This document shows positions 1-64,000 of a stretch of DNA of 64,000 bases, one piece after another. This DNA comes from Hyphomonas johnsonii MHS-2. GTDB taxonomy: Bacteria > Pseudomonadota > Alphaproteobacteria > Caulobacterales > Hyphomonadaceae. The position numbers and the translations under genes were made by a program. Under the pieces are notes generated by a model. It was given only the letters and a program-made list of their open reading frames with translations. It searched no databases and had not been told where the DNA came from. Location: assembly GCF_000685275.1 (NCBI RefSeq), contig NZ_ARYK01000006.1, positions 1-64,000 on the forward strand, given 5' to 3'. Position 1 is the first letter of the stretch. Every line of letters begins with the position of its first letter.

Positions 1-2031
1 TTCGCGGCGCCAGGCCAGGATCAGCAGGATCACCAGCAGGCCCGCGGCCAGGATTCCCGGCAACAGCGGCTGGCTGGTCGACGAGCGCACGGCATAGGCG
101 CCGCGCTCGCGCAGGCCCAGCCAGCCTGCGCCCGCTGCCGATCCGCGCGCACCGACGCGGCGAATGTCCGGCAGGTTGCTGCCCGCCGCATTGAGGCGGA
201 AGACGCCGCCGCCGGTCTGCCGGGCGAACGGCTGCAGGATCTCGGTGGAGGATTCGAGGTCGGCATATTCCTTCGGATTGGCCGGCCCGTTCAGGGCCAC
301 CGCTTCCAGCCCGCCGGCCGCCGCGCGGTAGAGGCCCAGCTGGTCGATCGCCGCCACGGCCTCGAACTGGCCGGGGCCTGTCTGGGTCCAGAGCGGTTCG
401 ATGATGCGCCCCTCCGGCGTTTCCAGCTCCAGCGGCGGGGCAGTGTCGAGCAGGGTGCGCAGCGAAATCTTGGCGGTGTCGCCCTCGGCGACGAGGCTCA
501 GGCGGCGCTCTTCCAGCTCCGGCTCCTTCATCATCCAGTGGACCACCCGGCGGATCAGTTCCGAGAACGGCCCGCCACCATCATGGCCGCGTGCCCACAG
601 CCAGATCTGGTCCGACATCAGCATCCCCACCCGGCCCTTGTCCACCCGGTCCACGATCAGCAGGGGCTTGTCGTCCGGCCCGCTCATCAGCACATCGCCA
701 GCCTGGGCCGTCGCCTCGATAGAACGCATCCAGCCGCCCCATTGCTGGCCGTCCAGCGGCGCCGTCACGGCGTGGCGCTTGCCGGCTTCGGTCAGCTTCG
801 GGATGAACTCGCCGGTCCGGATCGTGCCGGTCGGTGAGGCGGGCAGGACAGCGGCCAGCGGAGAGCGGGCAAGGCTGCCCGGCCCCGCGAACGGTTCGCC
901 CGCCGCAATCAGCAGCGCCCCGCCATCGGTGACATAGCGCGCCATGTTGGCGAGGTAGGACTGGGTAATCACGCCGCGCCGCTCGTACTGGTCGAAGATG
1001 ATGAGGTCGAATTCCTTCAGCTTGTCGACGAACAATTCCTCGGTCGGGAACGCGATCAGCGCCAGTTCCTCGGTTGGCGTGTAATCGGTCTTGTAGGGCG
1101 GCCGCAGGATCGTGAAGTGGACAAGGTCCACCGACGGGTCGGACTTCAAGAGGTCGCGCCACACCCGGCCGGCCTGGTTCGGCTTGCCGGTCACCAGCAG
1201 CACGCGCAGGCGGTCGCGCACCCCGGCCAGCGTCGCAGCGGTGCGGTTATTCGCCAAGGTCAGTTCCTCGCGTCCGGGCGGCGCCTCGATGACGATGACA
1301 TTGTCGCCGCGCCGCTCGATCTCGACCGGCAGTTTCGTGTCCTCGCCCGCATTCACGCGCACCCGCTCGGGCGTGCCGCCATTCAGCGAGACGCTGAGTT
1401 CAATCTCGCCGCCAGCCGGGTCATCCACGCGCACGACCAGGCTCGCGGTCTCGCCGACAATCCCGAAATTCGGCGCATCCACGATCTGCACCCGCCGGTC
1501 GCCGCGATCGGGATCGCCAACCACCAGCCCGTGCACCGGGCCGATCGCGCTGCCTTTTGCTGCCTCGTCCGGCAGGTCATGAACCTGGCCGTCAGTGACG
1601 AAGATGGCACCGGCAATCCGGTCGCGCGGGACATCGGCCATCAGGCCTTCCAGCGCGCCGTAAAGGTGGGTGCCGTCATCATGCGGATCGGATTCCAGTA
1701 CACGCACTTCAAGCGAACTGTCGGCCTCCAGTTGCTGGCGCAGGGCCGCGAAGGCATTTGCTGCGGCCTCGGCCCGGTCGCCGAACTGCATGCTTTCCGA
1801 CCGGTCGAGAATGATCGCCGCGACCGAGGGGAGGGGCTCGCGCTCCTCTTCCACGAGTGAGGGGTTCGACAAGGCTGCCGCGAGCAGGGTGAGGCCCAGG
1901 CCGCGGGTCAGCGCCGCCTTGCCGCGCAGGAAGACATAGGCAATCCATGCCGCCGCCGCGATGGCGATCACGGCCCAAAGCAGTGGCCATCCGAGGAAGG
2001 GGTCGAAGGCAATACGGGTGGCGTCAATCAT
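1..2031 (-). CDS. VWA/glutamine amidotransferase-like membrane protein (C-terminus beyond window)
   Basis: The frame is open from an ATG at 2031 to the first base of the window, 677 codons, so the C-terminus is missing. The protein starts with two membrane segments (about residues 14-35 and 43-56). A von Willebrand A-like stretch with a DxSxS metal-site motif (DRSES, residues 76-80) follows. The middle resembles the amidotransferase-like fold seen in large membrane proteins beside BatA genes, and another hydrophobic segment is present at the visible end (about 657-675). The start codon overlaps the stop of the upstream gene by one base (TAATG), which points to coupled translation. It is the last visible member of the MoxR-DUF58-BatA operon, a set thought to act in envelope stress or in chaperoning periplasmic assemblies. 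The exact function is unknown. Confidence 0.8.
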   Translation of the reverse strand, partial: MIDATRIAFDPFLGWPLLWAVIAIAAAAWIAYVFLRGKAALTRGLGLTLLAAALSNPSLVEEEREPLPSVAAIILDRSESMQFGDRAEAAANAFAALRQQLEADSSLEVRVLESDPHDDGTHLYGALEGLMADVPRDRIAGAIFVTDGQVHDLPDEAAKGSAIGPVHGLVVGDPDRGDRRVQIVDAPNFGIVGETASLVVRVDDPAGGEIELSVSLNGGTPERVRVNAGEDTKLPVEIERRGDNVIVIEAPPGREELTLANNRTAATLAGVRDRLRVLLVTGKPNQAGRVWRDLLKSDPSVDLVHFTILRPPYKTDYTPTEELALIAFPTEELFVDKLKEFDLIIFDQYERRGVITQSYLANMARYVTDGGALLIAAGEPFAGPGSLARSPLAAVLPASPTGTIRTGEFIPKLTEAGKRHAVTAPLDGQQWGGWMRSIEATAQAGDVLMSGPDDKPLLIVDRVDKGRVGMLMSDQIWLWARGHDGGGPFSELIRRVVHWMMKEPELEERRLSLVAEGDTAKISLRTLLDTAPPLELETPEGRIIEPLWTQTGPGQFEAVAAIDQLGLYRAAAGGLEAVALNGPANPKEYADLESSTEILQPFARQTGGGVFRLNAAGSNLPDIRRVGARGSAAGAGWLGLRERGAYAVRSSTSQPLLPGILAAGLLVILLILAWRRE

Positions 2032-4883
2032 TATGGTCCACTCTCCGGCAACCGGTCCGGCAGGCGGGGATCGGGTGCCTCGTCATCGCCATTGCCAAGG
2101 CGTTCCAGCAGGGCCGGCAGGTGGACCTGGTCGTCCTTGTAGCTGCCGGTCAGGACGTACATCACGAGGTTGACGCCGAACCGCCGGGCCATTTCGCGTT
2201 GCTGTGGCCCGCCATCGACGGAATAGAGATCGCGTCCACGCGGGTCCACCGCCCAGGCCGAAATCCAGTCTGCGTCACCGATGAACAGGCGCGAGACGCC
2301 ATCGCCGCGCGCAGCGCCGGGCGCGCCGGTCTTCTCGATCCAGAGGCGGCGATTGGCATAGCGCCCTGGAAAATCGTCAAGCAGGTAGAAGCTGCGGGCG
2401 ATCACGTGATTGGCCGGCACAGGCTGCAGCGGTGGCGCATCGAGGCCTTCCAGCAGTGTTTCCAGTGGAGCGACATCCGTATCAGTGCCGATCGTGCCGC
2501 CGGCCCGCGTGTCGATCACCAGTGCGCCGCCAGATCGCAGGTAGGCATTGAGGCGGGCGATTGCCGTCTCCGAAAGGGGGGCGGCGCTTTCCGACACACT
2601 GAAATAGATCAGCGGGTAGAGTTCGAGCGCATCGGTTTCCAGGTTGAGCGCATCCGGTTCGGCCGGCTCCACCGAGGTCCGCATGCTGAGCACGGCCGAC
2701 AGGCCTTCGAGGCCGGCGCGCGTGCGGGCATTGAGAGAGGCGTCGCTTGTCTCGACATAGCCGAACCGCATGTCCAGCGCCGCCGCGATTTCCTTCGCCG
2801 TCGCCCGGCCCGATTTCGGCAGCGGCACGACCTGCGCCATTGTCGAGACGCGCCGGTAGGTCCCGTCCGGCTGCATCTCGTAGCGATAGGCCTGCGCTTC
2901 CGACACAGGGGCGAGGCCGAAGGCGAGGAAGCCGAGCGCCATCAACGCGACAGCGGCCTTCGGCGCGCGGCCGATGCGCGGCAGGTATCCAGCTACCATC
3001 AGCGCGATGAAGAGATCGATCGCAAGTAGGACTGCGGCGAGTGTCAGGAGCGGCCCGGCGAGGCGCAGCGAGCGGGCTTCGGCGTCGCCCAGCAGGCGGG
3101 CAGATGGCGGCCAGGCTTCGATCAAAGCAGGCTTCGTGCCGGCGCCGACATTCAGCGCACGCGTGCCGCCCGGGCCCTGGTAGAGGCCCGGAGGGTGGGC
3201 CTCGGAAGGTTTGACCGTGCCGAAATCAACCGCCTTCAGCGGCGCGGCATTCGGTCCGGCGGCCTGCAACCGGCCATAGCCGTCAAGCACCAGCTGGGGG
3301 GTGTAGGCGCCTTCGGAATCATTAATGGTTTCGCCGCGGCCTGCCGCGATCGACCGGCGCAGCATCTGCTCGAAGGTTCCGGAATAGGGCAGGTCCGACC
3401 AGTCGGGTCCGGCCGTGATGTGGAACAGGATCAGCGTGCCGCTGCCGCGCGCGTCTGCCGTCACCAGCGGGCTGCCGTCGGCAAGGCGGGCCCAGGTCTT
3501 GCGGGCAAGGTCCGGCGCAGGCTTGGCGAGAACCTGCTGGCGGATGCGGACATCGGCCGGCACAGCGAGGCCATCAAAGGGCGAGGTCGCCGGGAAGGGC
3601 GCCATCGCCTGCGGTTCGTCCCAGGCGAGCGCGCCGCCAAGGGCACGCGAGGCCCGGCGCAGGGCCACCGGCAGCAGGTCGTCGCCCTGCGCGGCAAGGT
3701 GGGGGCCGGCAAAGCGGATCAGCGCGCCGCCATCTTCCACCCACGCGGTGAGGAGTGCGGCGTCTTCCGGCTGTATCTGGCCGACATCCGTCAGTACGAT
3801 GGCATCGGGCGCCGTGCTGACCAAGGCTTCGATGTTGCCTTCCGTGATCGTGGCGAACGGTTCCAGCGCCTTGCGGACATAATGCATGTCGGAGAGCAGT
3901 GGCTGGGCGACGGCGCCTGCATCGACCAGGCCGACCCGGCGCGACCGGTCAGTGGAATCCCAGAGCCAGACCGTGCCGGCGCCCTGGCGGCCGGTTGCTG
4001 TAAACCGCGCGATGCGTGCCAACGCGGCCGATGGAATGTCGAATTGCGCGGTCCCCTCGCGGGCGCCGTCGGCGAACACGACTTCAGAGGTTGCCAGCGC
4101 TGATCCGTCCAGCGTCATCGCCGAGACAAAGCTGCGTTCCTCGCCGCGCGACTGGACGCGGCGCAACGTCACTGAAACAGAATCCGTTTCGGAGGAAATC
4201 CCGGTGATTGCGGCCGGTCCACCCGGCGGCGCAGCATAGACCGACAGTGGCGCCATCGCTGCCAGTGCCGTGGCAAGGGCGCGCCCGCCTTCATCCTCGA
4301 TGCCGTCGCTTGCCCAGAAGATGCGCGCAGGCCGCAGGCCGGAGTCTTTGAGGCGCGCGAGCGCATCGGTGCGGTTCGTGTTCCACGCTTGCGGCCGCAG
4401 CGACGTCAGGCGCTTGGCCATGTCGGCGCGCGACAGGCGCTGTGCCGGGTCGGCGTTCAATTGTTGTGGTGCGGTTAGAAGCAGGTGCGTCGGAGCATCG
4501 CGTCCGCCCGTGTCGAGCGTGGCGGTGGCCGCATCGATCAGTTCGCTCCAGCGCGGCGCCGAGGCCCAGCCATTGTCGACCACGATCAGCAGCGCGCCGC
4601 CGGCGTCTGGTGTCTGGTTCGACGCGCCCGGTGCATAGACCGGCTGGGACAGGCCGATAATCGCTGCGGCTGCCGCCAGGGTGCGGATCAGCCAGACCCA
4701 CCAGGGCGTGCGGGCAGGTGTTTCTTCCTTCGGTTCGACGCCTTCCAGCAGGCGCAGGGAGGGCAGTTCGATATCCTTCGGCGCAGGCGGCGTCGCTCGC
4801 AGCACCCACCAGATGATCGGCAGTGTCAGCAAGGCCAGCAGCGCGAGCGGCGCACCGAACAGGAAGGGACCGAGCGCGGTCAT
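2031..4883 (-). CDS. BatA N-terminal / DUF4159 membrane protein
   Basis: A 950-residue membrane protein. The N-terminus is typical of the BatA domain: a hydrophobic segment at residues 9-27, the dipeptide-rich stretch before a second segment at about 66-84, then a VWA-like region. Two further membrane segments lie near residues 620-690. The C-terminal 230 residues match the DUF4159 type, a Rossmann-like periplasmic or cytosolic domain found in alphaproteobacterial BatA-like proteins. Family members always sit beside MoxR and DUF58 genes, as here, and no enzymatic activity is established. The gene overlaps the DUF58 gene upstream by four bases (ATGA) and the next gene downstream by one base, so the operon is tightly coupled. 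Confidence 0.85.
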   Translation of the reverse strand: MTALGPFLFGAPLALLALLTLPIIWWVLRATPPAPKDIELPSLRLLEGVEPKEETPARTPWWVWLIRTLAAAAAIIGLSQPVYAPGASNQTPDAGGALLIVVDNGWASAPRWSELIDAATATLDTGGRDAPTHLLLTAPQQLNADPAQRLSRADMAKRLTSLRPQAWNTNRTDALARLKDSGLRPARIFWASDGIEDEGGRALATALAAMAPLSVYAAPPGGPAAITGISSETDSVSVTLRRVQSRGEERSFVSAMTLDGSALATSEVVFADGAREGTAQFDIPSAALARIARFTATGRQGAGTVWLWDSTDRSRRVGLVDAGAVAQPLLSDMHYVRKALEPFATITEGNIEALVSTAPDAIVLTDVGQIQPEDAALLTAWVEDGGALIRFAGPHLAAQGDDLLPVALRRASRALGGALAWDEPQAMAPFPATSPFDGLAVPADVRIRQQVLAKPAPDLARKTWARLADGSPLVTADARGSGTLILFHITAGPDWSDLPYSGTFEQMLRRSIAAGRGETINDSEGAYTPQLVLDGYGRLQAAGPNAAPLKAVDFGTVKPSEAHPPGLYQGPGGTRALNVGAGTKPALIEAWPPSARLLGDAEARSLRLAGPLLTLAAVLLAIDLFIALMVAGYLPRIGRAPKAAVALMALGFLAFGLAPVSEAQAYRYEMQPDGTYRRVSTMAQVVPLPKSGRATAKEIAAALDMRFGYVETSDASLNARTRAGLEGLSAVLSMRTSVEPAEPDALNLETDALELYPLIYFSVSESAAPLSETAIARLNAYLRSGGALVIDTRAGGTIGTDTDVAPLETLLEGLDAPPLQPVPANHVIARSFYLLDDFPGRYANRRLWIEKTGAPGAARGDGVSRLFIGDADWISAWAVDPRGRDLYSVDGGPQQREMARRFGVNLVMYVLTGSYKDDQVHLPALLERLGNGDDEAPDPRLPDRLPESGP

Positions 4884-5746
4884 CCGCGTGCCCCGAAACT
4901 CTCAAGCGCCAGTTTCAGCCGCGCCGCGCCATGCAGGCTGGGCGTGCCGGTCGTGTGCGCGACGAAGCGCCAGCCGATCTGCGTGGCGAGCGCCAGCAGT
5001 GCTTCGCGGTGCTCGGCAAAGCGACGTTGATAAGCGTCGCGCATGGTCTCGGCGCGGCCGAGAATGCGGTCGACATTCGCGCCGGGGCGCCGCAGCTTGA
5101 CCCGGCCATGGAACGGAAAGTCGAGTTCGATCGGCGCGGCGACCGCCAGCAGGACGCCCTCCGGGCACTTGGCAGCGAGCGGCTTGAGGCGCAGCTGCCA
5201 TTCGGGGATCGGATCATAGAAGTCGGACGCGATGACCAGGGTTGCCGGTGTGCGCGGTGGCGGCGGGAAAGGGCGGCCTGCGCCATTGCTGATGTCCTCG
5301 GCGAGGCGGTCGACGGCACGCTTGCCGAAGCTCGGGCTGCGCCCGGCGCCGAGCGCGCCAATGCGTTCGCCATCCTTCGACATCATCAGGCCAAGGGCCA
5401 GCATCAGGAGGCGCGCCTCGTCTGCCTTGGTGCGCAGGTCGCCGTCGCCCTTCCAGTTGAATCCTGGATGTGGGTCGCACCAGAACAGCACCGTGCGGGC
5501 GGTTTCCAGTTCAGTTTCGCGCACGAACAGCTCATTGCCCTTGGCCGAGCGGCGCCAGTCGACGCGGTCGGCGGCGTCTTCCTGCGCATAGCGCCGGTAT
5601 TGCCAGAACTGCTCGCCCGTGCCCGCACGGCGGCGCCCGGCGCTGCCAATATGGGCGGCTTCAGAGGCCTCGGCCTTGAAGTTCAGGTTCGGCAGCTGGC
5701 GGGCCAGCGCCTCAGCTTCAGCACGAAGGTCGGAGGCAGGAGTCAT
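4880..5746 (-). CDS. DUF58 domain-containing protein
   Basis: A 288-residue protein with the DUF58 core, including the region around residues 45-75 where family members carry the conserved motif ending in D-x-x-R-S (here VDWRRSA). DUF58 proteins have a VWA-like fold and are partners of MoxR ATPases in the same operon. The hydrophobic N-terminal segments found in many DUF58 proteins are absent, so this is the short soluble form common in alphaproteobacteria. It lies 10 bases downstream of the MoxR gene and overlaps the BatA/DUF4159 gene by four bases. The biochemical role is unknown. Confidence 0.88.
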   Translation of the reverse strand: MTPASDLRAEAEALARQLPNLNFKAEASEAAHIGSAGRRRAGTGEQFWQYRRYAQEDAADRVDWRRSAKGNELFVRETELETARTVLFWCDPHPGFNWKGDGDLRTKADEARLLMLALGLMMSKDGERIGALGAGRSPSFGKRAVDRLAEDISNGAGRPFPPPPRTPATLVIASDFYDPIPEWQLRLKPLAAKCPEGVLLAVAAPIELDFPFHGRVKLRRPGANVDRILGRAETMRDAYQRRFAEHREALLALATQIGWRFVAHTTGTPSLHGAARLKLALESFGARG

Positions 5747-5756
5747 TCCGGAACGA

Positions 5757-6755
5757 TCAAGCCACCTTCCGCGCGAGCTCGTTGATCAGGTCGGCGAGGC
5801 CTGGGGCTTCACCGGTCGGATCGTAGCGCATGGCCATGCGGTGGCCGAGGGCGGGTTCGGCAAGGGCTTCGACATCTTCAATGGATGGCGCGAGGCGTCC
5901 GCGCAGCAGGGCGCGCGACCGGGCGGCCAGCATCAGGGCCTGACCGGCGCGGGGGCTGGGGCCCCAGTCGACAAGGCGCTGGACGCGGGCGTCCGATGTC
6001 TGCTCGGGCCGGGCTTCGCGGATCAGGCTGAGGATTGCCGCGACGATCTTCTCGCCGACGGGCATGCGGCGCACCAGCGCCTGGATCGCCATCAGGCGCT
6101 GCGCGTCGAGGGCGGGGCGGACGGCGTCCTCGTCGCCACCTGTCGTCTCGATCAGGATGCGGCGCTCGGTGTCGAGGTCGGGATAGTTGACGTCGACTTT
6201 CAGGAGGAAGCGGTCGAGCTGGGCCTCGGGCAGGGGATAGGTGCCTTCCTGCTCGATCGGGTTCTGGGTGGCCAACACGTGGAAGGGGGCAGGCAGGTCG
6301 TGGCGCACGCCGGCGACGGTGACATGGCGCTCCTGCATGGCCTGCAGCAGGGCGGACTGGGTGCGCGGGCTGGCGCGGTTGATCTCGTCGGCCATCAGGA
6401 GCTGGGTGAAGATCGGGCCCTTGAGGAACCGGAAGGTGCGCTGGCCGGTGGCACTTTCGTCCAGCACTTCAGACCCCAGGATGTCGGATGGCATCAGGTC
6501 GGGCGTGAACTGGATGCGCTGGTTGCTCAGGCCGAGCGCCGTGCCCATTGCCTCGACGAGGCGGGTCTTGGCGAGGCCCGGCGCGCCGATCAGGAGGGCG
6601 TGCCCGCCGGCGAGCACCGCCGCCAGCGCCAGTTCCACCACGCGTTCCTGCCCGAAGACGGCCTTGCCGATTTCAGCCTTGACCTGACGCAGGGTCTCGG
6701 TGGCAGCTTCAGCCTCGGCAACGATGTCATTCGTATCTACTGCAGTATCGGCCAT
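5757..6755 (-). CDS. MoxR family AAA+ ATPase
   Basis: A 332-residue AAA+ ATPase of the MoxR family. Walker A is GAPGLAKT at residues 57-64, Walker B is LLMADE at 119-124, and the sensor-1 region ATQNPIEQEG and the C-terminal AAA lid follow. MoxR proteins act as chaperone-like ATPases with VWA-domain partners, which matches the three genes downstream. The ATG at 6755 was chosen because a GGAGG lies 10 bases upstream of it. An in-frame ATG 33 bases further upstream lacks such a site. The gene heads the operon and is divergent from the DUF1285 gene across 73 bases, which must hold both promoters. Confidence 0.93.
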   Translation of the reverse strand: MADTAVDTNDIVAEAEAATETLRQVKAEIGKAVFGQERVVELALAAVLAGGHALLIGAPGLAKTRLVEAMGTALGLSNQRIQFTPDLMPSDILGSEVLDESATGQRTFRFLKGPIFTQLLMADEINRASPRTQSALLQAMQERHVTVAGVRHDLPAPFHVLATQNPIEQEGTYPLPEAQLDRFLLKVDVNYPDLDTERRILIETTGGDEDAVRPALDAQRLMAIQALVRRMPVGEKIVAAILSLIREARPEQTSDARVQRLVDWGPSPRAGQALMLAARSRALLRGRLAPSIEDVEALAEPALGHRMAMRYDPTGEAPGLADLINELARKVA

Positions 6756-6828
6756 ATAAAAGGCGCCTCCGGCTTCATAATCTGGCAAACAAACCTATGT
6801 CTAAGGCCTCATCATGGCGGAGTGAGAC

Positions 6829-7416
6829 GTGAAATCCAGTCCCGGCAACACATTGAGCCTTGAGGAGACGCTTAAGGCTATCTTGCCGGATGGCAAGCTG
6901 TCGGGAAAATTGCCACCCGTTGAATCATGGAATCCCGAGCATTGCGGCGACATCGACATGGCGATTCGCGCCGATGGCAGCTGGTGGCATGAAGGCGGCC
7001 GGATGAATCGCGAACGCATGGTCAAGATGTTCTCCCGCATCCTGCGCAAGGACGAGGACGGCGAAACCTATCTCGTCACGCCGCATGAAAAGGTCGTGGT
7101 CCGGGTCGAGGATGCGCCTTTCATTGCCGTGCGGGTCGATCGGGCGGGCGAGCCGGGGCCAGACCAGGCGCTCGCCTTCCTCACCAATGTCGGGGATGTG
7201 GCGGTCGCCGGGGCGGACCTGCCGCTGCGCATCGAGACGGATGCCGAAACGGGAGAGCCGTCACCTTATGTCCGTGTGCGCGGACGGCTGGAGGCGAAAC
7301 TCGCCCGGCCTGTCTTCTATGAACTTGCCGCGATGGCAGTGCCGCATCCCGATGGCTCGCCGACGCTTGGCGTCTGGAGCCAGGGCACGTTCTTTCCCAT
7401 CGGTTCGGCGGCCTGA
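6829..7416 (+). CDS. DUF1285 domain-containing protein
   Basis: A 195-residue soluble protein of the DUF1285 family, recognised from its overall pattern (an N-terminal hydrophilic segment, then WWHEGGRMNRERMVKMFSRIL and LVTPHEKVVVRVED). Structures of the family show two small beta-rich domains, and the function is unknown. Translation starts at GTG 6829, with GGAG six bases upstream. It heads a plus-strand run with the NUDIX hydrolase (5-base gap), DUF6111 and the CCA-adding enzyme, an order that recurs in alphaproteobacteria next to the MoxR operon. Confidence 0.88.
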   Translation: MKSSPGNTLSLEETLKAILPDGKLSGKLPPVESWNPEHCGDIDMAIRADGSWWHEGGRMNRERMVKMFSRILRKDEDGETYLVTPHEKVVVRVEDAPFIAVRVDRAGEPGPDQALAFLTNVGDVAVAGADLPLRIETDAETGEPSPYVRVRGRLEAKLARPVFYELAAMAVPHPDGSPTLGVWSQGTFFPIGSAA

Positions 7417-7421
7417 CCCTC

Positions 7422-8042
7422 ATGGCGTACGCAGGTCTCGATGATTTCCTGAAACGGGCGGCTGCGCGGCTCGACCCGCCGGCGGGCGCGATGCACCTCG
7501 AGGAAGACGGCGACATGGACTTCCTGACGCCGGAGGAGGTGGCGATCATCCGCCCCGCCGCTGTGCTGATCGGTGTCCTGCCGCGCAAGGAGGGGCCCAC
7601 GGCCCTGCTTACCGTGCGGCCGATGACCATGGCCTCCCATCCCGGGCAGGTCGCCTTTCCGGGCGGCAAGGTTGATCCGATTGATGTCGACGAAGTGGCT
7701 GCGGCCCTGCGCGAGGCGGAAGAAGAAGTCGGCGTGCCGACTGCAGATGTGGATGTCATCGGCAAGGCTGCACCCTATGTCACCGGCACGCGCTTCCGGA
7801 TCACGCCGGTGGTCGGCCTGCTGCCGGCAGATTTTATCGCCGTGCCGGACCCGACCGAAGTTGCCGACGTGTTCGAGACGCCACTTGAGTTCCTCATGAA
7901 CACCACCAATCACCAGATGGGCCACGCCTTCTACAAGGGGCGCGAGCGCCAGTATTACGAGATGCCGCACAATGGGTATCGCATCTGGGGCGTCACCGCT
8001 GGCATCATCCGGCGGCTTTACCAGACGCTCTACGAGGGCTGA
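7422..8042 (+). CDS. NUDIX hydrolase, CoA pyrophosphatase type
   Basis: A 206-residue NUDIX protein. The CoA-diphosphatase-type signature reads LLTVRP...HPGQVAFPGGK (about residues 62-83) and runs directly into the Nudix box, whose catalytic REAEEEVGV is at 97-105. Proteins of this subgroup cleave CoA or its derivatives into 3',5'-ADP and phosphopantetheine-type products using Mg or Mn. The gene begins five bases after the DUF1285 stop, so the two are cotranscribed. Substrate specificity is inferred from the subfamily motif only. Confidence 0.88.
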   Translation: MAYAGLDDFLKRAAARLDPPAGAMHLEEDGDMDFLTPEEVAIIRPAAVLIGVLPRKEGPTALLTVRPMTMASHPGQVAFPGGKVDPIDVDEVAAALREAEEEVGVPTADVDVIGKAAPYVTGTRFRITPVVGLLPADFIAVPDPTEVADVFETPLEFLMNTTNHQMGHAFYKGRERQYYEMPHNGYRIWGVTAGIIRRLYQTLYEG

Positions 8043-8126
8043 ACGTCCCTGCAGCGCGATTAGGGGTTTGGTTTGCGCGGCGGGGAGGTTAACTAGAGCA
8101 GTGTAACAAGCAGACGGGACATTCCA

Positions 8127-8543
8127 TTGGCAGGACGGCTTCTCTTTGAATTCTTTGTCTTTTCGATTCCGTTCGTCCTGTTCGGGATCTACCTGCTTGC
8201 AACCGCAAGCGCCGAGGAGGAAGGCCGCCGCAAATGGCCGATCCAGATCCTGTTCCTGTGCGGGCTGGGGCTGGCAACGGCCGCCTGGCTGGTGCTCATC
8301 CTGATGGAGAAGAAGGAACGCGACGTCTGCCATGAGCCGGCCCGGTTCGAGAACGGGAAGATCATCCCCGCACGCGACTATCCGTGCGAGCAGAACGTCA
8401 AGGATGTCGGCGTGCCGCTGAGGCGCGATCCGGGTGTCGTGCCGAAAGGCGTCGAAGGCCCGGTCGACGCCCGCGATCCGTCTGACATCCAGGCGCGGTA
8501 CCCGGAGACCGAAGCGTCCGGTAGCTCCGATGACCCCGACTGA
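8127..8543 (+). CDS. DUF6111-like small membrane protein
   Basis: A 138-residue protein with two membrane helices (about residues 7-27 and 39-60) and a proline- and acid-rich hydrophilic tail. The best start is TTG at 8127, with GGGA eight bases upstream; no ATG precedes the first membrane helix. The helix layout, tail and position directly before the CCA-adding enzyme match the alphaproteobacterial DUF6111 family, which has no known function. Its end overlaps the CCA gene by 14 bases. Confidence 0.75.
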   Translation: MAGRLLFEFFVFSIPFVLFGIYLLATASAEEEGRRKWPIQILFLCGLGLATAAWLVLILMEKKERDVCHEPARFENGKIIPARDYPCEQNVKDVGVPLRRDPGVVPKGVEGPVDARDPSDIQARYPETEASGSSDDPD

Positions 8544-9753
8544 TTCCATTTCGCCGGACTGGCTGTCATTTGCGGGCACGCAGGCCGTGATGGCCGCGCT
8601 GGAGGCCGCCCGCCCGGGCGGCTCGCGCTTTGTTGGCGGATGCGTGCGCAATGTCTTCCGCGAATCGACACGGCCTGACGATGATATCGACATTGCCAGC
8701 CAGCTGGAGCCGCCTGCGATCATCGCTGCGCTGGAGGCTGCCGGTATCCGGGCCTTGCCGACCGGCATCGACCACGGAACCATCACCGCGCTGTTCGACA
8801 GCCGCCCATACGAGATCACGACGCTGCGCCGCGATGTCGAGACAGACGGGCGCCGCGCCGTGGTTGCGTTCACCGAAGACTGGGCCGAAGACGCGGCCCG
8901 GCGCGACTTCCGCCTGAACGCGCTCTATGCCGATGCCGACGGGACTGTCTTCGAGCCGATTGCCGGCGCCCTGGACGATGCGAAGGCCGGCCGGGTCATT
9001 TTCATCGGCGACGCTGACCAGCGCCTGCGCGAGGACTATCTCAGGATTCTCCGATTCTTCCGGTTCAATGCCTGGTATGGCGAGGCGCTGGATGCCGATG
9101 GACTGGCAGCCTGTGCCCGGCAGCGCCAGGGCCTGCAGAAGATCGCGGCCGAGCGGATCTGGAAGGAACTGAAGAAACTGCTCGGCGCGCCAGACCCGGC
9201 GGCGGCCATGCTGGCCATGGAGGAAAGTGGCGTTCTGGCAGAAATCCTGCCGGGGGCTGACGCCGGCGGGCTGGCGGCGCTGCGCGAGGCAGAACGCGAG
9301 GCCGGCACCGCGCCGGATCCGATGCAGCGCGTCATGGCCCTGATGCCTCGCCGCAGCCGCGATGTCGATGCGCTGGCGCAGCGTCTGAGACTGTCGAACG
9401 AGGAGCACCGGCGCCTCGCCGCATGGGCGAGCGCCGGGATGTCGCACGTGATGGGCCTGGCTGACTGCGACCTGCACGCGGCGATCTACCAGTTCGGGCG
9501 CGAAGCCATGCTTGATCGTGCGATGCTGGAAGCGGCCCAGTCGGCGGATGCGCCCAAGGTGATCGCCCGCATGAGGACCATCTCCGAATGGCAACGCCCG
9601 GACTTTCCGCTCGGCGGCGATGATGCGCTCGCGCTCGGCCTCAGCGGGCCGGATGTCGGGGCGGCCTTGCGGGCGGCCGAGGCGGCCTGGATCGAAAGCG
9701 ATTTCACGCTCGGGCGTGACGCCCTGTTGGCGGTTCTCACCCGCCGGGATTAG
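8530..9753 (+). CDS. cca: CCA tRNA nucleotidyltransferase
   Basis: A 407-residue class II nucleotidyltransferase that adds or repairs the 3'-CCA of tRNAs. The head domain shows GGCVRN (residues 36-41) followed by DDDIDIA (50-56), which contains the metal-binding acidic pair of the polymerase beta superfamily. The RNA-binding neck motifs RRDFRLNALY and LREDYLRILRFFRF follow. The start chosen is ATG 8530, inside the 3' end of DUF6111, because the 32 residues upstream of it do not look like this family. No HD domain is seen. The 3' end overlaps the convergent TspO-like gene by 17 bases. Confidence 0.93.
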   Translation: MTPTDSISPDWLSFAGTQAVMAALEAARPGGSRFVGGCVRNVFRESTRPDDDIDIASQLEPPAIIAALEAAGIRALPTGIDHGTITALFDSRPYEITTLRRDVETDGRRAVVAFTEDWAEDAARRDFRLNALYADADGTVFEPIAGALDDAKAGRVIFIGDADQRLREDYLRILRFFRFNAWYGEALDADGLAACARQRQGLQKIAAERIWKELKKLLGAPDPAAAMLAMEESGVLAEILPGADAGGLAALREAEREAGTAPDPMQRVMALMPRRSRDVDALAQRLRLSNEEHRRLAAWASAGMSHVMGLADCDLHAAIYQFGREAMLDRAMLEAAQSADAPKVIARMRTISEWQRPDFPLGGDDALALGLSGPDVGAALRAAEAAWIESDFTLGRDALLAVLTRRD

Positions 9754-10234
9754 CGCCCCAGATTCCGGCATTGAGATAGGCAAGGAACGCGATCCAGAGG
9801 GCGACCGGCACCTGGAGCCAGGCGGCCGGGCGGGAAAACCGCAAAAAATCGCGCCCCATCGCAATCACCAAAATAAAGAGGACCGCCAGCACGCCGAGCG
9901 ACAGGGCGATATCGCCGACCCCGAAAAACACCAGTGCCCAGCCTGTCAAAACACCCTGCGCCGTGAAGAAAAGGCCGAGCGGACCACTCGCATCGCGGAA
10001 GTTTCCGGTGCGATAGGCGACGAGGACGGCGCCGGCGGTCATCAGTAACAGTGTCAACAGGGACAGCGATGCGAACACGCCTGGCGAAGGCACCAGTGGC
10101 GGCATTTCGAGACGAGAAAACGAGGCCCGGCTGCGCGTCGTCGCCACTGCGGCAGTGACCCAGCCGGTCAGTCCGACGCTGGCGGCAATGATGAGAAAAC
10201 TCAACCAGGGCAGGGGGTGCAGACGGACCGGCAT
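9737..10234 (-). CDS. TspO/MBR-like membrane protein
   Basis: A 165-residue protein with five predicted membrane segments, the topology of TspO/MBR (peripheral benzodiazepine receptor-like) proteins. The C-terminus, LAYLNAGIWGANPG, matches the conserved fifth helix of that family, and SRPAAWLQVPVALW resembles its fourth-helix region. TspO proteins bind porphyrins or cholesterol and in alphaproteobacteria modulate tetrapyrrole-linked regulation. The first half is divergent: the usual tryptophan-rich PPGWVFGPVW motif is reduced to PPLVPSPGVF. The assignment is therefore to the fold, not to ligand binding. The gene is convergent with cca, with overlapping 3' ends. Confidence 0.65.
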   Translation of the reverse strand: MPVRLHPLPWLSFLIIAASVGLTGWVTAAVATTRSRASFSRLEMPPLVPSPGVFASLSLLTLLLMTAGAVLVAYRTGNFRDASGPLGLFFTAQGVLTGWALVFFGVGDIALSLGVLAVLFILVIAMGRDFLRFSRPAAWLQVPVALWIAFLAYLNAGIWGANPGG

Positions 10235-10336
10235 GCCAGCCAGTCTACGCTATCAATGCCGCAGCGTCATGACAGTCCTTTGAAAACAGGGAAAGTTTCT
10301 GGTGCGGGCGCCGGGCCATGCGGCATGGGTTCGGAC

Positions 10337-10537
10337 TTATTCCCTGTCCAGGATGTCGCCAGGCTTGCAGTCGAGCACGGCGCAGATCTTGTCGAGCGTC
10401 TCGAACCGTACGCCCTTCACATGGCCCTGCCGCAGCATGGAAAGATTCTGTTCGGAGATGCCGATCGCGGCGGCGAGGTCCTTGGACTTCATCTTGCGAA
10501 GCGCGAGCATGACATCGAGGCGCACGATAATTGCCAT
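10337..10537 (-). CDS. XRE-family HTH regulator (YozG-like)
   Basis: A 66-residue protein that is essentially one Cro/C1-type helix-turn-helix (recognition region SKDLAAAIGISEQNLSMLRQG, in two stretches around residues 18-38), ending in the CKPGDIL motif typical of this short class. These miniature regulators are usually paired with a DUF2975 membrane protein, as here. The start codon overlaps the stop of the DUF2975 gene (TGATG), so translation is probably coupled. It may act on the inverted repeat upstream of the pair, but this is inference. Confidence 0.88.
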   Translation of the reverse strand: MAIIVRLDVMLALRKMKSKDLAAAIGISEQNLSMLRQGHVKGVRFETLDKICAVLDCKPGDILDRE

Positions 10538-11085
10538 CAGATGATCTGCTCGTTCTCTTCGGCGATCGCCACGGCCTGCGTCAGGATCTGGCCGATCACC
10601 AGAATCACGGCACCGATCATCAGGAGGGTCACCTGGGACGAACCGACCGACACGCTGATCGCTCTCAGACCTTCGTCATTGTCATATGTCAGGGCGAGCA
10701 CCATGAGTGTGGGCAGGGCGAGCTGGATGGCCGCAAACAGCACGATCATCAGGCCGAGGGCGCGCACGGCCTTGACCGCGGCGCTTGAGAAGACGGTTCC
10801 CTTCTGGAAGACGGAAAAGACCCGGGCGGCACCGAAAATGATCAGCAAGATGCTGAAATAACTGGCCCCGGCCAATCCGTGCAGAACCCCCTTCTTGGTG
10901 GCGGTGTAGGTGACGGCTTCGCGAATGTCCGGCTGAAGGTTGTTCCACACCGCGTTAATGATGTTCGTCGACGCATCCCCCGCAACGAAGATGACGGCGA
11001 TCAACACGGCGACGACCAGGCTGGCCCATTTCAGGATGCGGCAGATGAGCCGAGTCCGGTCCGGCAAAAGGTGGGGCGCGTTCAT
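10537..11085 (-). CDS. DUF2975 domain-containing membrane protein
   Basis: A 182-residue protein with four predicted membrane helices (about residues 17-36, 73-90, 108-130 and 150-172), the layout of DUF2975 proteins. Family members are encoded next to a tiny XRE regulator, and some are thought to modulate it, but no mechanism is established. The gene precedes and overlaps that regulator by one base. Its promoter must lie in the 66 bases shared with the divergent lipoprotein gene. Confidence 0.85.
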   Translation of the reverse strand: MNAPHLLPDRTRLICRILKWASLVVAVLIAVIFVAGDASTNIINAVWNNLQPDIREAVTYTATKKGVLHGLAGASYFSILLIIFGAARVFSVFQKGTVFSSAAVKAVRALGLMIVLFAAIQLALPTLMVLALTYDNDEGLRAISVSVGSSQVTLLMIGAVILVIGQILTQAVAIAEENEQII

Positions 11086-11107
11086 GCTAAATCCTTTACA
11101 TGTAGTA

Positions 11108-11126
11108 ATTCATGTTTTACATGAAT
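11108..11126. promoter_or_regulatory. Inverted repeat between DUF2975 and lipoprotein genes
   Basis: ATTCATG and CATGAAT form perfect 7-base arms around TTTTA. The site lies 22 bases upstream of the DUF2975 start and 25 bases upstream of the lipoprotein start. An AT-rich TTTACATGTAG (about 11095-11105) adjoins it. It is a candidate operator for the XRE regulator encoded by the pair; binding is not shown by the sequence. Confidence 0.4.
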
Positions 11127-11151
11127 TTATTGCTGTAAGGAGGGTATGCGC

Positions 11152-11736
11152 ATGTGGCGATGCATTGCAAGGCCAATCGTCGTCCTGGTTGCCGTCCTTG
11201 GCGCCGTGGCGTGTACCAGCGTGCCGCTCACCAGCCTACCGAAGCTGGCCGCGATGAGCCCGGAAACAATGGATGCATCGCTGATGGAAGTGGCTGTCCG
11301 GGTGCCGGAGGCCTATGGCCTGCCGGACGGAAGCGCCATGCTGACGATTTCGGTGTGGCGGGACGACGGAACGGATGAACGTCATGAGCGGTTTGACCTC
11401 GTCGCGGTCGAGGGGGCACCGTCTGCGTTCCTGGAGCGTCAGGAAAAACCCGGCTTCACGATCCACCGGCTGCACATCGACCCGGCCGATGCACCGCGCA
11501 TGCAGGCTTTCCGTGCCTACGCCCTGGGCCTGAAGGACATGCCCGGCCAAAAGAGCCTGTCACTCAGCGCGACGGCCCGCCCGTGTCTTGCGGCAGGCGC
11601 CAATCCGTTCCGGGACCCCCGTGTTGCCATCTATCTGCGTCTGAAACCGGATGAAGACTACTTCACCCTGATCAAGGAACGGAAGGTCTCGCTGCAAACG
11701 CCGGACGGAGAGATCCGCTATTGCGCGGCCAATTGA
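11152..11736 (+). CDS. Hypothetical lipoprotein
   Basis: A 194-residue protein with a signal peptide ending in a lipobox (LGAVAC, Cys about residue 21), so it is probably lipid-anchored in the envelope. The rest is soluble, with no domain I recognise. Two cysteines late in the chain (in RPCLAAG and IRYCAAN) could form a disulfide. AAGGAGG at 11137-11143 lies eight bases before ATG 11152 but only two before the in-frame ATG at 11146, so 11152 is the better start. The gene is divergent from the DUF2975/XRE pair and convergent with hemF. Confidence 0.7.
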   Translation: MWRCIARPIVVLVAVLGAVACTSVPLTSLPKLAAMSPETMDASLMEVAVRVPEAYGLPDGSAMLTISVWRDDGTDERHERFDLVAVEGAPSAFLERQEKPGFTIHRLHIDPADAPRMQAFRAYALGLKDMPGQKSLSLSATARPCLAAGANPFRDPRVAIYLRLKPDEDYFTLIKERKVSLQTPDGEIRYCAAN

Positions 11737-11740
11737 GCGC

Positions 11741-12625
11741 TCAGGGCCATTTCACCACGGGCGGCATGCTCGACAGGATGCTGGTGACATTGCCGCCGGT
11801 CTTGAGGCCAAAGGTCGTTCCCCGGTCATAGAGCAGGTTGAACTCGACATAGCGCCCGCGCTGGATCAGCTGTTCCTCGCGCTCGGCCTCGCTCCAGGCC
11901 TGGTTCATGCGCCGGGCGACAATCTCCGGATAGGCGCCTGCGAACTGGCGGCCGACTTCCTGCGTGAAGGCGAAATCGTCCTCCCAGTCGCCCGTATTGA
12001 AGCGGTCATAGAAAATGCCGCCTGTGCCGCGCGGTTCGTTGCGGTGGGGCAGATGGAAATATGTGTCGCAATGATCGCGCATTTCCGTGAAGTCCGCGCC
12101 GGCATAAGAATCACATGCCGCCTTCATTGCGGCATGGAAATCCACAGAATCTTCAAACGCCGGGTCACGCTGGTAGGCGAGCAGGGGATTGAGGTCTCCG
12201 CCGCCGCCGAACCAGCTGTCGCTGGTTACCAGCATGCGCGTGTTCATGTGCGCAGAGGGCACATGCGGATTGCGCGGGTGCGCGATCAGGCTGATGCCGC
12301 TCGCCCAGAATCGGCCATCCGATTTGTCGGCGCCGGGGATCTGTGCGGCGAAAGCCTCCGAAAAAGTCCCGTGGACAAGGGAAAAGTGGACGCCAACCTT
12401 CTCGAACACCCTGCCGCGCATCAGGCCCATCCGGCCGCCGCCAAGGTCCTCTGTGCCATCGCCGCGCGTCCATTCCGTCAGCTCGAATCGGCCCGCAGGC
12501 CCGGAATAAAGGGGCGGTCCGGCGGCGTCTTCAAGCGCTTCGAAGCGGGCGCAGATGTCTTCCTGCAGGGCGCGAAACCATGTGCTGGCGCGAATCTTTC
12601 GGGTCTCAAGGTCGGTCTTTGTCAT
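11741..12625 (-). CDS. hemF: Oxygen-dependent coproporphyrinogen III oxidase
   Basis: HemF converts coproporphyrinogen III to protoporphyrinogen IX with O2 in haem synthesis. The 294-residue protein shows the family signatures [25 protein letters not shown], the [11 protein letters not shown] block and the C-terminal [15 protein letters not shown] plus SILSSMPP. The chosen start is ATG 12625; a longer in-frame version would begin at 12685 but adds atypical sequence. No convincing Shine-Dalgarno is seen at either. It is divergent from petA, so haem supply and the cytochrome bc1 operon share a promoter region. Confidence 0.95.
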
Positions 12626-12810
12626 GGTGCTTTTGATGCGCTGTCCTGCGGCATGCGACAAGCGCGCTGTTGTCACAGGCGACAAGTCAGGATAACGCGC
12701 GTGGCATAAAGTGTTTTACCGGGGTTCCCGTGTCGCCTTGCCGCAATGTGCAAGCGATCGGGCTCTGTGTAATACGGGGCCAAGAATCTGCCTTAAAGGA
12801 CGGGAACCGC
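12626..12810. promoter_or_regulatory. Divergent hemF/petA intergenic region
   Basis: These 185 bases must contain promoters for hemF (leftward) and petABC (rightward). The octamer GCGACAAG occurs twice about 25 bases apart (near 12655 and 12679). TTGTC and GACAA form a short inverted pair near 12669-12685. A TGTAAT hexamer at 12768-12773 could be a -10 element for petA, but I see no good -35 at 17 bases. No FNR-type TTGAT-N4-ATCAA site is visible. Confidence 0.4.
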
Positions 12811-13383
12811 GTGACTGAACAAACTGCACAGCCTCTTGACGAAACCGTCGATGATGACCGCCGCAATTTCATTCACATCGCCACCGGCGCTGTTGCGTTC
12901 GGCGGCGTTGCTGCATTTGCGATTGCTGCCATCGACCAGTGGAACCCTGCCGCCGACACGCGCGCGGCGTCGTCGCTGGACGTTGATATATCCAAAGTGC
13001 CGCTCGGCAGCGAAATCCGGGTCCTGATCGGCGGCAAGCCGTTCTTCCTCCGCCACCGCACGCCGGCCGAGATCGCCGAAGCCGAGGCAGTGAATGTCGA
13101 GAACTTGCGCGACCCCGAGACGGATGACGAGCGTCTGCGCCCGATGCAGGATGGCAAGCTCAACCGCGCCATGCTGATCACGTCCGGCGCCTGTACCCAC
13201 CTTGGCTGCGTGCCCGTCGGCCCTGCCCAGGGCAATACAGGCGAGTATGGCGGCTGGTATTGCCCCTGCCACGGCTCGGAATACGACACGTCAGGCCGCA
13301 TCCGCAAAGGCCCCGCCCCGAAAAACCTCCCGATTCCGAACTACGTCTATGTGTCGGATACCGTGGTCAACATTTCCCTCTAA
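12811..13383 (+). CDS. petA: Cytochrome bc1 Rieske iron-sulfur subunit
   Basis: A 190-residue Rieske protein that carries the 2Fe-2S cluster receiving electrons from ubiquinol at the P side of complex III. Cluster ligands lie in CTHLGC (residues 128-133) and CPCHGS (151-156), which also contain the disulfide cysteines. The N-terminus has a twin-arginine stretch (DDRRNF, 15-20) before a single membrane helix, as expected for Tat export. The start is GTG 12811, with AAAGGA 10 bases upstream; upstream in-frame codons are not Rieske-like. It heads petABC, with 15 bases to petB. Confidence 0.96.
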   Translation: MTEQTAQPLDETVDDDRRNFIHIATGAVAFGGVAAFAIAAIDQWNPAADTRAASSLDVDISKVPLGSEIRVLIGGKPFFLRHRTPAEIAEAEAVNVENLRDPETDDERLRPMQDGKLNRAMLITSGACTHLGCVPVGPAQGNTGEYGGWYCPCHGSEYDTSGRIRKGPAPKNLPIPNYVYVSDTVVNISL

Positions 13384-13398
13384 GGAAGGATATCTCTG

Positions 13399-14859
13399 AT
13401 GAGTGGACATGAGTCGTCCTATACGCCGACCAACGGCTTCACGAAGTGGCTGGACAAGCGCCTGCCGATCGTCCGGTTTGCCAATGATACGGTCGTCACC
13501 TTTCCAACACCGAAGAACCTGAACTACTGGTACACGTTCGGTGGCATCCTGGCTGTCTGCCTTGCCGTCCAGATCCTGACCGGTGTCATTCTGGCCATGC
13601 ACTATGAGCCGAACGTCAACGGCGCATTCGCGTCGGTCGAGCGCATCATGCGCGATGTGCCGTTCGGCTGGTTGCTCAGGAACATCCACGCCAACGGCGC
13701 CTCGATGTTCTTCTTCGCCGTCTATATCCACATGTTCCGCGGCCTCTATTACGGTTCGTACAAGGCCCCGCGCGAGGTTCTCTGGATTCTCGGTTGCGTA
13801 ATCTTCCTGTTGATGATCGCCACCGCCTTCCTCGGCTACATGCTGCCATGGGGCCAGATGTCCTATCATGGTGCCAACGTGATCACGTCGCTGTTCGGCG
13901 CCATTCCGCTGGTCGGTGAAAGCCTGCAGACCTGGATCCTCGGCGGCCCGTCGATCGGCAACCAGACACTGCAGCGGTTCTTCTCCCTGCACTACCTGCT
14001 GCCATTCATGATCGCGGCGGTCGTTATCCTGCACATCTGGGCGCTCCACGTGCCGGGCAACAACAACCCGACCGGTGTTGAAGTCCAGGATGTCGAAAAG
14101 GACACCGTGCCGTTCCACCCGTACTACACGCTGAAAGACTCGTTCGGGATCGTGCTGTTCCTGATCGTGTTCGCCTATTTCGTGTTCTACGCCCCGAACG
14201 CGCTCGGCCATGCCGACCAGTCGATTGAAGCCAACCCGCTCGTGACACCAGCGCACATCGTGCCCGAATGGTACATGCTGCCCTTCTACGCGATCCTGCG
14301 TGCGATCACGTTCGACCTCGGCCCGATCCCGGCCAAACTGCTTGGCGTGATCTTCATGTTTGCCGCGATTGCCATCCTGTTCGTGCTGCCCTGGCTCGAC
14401 ACGTCGAAGGTGAAGTCGATGCGCTACCGTCCGGTGGCACGTCAGTTCTTCTTCGGATTTGTGGCGGTCTGCCTGCTGCTTGGCTGGTGCGGTGCCTCGA
14501 CGCCGTCCAATCCGGTCTTCCCGGCGCTGCAGGGCGAAGATGCCCTCGTGGTCAGCTACACGCAGGACGGTGTCGAAGCGACGAGCACCTACAAGGGCGG
14601 TGGCGAAGCCTATGTTGACGCAAAGCGCTTCATGGACGGCCTCCCGGAGGACGCCAGTCCGTCCCTGTCCGCGGTTCCGGCCCCGGCCTTCACGTTCAGC
14701 CAGCTGTCGCTGATCCTGACCTTCTGTTATTTCGGATATTTCTTCATCCTCTTCTTCATCGGGCTGACCGAGAAGCCGAAGGAGCTTCCGGAATCGATTC
14801 ACAAATCCGTGCTCAAGCGCCACAAGGCGACTTCAGCAACCACCGCTCCGGCGGAATAG
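13399..14859 (+). CDS. petB: Cytochrome b of the bc1 complex
   Basis: A 486-residue, eight-helix cytochrome b that holds both b haems and the Qo and Qi sites. Haem ligands are His97/His111 and His198/His212. The Qo-site motif PEWY is at residues 289-292. The length exceeds the roughly 430-445 residues usual in alphaproteobacteria. The excess lies mainly between the last two helices (about residues 366-430), where a polar, Gly/Thr-rich stretch replaces a short turn, and in a small C-terminal tail. GGAAGGA lies just ahead of the ATG. It is part of petABC. Confidence 0.97.
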
Positions 14860-14878
14860 GGAGCCTCGAGGTAGATCT

Positions 14879-15919
14879 ATGAAAGCGTTCCGCATTCTCG
14901 CCGCCGGTCTTGCCGGCCTCAGCTTCGCAGCGATGGCGCATGCCGAGGGTGGCGCCGCCCACCCACACGAGCCTGAAGGCGGCTGGCCGTTTGAAGGTGC
15001 GTTCGGGCAGTTCGACTTGCCGTCCGTCCAGCGCGGCTATCAGGTTTACCGTGAAGTCTGCTCGTCGTGCCATTCGATGAAGCTGCTGAGCTACCGCAAT
15101 CTCGGTGAGCAGGGCGGCCCGTTCTTCGATCCGGAATACCCGAATCCGAACAACAACCCGTACGTCAAGGCACTCGCCGCCGATGTCGAGATCCTGAGCC
15201 CGACGCCAAACGAGTTCGGTGACTATGATTTCCGCCCGGCCACCCCGGCCGACCAGTTCAAGTCGCCCTTCGCCAACGAGAACGCAGCCCGCGCCGCGAA
15301 CAACGGCGCCGCACCGCCAGACCTGTCGGTCATCGTCAAGGCCCGCCATGGCGGTGCCAGCTATATCTACAGCCTTCTGACGGGCTATCCGCATGAAGAT
15401 GCGATCAGCACGCGTGAAGTGACGCCGGCTGTCGTGACCACGCCGGCCTCCGACAACGGTACGCCGGACGATCCGACCGACGATATCGCTGAAGTCACGA
15501 CTCCGGCCGTGATCCAGACCGTTATCGACGTGTCGAAGGTCCACATTGCTGGCCACGACGCAGCCGAAGGTGAGCATGGCGAAGCCGGACTGCTGATCCA
15601 GCCCGCCGGCCAGTACTACAACCCGTTCATGGCCGGTGACACGACGCCGCAATATGAAGGCGACCCACGGCACGCGCCGCCCGGTGGTTTCCTCTCGATG
15701 GGACCGCAGCTGCTGCCCGACCGCGTGACCTATGCCGATGGCACCGAGGCGACGCCCGAGCAGATGGCGCACGATGTCGCCCAGTTCCTGGCCTGGGCCA
15801 GCGAACCGAAGCAGACCAACCGCAAGTCGCTTGGCCTGCCGGTGATGATCTATCTCGGCATCCTGACCATCCTGCTCTGGTTCTCCTACAAGCGCGTGTG
15901 GCGCAAGATCGAGCACTAG
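14879..15919 (+). CDS. petC: Cytochrome c1 of the bc1 complex
   Basis: A 346-residue cytochrome c1 with a cleavable signal peptide ending near MAHA (residues 19-22), the haem c motif CSSCH (61-65), the axial Met in FLSMGPQL (Met274) and a C-terminal membrane anchor (about 320-340) followed by basic residues. It passes electrons from the Rieske centre to cytochrome c. Between LLTGY (about 166-170) and the YYNP block (246-249) sits an acidic Thr/Pro-rich insertion of about 60 residues, larger than in well-known homologues. A rho-independent terminator follows, closing the operon. Confidence 0.96.
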   Translation: MKAFRILAAGLAGLSFAAMAHAEGGAAHPHEPEGGWPFEGAFGQFDLPSVQRGYQVYREVCSSCHSMKLLSYRNLGEQGGPFFDPEYPNPNNNPYVKALAADVEILSPTPNEFGDYDFRPATPADQFKSPFANENAARAANNGAAPPDLSVIVKARHGGASYIYSLLTGYPHEDAISTREVTPAVVTTPASDNGTPDDPTDDIAEVTTPAVIQTVIDVSKVHIAGHDAAEGEHGEAGLLIQPAGQYYNPFMAGDTTPQYEGDPRHAPPGGFLSMGPQLLPDRVTYADGTEATPEQMAHDVAQFLAWASEPKQTNRKSLGLPVMIYLGILTILLWFSYKRVWRKIEH

Positions 15920-15953
15920 GCCCGGCCTGCTCTGACATTGAGTTGAATTGACG

Positions 15954-15988
15954 ACCCCGCCCGGACTGGTGTCCAGAGGCGGGGTTTT
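15954..15988 (+). terminator. Rho-independent terminator of petABC
   Basis: ACCCCGCC (15954-15961) pairs perfectly with GGCGGGGT (15978-15985). Inside it, GGAC and GTCC form an additional stem around TGGT, and the stem is followed by TTT. It lies 35 bases after the petC stop and just ahead of the next gene's Shine-Dalgarno. Confidence 0.88.
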
Positions 15989-16006
15989 CGCATTCAGGAG
16001 TACAGC

Positions 16007-16885
16007 ATGACCAAATGGACCCTCGGCATTATCGGCGGCTCCGGCCTGTATGAGCTGGACGGCCTTGAGGACCGGCGGGAGGACCGGGTCGTGACCGCCT
16101 GGGGCGAGCCGTCCGACACGCTCGTGCGGGGCCGCATCGGCGACGTTGATCTCGTATTCCTGCCGCGCCACGGCAAGGGTCACCGCCTGACGCCGTCAGC
16201 CGTGCCTTACCGGGCTAATATCGCCGCCCTGAAAGCGGCCGGTGTCACGGACGTGCTCTCGATCTCGGCCTGCGGCAGCCTCAAGGAAGACTATGTCCCC
16301 GGCCACTTTGTTGCGGTCGACCAGTTCATCGACCGCACGGTTGCGCGCGAGTCGACCTATTTCGGGCCGGGCATGGTGGCCCATGTGTCGATGGCAAGGC
16401 CGGTCTGTTCGCGCCTGTCGGCCTTTGCTGCGCAGGCGGCCGAATCGGCCGGGGCCACGCTGCACCGCGGCGGCACCTACCTGGCCATGGAGGGCCCGCA
16501 ATTCTCGTCGCTGGCCGAATCCCGGCTGTATCGCCAGTGGGGCTGTGACGTGATCGGCATGACCGCGATGCCGGAAGCCAAGCTCGCGCGCGAGGCGGAA
16601 TTGCCTTACGCCACCCTCGCCATGGTGACCGACTATGATTGCTGGCGCAGTGACACCGAAGCCGTCAGCGTCACCAATGTGCTTGAAATCATGGGGCGTA
16701 ACAGCGCGATTGCCCGCACAGCCATCGTCAACCTTGCTCGCACACTGGACGGTACGGAGCGTACACCATCGCCTGACGGGATCGAGACGTGCCTTGATTT
16801 CGCGCTGATCACGGCGCCGGACGCGCGCGACCCGGTCCTGCTTGAGAAGCTGCAGGTGATTGCAGGCCGGGCCCTTGGCGGCTAA
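16007..16885 (+). CDS. mtnP: S-methyl-5'-thioadenosine phosphorylase
   Basis: A 292-residue member of the PNP/MTAP family that cleaves methylthioadenosine with phosphate to adenine and methylthioribose-1-phosphate, salvaging polyamine and SAM by-products. The phosphate-binding start (GIIGGSGLY, residues 7-15), RHGKGH, the ISACGSL block, the MEGPQFSS motif and IGMTAMPEAKLAREAEL are all of MTAP type. AGGAG lies six bases before the ATG. The gene follows the pet terminator, so it needs its own promoter in a very short space or relies on read-through. Confidence 0.93.
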   Translation: MTKWTLGIIGGSGLYELDGLEDRREDRVVTAWGEPSDTLVRGRIGDVDLVFLPRHGKGHRLTPSAVPYRANIAALKAAGVTDVLSISACGSLKEDYVPGHFVAVDQFIDRTVARESTYFGPGMVAHVSMARPVCSRLSAFAAQAAESAGATLHRGGTYLAMEGPQFSSLAESRLYRQWGCDVIGMTAMPEAKLAREAELPYATLAMVTDYDCWRSDTEAVSVTNVLEIMGRNSAIARTAIVNLARTLDGTERTPSPDGIETCLDFALITAPDARDPVLLEKLQVIAGRALGG

Positions 16886-16952
16886 GGTTCGGTTTCAATT
16901 GACCGCTGGCAGCCTTGGGAGGCCGGGCTCGGCGATTGAAGGGGACCTCAGA

Positions 16953-17744
16953 ATGAGCGAATCGGACTTCTACAGTTTCTTCACGGGCGGGCTGGGCCTG
17001 TTGATCGCGGCAGCATTGCTGATCGCCTGGCAGATCTGGCGCATGCGCGATGACGAGCGGGAAGGGGCGATCTCCGCCCTGGAAGGGGTCAGCCATGAAT
17101 TGCGCATCAACCTGCAGCGCATGGTGACCGAAATCGCCCAGATCGCGGCCAATCATGAAGCCGGTCCGGATGCGCTCCTGCCGATTCGCCACCCCCAGCT
17201 TGATGGCGTGAATTCCGCCATGATCCGCGCCAATCGCAACGCGATTGCGGTGCTCGGCGCGACATACCAGGAACTCGAAGCGCGCAAGATGAGCCTGCGG
17301 GCCGTACTGGCCCAGGGCCGTGACCCGGCGAATGCGCTGGATGACGCGATGGATGCCACCATCAACGGCATCGCCACGCTGTATATGTGGGAAGTGCACG
17401 ATGGCGCGCGCCCGTCCGATGCCGGCACCGTTCGCAGCTGGCATGTGCGGGACTGGATGAAAATGCACGGTTTCCGCCAGGATGCGCTGCCCGGCATGTA
17501 CCTGCGTGACGAGGTTGTCGAACGCCTGCGCAGCTACGGTCTGCACCTGACGCCGCAACCGCTGACCCATACCGCGCATGAATATTACAACATGCAATAC
17601 GATCGCCACGCCGACATTCGCGGGCCGCTCGGGCGCCGCAAGCCGGACAAGGTCGTTGCCGAAATTGTCGACGACGAGGCAGACGATGATGAGGTTGCCG
17701 CCGCCGCAGACGAAACGAATGGCACGGAAGCCGAATTTCACTAG
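16953..17744 (+). CDS. Hypothetical membrane-anchored protein
   Basis: A 263-residue protein with one N-terminal membrane helix (about residues 9-26). A long helical, mostly soluble domain follows (residues 30-215), including HELRINLQRMVTEIAQIA and QELEARKMSLRAVL, which look coiled-coil prone. The tail is very acidic (about 228-262, rich in D, E and A). I do not recognise the family. ATG 16953 is chosen because AAGGGG lies about 10 bases upstream. It stands between mtnP and a small lipoprotein gene, all on the plus strand. Confidence 0.75.
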   Translation: MSESDFYSFFTGGLGLLIAAALLIAWQIWRMRDDEREGAISALEGVSHELRINLQRMVTEIAQIAANHEAGPDALLPIRHPQLDGVNSAMIRANRNAIAVLGATYQELEARKMSLRAVLAQGRDPANALDDAMDATINGIATLYMWEVHDGARPSDAGTVRSWHVRDWMKMHGFRQDALPGMYLRDEVVERLRSYGLHLTPQPLTHTAHEYYNMQYDRHADIRGPLGRRKPDKVVAEIVDDEADDDEVAAAADETNGTEAEFH

Positions 17745-17777
17745 GCCGCGCCTGCCTGCCGTTTGGAGTGCCTGTCC

Positions 17778-18254
17778 ATGAAGTCCCTTGCCGCTGCCAT
17801 CCTTCTCGCCGCGTCACTCGCCGCCTGTGCGAGCCCTGCGCCCGCCACTGCGCCGCCTGTTCCTGCCACCGCGGCAGCGGATGCCGAAATCGCCGCCATC
17901 ACGGCGGTGCTCGACGCGCAGGATGCGGCGTGGAACCGCGGCGATATCGATGCTTTCATGGCGGGTTACTGGCATTCGCCGGACCTGCGGTTTGCCTCCG
18001 GTGGCACGGTCACCCGGGGTTGGGAAGGCACCAACCAGCGCTATCACACCCGTTACGCCACGCCGGAACTGATGGGCCGGCTCGATACGTCCGACTACGA
18101 AATTGTCCTCCTCGCGCCGGATGCAGCGATCGCGCACGGTGCGTGGCGCCTTGACCGCGCCGGCGACACGCCGTCCGGCCTTTACACGCTGGTCATGCGC
18201 AAGATTGAGGGTGCGTGGCTGATCGTGTCCGATACGACAACATCGGCCGACTGA
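17778..18254 (+). CDS. DUF4440/SnoaL-like lipoprotein
   Basis: A 158-residue protein with a lipoprotein signal (lipobox LAAC, Cys about residue 17) followed by an Ala/Pro linker and an NTF2-like domain of the DUF4440 type. Key signs are the opening helix AVLDAQDAAWNRGDIDAFMAGYW and the closing strands TLVMRKIEGAWLIVSDTTT. NTF2-like domains are small cone-shaped folds that may bind or isomerise ligands; no catalytic residue can be assigned here. ATG 17778 has GGAG nine bases upstream and is preferred over the in-frame ATG at 17763. Confidence 0.8.
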   Translation: MKSLAAAILLAASLAACASPAPATAPPVPATAAADAEIAAITAVLDAQDAAWNRGDIDAFMAGYWHSPDLRFASGGTVTRGWEGTNQRYHTRYATPELMGRLDTSDYEIVLLAPDAAIAHGAWRLDRAGDTPSGLYTLVMRKIEGAWLIVSDTTTSAD

Positions 18255-18258
18255 TCGC

Positions 18259-18294
18259 GCCGCCTGTCCAATTGTGCAATTGGCACATGGCGGC
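18259..18294. repeat. Long hairpin between DUF4440 and ion-channel genes
   Basis: Outer arms GCCGCC (18259-18264) and GGCGGC (18289-18294) enclose a second perfect pair, CCAATTG (18268-18274) and CAATTGG (18277-18283), separated by TG. Small unpaired stretches divide the two stems. It starts five bases after the DUF4440 stop. There is no T-run on either side, so it may be an mRNA-stabilising or Rho-assisted end rather than a classical terminator, or the inner palindrome may be an operator for the channel gene. Confidence 0.5.
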
Positions 18295-18348
18295 AATGCG
18301 GGCAAAACCTATCCCCTGAAGACGCAATAACCGCAAGGAGGCTGGGGA

Positions 18349-19230
18349 ATGGCACGCGCGACACTGGACCATACGACAAGCAATTCGCGGCTGGAGCTGG
18401 AAATCGAGCGTCCGTGGTTTCGCCACCTGATCACTGTCCTGATCATCGTCAACGCCGTCGTGCTTGGCATACTGACCTATCGTCAGGACCTGCCGCGCAG
18501 CCTGGTGGCGGGGCTGGAAATCTTCGACCACGCGGTCACATGGATATTCGCGCTGGAAATCCTGTTGAAGCTGTCGGTGTACCGCCTGCAATTCTTCCGG
18601 CGCGGCTGGAACTGGTTCGACTTCGTGGTCGTCGGCGTGGCGCTGGCGCCGGGTGGAAGTGCGTTCAGTGTGCTGCGGGCGATGCGCGTGCTGAGGGTAC
18701 TGCGCCTGCTGCACGTCGTGCCAATGATGCGGCGGATCACCGAAGCGCTGATGAAGGCACTGCCGGGCATGGGCGCAATCTTTGCCGTCCTTGCGCTGGT
18801 GACCTATGTCGGTGCCGTCATGGCGACCAACATGTTCGGGAACACGAACGACCCGGATGTCGTGCTCCTGTTCGGCGACCTGCCGAGGTCTGCCTATTCC
18901 CTGTTCCAGGTGATGACCATGGATGGCTGGCGGTTCGAAGTCGTGCAGAAAGTGATCGATGACGGACATCCCTTTGCCTGGATATTCTTCATCATCTTCA
19001 TCTTCATCGCGAGCTTCGCCATCCTCAACCTGTTCATCGCCCTCGTGGTGGATGCACTGGCGAGCGAGCAGAAGGCCCTGCTTGAAGACGAGCTGGAAGA
19101 TATCGAGGAAGAAATCAGTGAAGAATTCGACGAGGCCGAGGGCCAGCGGGGCGATATCCTCGCGATGCTGACCTCAATGCGCGAGGAGATTGCGGAGTTG
19201 AAACAGCTGGTTGCAGCCGAAAATAGCTGA
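18349..19230 (+). CDS. NaChBac-type voltage-gated cation channel
   Basis: A 293-residue six-helix channel subunit of the bacterial sodium channel family, expected to form a homotetramer in the inner membrane. S1-S3 occupy about residues 25-100. S4 carries four arginines at three-residue spacing (R110-R119), then VVPMMRRI. S5, a pore loop and S6 (ILNLFIALVVDALA, 225-238) follow. An acidic neck and coiled coil at 240-290 match the tetramerisation region of family members. The filter is TMDGWRF (residues 190-196) where characterised channels have TLESWSM. Ion selectivity therefore cannot be assumed. GGAGG lies 10 bases before the ATG. Confidence 0.92.
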   Translation: MARATLDHTTSNSRLELEIERPWFRHLITVLIIVNAVVLGILTYRQDLPRSLVAGLEIFDHAVTWIFALEILLKLSVYRLQFFRRGWNWFDFVVVGVALAPGGSAFSVLRAMRVLRVLRLLHVVPMMRRITEALMKALPGMGAIFAVLALVTYVGAVMATNMFGNTNDPDVVLLFGDLPRSAYSLFQVMTMDGWRFEVVQKVIDDGHPFAWIFFIIFIFIASFAILNLFIALVVDALASEQKALLEDELEDIEEEISEEFDEAEGQRGDILAMLTSMREEIAELKQLVAAENS

Positions 19231-19304
19231 GACGCGACCAAGGTGTGGCTATTTGCTTCACCAAATTGTCAGACTTGCTCACTCACGCCCGCCCGATTTC
19301 CTGC

Positions 19305-19310
19305 TATAAG
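19305..19310 (+). promoter_or_regulatory. Possible -10 element (leaderless start)
   Basis: TATAAG ends eight bases before ATG 19319, and no Shine-Dalgarno fits between. A transcript beginning about seven bases after the hexamer would start at or next to the ATG. The -35 region at 17 bases (CTCACG) is weak, so the call is tentative. Confidence 0.35.
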
Positions 19311-19318
19311 ACGGCACG

Positions 19319-20023
19319 ATGAGTCTGTGGACACGACTGCTAGAGGGCGGCAACCGCCCGTTTGAACCGGATTCGCTGCCCGAACCCGCGACCGGGGATA
19401 TCGATTGTGCTCCGGATCCAAACGATGTCGGTTTTACCGCGGCAGTGGTCGGCCTCGGCGCCAAGCTCGCGATGGCGGATGGTGCCGTCACGGACCAGGA
19501 GATCATGGTGTTTTCACGTGTCTTCCGGGCGGCGCCTGAAGATGCGGACAATGTGCGACGCGTGTTCAATATCGCCCGTCAGACAGTACGCGGATATGAA
19601 AGCTATGCGCGCCGGATCGGCCGAAAATACAGGAGTCGCCCGTGCCTGCTGGAAGGCGTGCTGGATGGCCTGTTCCAGATTGCCGGTGCCGACGGCGTGA
19701 TCACCGACGCGGAAATGGTGTTTCTCAGAAATGTCAGCGAAGCGTTCGGGTTCAGCGAGGCGACATTCCGGCGCATCAGGGCAAGCCATCTCGGGCCGGA
19801 CCGGGACGATCCGTATCATATTCTCGGTGTCCCGCATGATGCGGAGTTCAAGTCGATTCGGGCCGCCTATCGCCAATTGATGTCGGATAATCACCCCGAC
19901 CGCGTGGTGCAGATGGGCGCCCCACGGGAATTTGAAGACGCCGCACACGCAAAGGCTGCTGCAATCACGGCCGCCTATGCCCAAATACGTACAGAACGTG
20001 GCCTTTTGGTGCGTCCGGACTAG
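19319..20023 (+). CDS. TerB-like / J-domain co-chaperone
   Basis: A 234-residue protein. Residues about 38-150 form a TerB-type helical domain (KLAMADGAVTDQE and IAGADGVITDAE, the two acidic TerB motifs). Residues 164-230 form a J domain with the catalytic HPD at 192-194, which stimulates Hsp70 ATPase. This order matches DjlA, but the N-terminal membrane helix of E. coli DjlA is absent, so this version should be cytosolic. It sits alone between the ion channel and a small membrane protein; the Hsp70 partner is not in the window. Confidence 0.87.
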   Translation: MSLWTRLLEGGNRPFEPDSLPEPATGDIDCAPDPNDVGFTAAVVGLGAKLAMADGAVTDQEIMVFSRVFRAAPEDADNVRRVFNIARQTVRGYESYARRIGRKYRSRPCLLEGVLDGLFQIAGADGVITDAEMVFLRNVSEAFGFSEATFRRIRASHLGPDRDDPYHILGVPHDAEFKSIRAAYRQLMSDNHPDRVVQMGAPREFEDAAHAKAAAITAAYAQIRTERGLLVRPD

Positions 20024-20114
20024 GCGAGCTGCGTTCCGGCACGAATCCAGCAGGGATGCGCATTGACGCCCCGCAATCATGCCGCCATCTTGAAAGGTGA
20101 GACGAGGACAAGCC

Positions 20115-20399
20115 ATGACACAGAACGCGACCGGCCACCTGCATTTCAACCTGTCAGACGCTTTGCGCGGTGCTGTCGGTCTTTTTGTCCGGCTGATGAT
20201 CGGGATGCTGCTGGTCATGACGGCGGGCATTGTCGCCGTGATGACGGCGATAGCCGGCCTGATGCTGGCGGGTGCCGCGCTGGTGATGCGCTTTGCCGGA
20301 AGTCCTCGTGCCCACGGGCGCACGACGCGTCCGGCGCAGGATGACGGCCCTGTGACACTGGATGCCCGGCGCACACCGCGCGGCTGGACAGTCGAGTAG
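20115..20399 (+). CDS. Small hypothetical membrane protein
   Basis: A 94-residue protein with a long central hydrophobic stretch (about residues 18-60, probably two membrane helices joined by a short turn) and a basic tail ending RRTPRGWTVE. GAGG lies about nine bases before ATG 20115; an upstream in-frame GTG at 20097 has no comparable site. No family recognised. It precedes the BlaI operator by about 70 bases. Confidence 0.6.
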   Translation: MTQNATGHLHFNLSDALRGAVGLFVRLMIGMLLVMTAGIVAVMTAIAGLMLAGAALVMRFAGSPRAHGRTTRPAQDDGPVTLDARRTPRGWTVE

Positions 20400-20471
20400 C
20401 ACCTGCTTCCACACTTCGAATACCAGACCTGACCGCTGGGCAGCGTGTGAGGCATGCCGCATGCGTTTCTC

Positions 20472-20500
20472 TTGACACGAATGCGTTACATATGTAACGA
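20472..20500 (+). promoter_or_regulatory. blaI promoter with BlaI-type operator
   Basis: A consensus -35 (TTGACA, 20472-20477) is followed by a perfect 14-base palindrome, GTTACATATGTAAC (20485-20498), covering the spacer and the weak -10 position (TAACGA, 20495-20500). The core TACA-N2-TGTA is the half-site pair recognised by BlaI/MecI/CopY-type winged-helix repressors, so the gene 30 bases downstream is expected to repress its own operon. Confidence 0.8.
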
Positions 20501-20530
20501 ACAGGCTACGCCAATTGCGGAGCCTGCATC

Positions 20531-20917
20531 ATGTCCCAGCCTAACCCGTCCGAACTCGCTGTCCTGAAACACCTCTGGTCGAGTGGCCCGCAGAGTGCGC
20601 GTGAGGTGCACGACGCTGTCGGTCCGGGGCAGGCCTGGAAGGCCTCGACCACACGCACGATCATCAATCGCCTTGAAGACAAGGGTTGGGTTGTTCGCCG
20701 CGATGTCCATGGCCTTGCCGTCTACGACGCGGCGCTTGACCGGACCCGGACGCTGGGCGGCCTGGTGCGCCACTTCGCGCGGCAGGTGCTCGACATGAGC
20801 GGCCCGCTGCCGGCTGCCCTGTTCGCGGAGAGTCCGCACCTGTCGGACGCCGAACTCGATGACCTCGATGCCATCATCAACGCGGCCGAGACACAGGATT
20901 CGGAGGGCGAGGCATGA
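20531..20917 (+). CDS. blaI: BlaI/MecI/CopY-family repressor
   Basis: A 128-residue winged-helix repressor. The DNA-binding part (residues 5-75) has the family pattern LAVLKHLWSSGPQSAREVHDAV, then STTRTIINRLEDKGWV; a dimerisation helix region follows. In characterised systems the cognate M56 membrane protease triggers cleavage or release of BlaI from DNA when a cell-wall signal is sensed. The gene lies behind a palindromic operator and overlaps the M56 gene by four bases (ATGA). It is the regulator half of a two-gene switch, with no beta-lactamase gene nearby. Confidence 0.93.
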   Translation: MSQPNPSELAVLKHLWSSGPQSAREVHDAVGPGQAWKASTTRTIINRLEDKGWVVRRDVHGLAVYDAALDRTRTLGGLVRHFARQVLDMSGPLPAALFAESPHLSDAELDDLDAIINAAETQDSEGEA

Positions 20918-22779
20918 GCATCCCGGTTCTCGTTCTCGTCTCCCTCACATGGAGCGCGCTGCTGTGGACTGCGGCCAGCCTGCTCTGTCGCCTCCGGCCA
21001 TTGCCGCACCAGGCACAGGCCATCTGGCGGGTCGCGGCCGGTATGACAGTGCTGCCATTCCTGGCCGCACTCGTCCTGCCGGGCCTGCCTGCGCGCCAGG
21101 TGGCCGATCTTCCGGACCTGCCAATGATGGAAGCCTTCGTGGTCAATTCGGGCGCTGCCACCGCTGCTTCGCCGCCAGCCGGCCTGCTGGCTGAGATGCC
21201 CTCGCTGGCGACGCTCGTTCTTGGCATGCTGCTGCTGGGGTGGGGCCTGCGGTTCGCCGCCTGGCTCCTGGGTGAAGTCCGCCTGCAGCACCTGAAGCGG
21301 GCCTCCACGGCGTCCGGCCTGAGTGCGATGCGCTGGGCCCGTTCCCTCGGCCTGAAGCATGTCCCTGAAATTCGCCTGATCCCGGCCGGTTCACCCTTCG
21401 TCGCGGGTCTTGCCCGCCCGGTCATCTACCTTCCCCAGGGCATCAGGTCCTCGGCCGACGTGGACCAGGTGATTGCGCATGAGTGCGTGCACCTGAAGCG
21501 CGGCGACCTGGTCACCAGGCCCGTCGAGCGTCTCGTCTCCGATGTCTTCTGGTTTTCGCCTTTCGCCTGGGGCATGCGCGGCGCGCTCGACTATTGGCGG
21601 GAGGCCGTCGTCGATGCCGGGGCCAGCCGCCTCACCGGCGACCGTATCGCCTATGCCCGCGCCCTCACCCTTGTCGCTCGCCTGTCCCGTCCCGTGGTCG
21701 CCCTTCCGGTGGCCGCCTTCATCCTGCCTCGCAAAGGAAGCCTCAAAATGCGCCTGACCCACCTGCTGCACGACACGCCCCGCCAGCCGAAACGCCTTGC
21801 TGCCGCCGCTGCGCTGGCGCTTGTCCTCGCCGTGCCTGTCGCGCTGGCACAGGGCATGTTGATGAAGGATGCGCCCATCGCGCAGACCGCGCATTATTCT
21901 CACGCGGTCCTCGACAAGGCCAAGCTGACCAGCCGGTTCGGCACGCGCGTCCACCCGATCACGAAACAGCCCCGCATGCACAACGGGATCGATCTGGCTG
22001 AAGAAGAGGGCAAACCGATCTATGCCCCCGCGGATGGCGAGGTCCTGTTCGCCGACATGAAGGATGATTATGGCAACCTCGTTGAATTGCGCGTGGCCGC
22101 CGACACACGCCTGCGCTTCGGCCAGATGTCCGTGATCGATGTCAGCGACGGGCAGCAGGTCAAGGCCGGCGACGTAATCGGCCGGATCGGCCAGTCGGGC
22201 ACGGCAACCGGCCCGCACCTGCATTTCGAAGTCTGGCACGGTGACCGTCCGGAAGACCCGGAAGCAGAGCCGGGCCTGGTGCTCGCTGACGTGCTGAAGG
22301 AAATGGCACCGCGCTCGACCGGGCCTGCCCCAGCCGCACCTGCACCTCAAGTCCAACCCGCAGCGGCACCTGCCAATGCGCCGACGGCGATGCCTGATGC
22401 CTGCGCCGCTCTGGACACATGGTTCCGAGATACACCGACACCTGACAGCTGGGCCGCGCGCCTGGACGAGGCAAGGATCGCGAATGCCACGCTCGGGCTC
22501 GAAATTTCGCCCAAGGCCTTCAATCCTGAGACGACCGCTTATCCGAAACCCATCTATCCTCGTGCGGCTGCCGCTTCGAAAAAATCGGGTTTCTGCCAGG
22601 TGCTTTTTGATATTGGCCCTGACGGGCATCCGGTGAACGCTGAAGCCAATTGTTCCGACCCGGTCTTCGTTGAATCCGCAAGGGCCATGCCGGATGCGGA
22701 ATTCGTCCCCGCGGAAGTCGATGGCAAGGCGGTCACACTCAGCGGTGTGATCTATCCCCTGCAGTATTGCATCGAGTAG
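20914..22779 (+). CDS. M56 (BlaR1-like) protease fused to M23 peptidase and TonB C-terminal domain
   Basis: A 621-residue membrane protein in three parts. The N-terminal M56 region has membrane helices near residues 2-24, 38-58 and 97-120, the zinc motif HECVH (189-193) on the cytosolic side, and a further helix at about 294-312. The periplasmic part is an M23/LytM endopeptidase with both zinc motifs intact (H356-x3-D360 and H435-L-H437). A Pro/Ala linker (about 465-490) leads to a C-terminal domain resembling TonB C-terminal domains (about 545-621; note PIYPRAA and the pair of strands around GFCQVLFDIGPDG). BlaR1 proteins carry a penicillin-binding sensor there; this one carries a peptidoglycan-binding enzyme instead. 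It is coupled to blaI. Confidence 0.9.
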   Translation: MSIPVLVLVSLTWSALLWTAASLLCRLRPLPHQAQAIWRVAAGMTVLPFLAALVLPGLPARQVADLPDLPMMEAFVVNSGAATAASPPAGLLAEMPSLATLVLGMLLLGWGLRFAAWLLGEVRLQHLKRASTASGLSAMRWARSLGLKHVPEIRLIPAGSPFVAGLARPVIYLPQGIRSSADVDQVIAHECVHLKRGDLVTRPVERLVSDVFWFSPFAWGMRGALDYWREAVVDAGASRLTGDRIAYARALTLVARLSRPVVALPVAAFILPRKGSLKMRLTHLLHDTPRQPKRLAAAAALALVLAVPVALAQGMLMKDAPIAQTAHYSHAVLDKAKLTSRFGTRVHPITKQPRMHNGIDLAEEEGKPIYAPADGEVLFADMKDDYGNLVELRVAADTRLRFGQMSVIDVSDGQQVKAGDVIGRIGQSGTATGPHLHFEVWHGDRPEDPEAEPGLVLADVLKEMAPRSTGPAPAAPAPQVQPAAAPANAPTAMPDACAALDTWFRDTPTPDSWAARLDEARIANATLGLEISPKAFNPETTAYPKPIYPRAAAASKKSGFCQVLFDIGPDGHPVNAEANCSDPVFVESARAMPDAEFVPAEVDGKAVTLSGVIYPLQYCIE

Positions 22780-22785
22780 TGGCGC

Positions 22786-23721
22786 CTAGCGGTCGAACAG
22801 TTTCGAGACGCTTTCTTCATTGGCGATGCGGCGGATCGCTTCGCCCAGCAGCGGGGCGATCGGCAGGATGCGAATGGATTTCGATTTCAACGCCGATGCC
22901 GATGGCTGGATCGTGTCGGTCATCACCAGCTCGTCCAGAACCGAGGTTTCGATGCGATTGACGGCGTCGCCCGACAGGACGCCGTGCGTGACATAGGCCG
23001 ACACCGAAGTCGCGCCATGTTGCTTCAGCGCCGCCGCGGCGTTCGCCAGCGTGCCGCCACTGTCGCACATGTCGTCAAGCATGATGCAGCGGGCGCCTTT
23101 GACGTCGCCGATGATGTTCATGACTTCCGATTTGCCCGCTTCAGGGCGGCGCTTGTCGACGATGGCAAGGTCGGCATCGATCCGCTTGGCAAGCGCACGG
23201 GCCCGCACCACGCCGCCGACATCGGGCGAGACGACCACGATCTTGTCGCCGTTGAACCGCTCCTTGATGTCATCGACCATGACCGGTCCGCCGAACAGGT
23301 TGTCGGTCGGGATATCGAAGAATCCCTGGATCTGGCCGGCATGGAGATCAACTGTCAGCACGCGGTCCGCGCCAGCTGAACAGATCAGGTTTGCCACCAG
23401 TTTGGCAGAAATCGGCGTCCGGCCGTCAGTCTTCCGGTCCTGTCGCGCATAGCCGAAATAGGGGATCACGGCCGTGATGCGGCGCGCCGAGGCGCGCTTC
23501 AGGGCGTCCATGCAGATCAGCAGCTGCATCAGGTTGTCATTGGCGGGGTAGGAGGTCGACTGAATCACGAACACATCTTCGCCGCGGACGTTCTCGTCGA
23601 TGCGGACGAAGATTTCCTGATCGGCAAAAGACTTTACTTCTGATCGTGTGAGACGCGTGTCGAGATAGTCGGCAATGGCTTCGGAAAGCGGCCGGTTTGC
23701 GTTGCACGATAGAAGTTTCAT
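22786..23721 (-). CDS. prs: Ribose-phosphate pyrophosphokinase
   Basis: A 311-residue PRPP synthase that transfers pyrophosphate from ATP to ribose-5-phosphate, feeding nucleotide, His and Trp synthesis. Seen are [14 protein letters not shown] (residues 125-138), the catalytic flexible loop with [11 protein letters not shown] (190-200) and the PRPP-binding loop [10 protein letters not shown] (216-225). The ATG at 23721 has AGGGG 10 bases upstream; a longer reading frame exists but lacks family similarity. It is convergent with the M56 gene, only six bases away. Confidence 0.95.
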
Positions 23722-23878
23722 GGTCTCGTAACCCCTGGCTGCCCGGCACTCGTGTCGCTTTTGTAACAAAGCCCCGCGAGTCGCAACCGGCAAACACCGT
23801 CATGCGCACCTGCGGGCCGGAACAACACGTGCGCGCGTCGAATCGGCAACACTTTCGCGACGGTTTGTCCCGGTCGCC

Positions 23879-24649
23879 TCAGCCGGTCAGCATGATGACC
23901 GAGCCGTTGCGGCCATAATCCGGCTCTCCGCGATGGTTGCGGCGGCGATTGGAAAAATACGTATCTTCCATGGCGCACGTGTCATGGCCGATATCCGTGA
24001 TCTGTCCGATGCCTGATGCGTCGAGCCGCTGGCGGGCAAAGCCCGGCAGGTCGAACTGGAACCGGTCACCCTTGCCCGGAAGGAACAGGAGCTCGCTGCC
24101 GGCGGACTGCGCCATGAATGTGTCGCGGAATTCCGGACCGACTTCATAACTCGCCTGGCCGATTGTCGGTCCGATCGCGGCCTGGATGCGGGTTCGCTCG
24201 GCGCCGAGCCGGACCATCGCTTCAACCGTCTTTTCAAGGACGCCCGCAAGCGCGCCTTTCCAGCCGGCATGCGCTGCGCCAATAATTCCCGCGCCGCCAT
24301 CGGCGAACAGGACGGGCGTGCAGTCAGCGGTCAGGATGCACAGGCCGATGCCCGGCACATCCGTCACCATGGCGTCGGCCTGCGGGCGCACCGTCCAGGG
24401 CGTCTGGACCGGCACGACACTGGCGGAGTGGACCTGGTAGCATGACAGCAGGTGGTCCGCGCCGAGCGTGGCCGCCAGCAGCGTGCGGTTGCGGGCAATG
24501 TTGGACGGCCTGTCGCCCGATCCCTCGCCGACATTCAGGCTGTCATAGAGTCCGGTCGAGACACCGCCCCTGCGCCCGAAAAAGCCGTGCGCCACGCCGG
24601 ACAGCTTCGACAGGACCGGGCTGGATTCGAACGGAATGCCGCCCTTCAT
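23879..24649 (-). CDS. pgeF: Peptidoglycan editing factor / multicopper-like PgeF
   Basis: A 256-residue protein of the YfiH/PgeF family, with the conserved metal-site residues His74 (CYQVHS), Cys110 (TADCTP) and His127 (AAHAGWKG). E. coli PgeF removes wrongly incorporated L-serine from UDP-MurNAc tripeptide precursors; related proteins show purine nucleoside or polyphenol oxidase activity, so the exact substrate here is inferred. It overlaps the upstream cyclophilin gene by four bases (ATGA). A 157-base gap with no terminator-like structure separates it from prs. Confidence 0.9.
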   Translation of the reverse strand: MKGGIPFESSPVLSKLSGVAHGFFGRRGGVSTGLYDSLNVGEGSGDRPSNIARNRTLLAATLGADHLLSCYQVHSASVVPVQTPWTVRPQADAMVTDVPGIGLCILTADCTPVLFADGGAGIIGAAHAGWKGALAGVLEKTVEAMVRLGAERTRIQAAIGPTIGQASYEVGPEFRDTFMAQSAGSELLFLPGKGDRFQFDLPGFARQRLDASGIGQITDIGHDTCAMEDTYFSNRRRNHRGEPDYGRNGSVIMLTG

Positions 24650-25572
24650 GCGTCAGGCTCCCCAGCTGTCTTGCGGGCCGGCACCGGCAGGCTGCAGACG
24701 TCCAGCACCTGCGGCGGCGTGTGAACGAACGCGTCGATACTGGCATAGTCGCGCTTCGACGTTTTCAACGCCTCCCATTCGGTGCCCGGTGTGGCCATGA
24801 CCTGGTAAGTCGGCCGGTCTGATTCGGGCAGGTCGGCAGCGAGCGACACGGACACTATCTGGTTGCCACCAAGGCGCACGGCGCGGGCAGCGAAGGCCGC
24901 CTCCGCGACGGCCGGGTCCGTATCGAAGAAGGCGGGAATGGCATCCTCGTCAACCGGATCGACGCGCTTCAGCCGATGGATATTGTCCATGCCGGCAATC
25001 ACACGGCCGAAGACAGTGTAATTGCGATCAAGGTAGCGCCGGGGGGCGAGCGGGATGAAGAATTCGATAGAGCCCGAGTCCGGCGCGGCGTTGCGGGCCA
25101 TGCCGAGTGCGCCGGGACAATTGAGCAGCCATTCCTGATTGCCTTCGCGGCCGGCGGCAAAGCCGTTCCGATGGCCTGCCGTGGCGGCGAACAGGTCGGC
25201 ATTGCCGAGCGGGGCGAAGCCCGCTCGTGGCGCGGTGCGTTCCGCTTCGAGTGGCAGGGTCGGCCAGTCGCCAAGGCGCTGGTCGAATTCAAGGCCCGCC
25301 TGCGCCACATGGCCTTCGACCACGCGGTAGAAATATTCGCCGTCAAACACGCCAGACCGGACTGCCGCCCGGAACTGCCCGGCATGGCGCGGAGCTGCCT
25401 CCGTTGCGAGTTCGATGGCGACCATGCCGGTCTTTGTTTCGAGCAGGACCAGGTTTTCGGGTGCGACGGTCCGCCAGTTGGCGACGGGGACAGGGGCGTC
25501 ATGGGCCTGAGGCGCGCTGGCGCAGCCAGCCAGTGCCAATGCCGCAGCAGCGATCCCGATGCGTGCTCTCAT
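24646..25572 (-). CDS. Cyclophilin-type peptidyl-prolyl isomerase lipoprotein
   Basis: A 308-residue protein with a lipoprotein signal (LALAGC, Cys about residue 17) and a cyclophilin fold: VLLETKTGMVAIELATEAAPRHAGQF opens the domain, and YFYRVVEGHVAQAG, the GSIEFFIPL strand and NYTVFGRVIAGMDNIHRLKRV follow. It is probably a periplasmic folding catalyst. GGGAG seven bases before ATG 25572 fixes the start; a much longer open frame upstream is not part of the gene. Extra residues after the cyclophilin core (about 230-308) are family-typical for alphaproteobacteria but of unknown use. It is cotranscribed with pgeF. Confidence 0.9.
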   Translation of the reverse strand: MRARIGIAAAALALAGCASAPQAHDAPVPVANWRTVAPENLVLLETKTGMVAIELATEAAPRHAGQFRAAVRSGVFDGEYFYRVVEGHVAQAGLEFDQRLGDWPTLPLEAERTAPRAGFAPLGNADLFAATAGHRNGFAAGREGNQEWLLNCPGALGMARNAAPDSGSIEFFIPLAPRRYLDRNYTVFGRVIAGMDNIHRLKRVDPVDEDAIPAFFDTDPAVAEAAFAARAVRLGGNQIVSVSLAADLPESDRPTYQVMATPGTEWEALKTSKRDYASIDAFVHTPPQVLDVCSLPVPARKTAGEPDA

Positions 25573-25633
25573 CAATTCTCTCCCGCGACTCACCACTGGC
25601 GCAGGTTTGCCTTGCCTGCTAAGCGCCTGCGCC

Positions 25634-26503
25634 ATGTACCAGATAACTGCAAAGGGCGCACGGGCGCCGGTTGAATTGGCATGGGACGCCCTGGCCTGGG
25701 CCGATCCATCGCCTGCGGGTGCCGTCGACGCCAAGGAAGACGGCCGCCTCGCCTGGCGCCTCGATGCTTTTTGCGAAACGCAGGAAGAGGCCGAACTCTG
25801 CGCCGAGATGATCCACGAGGCGGCACCGGAACTGACGGCGCGCATCGAGGAGCTTCAGGATCGCGACTGGGTGACGCTGTCGCTGGAAGGCCTTCCGCCG
25901 GTTGCGGCCGGGCCGTTCATCGTGGCCGGCAGCCATGCGCTGGCCAAGACCGCCCCCGGCAAGATCGCTGTCCTGATCGAGGCTGGTCCTGCGTTTGGCA
26001 CTGGTCATCACGGCACGACGCTCGGCTGCCTGCTGGCGCTGGATGAAGTGCGTCGCCGCCATGCCATCGGCAAGGTGCTGGACCTCGGCACCGGCTCGGG
26101 TGTGCTGGCGATTGCCGCGATGAAGGCGGGCGGGACATCTGCCATCGGCACGGACATCGATTTCGACAGCGTGCGCGTCGCCAATGAGAACGCAGCCAAG
26201 AACCATGTCACCGGTTTCACCGCCCTGCATGTCACCGGCGCCAACACGCCCCGCATCCGGCAGGGCGGGCCGTATGATACGGTCTTCGCCAACATCCTGA
26301 TGAAGCCGCTGATCGGCCTTGCCCCCACCATCGCGCCCCTCACAGCGCCGGGCGGGACGATCATCCTGTCAGGCCTGTTGCATCACCAGGCCGGGCCCGT
26401 GCGCAATGCGTTTGCGTCGCGGGGGTTGAGCTTCCAGCGCCGCATCAAGCAGGACGGCTGGTCGACGCTGGTATTCCGGAAGCCGGACTCCGTTCAGGCA
26501 TAG
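25634..26503 (+). CDS. prmA: Ribosomal protein L11 methyltransferase
   Basis: A 289-residue PrmA-type methyltransferase that trimethylates L11 lysines. The SAM-binding motif I is VLDLGTGSGVLAIAA, preceded by AFGTGHHGTT, the PrmA signature, and followed by NILMKPL in place of the usual NIL-A-x-x-L. ATG 25634 begins the family-like N-terminus (MYQITAKG). It is divergent from the cyclophilin gene over 61 bases. Confidence 0.93.
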   Translation: MYQITAKGARAPVELAWDALAWADPSPAGAVDAKEDGRLAWRLDAFCETQEEAELCAEMIHEAAPELTARIEELQDRDWVTLSLEGLPPVAAGPFIVAGSHALAKTAPGKIAVLIEAGPAFGTGHHGTTLGCLLALDEVRRRHAIGKVLDLGTGSGVLAIAAMKAGGTSAIGTDIDFDSVRVANENAAKNHVTGFTALHVTGANTPRIRQGGPYDTVFANILMKPLIGLAPTIAPLTAPGGTIILSGLLHHQAGPVRNAFASRGLSFQRRIKQDGWSTLVFRKPDSVQA

Positions 26504-26676
26504 GCGATCCGACGGGCCCAGCGCGCGGCGCGGCGTTCCAGGATGCGGGGGCGATGCATGTCCCGATGGGCCGGGATGCCTTGCGACTGGCCCATCAGGT
26601 GATTGAGCTGGGCGCCGGGCACCACATTTTGAATGATCATTTCGCCCGCAGGCGCCGTTTCGATGTGCTTTTTCAT
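26494..26676 (-). CDS. Possible small basic protein
   Basis: A 60-codon frame starting MKKHIETAP and ending in a basic stretch (RRAARWARRI). It overlaps the prmA 3' end by 10 bases and fills a 336-base interval otherwise without a gene. Support is modest: a plausible ATG, a weak GGA upstream, and a perfect palindrome just ahead of it that could be its operator. I recognise no family. Confidence 0.4.
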   Translation of the reverse strand: MKKHIETAPAGEMIIQNVVPGAQLNHLMGQSQGIPAHRDMHRPRILERRAARWARRIAYA

Positions 26677-26693
26677 AACTCTGTTCCAAATTT

Positions 26694-26710
26694 ATTGTGC
26701 AGTGCACAAT
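26694..26710. promoter_or_regulatory. 17-base perfect palindrome
   Basis: ATTGTGCAGTGCACAAT reads the same on both strands apart from its central base. It lies 18 bases upstream of the small ORF start and 130 bases ahead of the aminopeptidase gene. TGCA-rich palindromes of this kind are known operators, for example of PHB-granule regulators, but no such target is recognised here. Confidence 0.5.
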
Positions 26711-26839
26711 TTCTCGCGTGCCCTGCATATGGCTGCCAGAAGTAAACAAACGAGTACGGCATTTGGGCGCACTGCATGCGAAATTGCATAGCATCGATGT
26801 GCCTTTCCATGACCGCGCTGCAGCGGTAAGACTGCTGGC

Positions 26840-28651
26840 ATGAGACAGACATTTGACATCAAGGGTGGGCCGCAGGACGGCCGGACCCATTTGCCGCTCC
26901 TCCGCAAGGAGCTTTCCGCCATGAACCTCGACGGCTTCTACGTGCCGCACGATGATGAGTACCAGAACGAGTACCTGCCGGACGCTAACGAGCGCCTCGC
27001 CTGGGTCAGCGGGTTTACCGGCTCGTTCGGCAATGCGTTCGTGTTTACCGACCGGGCGGTGATCTTCGCCGATGGACGCTACACGTTGCAGGCGGCCGAC
27101 CAGACCGATCCGGACCTGTTCGAGCGGCTGGCGATTCCCGAGCCGGGCGCCTTCGGCTGGCTGAAGACGCAGGACATGGCCGGCAAGACGATCGGCTATG
27201 ACCCGAAACTGATGAGCCCGAATGAAGTGACGCAGCTGAAGGCCGCCGCCACTGCTGCTGGCGCCAACCTCGTCGCTGTCGCCGAGAACCCGATCGACCG
27301 GGCCTGGAAAGGCCGCCCGGAGCAGCCGTCGGCGCCTGTGGTTCCGCATGGCGTTGCCTTTGCCGGGGTGGAGCATGCCGAAAAGCGCGCGCGTATCGGT
27401 GAAGCCCTGAAAGCCGAAAAGGCGGATGCCGCGGTCATTACCTCGCCGGCCTCCGTCGCCTGGGCGTTCAATATCCGGGGCGGTGATGTCAGCTGCACGC
27501 CACTGCCGCTCGGCCGCGCCATCCTGCGCGCCGATGGCTCGGCGGATCTCTTCCTCGACGAAGCCAAGGTCAGCGACGAATTGCGATCGCACCTCGGCAA
27601 TGGCGTCACGTTGCGGCCGCTGTCGCAGCTTGAAACGGCTCTGGCCGACCTGAAGGGAAAGACCGTCAGCGTCGACCCGGACGTGGCATCTGCCTGGTTC
27701 TTCGACACGCTGGAAGCGGCGGGCGCGAAGGTTCTGGCGCAACGTGACCCGGTTGCGCTGCCGAAGGCCTGCAAGAACGCGGCGGAGATCGCCGGCACGA
27801 CCGCCGCCCATATCCGCGATGGCGTGGCGCTGACCAAATTCCTCCACTGGCTGGATACCGAGGCACAGAGCGGCAAGGTCACGGAAATTGAAGCCGCCAT
27901 GAAACTGGAAGCGTTCCGCGAGGAATATTCCGGGCTGAACGACCTGTCCTTTCCGACGATTTCCGGCGCGGGCCCGCATGGCGCCCTACCGCATTACCGT
28001 GTCTCGACGGCCTCCAACCGTGTGCTGGAGCGTGACTCGCTGTTCCTCGTGGATTCCGGCGGTCAGTATCTCGACGGCACCACCGATGTGACGCGCACCG
28101 TGCCGATCGGCACGGCCAGCGATGACATGCGCAGGCATTATACGCTGGTACTGAAGGGTCATATCGCGCTCGCCGCCGTGCGTTTCCCGCACGGGACCAC
28201 AGGCACGCATCTCGACATTCTCGCGCGCCATGCGCTGTGGCAGGCAGGGCTTGATTACCAGCACGGCACCGGTCACGGCGTCGGCGTCTATCTCGGCGTC
28301 CACGAGGGCCCTCACCGCATCGCGAAGGCATGGAATGCAGTGCCGCTGGCGCCGGGCATGATCGTGTCGAACGAGCCGGGCTATTACCGCGAAGGCCAAT
28401 ACGGCATCCGTATCGAGAACCTGCAATATATCACCCCGCCGGCGCCCATTCCGGGCGGCGAGATCGACATGATGGGCTTCGAATGCCTGACCTGGGCCCC
28501 CCTGGCACGGGACCTGATCCGCGTGGACCTCCTGTCGCAACAGGAGCGGGACTGGGTCAACGCCTATCATGCGCGCGTTCGGGACATCTTGGCGGACAAG
28601 CTTGAGGGCGACGTGAAAGCCTGGCTGGAGACGGCCTGCGAGCCGCTCTAG
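26840..28651 (+). CDS. Xaa-Pro aminopeptidase (M24B family)
   Basis: A 603-residue member of the long, eukaryote-like aminopeptidase P group, with two creatinase N-terminal domains (about 1-300) and an M24 pita-bread catalytic domain (about 300-530). Metal ligands fall in FLVDSGGQYLDGTTDVTRT (two Asp), GTGHGVGVYLGVHEG (His) and NEPGYY plus IRIENL (two Glu). It removes N-terminal residues preceding proline in the cytosol. The gene stands alone on the plus strand. Confidence 0.92.
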   Translation: MRQTFDIKGGPQDGRTHLPLLRKELSAMNLDGFYVPHDDEYQNEYLPDANERLAWVSGFTGSFGNAFVFTDRAVIFADGRYTLQAADQTDPDLFERLAIPEPGAFGWLKTQDMAGKTIGYDPKLMSPNEVTQLKAAATAAGANLVAVAENPIDRAWKGRPEQPSAPVVPHGVAFAGVEHAEKRARIGEALKAEKADAAVITSPASVAWAFNIRGGDVSCTPLPLGRAILRADGSADLFLDEAKVSDELRSHLGNGVTLRPLSQLETALADLKGKTVSVDPDVASAWFFDTLEAAGAKVLAQRDPVALPKACKNAAEIAGTTAAHIRDGVALTKFLHWLDTEAQSGKVTEIEAAMKLEAFREEYSGLNDLSFPTISGAGPHGALPHYRVSTASNRVLERDSLFLVDSGGQYLDGTTDVTRTVPIGTASDDMRRHYTLVLKGHIALAAVRFPHGTTGTHLDILARHALWQAGLDYQHGTGHGVGVYLGVHEGPHRIAKAWNAVPLAPGMIVSNEPGYYREGQYGIRIENLQYITPPAPIPGGEIDMMGFECLTWAPLARDLIRVDLLSQQERDWVNAYHARVRDILADKLEGDVKAWLETACEPL

Positions 28652-28686
28652 CAACAGGCGCTGCCGCGTTAACGAAAAACCGTATT

Positions 28687-28701
28687 GTTCCTGTTTTGTT
28701 C
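28687..28701 (+). promoter_or_regulatory. LexA box (SOS operator) of recN
   Basis: GTTC-CTGTTTT-GTTC is an exact match to the alphaproteobacterial LexA direct repeat GTTC-N7-GTTC. It ends 18 bases before the recN ATG, where a bound repressor would block transcription. recN is a classical SOS gene. Confidence 0.85.
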
Positions 28702-28719
28702 TAGTGGTATGGGAGAGGC

Positions 28720-32516
<3,797 letters not shown>

Positions 32517-32520
32517 GGCG

Positions 32521-33360
32521 CTATTTGCCGCCGGGCAGCATACGCTGCAGCAGTGTGCGGCGTGTTTCAGGCGTGAGCGCTTCGGGATCAAGGCCCTGTT
32601 TCGTGAGCAGCCGGTAGCTCATCTTGTACCAGTCGCTCTGCGGGTAGTTGTAGCCGAGCGTCGAACCGGCCGCGAGCGCCTGGTCGCGCAGGCCAAGCGT
32701 CAGGTAGGATTCGACCAACCGGTGCAGGGCTTCCGGCGTGTGCGATGTCGTATCATACGTGGTCACGACCGTGCGGAACCGGTTGACGGCGGCCAGTGTC
32801 TGGTTGGAGCGCAGGTACCAGCGTCCGATTTCCATCTCCTTGCCGGCGAGCTGGTCCTTGACCATGTCAATCTTCAGGCTGGCGTCGCGGGCATACGGGC
32901 TTTCGGGAAAGCGGCGTGTGACGTCCCGCAGCGCGTTGAGGGCAAGTTCCGTTGTCTTCTGGTCGCGGCCGATATCAACGATCTGGTCGAAATAGCTGAC
33001 GGCGATCAGGTAATAGGCATAGTCGGCTTCCGAGCCGCCCGGGTGCAGGCCGAGATACCGCTGGGCCGCCGAGATGGCCTCGTCATAGTCGTGGGCCTTG
33101 TAGGACGCGAAAGCGGTCATCACCATCGATTTGCGCGCCCATTCCGAATAGGGGTGCTGGCGCTCGACTTCGTTGAACATGAGGATCGCGCGCGGATAAT
33201 TCCGCTTGTCCAGTTCGGTGGCGGCCTGATTGTATATCTGTTCGACCGGGCGCTCGACATAGGCAAGCTCCTGGCGCCGCTTGTTCGCCGACTGACAGGC
33301 TGTCAGCGCGACAAGGCAGGTAATGATCACGAGACCGGAGAGGGGCTTTCGAAGGGACAT
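32521..33360 (-). CDS. bamD: Outer membrane assembly lipoprotein BamD
   Basis: A 279-residue lipoprotein (lipobox LTAC, Cys22) with five TPR-like helical pairs starting at VEQIYNQAATELDKRNYPRAILMFNEVERQHPYSEWARKS, given here only as a landmark around residues 38-78 (HPYSEWA). It joins BamA in inserting outer-membrane proteins. ATG 33360 places the signal peptide correctly; an in-frame ATG at 33402 would add 14 hydrophilic residues. No clear Shine-Dalgarno is seen. It follows lpxC by 90 bases, as in other alphaproteobacteria. Confidence 0.93.
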   Translation of the reverse strand: MSLRKPLSGLVIITCLVALTACQSANKRRQELAYVERPVEQIYNQAATELDKRNYPRAILMFNEVERQHPYSEWARKSMVMTAFASYKAHDYDEAISAAQRYLGLHPGGSEADYAYYLIAVSYFDQIVDIGRDQKTTELALNALRDVTRRFPESPYARDASLKIDMVKDQLAGKEMEIGRWYLRSNQTLAAVNRFRTVVTTYDTTSHTPEALHRLVESYLTLGLRDQALAAGSTLGYNYPQSDWYKMSYRLLTKQGLDPEALTPETRRTLLQRMLPGGK

Positions 33361-33450
33361 GACGAAGCGGAGCTTTCTGCTGTGAATCTCAGCCTTTTGC
33401 ATAGCCCGAACAGGGCCGCAATTCCAAGGAAGATTGTCAGGCGGGTCCGA

Positions 33451-34374
33451 TCAGACTGCCGCGCTGGCGCGCAGGTCGGGCTGGCGTAGTGTGCCAGCGT
33501 CGCTTTCCCAGCACCAGACTGACGGCGTGGCCAGCAGCTTTCGCACCAGCGCGTTGTTCAGCGCGTGGCCGGGCTGGACAGCGTCATAATTGCCGGCAAT
33601 CGGTGCGCCCGCGAGCATCAGGTCGCCAACCGCGTCCAGCATCTTGTGCCGCACGAACTCGTCTTCGGCCCGCAAGCCTTCGGGGTTCATGACGGCGCCA
33701 TTGTCGAGCACAACGGCATTGTCGAGCGAGCCGCCGCGCGCCAGGCCGATCGCGCGCAGCATGTCGACATCGCGTGCAAAACCATAGGTGCGGGCGAAGG
33801 CGAGGTCGCGGGCGAACATGCCGGGCGCAAGGCGCACCGCCATCTGCTGCACCCCGATCACGTCATCATCATATTCGATCCGGGCCCGAAGGGTGAGCAA
33901 TGTGTCAGGGGAGGGGGACAGCGACGCGCGTTTCGGACCGTCAACAATCTCAATCCGCTCGAGCATGCGAATCCGCTTGCGGGGGGCCGATTGCACTTTC
34001 AGCCCTGCCTGCAGCAGCAATTCGCAGAATACGGCGGACGAACCGTCCATGATCGGGACTTCCGGCCCGTCGATTTCGATCAGCAGATTGTCGATGCCCA
34101 TGCCTGCGAGGGCTGCCATGAGGTGTTCGACGACAGCAACAGACACGCCCGCTTCGTTTGTCAGCGTCGTGCCGAGCCGCGTATCGGACACGCTTTCGGC
34201 ATGTGCGGGGATCAGGGTGCTGGAGGCCTCGACGTCGGTGCGGCGGAAAACAACGCCCGTTCCGACTGGCGCGGGCTTGAGCACCAGCCGGGCTTTTTCC
34301 CCGCTGTGCACGCCGATACCCGCGCAAACCGCGGGGCGCTCAATCGTCTGCTGCATCTGGACGTCACTCAACAC
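33451..34374 (-). CDS. lpxC: UDP-3-O-acyl-N-acetylglucosamine deacetylase
   Basis: A 307-residue zinc deacetylase, the committed step of lipid A synthesis. Zinc ligands are His84 (in VEHLMAAL), His243 and Asp247 (in RHKMLDAVGD); Glu83 and His270 (PGHALNN) complete the active site. The start is GTG 34374, with GGAGG six bases upstream. It has its own promoter region, because two terminators separate it from ftsZ. Confidence 0.96.
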   Translation of the reverse strand: MLSDVQMQQTIERPAVCAGIGVHSGEKARLVLKPAPVGTGVVFRRTDVEASSTLIPAHAESVSDTRLGTTLTNEAGVSVAVVEHLMAALAGMGIDNLLIEIDGPEVPIMDGSSAVFCELLLQAGLKVQSAPRKRIRMLERIEIVDGPKRASLSPSPDTLLTLRARIEYDDDVIGVQQMAVRLAPGMFARDLAFARTYGFARDVDMLRAIGLARGGSLDNAVVLDNGAVMNPEGLRAEDEFVRHKMLDAVGDLMLAGAPIAGNYDAVQPGHALNNALVRKLLATPSVWCWESDAGTLRQPDLRASAAV

Positions 34375-34427
34375 ATCAACCCTCCGGCTCAGGAACGTAA
34401 TCTGGATGGGTTGAGGGAAGATAACAA

Positions 34428-34450
34428 AACACGCCTTGTTTCGGCGTGTT
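34428..34450 (-). terminator. Second terminator after ftsZ
   Basis: AACACGCC and GGCGTGTT form an eight-base stem with a seven-base loop, followed on the minus strand by TTTTGTT. It lies five bases beyond the first terminator and 53 bases before lpxC. Confidence 0.75.
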
Positions 34451-34455
34451 ACAAA

Positions 34456-34481
34456 AAGGCCGTGACGGTTGTCACGGCCTT
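34456..34481 (-). terminator. First terminator after ftsZ
   Basis: AAGGCCGTGAC and GTCACGGCCTT form an 11-base perfect stem around a four-base loop. On the minus strand it runs into TTTTTG, a classical rho-independent end 63 bases after the ftsZ stop. Confidence 0.9.
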
Positions 34482-34543
34482 GTTAAATAAAGTAATTTTT
34501 AGAAACATTCGCCACGGTCCGAGGCGCATTTAATTCAGTTCGT

Positions 34544-35968
34544 TCAGTGGTTGGCCGACCGGCGCAGGAAGGCCGGGATTTCAAGGTCGGCATCATCGAA
34601 CGGCGCGGCTTCGGGATGGTCGTCCGGCGAGGAGATGATCTGGGCCGGAACGGCGGCGTCGGGCGTGTCATCGTTCTCGCCCTGCGGGCTGCGGCGCCAT
34701 CCGAAAAGATGGGAAAATCCCGACGATCCATGCTCTGGGCGGGCGCGGTCCGTCGAGGGAGCCTCCTTGCGGGAACCGAAGATGACGTCTGCGGAGACTT
34801 CGTCTTCGCCCTGCGCGCCGGCATAGTGATCGGCGGGCAGCGGCTGGCCGGCAAAATCCGAGCGTGGATCGCTTTCCCCGGTGCGCAGCGGCGATGCGGA
34901 TCCGGTGACCACGAGCGGACGCTCGTCGCCTTCGGCTTCCAGGGTGTCTTCGCTTTCGGCAATCGGTTCGGCGATCGGCTGGCGGACCGTTTCCTGGACC
35001 GGGCTGGCCGGTGCCAGCGCGTGCTGGCCGGATTCGATGCCTGCCGCGACGACGGAGACGCGGATCTTGCCCTCAAGCTCGCTGTCAAAGGCCGAACCAA
35101 GGATGATATTGGCATCCGGGTCGATTTCCCGACGGATTTCGTTGGCCGCCTCGTCCAGTTCGAACAGGGTCATGTCATAGCCGCCGGTGATATTGATCAG
35201 GACGCCCTTGGCGCCTTTGAGGCTGATATCATCGAGCAGCGGATTATCGATCGCCTGGCGGGCGGCTTCCAGCGCGCGGTTTTCACCTTCGGCTTCACCC
35301 ATGCCCATCATTGCCGTTCCCATGCCGCGCATGATCGACCCGACGTCGGCGAAGTCGAGATTGATCAGGCCGGGCATCACCATCAGGTCGGTAATGCCGC
35401 GCACGCCGGAATACAGCACGTCATCCGCCATGCGGAAGGCTTCGGCAAATGTCGTGCGGTCATTTGCAATGCGGAACAGGTTCTGGTTGGGGACGACGAT
35501 CATCGTGTCGACATGGTCGCGGATATCCGCGAGGCCAAGGTCGGCCAGCGCCATGCGGCGAGCGCCTTCAAAGCCGAAAGGCTTGGTAACGACAGCGACC
35601 GTCAGGATGCCCATTTCGCGGGCCGTGCGGGCAATCACTGGCGCAGCGCCTGTGCCGGTACCACCGCCCATTCCGGCGGCGATGAACACCATATGGGCGC
35701 CTTCGAGGTATTCCTTTATCTCTGCGATCGACTCTTCGGCCGCCTTTGCGCCCACTTCGGGGCGGGCGCCGGCGCCGAGGCCGGCAGTCGTTTCCGGGCC
35801 AAGCTGGATGCGCAGTTCGGTCTTCGAGCGGAAGAGGGCCTGGGCGTCGGTATTGGCGACGATGAACTCCACGCCCTGCAGGTTCGCTTCGATCATGTTG
35901 TCGACCGCGTTACCGCCGGCGCCGCCAACTCCGAAGACGAGGATCCTGGGCTTCAGTTCATGTGTCAT
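34544..35968 (-). CDS. ftsZ: Cell division protein FtsZ
   Basis: A 474-residue tubulin-like GTPase that forms the division ring. The GTP-binding signature GGGTGTG is at residues 101-107, and the T7 loop ([10 protein letters not shown]) is near 203-212. The globular core ends around residue 320. A variable, acidic and proline-rich linker of about 135 residues follows. The conserved C-terminal peptide ([14 protein letters not shown]) binds FtsA and other partners. The 90-base gap to ftsA carries a CtrA-like site, and two terminators follow. Confidence 0.97.
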
Positions 35969-36027
35969 TCGCGTACCTCAATCTACCTGCTTGGAACCAA
36001 CCTGAACGTCACCATGGCCTCTTCCGG

Positions 36028-36042
36028 CTAAGGGACAGTTAA
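36028..36042 (-). promoter_or_regulatory. Possible CtrA-binding site upstream of ftsZ
   Basis: On the minus strand the sequence reads TTAA-N7-TTAG, one mismatch from the CtrA full site TTAA-N7-TTAA. It lies 60-74 bases upstream of the ftsZ start, in the ftsA-ftsZ gap. CtrA control of ftsZ is known in Caulobacter; use here is inference. Confidence 0.4.
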
Positions 36043-36058
36043 GTGCAGGCAGGTGGCG

Positions 36059-37354
36059 TCAGAAATTTTCTTTCAGCCAATGGAACGCCTTGTTCACAAC
36101 GCCGCTGCCCGTCTCGGTCCCGTATTCCTTCAGTGCAACGCCCGACCGGGCGACATCCACAAATCCAAGTTCACCATACAGTAGCAGACCCGAAGCTGTA
36201 GAAAAAGCTGGTGTTCCCAGTGTCTCGCCGAGAAATTCAGCGATCGTCGGGCGGCCCAGGCGCACTGGCGCGTTCAAAACGCGCGCAGCGACGTCGCGCA
36301 CGCCCGAAAGCTGGCTGGCGCCGCCTGTCAGCACCACGCGGCGTGGCAGTACGGAGCGTACACCGCTCGCATTCAGACTTTTTTGCACATATTCGAAGAT
36401 TTCCTCGATGCGCGGGGCGATGATGTCCGCGATGGCGCCCTTTTCCATCTTCATGCCCTGCAGACGGCCGTCATCGCCGAGGCGCGGGGCCTCGATCCGT
36501 TCTGCCAGGCCGGGGCCTTCGAGGTTTGCCGTGCCGTACACTGTCTTCAGGCGCTCGGCAGCGGCGAACGTCGTGCCGATGCCTTGCGCGATGTCTGCGG
36601 TCACATGCGTGCCGCCCGCCGGTACAAGGCCAAGCCAGGCCGGGGAGCCGTTGAGGTAGACCGAAACGGCCGTCACGCCGGCGCCCATGTCGATACAGAT
36701 GGCGCCGTTCTCGATTTCGTCATCGATCAGCGTGCCTGCCCCACTGGCGATGGAGGAGGGGACCAGGGCGGACACGCCGAGATGGGCCCGGCCCACGCAT
36801 TCGACGAGATTCTTCACCATCGGGCGCGGCGCAGTGACCACGGACAGCAGAATTCCGGCGCGGTCTGCGAACATGCCAGCGGGCTGGCGCACGCCTTCCT
36901 GCTGGTCGACGCGATAGGCAACCGGCCAGGCGGCGAGAATGTCGGCGCCCTTGGTCGGCACCTTGGAAAGGGCGAGCGCCTGCAGGCGCTTGACGTCCTT
37001 GTGGGTGATTTCGTGGCCGCCAATGTCGATGGCAGCGGTCACCAGCGTGCATTCGAGCCGGGGACCGGTGATGCCAAGGATGACTTCGCTGATCTGTTCA
37101 CCGGCTTCGCGTTCGGCATCTTCCACGGCGAGGCGGATCGAGCGCTCGAGGCCTTCCATGTCCGAAATTGCGCCGCCCGTGAATCCGCGCGACTGCTGGC
37201 GGCCGCCGCCGAGGATCTGGAACCGGCGGGGACCGGACCCGTCATTGCGACCGATCAGGCAGGTGATCTTGGAACACCCGATATCGAGCGTGGCCACCGT
37301 GCCGGTACGCCGGCTTCCGCCCAGGGCGCTGCGTCGGGACTGGACATTGGCCAT
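36059..37354 (-). CDS. ftsA: Cell division protein FtsA
   Basis: A 431-residue actin-like protein that tethers FtsZ to the membrane. Seen are the phosphate-1 region ATLDIGCSKI (residues 22-31), the ICIDMGAGVT phosphate-2 motif and the adenosine loop VVLTGGASQLSG. The C-terminal amphipathic helix NKAFHWLKENF is the membrane anchor. Its ATG overlaps the ftsQ stop by one base (TGATG). Confidence 0.96.
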   Translation of the reverse strand: MANVQSRRSALGGSRRTGTVATLDIGCSKITCLIGRNDGSGPRRFQILGGGRQQSRGFTGGAISDMEGLERSIRLAVEDAEREAGEQISEVILGITGPRLECTLVTAAIDIGGHEITHKDVKRLQALALSKVPTKGADILAAWPVAYRVDQQEGVRQPAGMFADRAGILLSVVTAPRPMVKNLVECVGRAHLGVSALVPSSIASGAGTLIDDEIENGAICIDMGAGVTAVSVYLNGSPAWLGLVPAGGTHVTADIAQGIGTTFAAAERLKTVYGTANLEGPGLAERIEAPRLGDDGRLQGMKMEKGAIADIIAPRIEEIFEYVQKSLNASGVRSVLPRRVVLTGGASQLSGVRDVAARVLNAPVRLGRPTIAEFLGETLGTPAFSTASGLLLYGELGFVDVARSGVALKEYGTETGSGVVNKAFHWLKENF

Positions 37355-38217
37355 CAGCTGCGCGCGGCCTCCGCAATCTTGCGGGCGCCGGTCGATGGCG
37401 ACAGGTAGACACGGCCCTTGTTGCGCAGGTCGATCATTTTCAGCGGGCGCTGCATCAGCGCTGTGCGCGTCTGCAAGGTGGCAAGGCGGGTCAGGGATGT
37501 TTCGAGCGCGTCATCCTCGGGAAGGCGCACGGTCGCGCCGCTGATCAGCCTGATGTCCCAGCGCCGGTCGGCGACACGGGTGGCAACGGCCATCCGCGAC
37601 GCGACATCGGGTGTGTTTGCGAGCGCCTTGACCAGCGCGGGGGCCGCTTTTGGCGCACCGGTGCCGGCGAGGCGGACGAGGGTCTTGTGATCATCGGCGC
37701 GGGCGTCCGGCAGGATCCGGCCGAGGCCGTCAACCACGGTCCATTCCTTGCCGTCATGCCAGAGCGCCACCGGCTCTGCGGCGTCTGCAATGATCACGAT
37801 CTGGCCGGGCCAGAGGCGGTGGACACGCACGTTCAGCACTTTACGGGTCGCTTCGACGCGGCGGCGGATCAGCTTGGGGTCGGCGCGGAACATGTTCTCG
37901 CCGGGCTCGATCATGGCGGCGGCACGAACGTCTTCGGCCAGCGCCGGGTTCTGCTCGAGGCCGAGCACGGAGACGTCATTGACGGAGACACCTGCCATGC
38001 GGGCCGTGTCGTCCATGAAGCCGCCGAAACGGGTTTCGATCTGCGACAGCGATCCGCCCATCCAGGCAGCCGTGGCGACAACGATGGCGATCAGCATGAC
38101 CAGTCCGAACAGCACGGACGAGACACGGATTTCCTCGCCCGTCGCCTCGTCGACGATGGTGGCGGGGCGGCGGCGCGAACGCGAGGGGACAGACTTGTTC
38201 CGGCTTACCTTTGGCAT
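37354..38217 (-). CDS. ftsQ: Cell division protein FtsQ
   Basis: A 287-residue bitopic protein: a basic cytosolic tail (residues 1-30), one membrane helix (about 34-54), a POTRA domain (about 76-145, with [20 protein letters not shown]) and a beta domain. It recruits FtsB/FtsL and regulates septal synthesis. Its start overlaps the end of ddl by 13 bases. Confidence 0.94.
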
Positions 38218-39113
38218 GAGGCATCCTCGATCATCCAGGCGACAAGCGCTTCGAAGGACATGCCAACGAAAGCGGCCTGTTCGGGGACAAGCGAGGTGGG
38301 CGTCATGCCGGGCTGGGTATTTGTTTCCAGGATCACGAGGCGGTCTCTCTTGTCGTCATAGCGAAAATCGGATCGCGTCGCGCCCCGGCATCCGAGCGCC
38401 TGATGTGCCCTGAGAGCTGCGTCCATCGCGGCTTCAGTCACATGCGCAGGCAGGTCTGCCGGGATCACATGCTGCGATCCACCGGCCTGATATTTGGCAT
38501 CAAAATCGTAATAGTCCCTTAAGGTCGTGATCTCCGTGACAGCGAGTGCACGATCACCGAGCACACCCACCGTCAGCTCGCGCCCCGGGATGAACTCCTC
38601 CGCCATGAGATTGTCGCCATAGTGCCAGCTGGGCCCCAGCAATTCTTGCGGCGGGCTGTTGGCGCCTTCGCGCACGATCAGCACGCCGAAGCTTGACCCC
38701 TCCGCGACGGGTTTGACCACATAGGGCGGCTTGAGCGGGTGGCTCGCGGCCGCTTCGGCGCGGGTGACACGCCTGTCGGCAGCGATCGGCAGGCCCGCGT
38801 CGCGATAGACGGCCTTCGACTTCAGCTTGTCCATGGCCAGCGCCGACGCCAGAACGCCGGAATGGGAATAGGGCAGGCCCATGACTTCGAGCAGGCCCTG
38901 CACGCAGCCATCCTCTCCCCACGGGCCATGCAGCCCGTTCAGAACGGTATCGGGTGCAGCCTCGGTGAGTTGCAGGGACAGATCGCGGCCAGCATCGATT
39001 TCGACCACGTCGTAACCGGCAGCAACAGCAGCCCTGGCCATCTGCTTGCCGGAGGACAGCGAGACCTCGCGTTCGGACGACCAGCCTCCGTAAATCACCG
39101 CTACGCGTTTCAT
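38205..39113 (-). CDS. ddl: D-alanine--D-alanine ligase
   Basis: A 302-residue ATP-grasp ligase making the D-Ala-D-Ala dipeptide for peptidoglycan. The N-terminus [16 protein letters not shown], the HGPWGEDG block, the glycine-rich ATP loop [11 protein letters not shown] and the metal-binding ETNTQPGMT are visible. AAAGGGA six bases before ATG 39113 fixes the start. In the usual gene order murB would stand immediately upstream; here 239 bases and a TonB-receptor gene on the other strand intervene. Confidence 0.96.
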
Positions 39114-39244
39114 GGCCGGTCCCTTTCCACTTTGGGCGCGATACGTGCCCGTCTCTAATGGCCTTTGTCTTAACAAAGCGGCGTGAGTCAGGCGAAACCG
39201 GATCTTGTACGTGTTCAAGTTACGAAAAAGTCACTGAAGCATTA

Positions 39245-39273
39245 TTGCCAATTAGTGACTACATGTGTAGTCG
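39245..39273 (+). promoter_or_regulatory. Promoter-like site with BlaI-type operator
   Basis: A -35-like TTGCCA (39245-39250) is followed by the inverted repeat GACTACA-TG-TGTAGTC (39257-39272), whose core TACA-N2-TGTA matches the blaI operator. The repeat centre lies 14 bases beyond the hexamer, exactly as in the blaI promoter. The -10 position (TAGTCG) is weak. It lies 81 bases upstream of the receptor gene. Confidence 0.55.
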
Positions 39274-39352
39274 TTTTGTATCGAAAGACGATGAAAGTGA
39301 CGGTTACCTCCGTTGTTTTCCCAAAAAGAAAATTGCATGAGGAAGCGCCCGC

Positions 39353-41410
39353 ATGATCCATCGCGTCCCGTTCTGCATGTCGGTTCTGCTGGTGTTTTCA
39401 GTACAGAATGCTTTTGCAGCCGACCTGGCAATCGCTGTCGATTCATCCGCTCGAAATGAATACAAGGCAGCGGATTTCGCGCAGTTTGCTCCGCGTACCG
39501 CGCTTGATATCGTTCGGCGCATTCCCGGCTTTTCGATTGACAGCGGCGACAGCGGATCGCGCGGATTCGGGCAGGCGACGGGCAATATCCTGATAAATGG
39601 GCAACGGGTTTCGGGTAAATCGAATGACGCCGAAGCGGTGCTTGGCCGCATCTCGACATCCAATGTCGACAAGATCGAAGTCCTCGACGGCACGGCGCTC
39701 GGCATTCCCGGCCTGTCCGGTCAGGTCGTCAACGTCACGACAAGGGATTCCGGCGGCGTTTCGGGCACGTGGAGATGGAAGGTGCGCAGCAGGGAGAACA
39801 TGCGCCCCACCTACAATGATGCCGGCGTGACCGTGTCGGGCCAGAAAGGCGCGCTGAGCTGGGCGGTTGAGGCCGCGAGCGCGCCGGAACGCGGGGCCAG
39901 TGCCGGGCCCGAGAGAGTCACGGATGGTGCAGGCGACGTGATCGAGACGCGAAAGGAAGACTACACACATGAAGCAGAGGCCGGATCGCTTTCCGGATCG
40001 CTCGCATGGACTCCGGCCAGCGGTACAGTGGCGAACCTGAGCGCGGAATTTGCAGCCTACCAACCGGAAGACAAGGAAGTTGCGAAGCTGTTCCCAGTGG
40101 GCAGCGCGGTCGGTCGTCGCCTATTTCAGGGCTCTGAAGATGAAACGACCGCCGAAGTCGGAGCGGACTATGAATTCGGCTTCGGACCGGGCCGCCTGAA
40201 GGCGATCGCCCTGGTCCGTCGGGAAAACAGCCCGACCGTTGACCATGTCGTGCGCGGCAACCTGGATGGGACGGGCCTTTCGGAATCCGTATTCGAACGG
40301 ACTGTCGACGAGGGAGAGTATATCCTTCGCGGTGAATACGCGTGGGTGCCGTCGGCAGGCCGGGACTGGCAGGTCTCTCTTGAAGGCGCCTTCAACTTCC
40401 TGGATGCGGAATCGGCGCTGTTCCGTGCAATCGGCGGCGCGCCGCTGGTGGAAGTGGCCCTGCCGAACGCCAACTCACGCGTCGAGGAGCAGCGCGGAGA
40501 AGTGTCTGTCACGCATGGCCGGGCGCTTTCTCCGCGCCTCAACCTGCAGGTTTCGCTGGGCGTGGAAATGTCGGAACTGTCCCAGTCGGGCGACGCTGAA
40601 AACGTGCGGACATTCACGCGCCCGAAGGGGTTTGCCAGCCTGTCATGGCAGGTCGACCCAACCATTCAACTGGTCACGCGGCTGGACCGGGAGGTCGGCC
40701 AGCTCGATTTCTTCGACTTCGTTTCATCGGTGAACCTGAACCAGGGCAATGGCAGTGAGGGCAATTCCGAGATCGTACCCGAGCAAGCCTGGAAGCTGAG
40801 CGTCACAGCCGAGAAGGACTTCAAGGACTGGGGTGCAGCGACGCTGACCGTGTTTGGATCGGATATTGAAGACCTTGTCGACCGGATCCCGATCGGGACA
40901 GGCGATGGGCCGGGCAATATCGATTCGGCCTGGCGTGTCGGCGTGGACCTGGATGCCACGGTCAAGTTCGCCAAGCTTGGGTTGCCAGGAACCGAGCTGA
41001 CTTTTGGCGGTGAATGGCGCGAATCCCGTGTCGAAGACCCCCTGACCGGGATCGAGCGCGCGTTCAATGGCAGCACCCTCTATTACCTCGACGCAGAGCT
41101 GCGCCGTGACATTCCTCAGACGGATTGGGCGCTCGGCGTCTATCTGGAATCGTACAATGGCAATCCCGAATACACACTCAACGAGCGCTTCCATTCAGGC
41201 AGCCAGCCGCCTTTTTCGTATGCCTATGTCGAGCACAAGGACTTGCTGGGCCTGACGGGGAAACTGGTTGTTGCCAACATCCTCGACCAGCATGACTGGC
41301 TGCGCAGGGATATTTACCAGCCCAACCGGCTCGGCCCGATTGTCATCTCTGAATCCCGGACCCGCCATTTCGGGCCGATTGTCACGTTTGAACTGAGCGG
41401 CACGTTCTGA
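39353..41410 (+). CDS. TonB-dependent receptor with short plug
   Basis: A 685-residue outer-membrane protein with a signal peptide ending near NAFA (residues 19-22), a plug domain (about 45-135, with ALDIVRRIPGFSI and NILINGQRVSGK) and a beta-barrel of alternating strands ending in phenylalanine (ELSGTF). No carboxypeptidase-like N-terminal domain and no convincing TonB box is seen. It resembles plug-containing receptors of Caulobacterales with unknown ligands. GAGGAA lies nine bases before the ATG. It sits on the opposite strand between ddl and murB, with a possible BlaI operator upstream. Confidence 0.87.
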   Translation: MIHRVPFCMSVLLVFSVQNAFAADLAIAVDSSARNEYKAADFAQFAPRTALDIVRRIPGFSIDSGDSGSRGFGQATGNILINGQRVSGKSNDAEAVLGRISTSNVDKIEVLDGTALGIPGLSGQVVNVTTRDSGGVSGTWRWKVRSRENMRPTYNDAGVTVSGQKGALSWAVEAASAPERGASAGPERVTDGAGDVIETRKEDYTHEAEAGSLSGSLAWTPASGTVANLSAEFAAYQPEDKEVAKLFPVGSAVGRRLFQGSEDETTAEVGADYEFGFGPGRLKAIALVRRENSPTVDHVVRGNLDGTGLSESVFERTVDEGEYILRGEYAWVPSAGRDWQVSLEGAFNFLDAESALFRAIGGAPLVEVALPNANSRVEEQRGEVSVTHGRALSPRLNLQVSLGVEMSELSQSGDAENVRTFTRPKGFASLSWQVDPTIQLVTRLDREVGQLDFFDFVSSVNLNQGNGSEGNSEIVPEQAWKLSVTAEKDFKDWGAATLTVFGSDIEDLVDRIPIGTGDGPGNIDSAWRVGVDLDATVKFAKLGLPGTELTFGGEWRESRVEDPLTGIERAFNGSTLYYLDAELRRDIPQTDWALGVYLESYNGNPEYTLNERFHSGSQPPFSYAYVEHKDLLGLTGKLVVANILDQHDWLRRDIYQPNRLGPIVISESRTRHFGPIVTFELSGTF

Positions 41411-41439
41411 CGCCTGTCACGCGGGCGGGTGAAGGCGTC
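41409..41439. terminator. Bidirectional hairpin between receptor and murB
   Basis: GACGCCT (41409-41415) pairs with AGGCGTC (41433-41439), with an inner CAC/GTG pair. It spans the end of the receptor gene and the end of murB. There is no U-run, so it may act as an mRNA-end structure for both convergent genes. Confidence 0.45.
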
Positions 41440-42370
41440 CGATCCGGCGCACTTCCCACCGCAGTTGAATGCCGCTGTGATCGAACACACGTGCACGGAC
41501 GAGTTCGCCGAGAGCTTCAAGGTCTGCAGCCGTTGCGTCGCCCGTATTGATCAGGAAGTTGCAGTGTTTTTCCGAAACCTGTGCGCCACCCACACGCAAG
41601 CCGCGGCAGCCGGCCGCGTCGATGACCTTCCAGGCCGACCGCTGGTTCGGCGTTCCGGGCGGATCAGGATTGGCAAAGGTCGACCCGGACGTCTTGTCGC
41701 GTATCGGCTGGGTCTCTGCGCGGCGGGCCTGCAGGGTTTCGATATCCTTCAGGATGGCACCCGGATCGTCGGTGCCGTCGCCAGACAGGACAAGGCGCGT
41801 GACGATGAAGTCTTCCGGCAAGTCGGAATGACGGTAGGCCATCTGTACCGCTGGCAGGCCCTGGTCGCCCGAATCACCCTGATAGACAACGCGTTTGCCT
41901 GTGCGTGTAATGCCTTCAAGCGAGGTGAGGACATCCTTCAGTTCGCGGCCATAACACCCGGCATTGGTTCGCGTGGCCCCGCCGATCGAGCCGGGAATGC
42001 CCGACAGGAATTCGAGGCCCCGCGTGCCATTGGCCGCAGCGGCCTTGGCGACCGAGAGGTCGAGTGCGCCGGCACCAGCCGTCAGTGTCGTCGCATCAAC
42101 CGCGGTGATCTCACCCCAGTGCTTGCCCATCAGGCGGATGACGACGCCTTCGATGCCACCATCGCGGACGATCAGGTTGGAACCGACGCCCAGCACGGTG
42201 ACGGGAATGGCCGGGTCCAGCGCCTGCAGGAACGCTGACAGGTCGTCCGTGTCGGCCGGCAGGAACAGCCAGTCGGCGGCGCCGCCCACGCGGAACCACG
42301 TATAGGGCGCCAGCACGGCATCTTTCAAAAGCTTGCCACGGACGGGCGGAAGGGGAGGCGAGACAGTCAC
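41417..42370 (-). CDS. murB: UDP-N-acetylenolpyruvoylglucosamine reductase
   Basis: A 317-residue FAD enzyme that reduces UDP-GlcNAc-enolpyruvate to UDP-MurNAc. FAD-binding signatures are [13 protein letters not shown] (residues 24-36), [14 protein letters not shown] and the [18 protein letters not shown] block. The catalytic serine is in SGSTFANP, and the acidic residue near the end is in [11 protein letters not shown]. The start is GTG 42370. murC, its usual neighbour, is not adjacent; upstream lies a repeat protein. Confidence 0.95.
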
Positions 42371-42427
42371 GCCGATGGCGTCGCCGGAGTTCGGGCCGGT
42401 GTCAAGCAGGGGGTGGTGAGGGCCGGG

Positions 42428-43876
42428 TCAGACCGGACGCGCCGCTGCGCCGGGGGCGGCAGCCAGTTTCTGGGCCTGTCCGACCCAGTTGTCGCGCTGG
42501 ATACGGCCCTTGAAGTGCATCAGCTTGCTGTCGACCCATTTGACATCTTCCGGCGTCCATTCGGCGATCTGCCAGAAATAGTAGACACCGATTTCGTTGA
42601 GCAGTTCGCCGAGCATCGGGCCGACACCGATGATCTTCTCGAGGTCGTCGGCATCCCCGAAGGCAGCTTCGACGAGGAGGTTGGCTTCATCATCCTCGCG
42701 GCGGGCCTCGTTGATCGGGTCAGCGTCACGCGGCGGTTTCGCAAGCGGCGCCGTTGCAACCACGCGTTCGGTGCGCGGCGTCGACAGGGGCGCGGTGCGG
42801 ACCGTCACCTCCCGTTCCGTGCGCTGGACGGCTGGTTCGCTGCGTGCCTTGAGGGTGTGGTGGATGGCGGCCAGGCCATACTCGATCGCGTTGAGGCGGT
42901 TTTCGACAGCCTCGAGGTCGAGGCGGCCTTCCATCGTTTCAACGGCGTACAGGACCGGGGACAGGTCAGGCGGGGCCTGGGTCAGGAAGGCTTCCTGCAG
43001 GCCGGCGAGCCGGCGTTCAACCGGGGCGAGGTCCGGCGCTGGCGGCTGGGCGTTCCGCAAGGCGCCGATGGATTCTTCCAGCATGGCGAGGCGCCCCAGC
43101 AATGGCTGGAAATTCGGCTCCGGGATGATGAAGTTGGAGATCATCTGTTCGACACGGACAAGGCGCTGCTCGAGCGGGCCGAGGTCTGCGGGTTTAAGGG
43201 CTGCCATGCCGCCGGAAAGGGCCGTGAGGCTGTCTGAAAGCGCGGCCAGACGCGTGTCCATGCTGCCGATCTGGCCCTGTACGGGCGCAAGATCTGTCTC
43301 CGGCCGGTCGAGGCCGGCAATTGTCAGATCCAGGCGGGCAAGGCCGCTGTGCAGGGGGCCGAGATCGACTTCGGGAATGCGTATGCCATTCAGGCCTTCC
43401 TCGATCTTCACGAGACGCGCTTCGACCTGTTCGAGCGCAGCAAGCGAAGCGGACAGGCCGGACAGGGCGCCTTCGACATCGGCAAGGCGGGCCTGCACGG
43501 CATCGACATCCGGGCGCGGTGCAGCGAGGCCGGTTTCGATTTCGCCAAGTTTGCCTTCGAGGCCGCTGAGGTCGGTCTCCGGCACATGGATCGCGCCGAC
43601 CGCCGCCTCGACTGCCGCAACCCGCTCCATCAGGGGTGACAGGTCCGGTTCCGGCAGGCCGCTGATCGCGGACGACAGCAGGCCGACACCGGCGTCGAGT
43701 TCGTCGCGGGTCACGGCGTGCGGGCGTGCGTTCATCGCCTCCAGCTGTTCGGTCAGCTGGGCATGGCTTTCAGTGATGTCTTCGTACCGGTTCTTCATCC
43801 ACCAATAGGCAAGTCCGGCCCCAAGCACGGCGGCGAGGAGCAGGAGGACGAAGATCTGGGTCAGGAGAAACAGCAT
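42428..43876 (-). CDS. Membrane-anchored repeat protein with C-terminal helix-hairpin-helix
   Basis: A 482-residue protein with an N-terminal membrane helix (about residues 4-26), then a helical region (30-72), nine degenerate repeats (about 74-340), a Thr/Arg/Pro-rich linker (345-400) and a C-terminal helix-hairpin-helix domain (about 411-475; GVGPMLGELLNEIG, then FWQIAEWTPEDV). This last domain is like those in proteins annotated as predicted 5'-nuclease-like HhH or NADH dehydrogenase-associated proteins, but no nuclease site is visible. It lies 46 bases downstream of an OmpA-domain gene, so the two are probably one operon. Its function is unknown. Confidence 0.8.
   Translation of the reverse strand: MLFLLTQIFVLLLLAAVLGAGLAYWWMKNRYEDITESHAQLTEQLEAMNARPHAVTRDELDAGVGLLSSAISGLPEPDLSPLMERVAAVEAAVGAIHVPETDLSGLEGKLGEIETGLAAPRPDVDAVQARLADVEGALSGLSASLAALEQVEARLVKIEEGLNGIRIPEVDLGPLHSGLARLDLTIAGLDRPETDLAPVQGQIGSMDTRLAALSDSLTALSGGMAALKPADLGPLEQRLVRVEQMISNFIIPEPNFQPLLGRLAMLEESIGALRNAQPPAPDLAPVERRLAGLQEAFLTQAPPDLSPVLYAVETMEGRLDLEAVENRLNAIEYGLAAIHHTLKARSEPAVQRTEREVTVRTAPLSTPRTERVVATAPLAKPPRDADPINEARREDDEANLLVEAAFGDADDLEKIIGVGPMLGELLNEIGVYYFWQIAEWTPEDVKWVDSKLMHFKGRIQRDNWVGQAQKLAAAPGAAARPV
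42857..43657 (-). repeat. Nine degenerate P-E-x-D-L-x-P repeats
   Basis: Within the HhH protein, units of about 22-45 residues begin with a proline-containing motif such as LPEPDLSPL, VPETDLSGL, IPEVDLGPL, RPETDLAPV, KPADLGPL, IPEPNFQPL, PAPDLAPV and PPDLSPV. Each is followed by a predicted amphipathic helix of the R-L-x-x-L-E type. They suggest a rod of short helical bundles. Confidence 0.75.
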
Positions 43877-43922
43877 GGTTGTAAACTTTCAGGCCAAGAA
43901 GACCTCATTTGCCTTGCAGCGG

Positions 43923-45062
43923 TCAATCAGATGCGCGGATGACGCGAATTTCGATGCGCCGGTTGCGGGCGCGGCCCTCGGGCGTGGCATTGTTCCCGAC
44001 CGGCGCAGTGGCGCCAAAGCCCTGGGCGATCAGGCGGTCAGCGGGGACGCCCCGGGCGATCAGGGCATCGCGGACAGCTTCCGCCCGTGCTTCGCTCAGC
44101 AGGTCGTTCGCATTCGGGTTTCCGAGACTGTCGGTATGGCCTTCGATGCGCAGCGTGCCGGGGCAAGCCGCCGCGGCGGCGGCGATCCGTTGCAGCAGGT
44201 TAGAGCTTGCCGGTGCGATCTTCGCGCTGGACGGGGCAAATTCGATCCGCGCATCGCCGAGCAATTGCCCGAGCGAGCTTTCGCATGAGGCGACCGCGCC
44301 GTCCGGCAGGATATCGACATTGCCGAGGCGCCCGACCGGAAGCGGGGCCATCACGAGGCGTCTCACCGTTTCGGCCTCAGCATCCGGCAGGTCACAGGCC
44401 AGCGAGAATTCGCCCGCGAGGAACGAGGCCGTTCCGCTATCGCATTTTGCCACCGTGTTCACGCCGCGAAGCGCGATGTTCAGGTATCCGACATCGCCAG
44501 AGACATCGGCCACGGTGAGTTGGTCGTCTATGCGCGCCAGCCGTGGCGGGTCCAGCGCCATCCCGGCGGCCTGGAGCAGCGTGTCGCGGGTGACGGCGTC
44601 CGGCACCTGGCCGGTGAGTGACAGCGCGCCATCGGCAAGCTTGAATGTCCATTCCGGCTCGGGCGCGTCGGAGACTTCTTCGCGCGGCCAGACGAAGTTT
44701 TCGTTGACCCGCGTCACCGGGCGCGCCGGGCCGAGCCAGGTCGGCACGCGGGCATTGCGGATGGCGATCAGCAATTGTTCGCCCTCAAGGCGCGACGGCG
44801 GTGCGCCTTCGAGCGTCACCCACTGGCCCGACACCATCGGGTGCGCCCAGATCGCACCGTTCTGGTCGATCGCCTGCCGGGTGGCACGTGTGGCCGATTG
44901 TTCGATGATCTGCTGCGCGAAGGGCACCAGCGCAAACAGCAGCAGGAACAACAGGCCCCCCAGCGGAAGCAGCCCGAAGGGCACGAACGGCAGGTCGGTC
45001 CGCGACGTGCGGCGCACTCGCCGGGTCGTTCGGCGTATCGTTCCGCCGGCATTGTCGGACAT
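43923..45062 (-). CDS. OmpA-family protein with BON-like region
   Basis: A 379-residue protein. An arginine-rich cytosolic N-terminus (residues 9-21) precedes one membrane helix (about 25-50). A BON-like region follows (FKLADGALSLTGQVPDAVTRDTLLQAA, about 140-165). The C-terminal OmpA peptidoglycan-binding domain (about 268-376) has EGHTDSLGNPNANDLLSEARA and RARNRRIEIRV, including the Asp and Arg that bind diaminopimelate. It should link the inner membrane to the cell wall. It precedes the HhH repeat gene on the same strand. Confidence 0.88.
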   Translation of the reverse strand: MSDNAGGTIRRTTRRVRRTSRTDLPFVPFGLLPLGGLLFLLLFALVPFAQQIIEQSATRATRQAIDQNGAIWAHPMVSGQWVTLEGAPPSRLEGEQLLIAIRNARVPTWLGPARPVTRVNENFVWPREEVSDAPEPEWTFKLADGALSLTGQVPDAVTRDTLLQAAGMALDPPRLARIDDQLTVADVSGDVGYLNIALRGVNTVAKCDSGTASFLAGEFSLACDLPDAEAETVRRLVMAPLPVGRLGNVDILPDGAVASCESSLGQLLGDARIEFAPSSAKIAPASSNLLQRIAAAAAACPGTLRIEGHTDSLGNPNANDLLSEARAEAVRDALIARGVPADRLIAQGFGATAPVGNNATPEGRARNRRIEIRVIRASD

Positions 45063-45173
45063 GGTCTGGCTCCGTCAGGGACACGAAAGGACCGGATTAA
45101 ACAGGTGCAGGCGGAAAGCCGCAAGCCAATGCCCCATTGGGGCGAAGGTGGCGTGCACCCGCAGCCAGGCGCT

Positions 45174-45767
45174 CTAGCTGAAAGGCAGGGCTGTCCAGAC
45201 CCGGAACAGCAGGTAGATCGCGCTGGCCAGGCCTGCACCTGCGGCGACGAGCACGAACCCGTCGCGTGCCGTCAGGCCGAGGCCGAACAGGAGCACGGTC
45301 AGGCCGGGCAGCACCGGTCCGAACGGGATGAGCCCGAGCGGGAAGGTGACCAGCGCAGCAGCGATACAGACCAGTGCGGACAGGCCGATGAAAGGGGGCT
45401 GCGACAGGAAGGCGAGGCGCGGTTTCAGCACCTTGTCGACCGGCCGGGCATATTTCCGCGCCTGGTCCACGCCAGCAACCAGAGCCGAACGCGGGAAGGA
45501 AAGATCAAGCACGCGTTTCGGCACCCACGGAAACGCCCGCCCCAGAACGATCTGCCCCGCAATCAGCAGGGTGATCAGGGCAACCAGCCAGCTGGTGCCC
45601 GGAATGATCGTCAGGGGCGTGATCGCGATGAACCCGAGCAACAGCAGGATCGGCCCATAGGACCGGCGGCCGACCGCGTTGAGCATGTCGCGCACGGTGA
45701 CATGCTCGCCAGTCGTCTGCTCCGTCAGGCGCGCCATGAGCGATTCGAGGTTGTTTACCTTGGCCAT
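45174..45767 (-). CDS. exoD: ExoD-family exopolysaccharide synthesis protein
   Basis: A 197-residue integral membrane protein of the ExoD family: a hydrophilic N-terminus, then several hydrophobic segments (about 36-56, 60-78, 125-150, 155-172 and 176-190) and the family block GRRSYGPILLLLGFIAITPLT-type stretch around residues 34-53. ExoD is linked to exopolysaccharide production and alkali tolerance in Sinorhizobium; its biochemistry is unknown. It lies 65 bases from leuA and 111 from the OmpA gene. Confidence 0.85.
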   Translation of the reverse strand: MAKVNNLESLMARLTEQTTGEHVTVRDMLNAVGRRSYGPILLLLGFIAITPLTIIPGTSWLVALITLLIAGQIVLGRAFPWVPKRVLDLSFPRSALVAGVDQARKYARPVDKVLKPRLAFLSQPPFIGLSALVCIAAALVTFPLGLIPFGPVLPGLTVLLFGLGLTARDGFVLVAAGAGLASAIYLLFRVWTALPFS

Positions 45768-45832
45768 GCCCGTTTCCTAACCCGATCAGACGCGTGTGCA
45801 CATCTCTATCGTGTCGGACGGGGATTGGTTCC

Positions 45833-47368
45833 CTAGGCCGCCTTGCTGCGCTTGGCCTTGCGGGCTTCGAGCTTGTTGACCGCGTGGAGATAGGCCTTGG
45901 CGCTGGCAACCAGCGTGTCGGGATCGGACGAGCGCCCGGTTGCCATGATGCCTTCGCCATTGAGGCGGACCGACACGGTTGCCTGGGCGTCCGTGCCGCC
46001 CGTGACGGCGTGGACCTGGTAGAGCTCCAGCTTGCCGTCGTGCGGCACGATCTGCCGGATTGCCAGGAATACCGCGTCGACCGGGCCATTGCCGCGCGCG
46101 ATGGCATACTTCTCTTCGCCGTCGACCGTCAGGTCGATCTCTGCGGTTTGCGGGCCGTCGGTGCCGCAGACGACGCGCAGCCGCTGGAAGACGATCCGCC
46201 CGCCTTCGGCAGACAGCTGGTCGTCGACAAGCGCGATGATATCATCGTCGAACACGTGTTTCTTCTTGTCCGCCAGGGCCTTGAAGCGTTTGAAGGCATC
46301 ATTCAGGGGCTCGCCCTCGAGGAAATAGCCCATGCTTTCCAGCTTGTCGCGGAAGGCGTGACGGCCGGAATGCTTGCCCATGACCAGCGAGGTCTGCGCG
46401 ACGCCGACGTCTTCCGGCTTCATGATCTCGTAGGTTTCGGCATTTTTCAGCATGCCATCCTGGTGGATGCCGCTTTCATGCGCGAACGCGTTCTTGCCGA
46501 CGATCGCCTTGTTGAACTGCACGGGGAAGCCCGTGATGCGACTGACCATGGCCGAGGCGCGCGACAGGTAGGCCGGCTTGACGGCCGTCGAGAAGGGCAA
46601 TGTGTCTTCGCGCACCTTCATGGCCATGACGACTTCTTCCAGAGCGGCATTGCCGGCGCGTTCGCCGAGGCCGTTGATGGCGCATTCGATCTGGCGAGCA
46701 CCATTCGCCACAGCCGAGATGGAGTTGGCGACGGCAAGGCCGAGATCATTGTGACAATGCGCCGACCAGATGACCTTGTCCGAATTGGCGACATTCTCGA
46801 TCAGGCGGCGGAACAGCGCGCCGTATTCGTCAGGGTGGGAATAGCCGACCGTGTCGGGCACGTTGATCGTCGTGGCACCGGACGCAATCGCAAGGTCGAT
46901 GCACTTGCACAGGAAATCGAACTCGGTGCGCGTTGCATCCTCGGCGCTCCATTCGACATCGTCGGTATGGTTGCGGGCCTGCGCGACCGAGCGGCCGACA
47001 GCTTCGAGCACGGCGTTCGCGCCCATTTTCAGCTTGTGCTTCATGTGCACGGGGCTGGTCGAGATGAAGGTGTGGATGCGCGGGCGGGCGGCATGCTTGA
47101 CGGCTTCGGCGCAGCGTTCGATGTCGCTGGGCGTGGAGCGGGCAAGGCCGCAGATGATGGCGCTTTTCGACTGGGCAGCGATGGCGCTGACAGCGGCGAA
47201 GTCACCGTCGGAGGCCGCGGGGAAACCGGCCTCGATGACGTCGACACCCATGTCTTCCATCAGGCTCGCGAGTTCGAGCTTTTCCGTATGGGTCATGGAT
47301 GCGCCGGGCGACTGTTCGCCGTCACGCAGGGTCGTGTCGAAAATTCGGATATGGGGATTGGCAGTCAT
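45833..47368 (-). CDS. leuA: 2-isopropylmalate synthase
   Basis: A 511-residue enzyme that condenses acetyl-CoA with 2-ketoisovalerate, the first step of leucine synthesis. The catalytic motif FDTTLRDGEQSPG is at residues 10-22, the metal-binding HCHNDLG and NGLGERAGNA follow, and the C-terminal LeuA dimer domain (about 380-500) binds leucine for feedback inhibition. No strong Shine-Dalgarno is seen. A leader peptide rich in leucine codons and a competing hairpin lie just upstream, suggesting attenuation. Confidence 0.96.
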   Translation of the reverse strand: MTANPHIRIFDTTLRDGEQSPGASMTHTEKLELASLMEDMGVDVIEAGFPAASDGDFAAVSAIAAQSKSAIICGLARSTPSDIERCAEAVKHAARPRIHTFISTSPVHMKHKLKMGANAVLEAVGRSVAQARNHTDDVEWSAEDATRTEFDFLCKCIDLAIASGATTINVPDTVGYSHPDEYGALFRRLIENVANSDKVIWSAHCHNDLGLAVANSISAVANGARQIECAINGLGERAGNAALEEVVMAMKVREDTLPFSTAVKPAYLSRASAMVSRITGFPVQFNKAIVGKNAFAHESGIHQDGMLKNAETYEIMKPEDVGVAQTSLVMGKHSGRHAFRDKLESMGYFLEGEPLNDAFKRFKALADKKKHVFDDDIIALVDDQLSAEGGRIVFQRLRVVCGTDGPQTAEIDLTVDGEEKYAIARGNGPVDAVFLAIRQIVPHDGKLELYQVHAVTGGTDAQATVSVRLNGEGIMATGRSSDPDTLVASAKAYLHAVNKLEARKAKRSKAA

Positions 47369-47410
47369 GGTTTTGCGGCTCTGCTTGAAGTGTGAGGGGG
47401 CTGGAACATT

Positions 47411-47456
47411 CCCCTGGCCGCGCGACTACCCCTAGGCAGACGGCTCCGGCCAGGGG
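47411..47456 (-). promoter_or_regulatory. Candidate attenuator structure before leuA
   Basis: Arm CCCCTGGCC (47448-47456), inside the end of the leader peptide gene, pairs perfectly with GGCCAGGGG (47411-47419). The second arm can instead pair with the downstream CCCCCT, so two exclusive folds exist. A U-run is missing, so termination could be Rho-dependent, or the structure could act on leuA translation. Confidence 0.5.
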
Positions 47457-47509
47457 CCAGTAAGCAGGAGATCAAGGGGCAAAATTTTCCACATGAGGGG
47501 TTTATTCAT
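47432..47509 (-). CDS. Leucine-rich leader peptide of leuA
   Basis: A 25-codon frame (ATG 47509; a shorter version starts at ATG 47494) ending in TAG at 47432-47434. Leucines are at positions 5, 10, 12, 14, 15 and 16, using CTC, TTG, CTT, CTC, CTG and CTT, followed by a Pro/Trp-rich end. The first ATG overlaps the stop of the VTT gene (ATGAATAA) and has AGGGG nine bases upstream. Ribosome stalling at the Leu run when leucine is scarce would decide which downstream hairpin forms. The call rests on composition, position and the hairpin. Confidence 0.6.
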   Translation of the reverse strand: MNKPLMWKILPLDLLLTGPWPEPSA

Positions 47510-48245
47510 CTGGTTTCGCCCCTGTGTCAACCGGCTTATCGCCGATCAGGGGAACAGATTGCCCCTTCGGACCGAGGCGCGTTCGGGCATAGAGGGCAAT
47601 CGCGCCATAGATGGCTGCAGCCACCATCGCCGTGAGGATGGCGACGCCGGGATTGCCCTTCAGGGCGGCAAACAGGCTCTGGCCTGCGAAGGCAATGAGG
47701 GCCAGCTTGGGCAGGACCCCGAACGCCATGCCGATGGCAAAGTCGCGATACTTCGCGGTGCTGACGCCGAACGCCATGTTGACCACGATGAACGGGCCGG
47801 TCGGCACATTGCGCACCAGCGCGCTGGTCGCGAGCGCATTGCGGCCGACGAACGCGGCAAGGCGGTTGGCTGTTGCGCCGGCATAACGGCGGAACATCTG
47901 TTCGCCGGCCAGGCGGCCGACCCAGAATGTCAGAGAGCCGGAACACATGTTCGCGATCCACGCATAGGTAAAGCCGAGCCACGGGCCGAACACGGCGACG
48001 GCGGCGGCGATGAGGGCGAATTGGGGAACTCCGAGAAAGGCGGCGCCGCAGAAGACGAGGATCACGGCGGGCAGGCCCCAGGGGCTGCCGGCGACGGTTT
48101 CCATCCACGTGTTGAGCAACTCTACCCGCGGCAGAAGGCCGAGCTTGCCCATGATGAAGATGACGAGCACGGCGACGAGCAGGCCACCGCCGAGAAGCAA
48201 TGTCCGGCGGGCCGGCTGGCTGGCGGTCTTGTCAGTCTGGCTCAT
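47502..48245 (-). CDS. TVP38/TMEM64 (VTT domain) membrane protein
   Basis: A 247-residue membrane protein with the VTT/SNARE-associated (DedA-like) domain: hydrophobic segments at about 15-33, 55-75, 78-100 and 135-215, and the family motifs FLGVPQFALIAAAVAVFGPWLGF and NVPTGPFIVVNMAFGVS, both seen in part. Relatives may move or scramble lipids. Its stop overlaps the start of the leuA leader, so leuA may be cotranscribed with it or read from a promoter inside this gene. Confidence 0.85.
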   Translation of the reverse strand: MSQTDKTASQPARRTLLLGGGLLVAVLVIFIMGKLGLLPRVELLNTWMETVAGSPWGLPAVILVFCGAAFLGVPQFALIAAAVAVFGPWLGFTYAWIANMCSGSLTFWVGRLAGEQMFRRYAGATANRLAAFVGRNALATSALVRNVPTGPFIVVNMAFGVSTAKYRDFAIGMAFGVLPKLALIAFAGQSLFAALKGNPGVAILTAMVAAAIYGAIALYARTRLGPKGQSVPLIGDKPVDTGAKPDE

Positions 48246-48304
48246 GCGCGCATCGAATGCGGCCAGTGCGCCCTTGCGTCAAGCAGTCTGTTGCACTGCG
48301 TTTG

Positions 48305-49513
48305 CTACGCGGCCGCGCCCTCTGCACCGGCGGCGGCACTCGCCCAGGCCCACTGGAAATTATAGCCGCCGAGCCAGCCGGTCACGTCGACGCATTCGCC
48401 GATGAAATAGAGTCCGGCAAGGTGGCGGCTCTCCATGGTTTTCGACGAGAGGCCGGACGTGTCTATCCCGCCCGCCGTGACCTCTGCCGTGCGCCACCCT
48501 TCGGTGCCGGCCGGGCGTACGACCCATGACGACAGGGCGCCGGCAAGGGTGTCGAGTGTGGCGTGGGAGGTGTCGGCGAGGCGGGACGTGGGCGTGGTGT
48601 GGGTGCGGCTGAGGACGAGGTGGGCGAGGCGGGAGGGGAGAAGCGCCTCAAGCGCGGAGGCAAGCGTCTGCTGTGGCCGGTCGCGCTTGGCGGTCTTCAG
48701 GGTCCCGGCAATGTCGGTGCCGGGCAGCAGCGTAAGCGTCACCGGCTCGCCGGGCGACCAGTAGGATGAGACCTGCAGGATGGCGGGGCCGGAAAGGCCG
48801 CGATGGGTGAACAGCATGGCCTCGTCGAAGGCGGCCCGGTCGGTGCTGGCGCGCACGTCACAGGCGACGCCGGAGATTGACGCGAAGTCGTCATGGTCCG
48901 CGCCCGTGAAGACGAACGGCACGAGGGCCGCACGGGTCTGGACGATGGCGTGACCGAACTGGCGGGCAATGTCGTAGGCGAGGCCGGAGGCGCCCATTTT
49001 CGGGATGGACAGGCCGCCGGTGGCGATGACGAGTTTCGGCGCGGCCAGCCGCCCGCCCGACGTGTCGACCGTGAACAGGCCGTCGGCGTGGCTGACGGAC
49101 GTGACCTGGGTATTCAGGCGCAGTTCGCCGCCACCGGCGTCCAGTTCATCCAGCAACATCCTGATGATGGCGCCGGCCTTCTGGTCGCAGAAGAGCTGGC
49201 CGAGCGTCTTCTCGTGCCAGGTGATTTCGTGGCGGGCCAGCAGATCGAGAAAATCCTGCGGCGTGTAGCGGGCAAGCGCCGACTTGGCGAAATGCGGGTT
49301 CTCGGAAATGAATCGGTCGGGCGCAGTGTGGATATTGGTGAAATTGCATCGTCCGCCACCCGAAATGCGGACCTTCTCGGCAGGTTTTGCCGCATGATCG
49401 ATGACAAGCACCTTGCGCCCCGCCCGTCCCATGCGGCTGGCGCAGAACAGGCCAGCGGCGCCGGCGCCCAGAACGACGGCGTCGAATGCAGGGGAGGGGG
49501 GCGCAGCGGGCAT
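48305..49513 (-). CDS. BaiN/HI0933-family FAD-dependent oxidoreductase
   Basis: A 402-residue flavoprotein of the HI0933 family. The Rossmann FAD motif VLGAGAAGLFCASR is near the start, ISGGGRCNFTN is the diagnostic family signature, and the C-terminal GECVDVTGWLGGYNFQWAWASA completes FAD binding. Family members include BaiN of bile acid metabolism, but most have no known substrate. ATG 49513 is chosen; an ATG 36 bases upstream would add an unlikely leader. Confidence 0.87.
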   Translation of the reverse strand: MPAAPPSPAFDAVVLGAGAAGLFCASRMGRAGRKVLVIDHAAKPAEKVRISGGGRCNFTNIHTAPDRFISENPHFAKSALARYTPQDFLDLLARHEITWHEKTLGQLFCDQKAGAIIRMLLDELDAGGGELRLNTQVTSVSHADGLFTVDTSGGRLAAPKLVIATGGLSIPKMGASGLAYDIARQFGHAIVQTRAALVPFVFTGADHDDFASISGVACDVRASTDRAAFDEAMLFTHRGLSGPAILQVSSYWSPGEPVTLTLLPGTDIAGTLKTAKRDRPQQTLASALEALLPSRLAHLVLSRTHTTPTSRLADTSHATLDTLAGALSSWVVRPAGTEGWRTAEVTAGGIDTSGLSSKTMESRHLAGLYFIGECVDVTGWLGGYNFQWAWASAAAGAEGAAA

Positions 49514-49572
49514 GGCTGGCCTATGCCGCAGGCGGGGTGCGGCGTGCAAGCCTGATCCACCGCCGGGACAGC

Positions 49573-50346
49573 TTACTTCGTCTGGCCACCATCGACGGGC
49601 AGGATAGCGCCAGTGACGAAGCTGGCCAGCGGGCTGAGCAGGTAGGCCGCTGCCGAACCGATTTCGTCGGGGCGACCGAACCGGTTGAGCGGCACTTCAC
49701 GGCGGATCCATTTTTTCCAGGCTGCGCCGCGCTCGCCTTCGGAGCGGGTTTCCCAGTCGCCGCCGGGGAAGATGATATTGCCGGGGGCAATCGCGTTGAC
49801 GCGCACACCGGACGGCCCCGCCACGCGGGCAAGCTCCTTGGCGAGGTGGTTCATCGCCGCCTTGGAGGTGCCATAGGTGACGGGCGTGCCAAGTGCGCCG
49901 AGACCGGCGATGGAGGTGATCATCAGGACCGAGCCTTCGCTGCGCGGCGTCATCTGGCGCAGGGCCGAACGGGCGAGCTTGAAGGCCGAATCGAGATTCT
50001 GGCTGATGCCGCCATCCCAGGTTTCGTCGTCCACTTCAAATCCGGGCGGGCAGGGGTGGAGGCCGATATTGGCAACTGCGCCCCAGAGCGGGCCGAATTC
50101 GGTTTCGATTGCAGCAATCATCGTGTCGATCGTGCCGGAATCGCGCAGGTCTCCCGCCCGGGCCCAGAGCCTGTCTTCGCCATATTGCTTGGCGAGGCGG
50201 GCGCGTTGTTCCTCCAGCGCCTCGGCGCCGCGCGCGGCCATGGCGACTTTTGCGCCTTCCGCGAGGCAGGCTTCGACAATGCCAAGCCCGATGCCCCGGC
50301 TGGCGCCTGCCACGAAAATCACCTTGTCCTTCAATCCGAGGTCCAT
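49573..50346 (-). CDS. SDR-family oxidoreductase
   Basis: A 257-residue classical short-chain dehydrogenase. The cofactor motif GASRGIG is at residues 14-20, the catalytic Ser is in MITSIAG, and the YxxxK motif appears as YGTSK. The C-terminal VDGGQ is typical. The substrate cannot be predicted. It follows the DUF454 gene by five bases. Confidence 0.9.
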
Positions 50347-50351
50347 GCCCG

Positions 50352-50759
50352 TCAGTCTCCCTTTTGCTTTATTACTGTGTCTGTAGGCGGTTCAGCTGCC
50401 GGGTCAAACGGTGCCTTGCGACTGATCACGAACGCGGCGCCGATGGCCAGCAGGCCGAGGCTGCCGGCCATCGCCCAGGGCATCTGCCAAAACAGGAAGA
50501 TCGTCCCGGCGGCGGCGAGCGCCATGCCCGACAGGGCGGCGGCCTTGCTGCGCATGTTCATCCGGCCGTGTTCGGCGAACGTCCGGATCGGTTCGCCGAT
50601 GCCCGGCCGCGCATAGATCCACGCGGCCCAGGCGGGGTTGGAACGGGCAAAGGCAAGCGCTGCGGCGATCCAGAAGATCGTTGTCGGCCAGACCGGGAGC
50701 ACCAGGCCGATCGCGCCCAGCGCGAATGCGATAAGTCCGAAGATCCGCCAGGCCCACAT
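50352..50759 (-). CDS. DUF454 (YbaN-like) membrane protein
   Basis: A 135-residue membrane protein of the YbaN/DUF454 family, recognised by [17 protein letters not shown] (about residues 14-30) and the ARSNPAW and GIGEPIRTF blocks, with three to four hydrophobic segments. Its function is unknown. The ATG at 50759 gives the family-typical N-terminus; a frame extending to 50864 would add 35 non-hydrophobic residues. It is probably cotranscribed with the SDR gene. Confidence 0.78.
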
Positions 50760-50931
50760 GGGGGCATTCTTCGGGTGGATTGGAACGGCTGGCAAGCCGG
50801 TGCGGAGCGCACGGCGAATGCCAATGGCGTGAAGAATTTGCAATAATCCTTTGAATTGACCCAATCGCGCCCTGTTCGCGCCGCGGCGAAGGTGTGTAAG
50901 GATGCGATAAGAAGATCAGAGGAGTGGGAAC

Positions 50932-53900
50932 ATGTCGCACGACACTTTCGGCAAGCGGGGAACCTTTCGGGTCGTACTGGCAGCCATGTTGTTCGCCGTG
51001 GCGGCTGCATGTGGCGGTGGGTCTGACAAGGCCAAGACGCCTGACGTCGCCAGCAGCGCGGGTGAAGTTGTCCAGCGCTCGCCCAAGGATCGGGTCGCCG
51101 CGCGCCAGCGCGAACAGCGCCGCCAGAAGGCCCTTGATGCCCAGGCGCAGGAGTTCTCCTATTTCCGTTACCGGATCGACACCAGCGCCGATCAACCGCT
51201 GGCCTGTCTCGTTTTCTCTGCCGCGCTCGACCCGAAAACCGACTATTCGCCGTTCGTCGAGTTCCGCCCCGCGTTCCGGCCGGCGCTCAGCGTCGAGGGC
51301 CGCGAGCTGTGCATCGGTGGCCTGACCTTCGGGACGAGCCGCACGGCGACGATCCTGTCCGGCCTGCCGGCCGCTGACGGGCGCACCTTGAAGGGCGAAG
51401 AGACGGTCGCGATCGATTTCGCCGACCGGCCGCCGTATGTCGGCTTCAAGGGGGCGGGCGTCATCCTGCCGCGCGAGGATGCCGACGGCCTGCCAATCGA
51501 AACGGTCAATGTCGACAAGGTGAAGATCACGGTGTCGCGCATCAATGACCGCGCGCTGGCCTTCAAGAGCATCAGCGAAGGCGAAACCAGCGCGCAGGGA
51601 CGCTATTCCTATTCCTGGGGTGAAGACGATCCGAGTGACGTGGAAGCAGAAATCTGGTCCGGCACGATGGAGGTTCCCTCCGAGCAGAACGCGCCGGTAA
51701 TCTCGGTCTTCCCGCTGCAGGATGTCATCGGCACGCTGGAGCCTGGCGCCTATTATGTCCGCGTCACCGACGCGGCGGAGCTGAATGCTGCCGAAGGCCC
51801 GCCTGCGTCGTCCAGTCGCTGGATCATGCTGACCGACCTCGCGATCACCGCCTATGAAGGCGAGAACGGCCTCGACGTGACCCTGCGCTCGCTGCAGGAC
51901 GGCAAGCCCGTTCCGGATACGGACGTCCAGCTTGTGGCCATGAACAATGAAATCCTGGCCGAGACCCGCAGCAACGAACAGGGCCGGGTTGCGTTCGACA
52001 AGCCGATCATCAGCGGGCAGGGCAACCTGGCTCCGAGAATGCTGCTGGCGTTCAGCGCCAAGGGTGAACTCGCGGCACTGGACCTGACACGGGCACCGGT
52101 GGACCTGTCTGAGCATGCTGTCGGCGGACGCCGCACGCCCGGTCTGGTCGATGCCTATGTCTATACGGATCGCGGCATCTACCGGCCCGGCGAGACAGTC
52201 GAGATTTCGGCGCTGCTGCGCGACCGGACCGGACGGCAGATTTCGTCCCGTGCCGGCAATCTGGTCATCTATCGCCCGAACGGCCTGGTTGCGACCAAGG
52301 TGCGGTTCGACGACCCGGAGTCGGGCGCGGTCCTCAATGGCTTCGACCTGCCGAGGGGCGCCTCGCGTGGCCAGTGGCGGGCTGTCATCGAAATGGACGG
52401 CATGGCCGAGCCTGCCGGGACGGCGCGGTTCTCGGTCGAGGATTTCGTGCCCCAGCGGATCGCGGTCGACCTGACAGGCGACGACAAGACGCCGATCAAG
52501 GTTGGCGGCAGTGTCGACCTGAGCGTTGCCTCGCGGTTCCTCTACGGGGCGCCCGGCGCGGGCCTGACCGTCAAGTCAGAAGCGCGTATCGAGCCCCAGC
52601 AGAACCCGTTCCCGGCATTCGACGGCTTTGAATTCGGTCGCCATGACGCAACGTTCGAGGAACGCATCGTCGAACTCCCTGACCAGACAACGGACGGGGC
52701 CGGCAATGCGACAGTGCGCGTGGCACCGGGCTCAGCCGGCAGCAATGCCGGGCGTCCGCTGCGGATCAATGCCGTGGTCAGCGTGCTCGAGCCTGGCGGC
52801 CGCGCGGTCACCGAGAGCCTGCGTGTGCCCTACCGGCCGGAGAGTCTTTATATCGGCCTGAAGCCCGGTTTCGAGGATTCCGTCGATGAAGGCGGCGATT
52901 CGGTCTTCCAGGTCGTCGCGGTCAATTCCGATGGCGTGGCTGTTGGCCAGCGCCTGAAATGGAAAATGCTCGCGATCGACTACCATTATGACTGGTACCG
53001 CGATGGCGATGAGTGGCGCTGGCGCCGGTCGCGCACGGTGACCAAGGCGAACGAGGGTGTCGTGACGACGCCGGCTGGCGGAACCGCCGAGATCAAGGTC
53101 AGCGGCCTCGAATGGGGCAGCCATGAACTCGTGGTCGAAGCTGAAGGCGTCAATGTCGGCGCCCAGGCCAGCAATGCGTTCTATGTCGGCTGGGGTGGCC
53201 GTGTGTCCGGTGACGGTGTCGAGGCACCCGACCGGGTTCGCGTGATCGGCCCGGACAAGTCTCCGTCGCCCGGCCAGACGGCCGTGATGACGATCATCCC
53301 GCCTTATGACGGGCAGGCCCAGATCGTCGTGGCAACCGATACGGTCCTGTCGGTCCAGAACCTGGCCGTCACGGCGGCCGGTACCCGCGTGACCTTGCCG
53401 GTGACGGATGCCTGGGGCGAGGGCGCCTATGTCATGGTCAACGTCTATACCCAACGTGACCCGATCCTGCAGGCCAAGCCGCGCCGTGCGGTGGGCGTGG
53501 TGAACGTGCCGGTCAACATGGACGCGCGTACATTCGCCCTGACGATCGCCGCGCCGAAGGTGGCCCGCCCGCGCGGCGAACAGGTGGTCGAGGTCAGTTT
53601 CGGCAATGGCCCGCGCGAGCCGGTGTTCCTGACCCTGGCCGCCGTGGACGAGGGCATCCTGCAGCTCACCAAGTTCAAGAGCCCCGACCCGGTCAGCTAT
53701 TATTACGGCCAGAAGGCGCTCGGCGTTGAACTCTATGACGATTACGGCCGCCTGCTGGACCCGAACATGGGCCTGCCGGCAGAGGTGCGCACCGGTGGTG
53801 ACCAGCTCGGCGGTGAAGGCCTGACGGTTGTGCCGACCAAGTCGGTGGCGCTGTTCTCCGGCCTCGTCGATGTCGGCCGGTCCGGCAAGGCGAAGATCCG

Positions 53901-55908
53901 CTTCGATGTGCCGGACTTCAACGGCGAACTGCGCCTGATGGCGGTGGCATGGTCGAAGACCGGGCTTGGCAGCGGCGAGTCGAAGATGACCGTGCGCGAC
54001 GAAGCGCCGTCCGAGATGATCCTGCCGCGCTTCCTGGCGCCGGGTGATGAAGCGTTCCTGACGGCCAGCATCGACAATGTCGAACTGCCTGCCGGCGAGT
54101 TCAGGGCCGACATAACCGGATCAGGTCCGCTGACCGTTGCCGACAGTCACTTCCGCAAGACCCTGCCGACAGGCCAGCGCTCGGATGCACCGGTGCGGGT
54201 GGATGCGACGACCGAGGGTATTTCCCAGGTTCGCATGGCGGTGACAGGGCCCAACAAGTTTGCGGTGACCCACACCTATGACATCCAGACCCGTTCGCCC
54301 TACCTGCCGGAAACCCGCTCGACGAGCGCGTTGATGCAGCCTGGCGACGAATACGCGATCGATCCGAAACTGCTCGCCGGCTATATCCCGGGATCGGTGG
54401 ACGTGACGGTCGGCTATTCGAGCATTCCGGTCGACCCGGCGACGCTCTATGCCTCGCTCGACCGCTATCCCTATGGCTGCACCGAACAGACGGTGAGCCG
54501 GGCGCTGCCGCTGCTCTATTCCGAACAGCTGGTCGCGATGGGGGCGCGCGGGACGCGCGACAATGCGCGTGACCGCATCCAGACCGCCGTCAACACGCTG
54601 CTGAACCGGCAGAGCGCCGATGGCGCGTTCGGCCTGTGGCGTGAAGGTGACGGCAATGCCTCGCCATGGCTCGGCGCCTATGTGACGGACTTCGTCTATC
54701 GCGCCAAGGCCGAAGGCTATGAAGTGCCGGCTGAATCGCTTGACCGGGCCTATGGCGCGCTCAGGGCGATCTCGACCGGCGACCAGTGGCGCGTCTACGG
54801 CTATGATACGGACGTCTATGAAAGCCGGTATTCCAACGATACCGCCGAGCAGATGATGTACCGGGCGTCGGCCTATTCGCTCTATGTCCTGGCCAAGGCA
54901 GGGGAGGCGGACATTTCCCGCCTGCGCTACCTGCATGACCGGGAACTGCCGAAGATCAACAGCCCGCTCGCCCGTGCCCAGATCGGGGCCGGCCTGGCCC
55001 TGCTCGGCGACCGGTCGCGCGCCACATCGGCGTTCGAGTCGGCGGAAAAGGCGCTCGGCTACACCAATACCGGCGATTACTACCAGACGCCGCTGCGTGA
55101 CGTTGCAGGTGTCATGGCCCTTGCCAGCGAAGCCGACATGGCGCCTGTCGTCGCCCGTCTCGCCGAAAAGCTCGGCAAGGACGTGCCCGACGCCGACACG
55201 CTGACGACGCAGGAAAAGGCGTTCATCCTGCTGGCGGTGAATGACTTCAACAGGGGTGAGAATGCGTTCCGCCTGGTCGTTGAAGGTCTTGGCCGCAACA
55301 AGGACAACCAGCGCCAGTACCTGATTTCGGAAGAGCAGGTCGCCTCGGGCGTCACGTTCAAGCTCGAAGGCAAGGCGCCGATGTTCCGGACCGTGATGGT
55401 CACCGGCGCACCTGAAAAGGCGCCGCCAGCCGCGTCTTCGAAACTGAAGGTCGACAAGACCTACTTCACGATGACTGGCGGGAAGGTCGACCTTTCGCGG
55501 GTCAACCAGGGTGACCAGCTGGTCGTGCGCCTGACGGTCACGCCGGAAGAGCGCCGCCTCAACCCGGTGATCGTGGCCGACCTGCTGCCGGCCGGCTTCG
55601 AGATCGAAACGGTGCTGAAGCCCGCAGACGGCAAGCGCACCAACAATACGTCAGGGGCTTTCGCCTTTGTCGGCGAGATTGCCCAGGCCCAGTCCGAGCA
55701 GGCACAGGATGACCGCTTCGTCGCGGCCGTCGATGTCTATGGCGATGCCAAGACGCTGGCCTATGTCGTGCGCGCGGTGACGGCCGGTGATTTCGCCATG
55801 CCGGGCGTTGTTGCCGAGGACATGTATCGGCCGGCGGTCTATGCCCGCTCGCGTCCGGGACGTGTCGTAATCACCGGGGCACCGGGCACGACTGCAGGAG
55901 GCAAGTAG
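50932..55908 (+). CDS. Bacterial alpha-2-macroglobulin lipoprotein
   Basis: A 1658-residue periplasmic protease trap. The signal peptide ends in a lipobox (AAAC, Cys27). MG-type beta domains fill residues about 150-900, including MG2-like YVYTDRGIYRPGETVEI, a landmark near residues 405-420. The thioester motif CTEQ (1183-1186) is intact, inside an alpha-helical TED domain with (alpha-alpha) repeats. The C-terminal receptor-like domain ends the chain. Such proteins capture proteases attacking the envelope and work with PBP1C, whose gene starts four bases downstream. GAGGAG precedes the ATG. Confidence 0.95.
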   Translation: MSHDTFGKRGTFRVVLAAMLFAVAAACGGGSDKAKTPDVASSAGEVVQRSPKDRVAARQREQRRQKALDAQAQEFSYFRYRIDTSADQPLACLVFSAALDPKTDYSPFVEFRPAFRPALSVEGRELCIGGLTFGTSRTATILSGLPAADGRTLKGEETVAIDFADRPPYVGFKGAGVILPREDADGLPIETVNVDKVKITVSRINDRALAFKSISEGETSAQGRYSYSWGEDDPSDVEAEIWSGTMEVPSEQNAPVISVFPLQDVIGTLEPGAYYVRVTDAAELNAAEGPPASSSRWIMLTDLAITAYEGENGLDVTLRSLQDGKPVPDTDVQLVAMNNEILAETRSNEQGRVAFDKPIISGQGNLAPRMLLAFSAKGELAALDLTRAPVDLSEHAVGGRRTPGLVDAYVYTDRGIYRPGETVEISALLRDRTGRQISSRAGNLVIYRPNGLVATKVRFDDPESGAVLNGFDLPRGASRGQWRAVIEMDGMAEPAGTARFSVEDFVPQRIAVDLTGDDKTPIKVGGSVDLSVASRFLYGAPGAGLTVKSEARIEPQQNPFPAFDGFEFGRHDATFEERIVELPDQTTDGAGNATVRVAPGSAGSNAGRPLRINAVVSVLEPGGRAVTESLRVPYRPESLYIGLKPGFEDSVDEGGDSVFQVVAVNSDGVAVGQRLKWKMLAIDYHYDWYRDGDEWRWRRSRTVTKANEGVVTTPAGGTAEIKVSGLEWGSHELVVEAEGVNVGAQASNAFYVGWGGRVSGDGVEAPDRVRVIGPDKSPSPGQTAVMTIIPPYDGQAQIVVATDTVLSVQNLAVTAAGTRVTLPVTDAWGEGAYVMVNVYTQRDPILQAKPRRAVGVVNVPVNMDARTFALTIAAPKVARPRGEQVVEVSFGNGPREPVFLTLAAVDEGILQLTKFKSPDPVSYYYGQKALGVELYDDYGRLLDPNMGLPAEVRTGGDQLGGEGLTVVPTKSVALFSGLVDVGRSGKAKIRFDVPDFNGELRLMAVAWSKTGLGSGESKMTVRDEAPSEMILPRFLAPGDEAFLTASIDNVELPAGEFRADITGSGPLTVADSHFRKTLPTGQRSDAPVRVDATTEGISQVRMAVTGPNKFAVTHTYDIQTRSPYLPETRSTSALMQPGDEYAIDPKLLAGYIPGSVDVTVGYSSIPVDPATLYASLDRYPYGCTEQTVSRALPLLYSEQLVAMGARGTRDNARDRIQTAVNTLLNRQSADGAFGLWREGDGNASPWLGAYVTDFVYRAKAEGYEVPAESLDRAYGALRAISTGDQWRVYGYDTDVYESRYSNDTAEQMMYRASAYSLYVLAKAGEADISRLRYLHDRELPKINSPLARAQIGAGLALLGDRSRATSAFESAEKALGYTNTGDYYQTPLRDVAGVMALASEADMAPVVARLAEKLGKDVPDADTLTTQEKAFILLAVNDFNRGENAFRLVVEGLGRNKDNQRQYLISEEQVASGVTFKLEGKAPMFRTVMVTGAPEKAPPAASSKLKVDKTYFTMTGGKVDLSRVNQGDQLVVRLTVTPEERRLNPVIVADLLPAGFEIETVLKPADGKRTNNTSGAFAFVGEIAQAQSEQAQDDRFVAAVDVYGDAKTLAYVVRAVTAGDFAMPGVVAEDMYRPAVYARSRPGRVVITGAPGTTAGGK

Positions 55909-55912
55909 GCCC

Positions 55913-57970
55913 ATGAGCCAGCCGGGGCGCCTGCTTGCGGCCCTTGCGGTCCTTCTGGCGGCGGTGTTCGGGCTTGATGCGCTGTTCCCGCCGCCGCTGG
56001 CCAGGGCCGGGCATATCTCGGCCATGGTCACCGACCGGCAGGGCAAGCCGCTGCGCGCCTTTCCGACCGATGATGGCCGCTGGCGGTTCCGTGGCGATCT
56101 CGACAAGATCGACCCGGAATTCGTCGAGGCCCTGATCCGCGTCGAGGACAAGCGCTTCCGCCAGCACCAGGGCACCGACTGGATCGGCATGGCGCGGGCG
56201 GCGGTGGATTCCGTTTTCGCCGGCCGGATCGTGTCCGGTGGATCGACCATCACGATGCAGACGGCGCGCATGCTTGAGCCGCGCGACCGCACCATCGGGT
56301 CGAAACTGATCGAGATCATCCGGGCCCGGCAGATCGAACACCGGCTCAGCAAGGACGAGATCCTCGAACTCTACCTCACGCTGACACCCTATGGCGGTAA
56401 TCTCGAAGGCGTGCGGGCGGCAAGCTGGAGCTATTTCGGGCACGAAGCGGACCGCCTGTCGGACGACGAGATCGCGCTGCTGATCGCGTTGCCCCAGTCG
56501 CCGGAAGCGCGGCGCCCGGACCGGCGGCCGGTCCAGGCCGCCAGGGCGCGTGACTGGGTCGCGGAAAAGCTGGCAAATTATGGCGTGTTTTCCGAAGCGG
56601 ACGTCGCCGACGTTGCGGCCTTGCCAGTGCCGGGGCGCCGCCGGGATTTCCCGGATCGCGCCTGGCATGGCACAGCCAAGGCGCTCGCCAGCGGGCCGCG
56701 CGGTGATGTGCGCTCGACTCTCGACTCCAGCCTGCAGGCCGAGGTCGAGCGGATTGCGCTGACCCGGGCGGACGCGGCAGGCCCCGAGGTGCAGGTTTCG
56801 GTACTGGTCGTGGACATCCCGACCCGGGCAGTACGGGCCATTGCCGGGTCGGCCTCGCGCGACCGGCCGGGCGGCTGGCTTGACCTGACGGCGCAGGCGC
56901 GCTCGCCGGGATCGACGCTGAAACCCTTTATCTATGCGATGGCCTTCGATGACGGCTCGGCCGCGCCGGACACGCTGATCTCCGACCTGCCGAGGCGGTT
57001 CGCCGCCTACCAGCCGGAGAATTTCGACCGCATGTTCCGCGGCGACGTGCGTGTGTCGGACGCGCTGCAGCACTCACTCAACGTGCCGGCGGTGATGATG
57101 CTCGACAAGGTCGGGCCCGAACGGTTCGCCGCGCAGTTGGCACTGGCAGGCGCCAGCCCGCGGATTGCCGGGTCTGCCAGCCATGAGGCCGGGCTGGCGA
57201 TCGCGCTTGGCGGGGCTGGCCTGACGGCGCGCGAGCTGGCCGTGCTGTATGCCGCGCTCGGCGACAAGGGCGTTGCCAAGCCACTGGTCTGGCGGGCCGA
57301 CGCGGAACCGGCCAGCCGCGCCCTGCCGGGCCAGCGCCTGATCGGTGAGGCCAGCGCTGACGAGATTATCCGCATCCTGCAGAATGGCCCGACGCCGGAA
57401 GGCCGGGTGCCGGGTCGCCTGACGGAGAATGCGCCGCAGATCGCCTTCAAGACCGGTACGTCATACGGCTTCCGCGACGCGTGGGCTGCGGGCGTGGCCG
57501 GCGACCTTGCGATCGTGGTCTGGGTCGGGCGCGCCGACGGGGCGCCGCGTCCGGGCGTTACCGGCGGCGATGTCGCCCTGCCGATCCTGTTCGAGATTGC
57601 CGACCGTGCGGCCCACCACCTGCGCGATGAAGGGGCCGCACGCGGCCGCCTGACGGCTGAAGCGCGGCCGAGGTCGAAGGGCGCGATCCGCGACTTTTCC
57701 GCTGACGCACCGCCACAGATCCTGTTCCCGCCGCGCGACGCCGAATTGTGGGCGGGAACCGTCGATGGCACGCCGGCAAAGGGGTTTGTCCTCGCCGGCC
57801 GGGGGGAGGGACAGCTCACCTGGTTCGTTAACGGAGCGCCTTGCGCCATTGATGACGCGGGCGCGCCCGTCTGGCAGCCGACCCGCGAGGGATTCTACAT
57901 CGTCACTGCAGTGGATACTGCAGGACGGACGAGCCGGGTGCGTGTGCGCGTCCTGACCGGGCCTGCTTGA
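55913..57970 (+). CDS. pbpC: Penicillin-binding protein 1C
   Basis: A 685-residue bifunctional peptidoglycan synthase. After a membrane helix (about 5-25), the GT51 transglycosylase domain has the catalytic Glu78 in RVEDKRFRQHQG and GGSTITMQTARML. The transpeptidase domain has S334-T-L-K337, S388-L-N390 and K513-T-G515. The C-terminal PBP1C-specific domain (about 590-680) contains ILFPPRDAELW. Pairing with an alpha-2-macroglobulin gene suggests joint repair and defence of breached envelope. Confidence 0.95.
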   Translation: MSQPGRLLAALAVLLAAVFGLDALFPPPLARAGHISAMVTDRQGKPLRAFPTDDGRWRFRGDLDKIDPEFVEALIRVEDKRFRQHQGTDWIGMARAAVDSVFAGRIVSGGSTITMQTARMLEPRDRTIGSKLIEIIRARQIEHRLSKDEILELYLTLTPYGGNLEGVRAASWSYFGHEADRLSDDEIALLIALPQSPEARRPDRRPVQAARARDWVAEKLANYGVFSEADVADVAALPVPGRRRDFPDRAWHGTAKALASGPRGDVRSTLDSSLQAEVERIALTRADAAGPEVQVSVLVVDIPTRAVRAIAGSASRDRPGGWLDLTAQARSPGSTLKPFIYAMAFDDGSAAPDTLISDLPRRFAAYQPENFDRMFRGDVRVSDALQHSLNVPAVMMLDKVGPERFAAQLALAGASPRIAGSASHEAGLAIALGGAGLTARELAVLYAALGDKGVAKPLVWRADAEPASRALPGQRLIGEASADEIIRILQNGPTPEGRVPGRLTENAPQIAFKTGTSYGFRDAWAAGVAGDLAIVVWVGRADGAPRPGVTGGDVALPILFEIADRAAHHLRDEGAARGRLTAEARPRSKGAIRDFSADAPPQILFPPRDAELWAGTVDGTPAKGFVLAGRGEGQLTWFVNGAPCAIDDAGAPVWQPTREGFYIVTAVDTAGRTSRVRVRVLTGPA

Positions 57971-58068
57971 CAACACAGCTTCGCCCCAAAATTGCCACTG
58001 CCTGACAACACGCGGTCAACACAAACCTGTTAACTGTGCAGTTGTCCTCTTTCCAGCAAAGGGGCGCA

Positions 58069-58080
58069 TCCCATATGGGA
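58069..58080. promoter_or_regulatory. Perfect palindrome upstream of msrA
   Basis: TCCCATATGGGA lies 48 bases upstream of the msrA ATG. A TATAGT hexamer at 58104-58109 may be the -10; the matching -35 position (CTTTGG, 58081-58086) directly abuts the palindrome. It could be an operator for an oxidative-stress or other regulator. Confidence 0.4.
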
Positions 58081-58127
58081 CTTTGGTAGGCGGCACGTAC
58101 GCCTATAGTCGTGTTTAAGAGTTTGTC

Positions 58128-58778
58128 ATGCGTAACCGTTCCGCCACCCTTATCGCCTTGTCTGCCGGGATTGCCGCGGCCGGTTTCGCGTTCATCTCGA
58201 GTGCCGGCGCAGAAGACCAGCCAGCAACCGAATCGGCCAAGCGCCTGTCGACGGCGGTGTTTGCCGGCGGCTGCTTCTGGTGCACCGAAGCGGATTTCGA
58301 CAAGGTCGACGGCGTGATCGACACGATCTCGGGCTATACCGGTGGCGACGTGGCCAACCCGACCTACAAGCAGGTCAGCCACGAGACCACGGGCCATTAT
58401 GAATCGGTCAAGGTGACCTATGATTCCGATGTCGTGTCGTATGACCAGCTGGTGACCTATTTCCTCCACCATATCGACCCGACCGACGCCTTTGGCCAGT
58501 TCTGCGACAAGGGCGACAGCTACCGGTCAGCCATTTTCGTTGCCAATGACGAAGAACGCCAGGTTGCCGAGAGCGATATTTCCGCAGTCGACGCGTCCCG
58601 CGTCCTGCCCAAGCCGGTCGTGACCAAGGTCCTTGCCACCAGCACGTTCTGGCCGGCCGAGGACTATCACCAGAATTATTACAAGAAGAACCCGTTGCGC
58701 TACAGCTACTATCGCTCGTCCTGCGGACGCGACAAGCGCATCGAGGCGCTCTGGGGCGACGCCGTCGCCACGCACTGA
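58128..58778 (+). CDS. msrA: Periplasmic peptide-methionine (S)-S-oxide reductase
   Basis: A 216-residue MsrA that reduces methionine-S-sulfoxide in oxidised proteins. The active site is GGCFWCTE (residues 47-54, nucleophile Cys49), and the family motif GYTGGDVANPTYKQVS with HYESVKVTYD follows. A signal peptide (residues 1-28, ending SSAGA) means it works in the periplasm, which is less common than cytosolic MsrA. A Cys near the C-terminus (SSCGRD) may be the resolving residue. Confidence 0.93.
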   Translation: MRNRSATLIALSAGIAAAGFAFISSAGAEDQPATESAKRLSTAVFAGGCFWCTEADFDKVDGVIDTISGYTGGDVANPTYKQVSHETTGHYESVKVTYDSDVVSYDQLVTYFLHHIDPTDAFGQFCDKGDSYRSAIFVANDEERQVAESDISAVDASRVLPKPVVTKVLATSTFWPAEDYHQNYYKKNPLRYSYYRSSCGRDKRIEALWGDAVATH

Positions 58779-58787
58779 GCCGTTGGC

Positions 58788-60494
58788 CTAGGGGCAGGGC
58801 GGTTCCCGGAATTCGGACAGCCCCGCGTGACGCGCTTCCCAGTCTGCATCGTGCGGGTCCGGCGCAAAACCTGATGCAAGATAGAGATGGAAGCGCCGCG
58901 TGAGCGAGCAGCCGTTGCGGCGCGTGCCCAGCGGTATGGCGATTTCGCCGGCCGATTGGAACCGCCGGAAGTCACTGCGCAGCATCGGCCGCATTTCCGC
59001 ATGCAGCGACACGACCAGCACATTCCCGTCGATCGGCGGCGCCAGCGGCCGGGATTCGGAAAAGCTCTTGGGCACGCCGTAGCGCCGCCAGGAAATCAGC
59101 GGGATCGTGCGGTCGCGCGCATAATAGTCGAGCCCGTGCCAGACTTCGCGCTCGTCGACGAGAACTGCGGTTGCGCCGAGATCTGCGGCCCGGCGGAACA
59201 CTTCCTCGGCGGCCGTATCCCATCCGCGGGTGCGTTTCAGGGCATTGTCGAAGCCGAGATTGCTGGCGGTGGCTGCCGGCAGCAACGCGACGGTCATGAA
59301 CGCTGCGGCGATGACGCCGTGCACCGCGAGGCTGGCCCAGAGAAGGCCGGATGGGCGGTGTTTCACGAAATGCCCGAAGCCAACCATCGCGGCGGCGACA
59401 AGGCTGCCCGCGGCCAGCCGTGCCCAGACGGGGACGTCCGGCACGAATTGCAGGGCCACGAATGTCAGGCCGGCGACAATCCACCAGAGCCGGCGATTGG
59501 GCCGGGCCCGTGTCAGCCAGGCGGCGACCAGCACGCTGGCGGCGGGCCAGGCGGTTGCAGCCCAGTTCGCATTCGCGCGCGAGAGCACGGCCTGGAACAG
59601 GATGATCACCAGAACCGGCAGGATGAAGCAGAGCAGCCAGCGGTCCCGCCCGGTCACGCCGGCATCCTCACTGCGCATCACGAACAGGCCGACGGCCAGC
59701 GACAGGAAACTGATCGGCCCGAAGACACCGATCTGGTCGACCAGGAACGTGATGGCGTGGTCCGGATGGATGAGGTCGCCGCCGAGATTGGCATTGTCGA
59801 CCGTGTGGCTGACGGTCTTGAAATCGTTGGCAGCATTCCAGGCGAGGTGCGGCGCGAAGATGGCTGCGGCGACCGCCAGCGCGGCAAGCCCGTGCAGCGA
59901 CAGCAGGGCGCGCCGCGTCTGCCGGTCCAGGAGCAGCGTCAGCACGATGCCGATGACAAAGTAGAGCATGGCGTATTTCGACAGGAACCCGGCGCCGACA
60001 GCGACGCCAAGGCCAACGGCGCTCGCCCACCCGCCTTCGCCGCTGCGCAGCCGCCAGAACGTGTAGAGCCCGGCGCACCAGAACGGCATCAGGACGCCGT
60101 CTGTCGAGATCACGGCGGATGACAGGATGACAGCCGGCATCAGTGCATAGCCGAGCGCGGCAAACATGCCGACGCGCGTGCCGTACATCGCCCGCCCCAG
60201 CAGCAGCAGGAACACGGCGCCCGCCATGTGCAGGAAGGGCGCGGCCAGCCGCACCGCCCATTCGGAATCACCAAACAGGGCCGTCACCCCATGGATCACC
60301 CAGGCGATCATCGGGGGCTTTGAATAATAGCCCCAGTCCAGCACTTCGCCCCACCGCCAGTATTGCGCTTCATCGGCATAGAGGTTGAGCGGGGAGAGGA
60401 CGAGCGCCCCGACGCGAAGCAGGAGAATGGCCCCGAGGACCATCAGAACAGGCCTGAGACCCTCACTCGCCGAATCGGTTTCCGTGCGCTGCAT
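58788..60494 (-). CDS. Glycosyltransferase family 39-like (ArnT/PMT-type) protein
   Basis: A 568-residue membrane protein with about ten hydrophobic segments in the first 400 residues and a periplasmic C-terminal domain. The early loop LNLYADEAQYWRWGE carries the acidic pair typical of GT39/ArnT-like enzymes that use polyprenyl-phosphate sugars. The acceptor (lipid A, protein or polymer) is not predictable. It is convergent with msrA (nine bases apart) and divergent from the large TonB receptor. Confidence 0.85.
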   Translation of the reverse strand: MQRTETDSASEGLRPVLMVLGAILLLRVGALVLSPLNLYADEAQYWRWGEVLDWGYYSKPPMIAWVIHGVTALFGDSEWAVRLAAPFLHMAGAVFLLLLGRAMYGTRVGMFAALGYALMPAVILSSAVISTDGVLMPFWCAGLYTFWRLRSGEGGWASAVGLGVAVGAGFLSKYAMLYFVIGIVLTLLLDRQTRRALLSLHGLAALAVAAAIFAPHLAWNAANDFKTVSHTVDNANLGGDLIHPDHAITFLVDQIGVFGPISFLSLAVGLFVMRSEDAGVTGRDRWLLCFILPVLVIILFQAVLSRANANWAATAWPAASVLVAAWLTRARPNRRLWWIVAGLTFVALQFVPDVPVWARLAAGSLVAAAMVGFGHFVKHRPSGLLWASLAVHGVIAAAFMTVALLPAATASNLGFDNALKRTRGWDTAAEEVFRRAADLGATAVLVDEREVWHGLDYYARDRTIPLISWRRYGVPKSFSESRPLAPPIDGNVLVVSLHAEMRPMLRSDFRRFQSAGEIAIPLGTRRNGCSLTRRFHLYLASGFAPDPHDADWEARHAGLSEFREPPCP

Positions 60495-60702
60495 GCGATC
60501 TCACCTTGATACGTTATGCGCTTATGCAGCGCACAGTCTCGCGAATACAGCCCCCATGTGAGGCAATCTGTACCTTTGAACGCCCCAAACCGTGGCTTTT
60601 TTGCATCGCAGCATAGTTAATGGCTGTATTCGCTCATACGTACGTTGAACCTTCAAAAACTTGTCACTAATCCGTCATGCAGCGGGAGTAAGCGACCGCA
60701 GG

Positions 60703-60729
60703 CCGGCCTGCACCAGTGTTTCAGGCCGG
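60703..60729 (+). promoter_or_regulatory. 5' UTR hairpin of TonB receptor gene
   Basis: CCGGCCTG and CAGGCCGG form a perfect eight-base stem with an 11-base loop, ending 29 bases before the ATG at 60759. The rest of the 264-base gap to the glycosyltransferase gene has AT-richer promoter-like stretches but no clear -35/-10 pair. Confidence 0.5.
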
Positions 60730-60758
60730 GGGCTCATTCGGATCAGGGGAATATCATC

Positions 60759-63700
60759 ATGAATTGGACTACATTCGGTCGCGGCATGGCAGTTTCTGCC
60801 ATCGCTCTCGGCGTTGCAGGCCTCGCCGCAGCGCAGGTCACAACTTCCAGCATTCGCGGTCAGGTCACTGACAGCAACGGGACAGCCGTTTCCGGCGCCA
60901 CTGTCACCATCCTGCACGAACCCACCGGTACGGTTGCGGTCACGACGACCTCCAACACCGGCGCGTTCGGTGCGCAAAACCTCCGCGTTGGCGGCCCCTA
61001 CAGCGTCACCGTGACCGGCCCGGGCTTCGTGCCAAGCCGCGCCCACGACATCTACGCCAACCTTGGCGATGCAACGTCGCTCAGCCTGGTCGTCGACGTC
61101 GCAGCTGAAGGCGACGACACGGCCCGCATGGAAACAGTCGTCATCACCGGGTCGGCTGTTTCGGCTGCCCAGGTCGCGTCTGGTCCGTCATCGACCTACA
61201 ACCTGTCGACGCTGGAAAATGCACCGGCCATGAACCGCGACATCAAGGACATCGTTCGTCTTGATCCCCGCGTTTACGTCGACGAAGCCTTCAACGACTC
61301 GATCAGCTGCGCCGGTGCCAACCCGCGCTACAACTCGCTGACGGTCGACGGCGCACGCCTCAACGACAATTTCGGCCTGAACTCCAACGGCTACCCGACC
61401 GAGCGTATCCCGTTCTCGTATGACTCGATCGAACAGGTTTCGGTTGAGCTTGCCCCGTTTGACGTCGAGTACGGCCAGTTCACGGCGTGTAACATCAACG
61501 CCGTCACCAAGACCGGCGCCAACGAATTCCACGGCGGCGCCTTCTACGACTTCACCAGCGACGGTTTCACTGGCGACAAGGTTGACGGCACGGACGTCGA
61601 TCTCGGCGATTTCGAAGAAAAGCGTTACGGCTTCAACGTTGGTGGACCGATCATCAAGGACAAGCTGTTCTTCTTCGGTTCGTACGAAAAGTTCGAAGGC
61701 GCGAGCATCTTCGGCTTCACGCCGGAAAGCGCTGGTCTCACGCAAGCTGATTACGACCAGATCATCAACATCGCCGAAGGGTATGGCTACATCGCCGGCG
61801 GCCTGCCGACATCGATTGCTGTTGAAGACGAAAAGATCTTCGCAAAACTCGACTGGAACATCACCAACAATCACCGCGCCATCCTTACCTATAACTACAA
61901 TGACGGCTTCAACTTCAGCCCGTCCGACGATGGTTCGAACCGCCTTTCCGATGGTAACCACTATTACGAGCGCGGCGCGAAGCTGCAGAACTACACGGGT
62001 GCACTCTACTCTGACTGGACCGAGAACCTGTCGACCGAGTTCCGTGTCACCTACGTTGACCTTGAAAACCGCCAGATCCCTGTCGGCGGTCTCGACAATT
62101 TCGGTGAAGTCCAGGTGCGCGTTGGCGGTTCGACCGTCTACCTCGGTGCAGACGACAGCCGTCATGCCAACGAGCTGACCTACGAAACGCTGAACTTCAA
62201 AGGCAAAGCCGACTACACGATGGGCAATCACCTGTTCACGGTGGGTGCCGAGCGTGAAGAGTTTGAAGTGTTCAACCTGTTCATCCAGGAAGTTCAGGGC
62301 GAATGGGTGTTCGACTCGATTGCAGATTTTGCTGCAGGCGACTTTTCGGATTTCCGTTACGAGAACGCGGCTGGCACGAACAACCAGGATGATGGCGCGG
62401 CTGCGTTTTCCTACGCAATCAACACGTTCTACGCGCAGGACGAGTGGCAGGTTAACGACAAGCTGAACATCGTGGCCGGTCTGCGCTACGATACTTACCA
62501 GTCTGACGATGCACCTGCATTCAACCAGACTTTCCTCGACACTTACGGTATTCGCAACGACGAAACCATGGACGGCCGCGACCTGCTGCAGCCGCGCCTC
62601 GGCTTCAAGTACGAGTTCAGCGACAATGTTGAATTCCACGGCGGTGCCGGCCTCTATTCCGGCGGCAACCCGAACGTCTGGATCGCGAACAATTACTCCA
62701 ACAATGGTGTGACCCTGTTCGAATGCCGTGAGCGGACCCGCACGAATGACTGCCTGCCAGGCATTGGTGGCGTTGCGCCGAACATTGCTGACTACACCTA
62801 TGCCGGTGGTGCGGGTCGTCCGTTCATCGACGTGCCGGATGAAGCAGTGGCTGCTGTCGCTGCGGCAACTGGTGGTGGCCCCGTCAACGCCATCGACCCC
62901 AACTTCGAAATCCCATCCGAGTGGAAGTTCGCTCTGGGTACGGTTATCGACTTTGACAGTGCGAACCCGATGATCGGCAGCGACTGGCGCATCATGGCCG
63001 ACATTCTGTATTCCAAGACGAATGAAGCGGCCCTGTCGCAGCCAATCAGCTGGGTCCAGACGGATACGGCACCTGATGGGCGTCCGATCTACGGCACAGG
63101 CAACACGAACGACTTCCTGCTGACCAATGCGAAAGAGAAGGGCTCCGCGCTCGTCCTGTCGCTTGGTGTGTCCAAGCAATATGACAACGGCATGGATTGG
63201 TCGCTCGGCTACGCCTACACCGATGCCAAGGATGCCAACCCGATGACGTCTTCGGTGGCCTTCTCGAACTTTGTGAACTTCTCGACGGACAATGCATTCC
63301 AGCCTGACCTGGGCACGAGCGACTATGAGATTGCTCACCGTTTCACGTTCCAGTTCAACTATGAGAAAGACTTCATCAACAACCTGACGACCCGGGCATC
63401 GCTGTTCGGCACGGCCAGCGAAGGTGCGCCATACAGCTACACCTTCGGCTCGAACACCGGCATCTTCTCGCCGCTGTTCAACAATGCCCGCGCACTGGCC
63501 TATATCCCGGCAGGTGAAGGTGATGGCCTGATCTCGCCACTGTCGGATCCGGCAGCCGTTGCTGCGCTGAACCAGTACGTCAGCGAGAACAAGGATCTGT
63601 GGGACTATCGCGGCGGTGTCGTCGATCGTAACTCGGCTGCTGATGACTGGTGGACGAAGTTCGACCTTCGCCTGTCGCAGGAACTGCCAGGCCTTCGTGA

Positions 63701-63935
63701 GAATGATCGCACGGAAGCGTTCATCGTTATCGAGAACCTGGGCAACCTGTTGAACGACGAATGGGGCGTCCTGCGCGAGCACGGCTTCCCGGGTAATGCT
63801 GATCTCTATGACATCAGCGGTATCGACAACGGCCAGTACGTCATCACGAGCTTCAATGGCGACGCTGACCGTGACCGCATCGTCAACAGCGCGTCGCTGT
63901 GGCAGGTTCACTTCGGCGTCAAATACAAGTTCTAG
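60759..63935 (+). CDS. Oar-like TonB-dependent receptor with carboxypeptidase-regulatory domain
   Basis: A 1058-residue outer-membrane receptor. The signal peptide ends about residue 25 (LAAAQ). A carboxypeptidase regulatory-like beta domain follows (IRGQVTDSNGTAVSGATVTI, about 30-110), then a TonB-box-like METVVITGSA, a plug domain (about 130-260) and a large beta-barrel ending in phenylalanine (GVKYKF). The layout is that of Oar-type receptors, which take up large peptides or complex ligands. GGGGA lies 10 bases before the ATG. Its codon choice is strongly biased towards C-ending codons, which fits high expression. A rho-independent terminator follows. Confidence 0.93.
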   Translation: MNWTTFGRGMAVSAIALGVAGLAAAQVTTSSIRGQVTDSNGTAVSGATVTILHEPTGTVAVTTTSNTGAFGAQNLRVGGPYSVTVTGPGFVPSRAHDIYANLGDATSLSLVVDVAAEGDDTARMETVVITGSAVSAAQVASGPSSTYNLSTLENAPAMNRDIKDIVRLDPRVYVDEAFNDSISCAGANPRYNSLTVDGARLNDNFGLNSNGYPTERIPFSYDSIEQVSVELAPFDVEYGQFTACNINAVTKTGANEFHGGAFYDFTSDGFTGDKVDGTDVDLGDFEEKRYGFNVGGPIIKDKLFFFGSYEKFEGASIFGFTPESAGLTQADYDQIINIAEGYGYIAGGLPTSIAVEDEKIFAKLDWNITNNHRAILTYNYNDGFNFSPSDDGSNRLSDGNHYYERGAKLQNYTGALYSDWTENLSTEFRVTYVDLENRQIPVGGLDNFGEVQVRVGGSTVYLGADDSRHANELTYETLNFKGKADYTMGNHLFTVGAEREEFEVFNLFIQEVQGEWVFDSIADFAAGDFSDFRYENAAGTNNQDDGAAAFSYAINTFYAQDEWQVNDKLNIVAGLRYDTYQSDDAPAFNQTFLDTYGIRNDETMDGRDLLQPRLGFKYEFSDNVEFHGGAGLYSGGNPNVWIANNYSNNGVTLFECRERTRTNDCLPGIGGVAPNIADYTYAGGAGRPFIDVPDEAVAAVAAATGGGPVNAIDPNFEIPSEWKFALGTVIDFDSANPMIGSDWRIMADILYSKTNEAALSQPISWVQTDTAPDGRPIYGTGNTNDFLLTNAKEKGSALVLSLGVSKQYDNGMDWSLGYAYTDAKDANPMTSSVAFSNFVNFSTDNAFQPDLGTSDYEIAHRFTFQFNYEKDFINNLTTRASLFGTASEGAPYSYTFGSNTGIFSPLFNNARALAYIPAGEGDGLISPLSDPAAVAALNQYVSENKDLWDYRGGVVDRNSAADDWWTKFDLRLSQELPGLRENDRTEAFIVIENLGNLLNDEWGVLREHGFPGNADLYDISGIDNGQYVITSFNGDADRDRIVNSASLWQVHFGVKYKF

Positions 63936-63965
63936 GCCGCTTGCGATCCAGGACGTAGATTGGGG

Positions 63966-63997
63966 AAGGGCGGCCTGCGATGCGGGCCGCCCTTTTC
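63966..63997 (+). terminator. Terminator of the Oar-like receptor gene
   Basis: GGGCGGCC (63968-63975) pairs perfectly with GGCCGCCC (63985-63992), flanked by AA/TT and followed by TTTT. It begins 31 bases after the stop codon. Confidence 0.9.
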
Positions 63998-64000
63998 GTT

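Follow-up and report, generated by a model that had tools for sequence, protein, structure and literature searches.

A conserved, putative BlaI-class operator before a TonB-dependent receptor gene of Hyphomonas, likely served by a paralogous repressor encoded on another contig

Results

Features of the locus

The window, meaning the whole 64-kb stretch of DNA that was analysed, contains a gene for a TonB-dependent receptor, flanked by ddl and murB, and a separate blaI-1/M56-1 gene pair (Table 1). The receptor product scores above the cut-offs of the Plug (34.8 against 23.9 bits) and TonB_dep_Rec_b-barrel (33.3 against 27 bits) families, its AlphaFold model has a mean pLDDT of 85.3, and the Foldseek matches to this model are TonB-dependent transporters. 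A search against PDB sequences at an E-value of 0.001 returned no match. Assigning a substrate from the fold was abandoned, as the model resembles many TonB transporters about equally. A polysaccharide deacetylase gene occurs within a few kilobases of a receptor homologue at three loci elsewhere (L190, L191 and L193, of G060, G048 and G056); such neighbours give only a hint of an amino-sugar cargo.

Table 1. Coordinates of the features discussed (window positions unless a contig is named).
Feature	Position	Strand	Remarks
TonB-dependent receptor, 685 aa	39353-41410	+	Target gene; Pfam, AlphaFold, Foldseek
ddl, D-Ala-D-Ala ligase	38205-39113	-	Divergent neighbour; adjoins receptor in 30/30 loci, own included
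murB	41417-42370	-	Converging neighbour; seen in 26/30 loci, own included, the loci reaching 1500 bases beyond the match or stopping at a contig end
TTAC-N7-TCA upstream element, GTTACGAAAAAGTCAC	39219-39234	+	Common to receptor and blaI-2 promoters
-35-like hexamer TTGCCA	39245-39250	+	Read directly; operator centre 14.5 bases 3'
Putative class-2 BlaI-type operator GACTAC-N4-GTAGTC, GACTACATGTGTAGTC	39257-39272	.	Upstream of receptor gene
Class-1 operator of blaI-1, CGTTACATATGTAACG	20484-20499	.	Other class than receptor site
blaI-1, Penicillinase_R repressor	20531-20917	+	PF03965, 72 bits
M56-1, M56 metalloprotease of BlaR1 type with fused M23 and TonB_C domains	20914-22779	+	Pfam
blaI-2	C3:262729-263088 (another contig)		Penicillinase_R; M56-2 gene next

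The receptor site reads GACTACA-TG-TGTAGTC, its dyad centre lying 14.5 bases past TTGCCA, and in the blaI-1 promoter GTTACATATGTAAC (20485-20498) is centred 14.5 bases past TTGACA (20472-20477). The sequences, coordinates and identical phasing that the first-pass annotation had given for both palindromes are thus borne out by direct reading of the window, as is, from gene coordinates and Pfam matches, its placing of the receptor between murB and ddl. Sites of the form TACANNTGTA occur in the window at these two places only (0.06 expected) and number seven in the whole 3.6-Mb genome, both window sites included. No good -10 element was seen for TTGCCA as a -35, and the placement of the promoter is accordingly not firm. 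Among the receptor loci of the genus, TTG stands just 5' of the site in 21 of 30 rows (L013-L033), while in nine (L034-L042) the site overlaps TTGACT.

Two further elements were noticed in these intergenic regions. Directly downstream of the operator, ATCGAAAGACGAT (39280-39292) forms the palindrome ATCG-N5-CGAT, which recurs in the close relatives L014, L015, L016 and L033. Upstream of the class-2 site in L041 (G022) lies GAATGATAATCATT, which we take to be Fur-box-like and which hints at an iron link in that relative.

Conservation of the site within the genus

The receptor is present in 34 of 37 same-genus genomes, own included. Conservation in relatives, the check proposed when the site was first described, proved complete at one mismatch or fewer: in all 30 loci read (again with our own) the gap between ddl and the receptor holds GACTAC-N4-GTAGTC, 25 times perfectly and five times with one mismatch. 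In an ungapped alignment anchored on the site, pairwise identity over these loci is 97% at the 12 arm positions and 36% in the flanks. Dinucleotide shuffling of the 30 gaps (200 rounds, accepting at most one mismatch to GACYAC-N4-GTRGTC) gave a mean of 0.005 loci with a site and a maximum of one. The site is also carried by G020, G021 and G029, bringing the tally to 33 of the 34 receptor-bearing same-genus genomes at one mismatch or fewer; none was found at the degenerate receptor copies of G011 or at the second of two tandem receptors in G013. Taken together, these alignments mark the palindrome as a genuine, strongly conserved repressor site and a putative operator of the BlaI class.

TACA-N2-TGTA, originally put forward as the defining core, had to be given up in that capacity. 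The four central bases vary across the 30 receptor loci, where the core bases may read, for example, ACGC, AACA or GCGT, and the conserved part consists of the arms GACTAC and GTAGTC.

Two paralogous repressors and their sites

Five Penicillinase_R matches were found in the genome, four of them over the cut-off; BlaI-2, rather than the window's gene, gives the best match, and L011 and L012, the lowest in score, look like regulators of other kinds. BlaI-2 scores 119.2 bits against a cut-off of 22.6 and aligns with MecI over residues 2-116 of 120 (1okr, E 3e-18). Its neighbour M56-2 matches the M56 family with 154.7 bits, and its HExxH residues H237, E238 and H241 are invariant in 11 of 11 aligned sequences; a search of PDB sequences at an E-value of 0.001 gave no match. 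The C-terminal tail of M56-2 is long and, in a model of middling confidence (pLDDT 67.4, pTM 0.41), largely helical. Neither M56-2 nor M56-1 has a Pfam match to a penicillin-binding sensor domain, and by this measure neither carries the beta-lactam sensor of BlaR1. The M23 domain of M56-1 displays HNGID and HLH motifs. Among the M56-1 orthologues scanned, M56 together with M23 was found in nine of nine, and TonB_C in one of nine, under its cut-off.

Perfect copies of GACTACN4GTAGTC number exactly three in the genome, at the receptor, at the blaI-2 promoter and before a gene for a secreted-looking protein. The sole one-mismatch copy is the second at blaI-2, 25 bases from the first. Tandem arrangement is general in the genus: BlaI-2 was detected in 35 of 37 genomes, and all 30 blaI-2 promoters read have two tandem sites. 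The 37 genomes together hold 42 perfect motifs, against 17 for a reversed-pattern control, and when these were matched by hand to the receptor, blaI-2 and secreted-protein loci, 27 fell at the receptor, 13 at blaI-2, two at the secreted-looking protein and none elsewhere. In five other genomes of the order, nine perfect motifs among the matches listed divide into three at the receptor, four at blaI-2, one at a secreted-looking protein (G056) and one unassigned (G055). A perfect class-2 motif away from both receptor and blaI-2 lies at G055:C1:480258 (L088 position 1501), and with the relaxed motif GACYACN4GTRGTC one extra site appears in G032 (C5:215394), again at neither gene.

The third motif of our genome, at C1:795049, precedes the gene of a 193-aa secreted-looking protein (about C1:795081-795659; L059 7082-7663), which is 42% identical over 79 residues to the tail of an M56 protein from a relative. 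The secreted-looking protein was found near full length in one other genome of 61 (G014), which has the motif there too. Small secreted-looking proteins behind class-2 sites (L059, L165, L159) resemble M56 C-terminal tails, and may be free copies of the sensor domain.

BlaI-1 is detected in 20 of the 37 same-genus genomes. The blaI-1 promoters have one site each, of another class and mostly CGCTACANNTGTAGYG; a search for CRYTACANNTGTARYG in 23 same-genus genomes, 13 of them with BlaI-1, returned a single site in each of 12, always at blaI-1. The arms differ accordingly, CGTTAC at blaI-1 against GACTAC at the receptor, and the receptor site of our genome agrees with BlaI-1's at six of 12 positions and with BlaI-2's at 12 of 12. 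The receptor and both repressors occur together in 19 Hyphomonas genomes; 18 of them were scored, G013 being left out, and in all 18 the half-sites at the receptor are nearer those of BlaI-2 than those of BlaI-1. The comparison of sites by position weight matrix is partly circular, because the BlaI-2 sites were gathered with the pattern first seen at receptors, and the raw blaI-2 promoters are the better evidence. In 14 Hyphomonas genomes the receptor site persists with no BlaI-1 detected; 12 of these are at least 92% complete, and one of the 14 (G015) is a single contig. BlaI-2 is present in 12 of these 14 genomes. It was not found in G001 and G029 (84% and 92% complete), though both keep the receptor site.

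The receptor and blaI-2 promoters have a second element, TTAC-N7-TCA, in common. Of 30 receptor gaps, 20 have it no more than 160 bases upstream of the site (17 at 37-39 bases, three at 141-149), and it occurs in 27 of 29 blaI-2 promoters (18 at 27 bases, nine at 38; L114 left out) and in none of 20 blaI-1 promoters. GTTACGAAAAAGTCAC can also be read as a possible GTYAC direct repeat with an 11-base period, which would suit an activator of the OmpR type.

The same receptor outside Hyphomonas

Relatives of the receptor in named genomes numbered 397. The best 80 were retained, a set that includes many of the Hyphomonas assemblies counted above, and 78 loci were scored after L228 and L229 had been dropped. 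Class-2 sites were recognised at 41 loci, class-1 sites at 12 and a third class at two; seven receptors lie beside an M56 gene or a blaI/M56 pair, 15 show nothing recognised and one locus offered too little sequence. The class-1 receptor loci belong to Henriciella, Hirschia and close kin, and the 12 Henriciella-labelled loci comprise eight with class-1 sites, three with class-2-like sites and one without a site. Both third-class loci, with ACGACANNTGTCG, are from Parasphingopyxis. In Robiginitomaculaceae the receptor adjoins its own blaI-M56 genes. The 15 loci without a recognised site are from Sphingomonadales (six), Hyphomonadaceae (three), Parvularculaceae (two) and others (four). No site was recognised at several homologues in other genera, namely the second and third copies of G048, the first copy of G051 and those on G055 C5 and G059 C1, or at the degenerate receptor of G085 (L228), nor at the receptor of G086, despite a BlaI-2 relative in that genome.

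A prediction fixed beforehand, that class-1 receptor sites accompany BlaI-1 and class-2 sites BlaI-2, held in six of six and seven of eight genomes, respectively, of a second set; G084, one of the eight class-2 genomes, is probably a repeat of G021. In the two sets combined, BlaI-1 is present in 12 of 12 class-1 genomes and BlaI-2 in 10 of 11 class-2 genomes outside Hyphomonas, a test of repressor presence that discriminates little in the 16 sister genomes with both proteins. G081, a 2.7-Mb assembly with a class-2 site, gave no Penicillinase_R match. The sharp cases are Hirschia, with BlaI-1 only and a class-1 receptor site, and five Sphingomonadales (G069, G070, G079, G080, G082), with a BlaI-2 relative only (46-50% identity) and a class-2 site. 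In class-1-receptor genomes BlaI-2, where present, keeps class-2 operators, and BlaI-1 has class-1-like ones. When sites were scored within genomes, the receptor site was nearer BlaI-1 in eight and BlaI-2 in five of 13 of the 16 sister genomes, the remaining three having no usable BlaI-1 site by our filter; the three class-2-like sites of Henriciella are slightly nearer BlaI-2 (8 against 9, 10 against 11 and 8 against 11).

The BlaI type that G055 and G059 have together with M56 and the receptor is also encoded in both Parasphingopyxis genomes, in addition to a BlaI-2 relative. In G055 and G059 blaI, M56 and receptor stand in one row (G059, L194 5353-10055; G055, L195 1772-6804), with the third operator class at blaI: ACGACANNTGTCGT is present at the blaI promoter in two copies in G059, and in one perfect and one imperfect copy in G055. 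In Parasphingopyxis, the gene of the third BlaI showed no clear third-class copy at its own promoter.

On the receptor tree the operator labels need 11 changes, against a mean of 34.4 when shuffled, and are therefore clustered yet repeatedly changed; within Henriciella, class 1 and class 2 form a nested mix.

Discussion

The operator of the first-pass annotation is genuine and was most likely attributed, by mistake, to the nearer of two paralogous repressors. Its idea of a multi-locus regulon marked by a BlaI-class site stands, and its choice of the window's BlaI-1 as the repressor is probably wrong for this genome. The sequences show that the site is present and conserved, that it is confined to these loci within the genus and that it matches BlaI-2, not BlaI-1; the receptor's repressor here is likely to be BlaI-2. 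With good confidence we favour an explanation in which the palindrome would serve as a BlaI-2 operator, relieved via M56-2, with control of the receptor having passed between paralogues. That last component, extending over three operator classes, is probable from the distribution of sites, and a pairing of BlaI-1 with the receptor seems to apply to most Henriciella and to Hirschia.

Under this explanation BlaI-2, as a dimer, would sit on the 16-base palindrome, inside or across the receptor promoter, and obstruct RNA polymerase. It would likewise occupy both of the tandem copies before blaI-2 and, in our genome, the copy before the gene of the secreted-looking protein, which resembles the periplasmic tail of M56-2 proteins. 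On sensing a periplasmic signal, M56-2 would cleave BlaI-2 through its cytoplasmic HExxH protease, and the receptor, blaI-2 and secreted-protein units would be released together. Binding, cleavage and derepression are modelled here on the BlaR1/BlaI paradigm, in which, according to the accessible part of one report, BlaR1 cleaves BlaI directly (PMC9834060).

Three other assignments of the site have to be weighed. Cross-talk, with BlaI-1 and BlaI-2 both binding at unequal strength and the receptor answering to two sensors, would be encouraged by the full TACANNTGTA core within the window site and by the partial cross-binding of operators that the accessible part of PMC7253601 describes for CopY-type repressors. 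The same part, however, presents the 10-base core as necessary but not sufficient for CopY, and the arms, the location of sites and the failure to detect BlaI-1 in 14 genomes with the receptor site count against a contribution from BlaI-1; we regard such convergence as unlikely.

The two-locus regulon first envisaged, in which BlaI-1 would bind its own operator and the receptor site, draws on the core and phasing common to both window sites, and on the receptor operators of Henriciella and Hirschia, which are of the BlaI-1 class in genomes that all encode BlaI-1 (12 of 12 tested). In the present genome, however, it is unlikely by operator class, by presence and absence and by site location: the arms match at half as many positions as BlaI-2's, a search of 23 same-genus genomes found class-1 sites at blaI-1 only, the receptor site persists in 14 Hyphomonas genomes with no BlaI-1 detected, and the core bases at the receptor drift from TACA/TGTA. 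We hold this possibility to be very improbable.

Genes of the BlaI/MecI/CopY kind typically have tandem dyads that overlap the gene's own promoter. This speaks against an unrelated regulator acting on both blaI-2 and the receptor through the site, as do the tracking of BlaI class by operator class in genomes holding one of the two repressors, and the resemblance of third-class sites to the operators of the blaI-M56-receptor rows in G055 and G059. Co-conservation alone does not name a protein, and the shared TTAC-N7-TCA suggests another factor at both promoters, but the chances of such a regulator owning the site appear slim indeed. Two operators are discussed for a CopY-type system in the accessible part of PMC7253601. 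Short palindromes can arise by chance, but a functionless chance palindrome is refuted by the conservation of the site across 30 loci, with its contrast of arms and flanks, and by the shuffles, leaving that reading a negligible probability.

With BlaI-2 as the preferred repressor, a broader reading can be offered tentatively, the balance tilting slightly against it. The receptor lineage may be a standing output of BlaI/M56 signalling in the Alphaproteobacteria, its operator rewritten as at least three paralogous systems took control in turn, and the periplasmic sensor parts of three systems may be quite different: respectively, an M23 peptidase fusion, an unassigned helical tail duplicated in a free secreted protein, and the type standing in a row with the receptor. 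If this were true, BlaI/M56 pairs here would sense the cargo of the receptor or the state of the adjacent wall, not beta-lactams. The cell-wall idea might draw one support from the M23 peptidoglycan peptidase domain in M56-1, the partner of BlaI-1, and a role in 'envelope stress' may be envisaged. A receptor fixed between two cell-wall genes would provide BlaI/M56 sensors with a concrete target, and the exchange of one operator class for another at a single promoter would amount to a natural experiment on target swapping by paralogous repressors. To our knowledge, BlaI/M56 pairs are common beyond drug-resistant Gram-positives, and their sensing and targets there are mostly unstudied; one study reportedly concerns BlaI sites in Clostridium thermocellum. 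Our search of the open-access literature, largely without full texts, found no paper on a BlaI-controlled TonB receptor, on the motif or on the receptor itself.

Comparison with known systems

The receptor has a plug and a barrel, by Pfam and by fold, as do PhuR, OprC, PfeA and FpvA, but differs from them, with 11-15% identity and a TM-score of about 0.5 among the 50 matches listed. For the cop box of CopY/CopR, the accessible part of PMC7253601 gives the 16-base consensus RNYKACANNTGTMRNY, with which the window site agrees. The CXC metal motif of CopY is absent here, however, because neither BlaI-1 nor BlaI-2 has a cysteine, and the CopY_TcrY model scores 43.2 bits on BlaI-1 against a cut-off of 121.95; a copper reading was discarded on these grounds. 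The closest parallels are with BlaR1/BlaI and MecR1/MecI of Staphylococcus aureus, with which the BlaI-2 system has in common a Penicillinase_R repressor, a co-encoded M56 protein and tandem dyads at its own promoter. It departs from them in the lack of a penicillin-sensor Pfam match in M56-2, in the operator arms GACTAC and in its proposed target, which would be a TonB-dependent receptor where theirs is a beta-lactamase or PBP2a.
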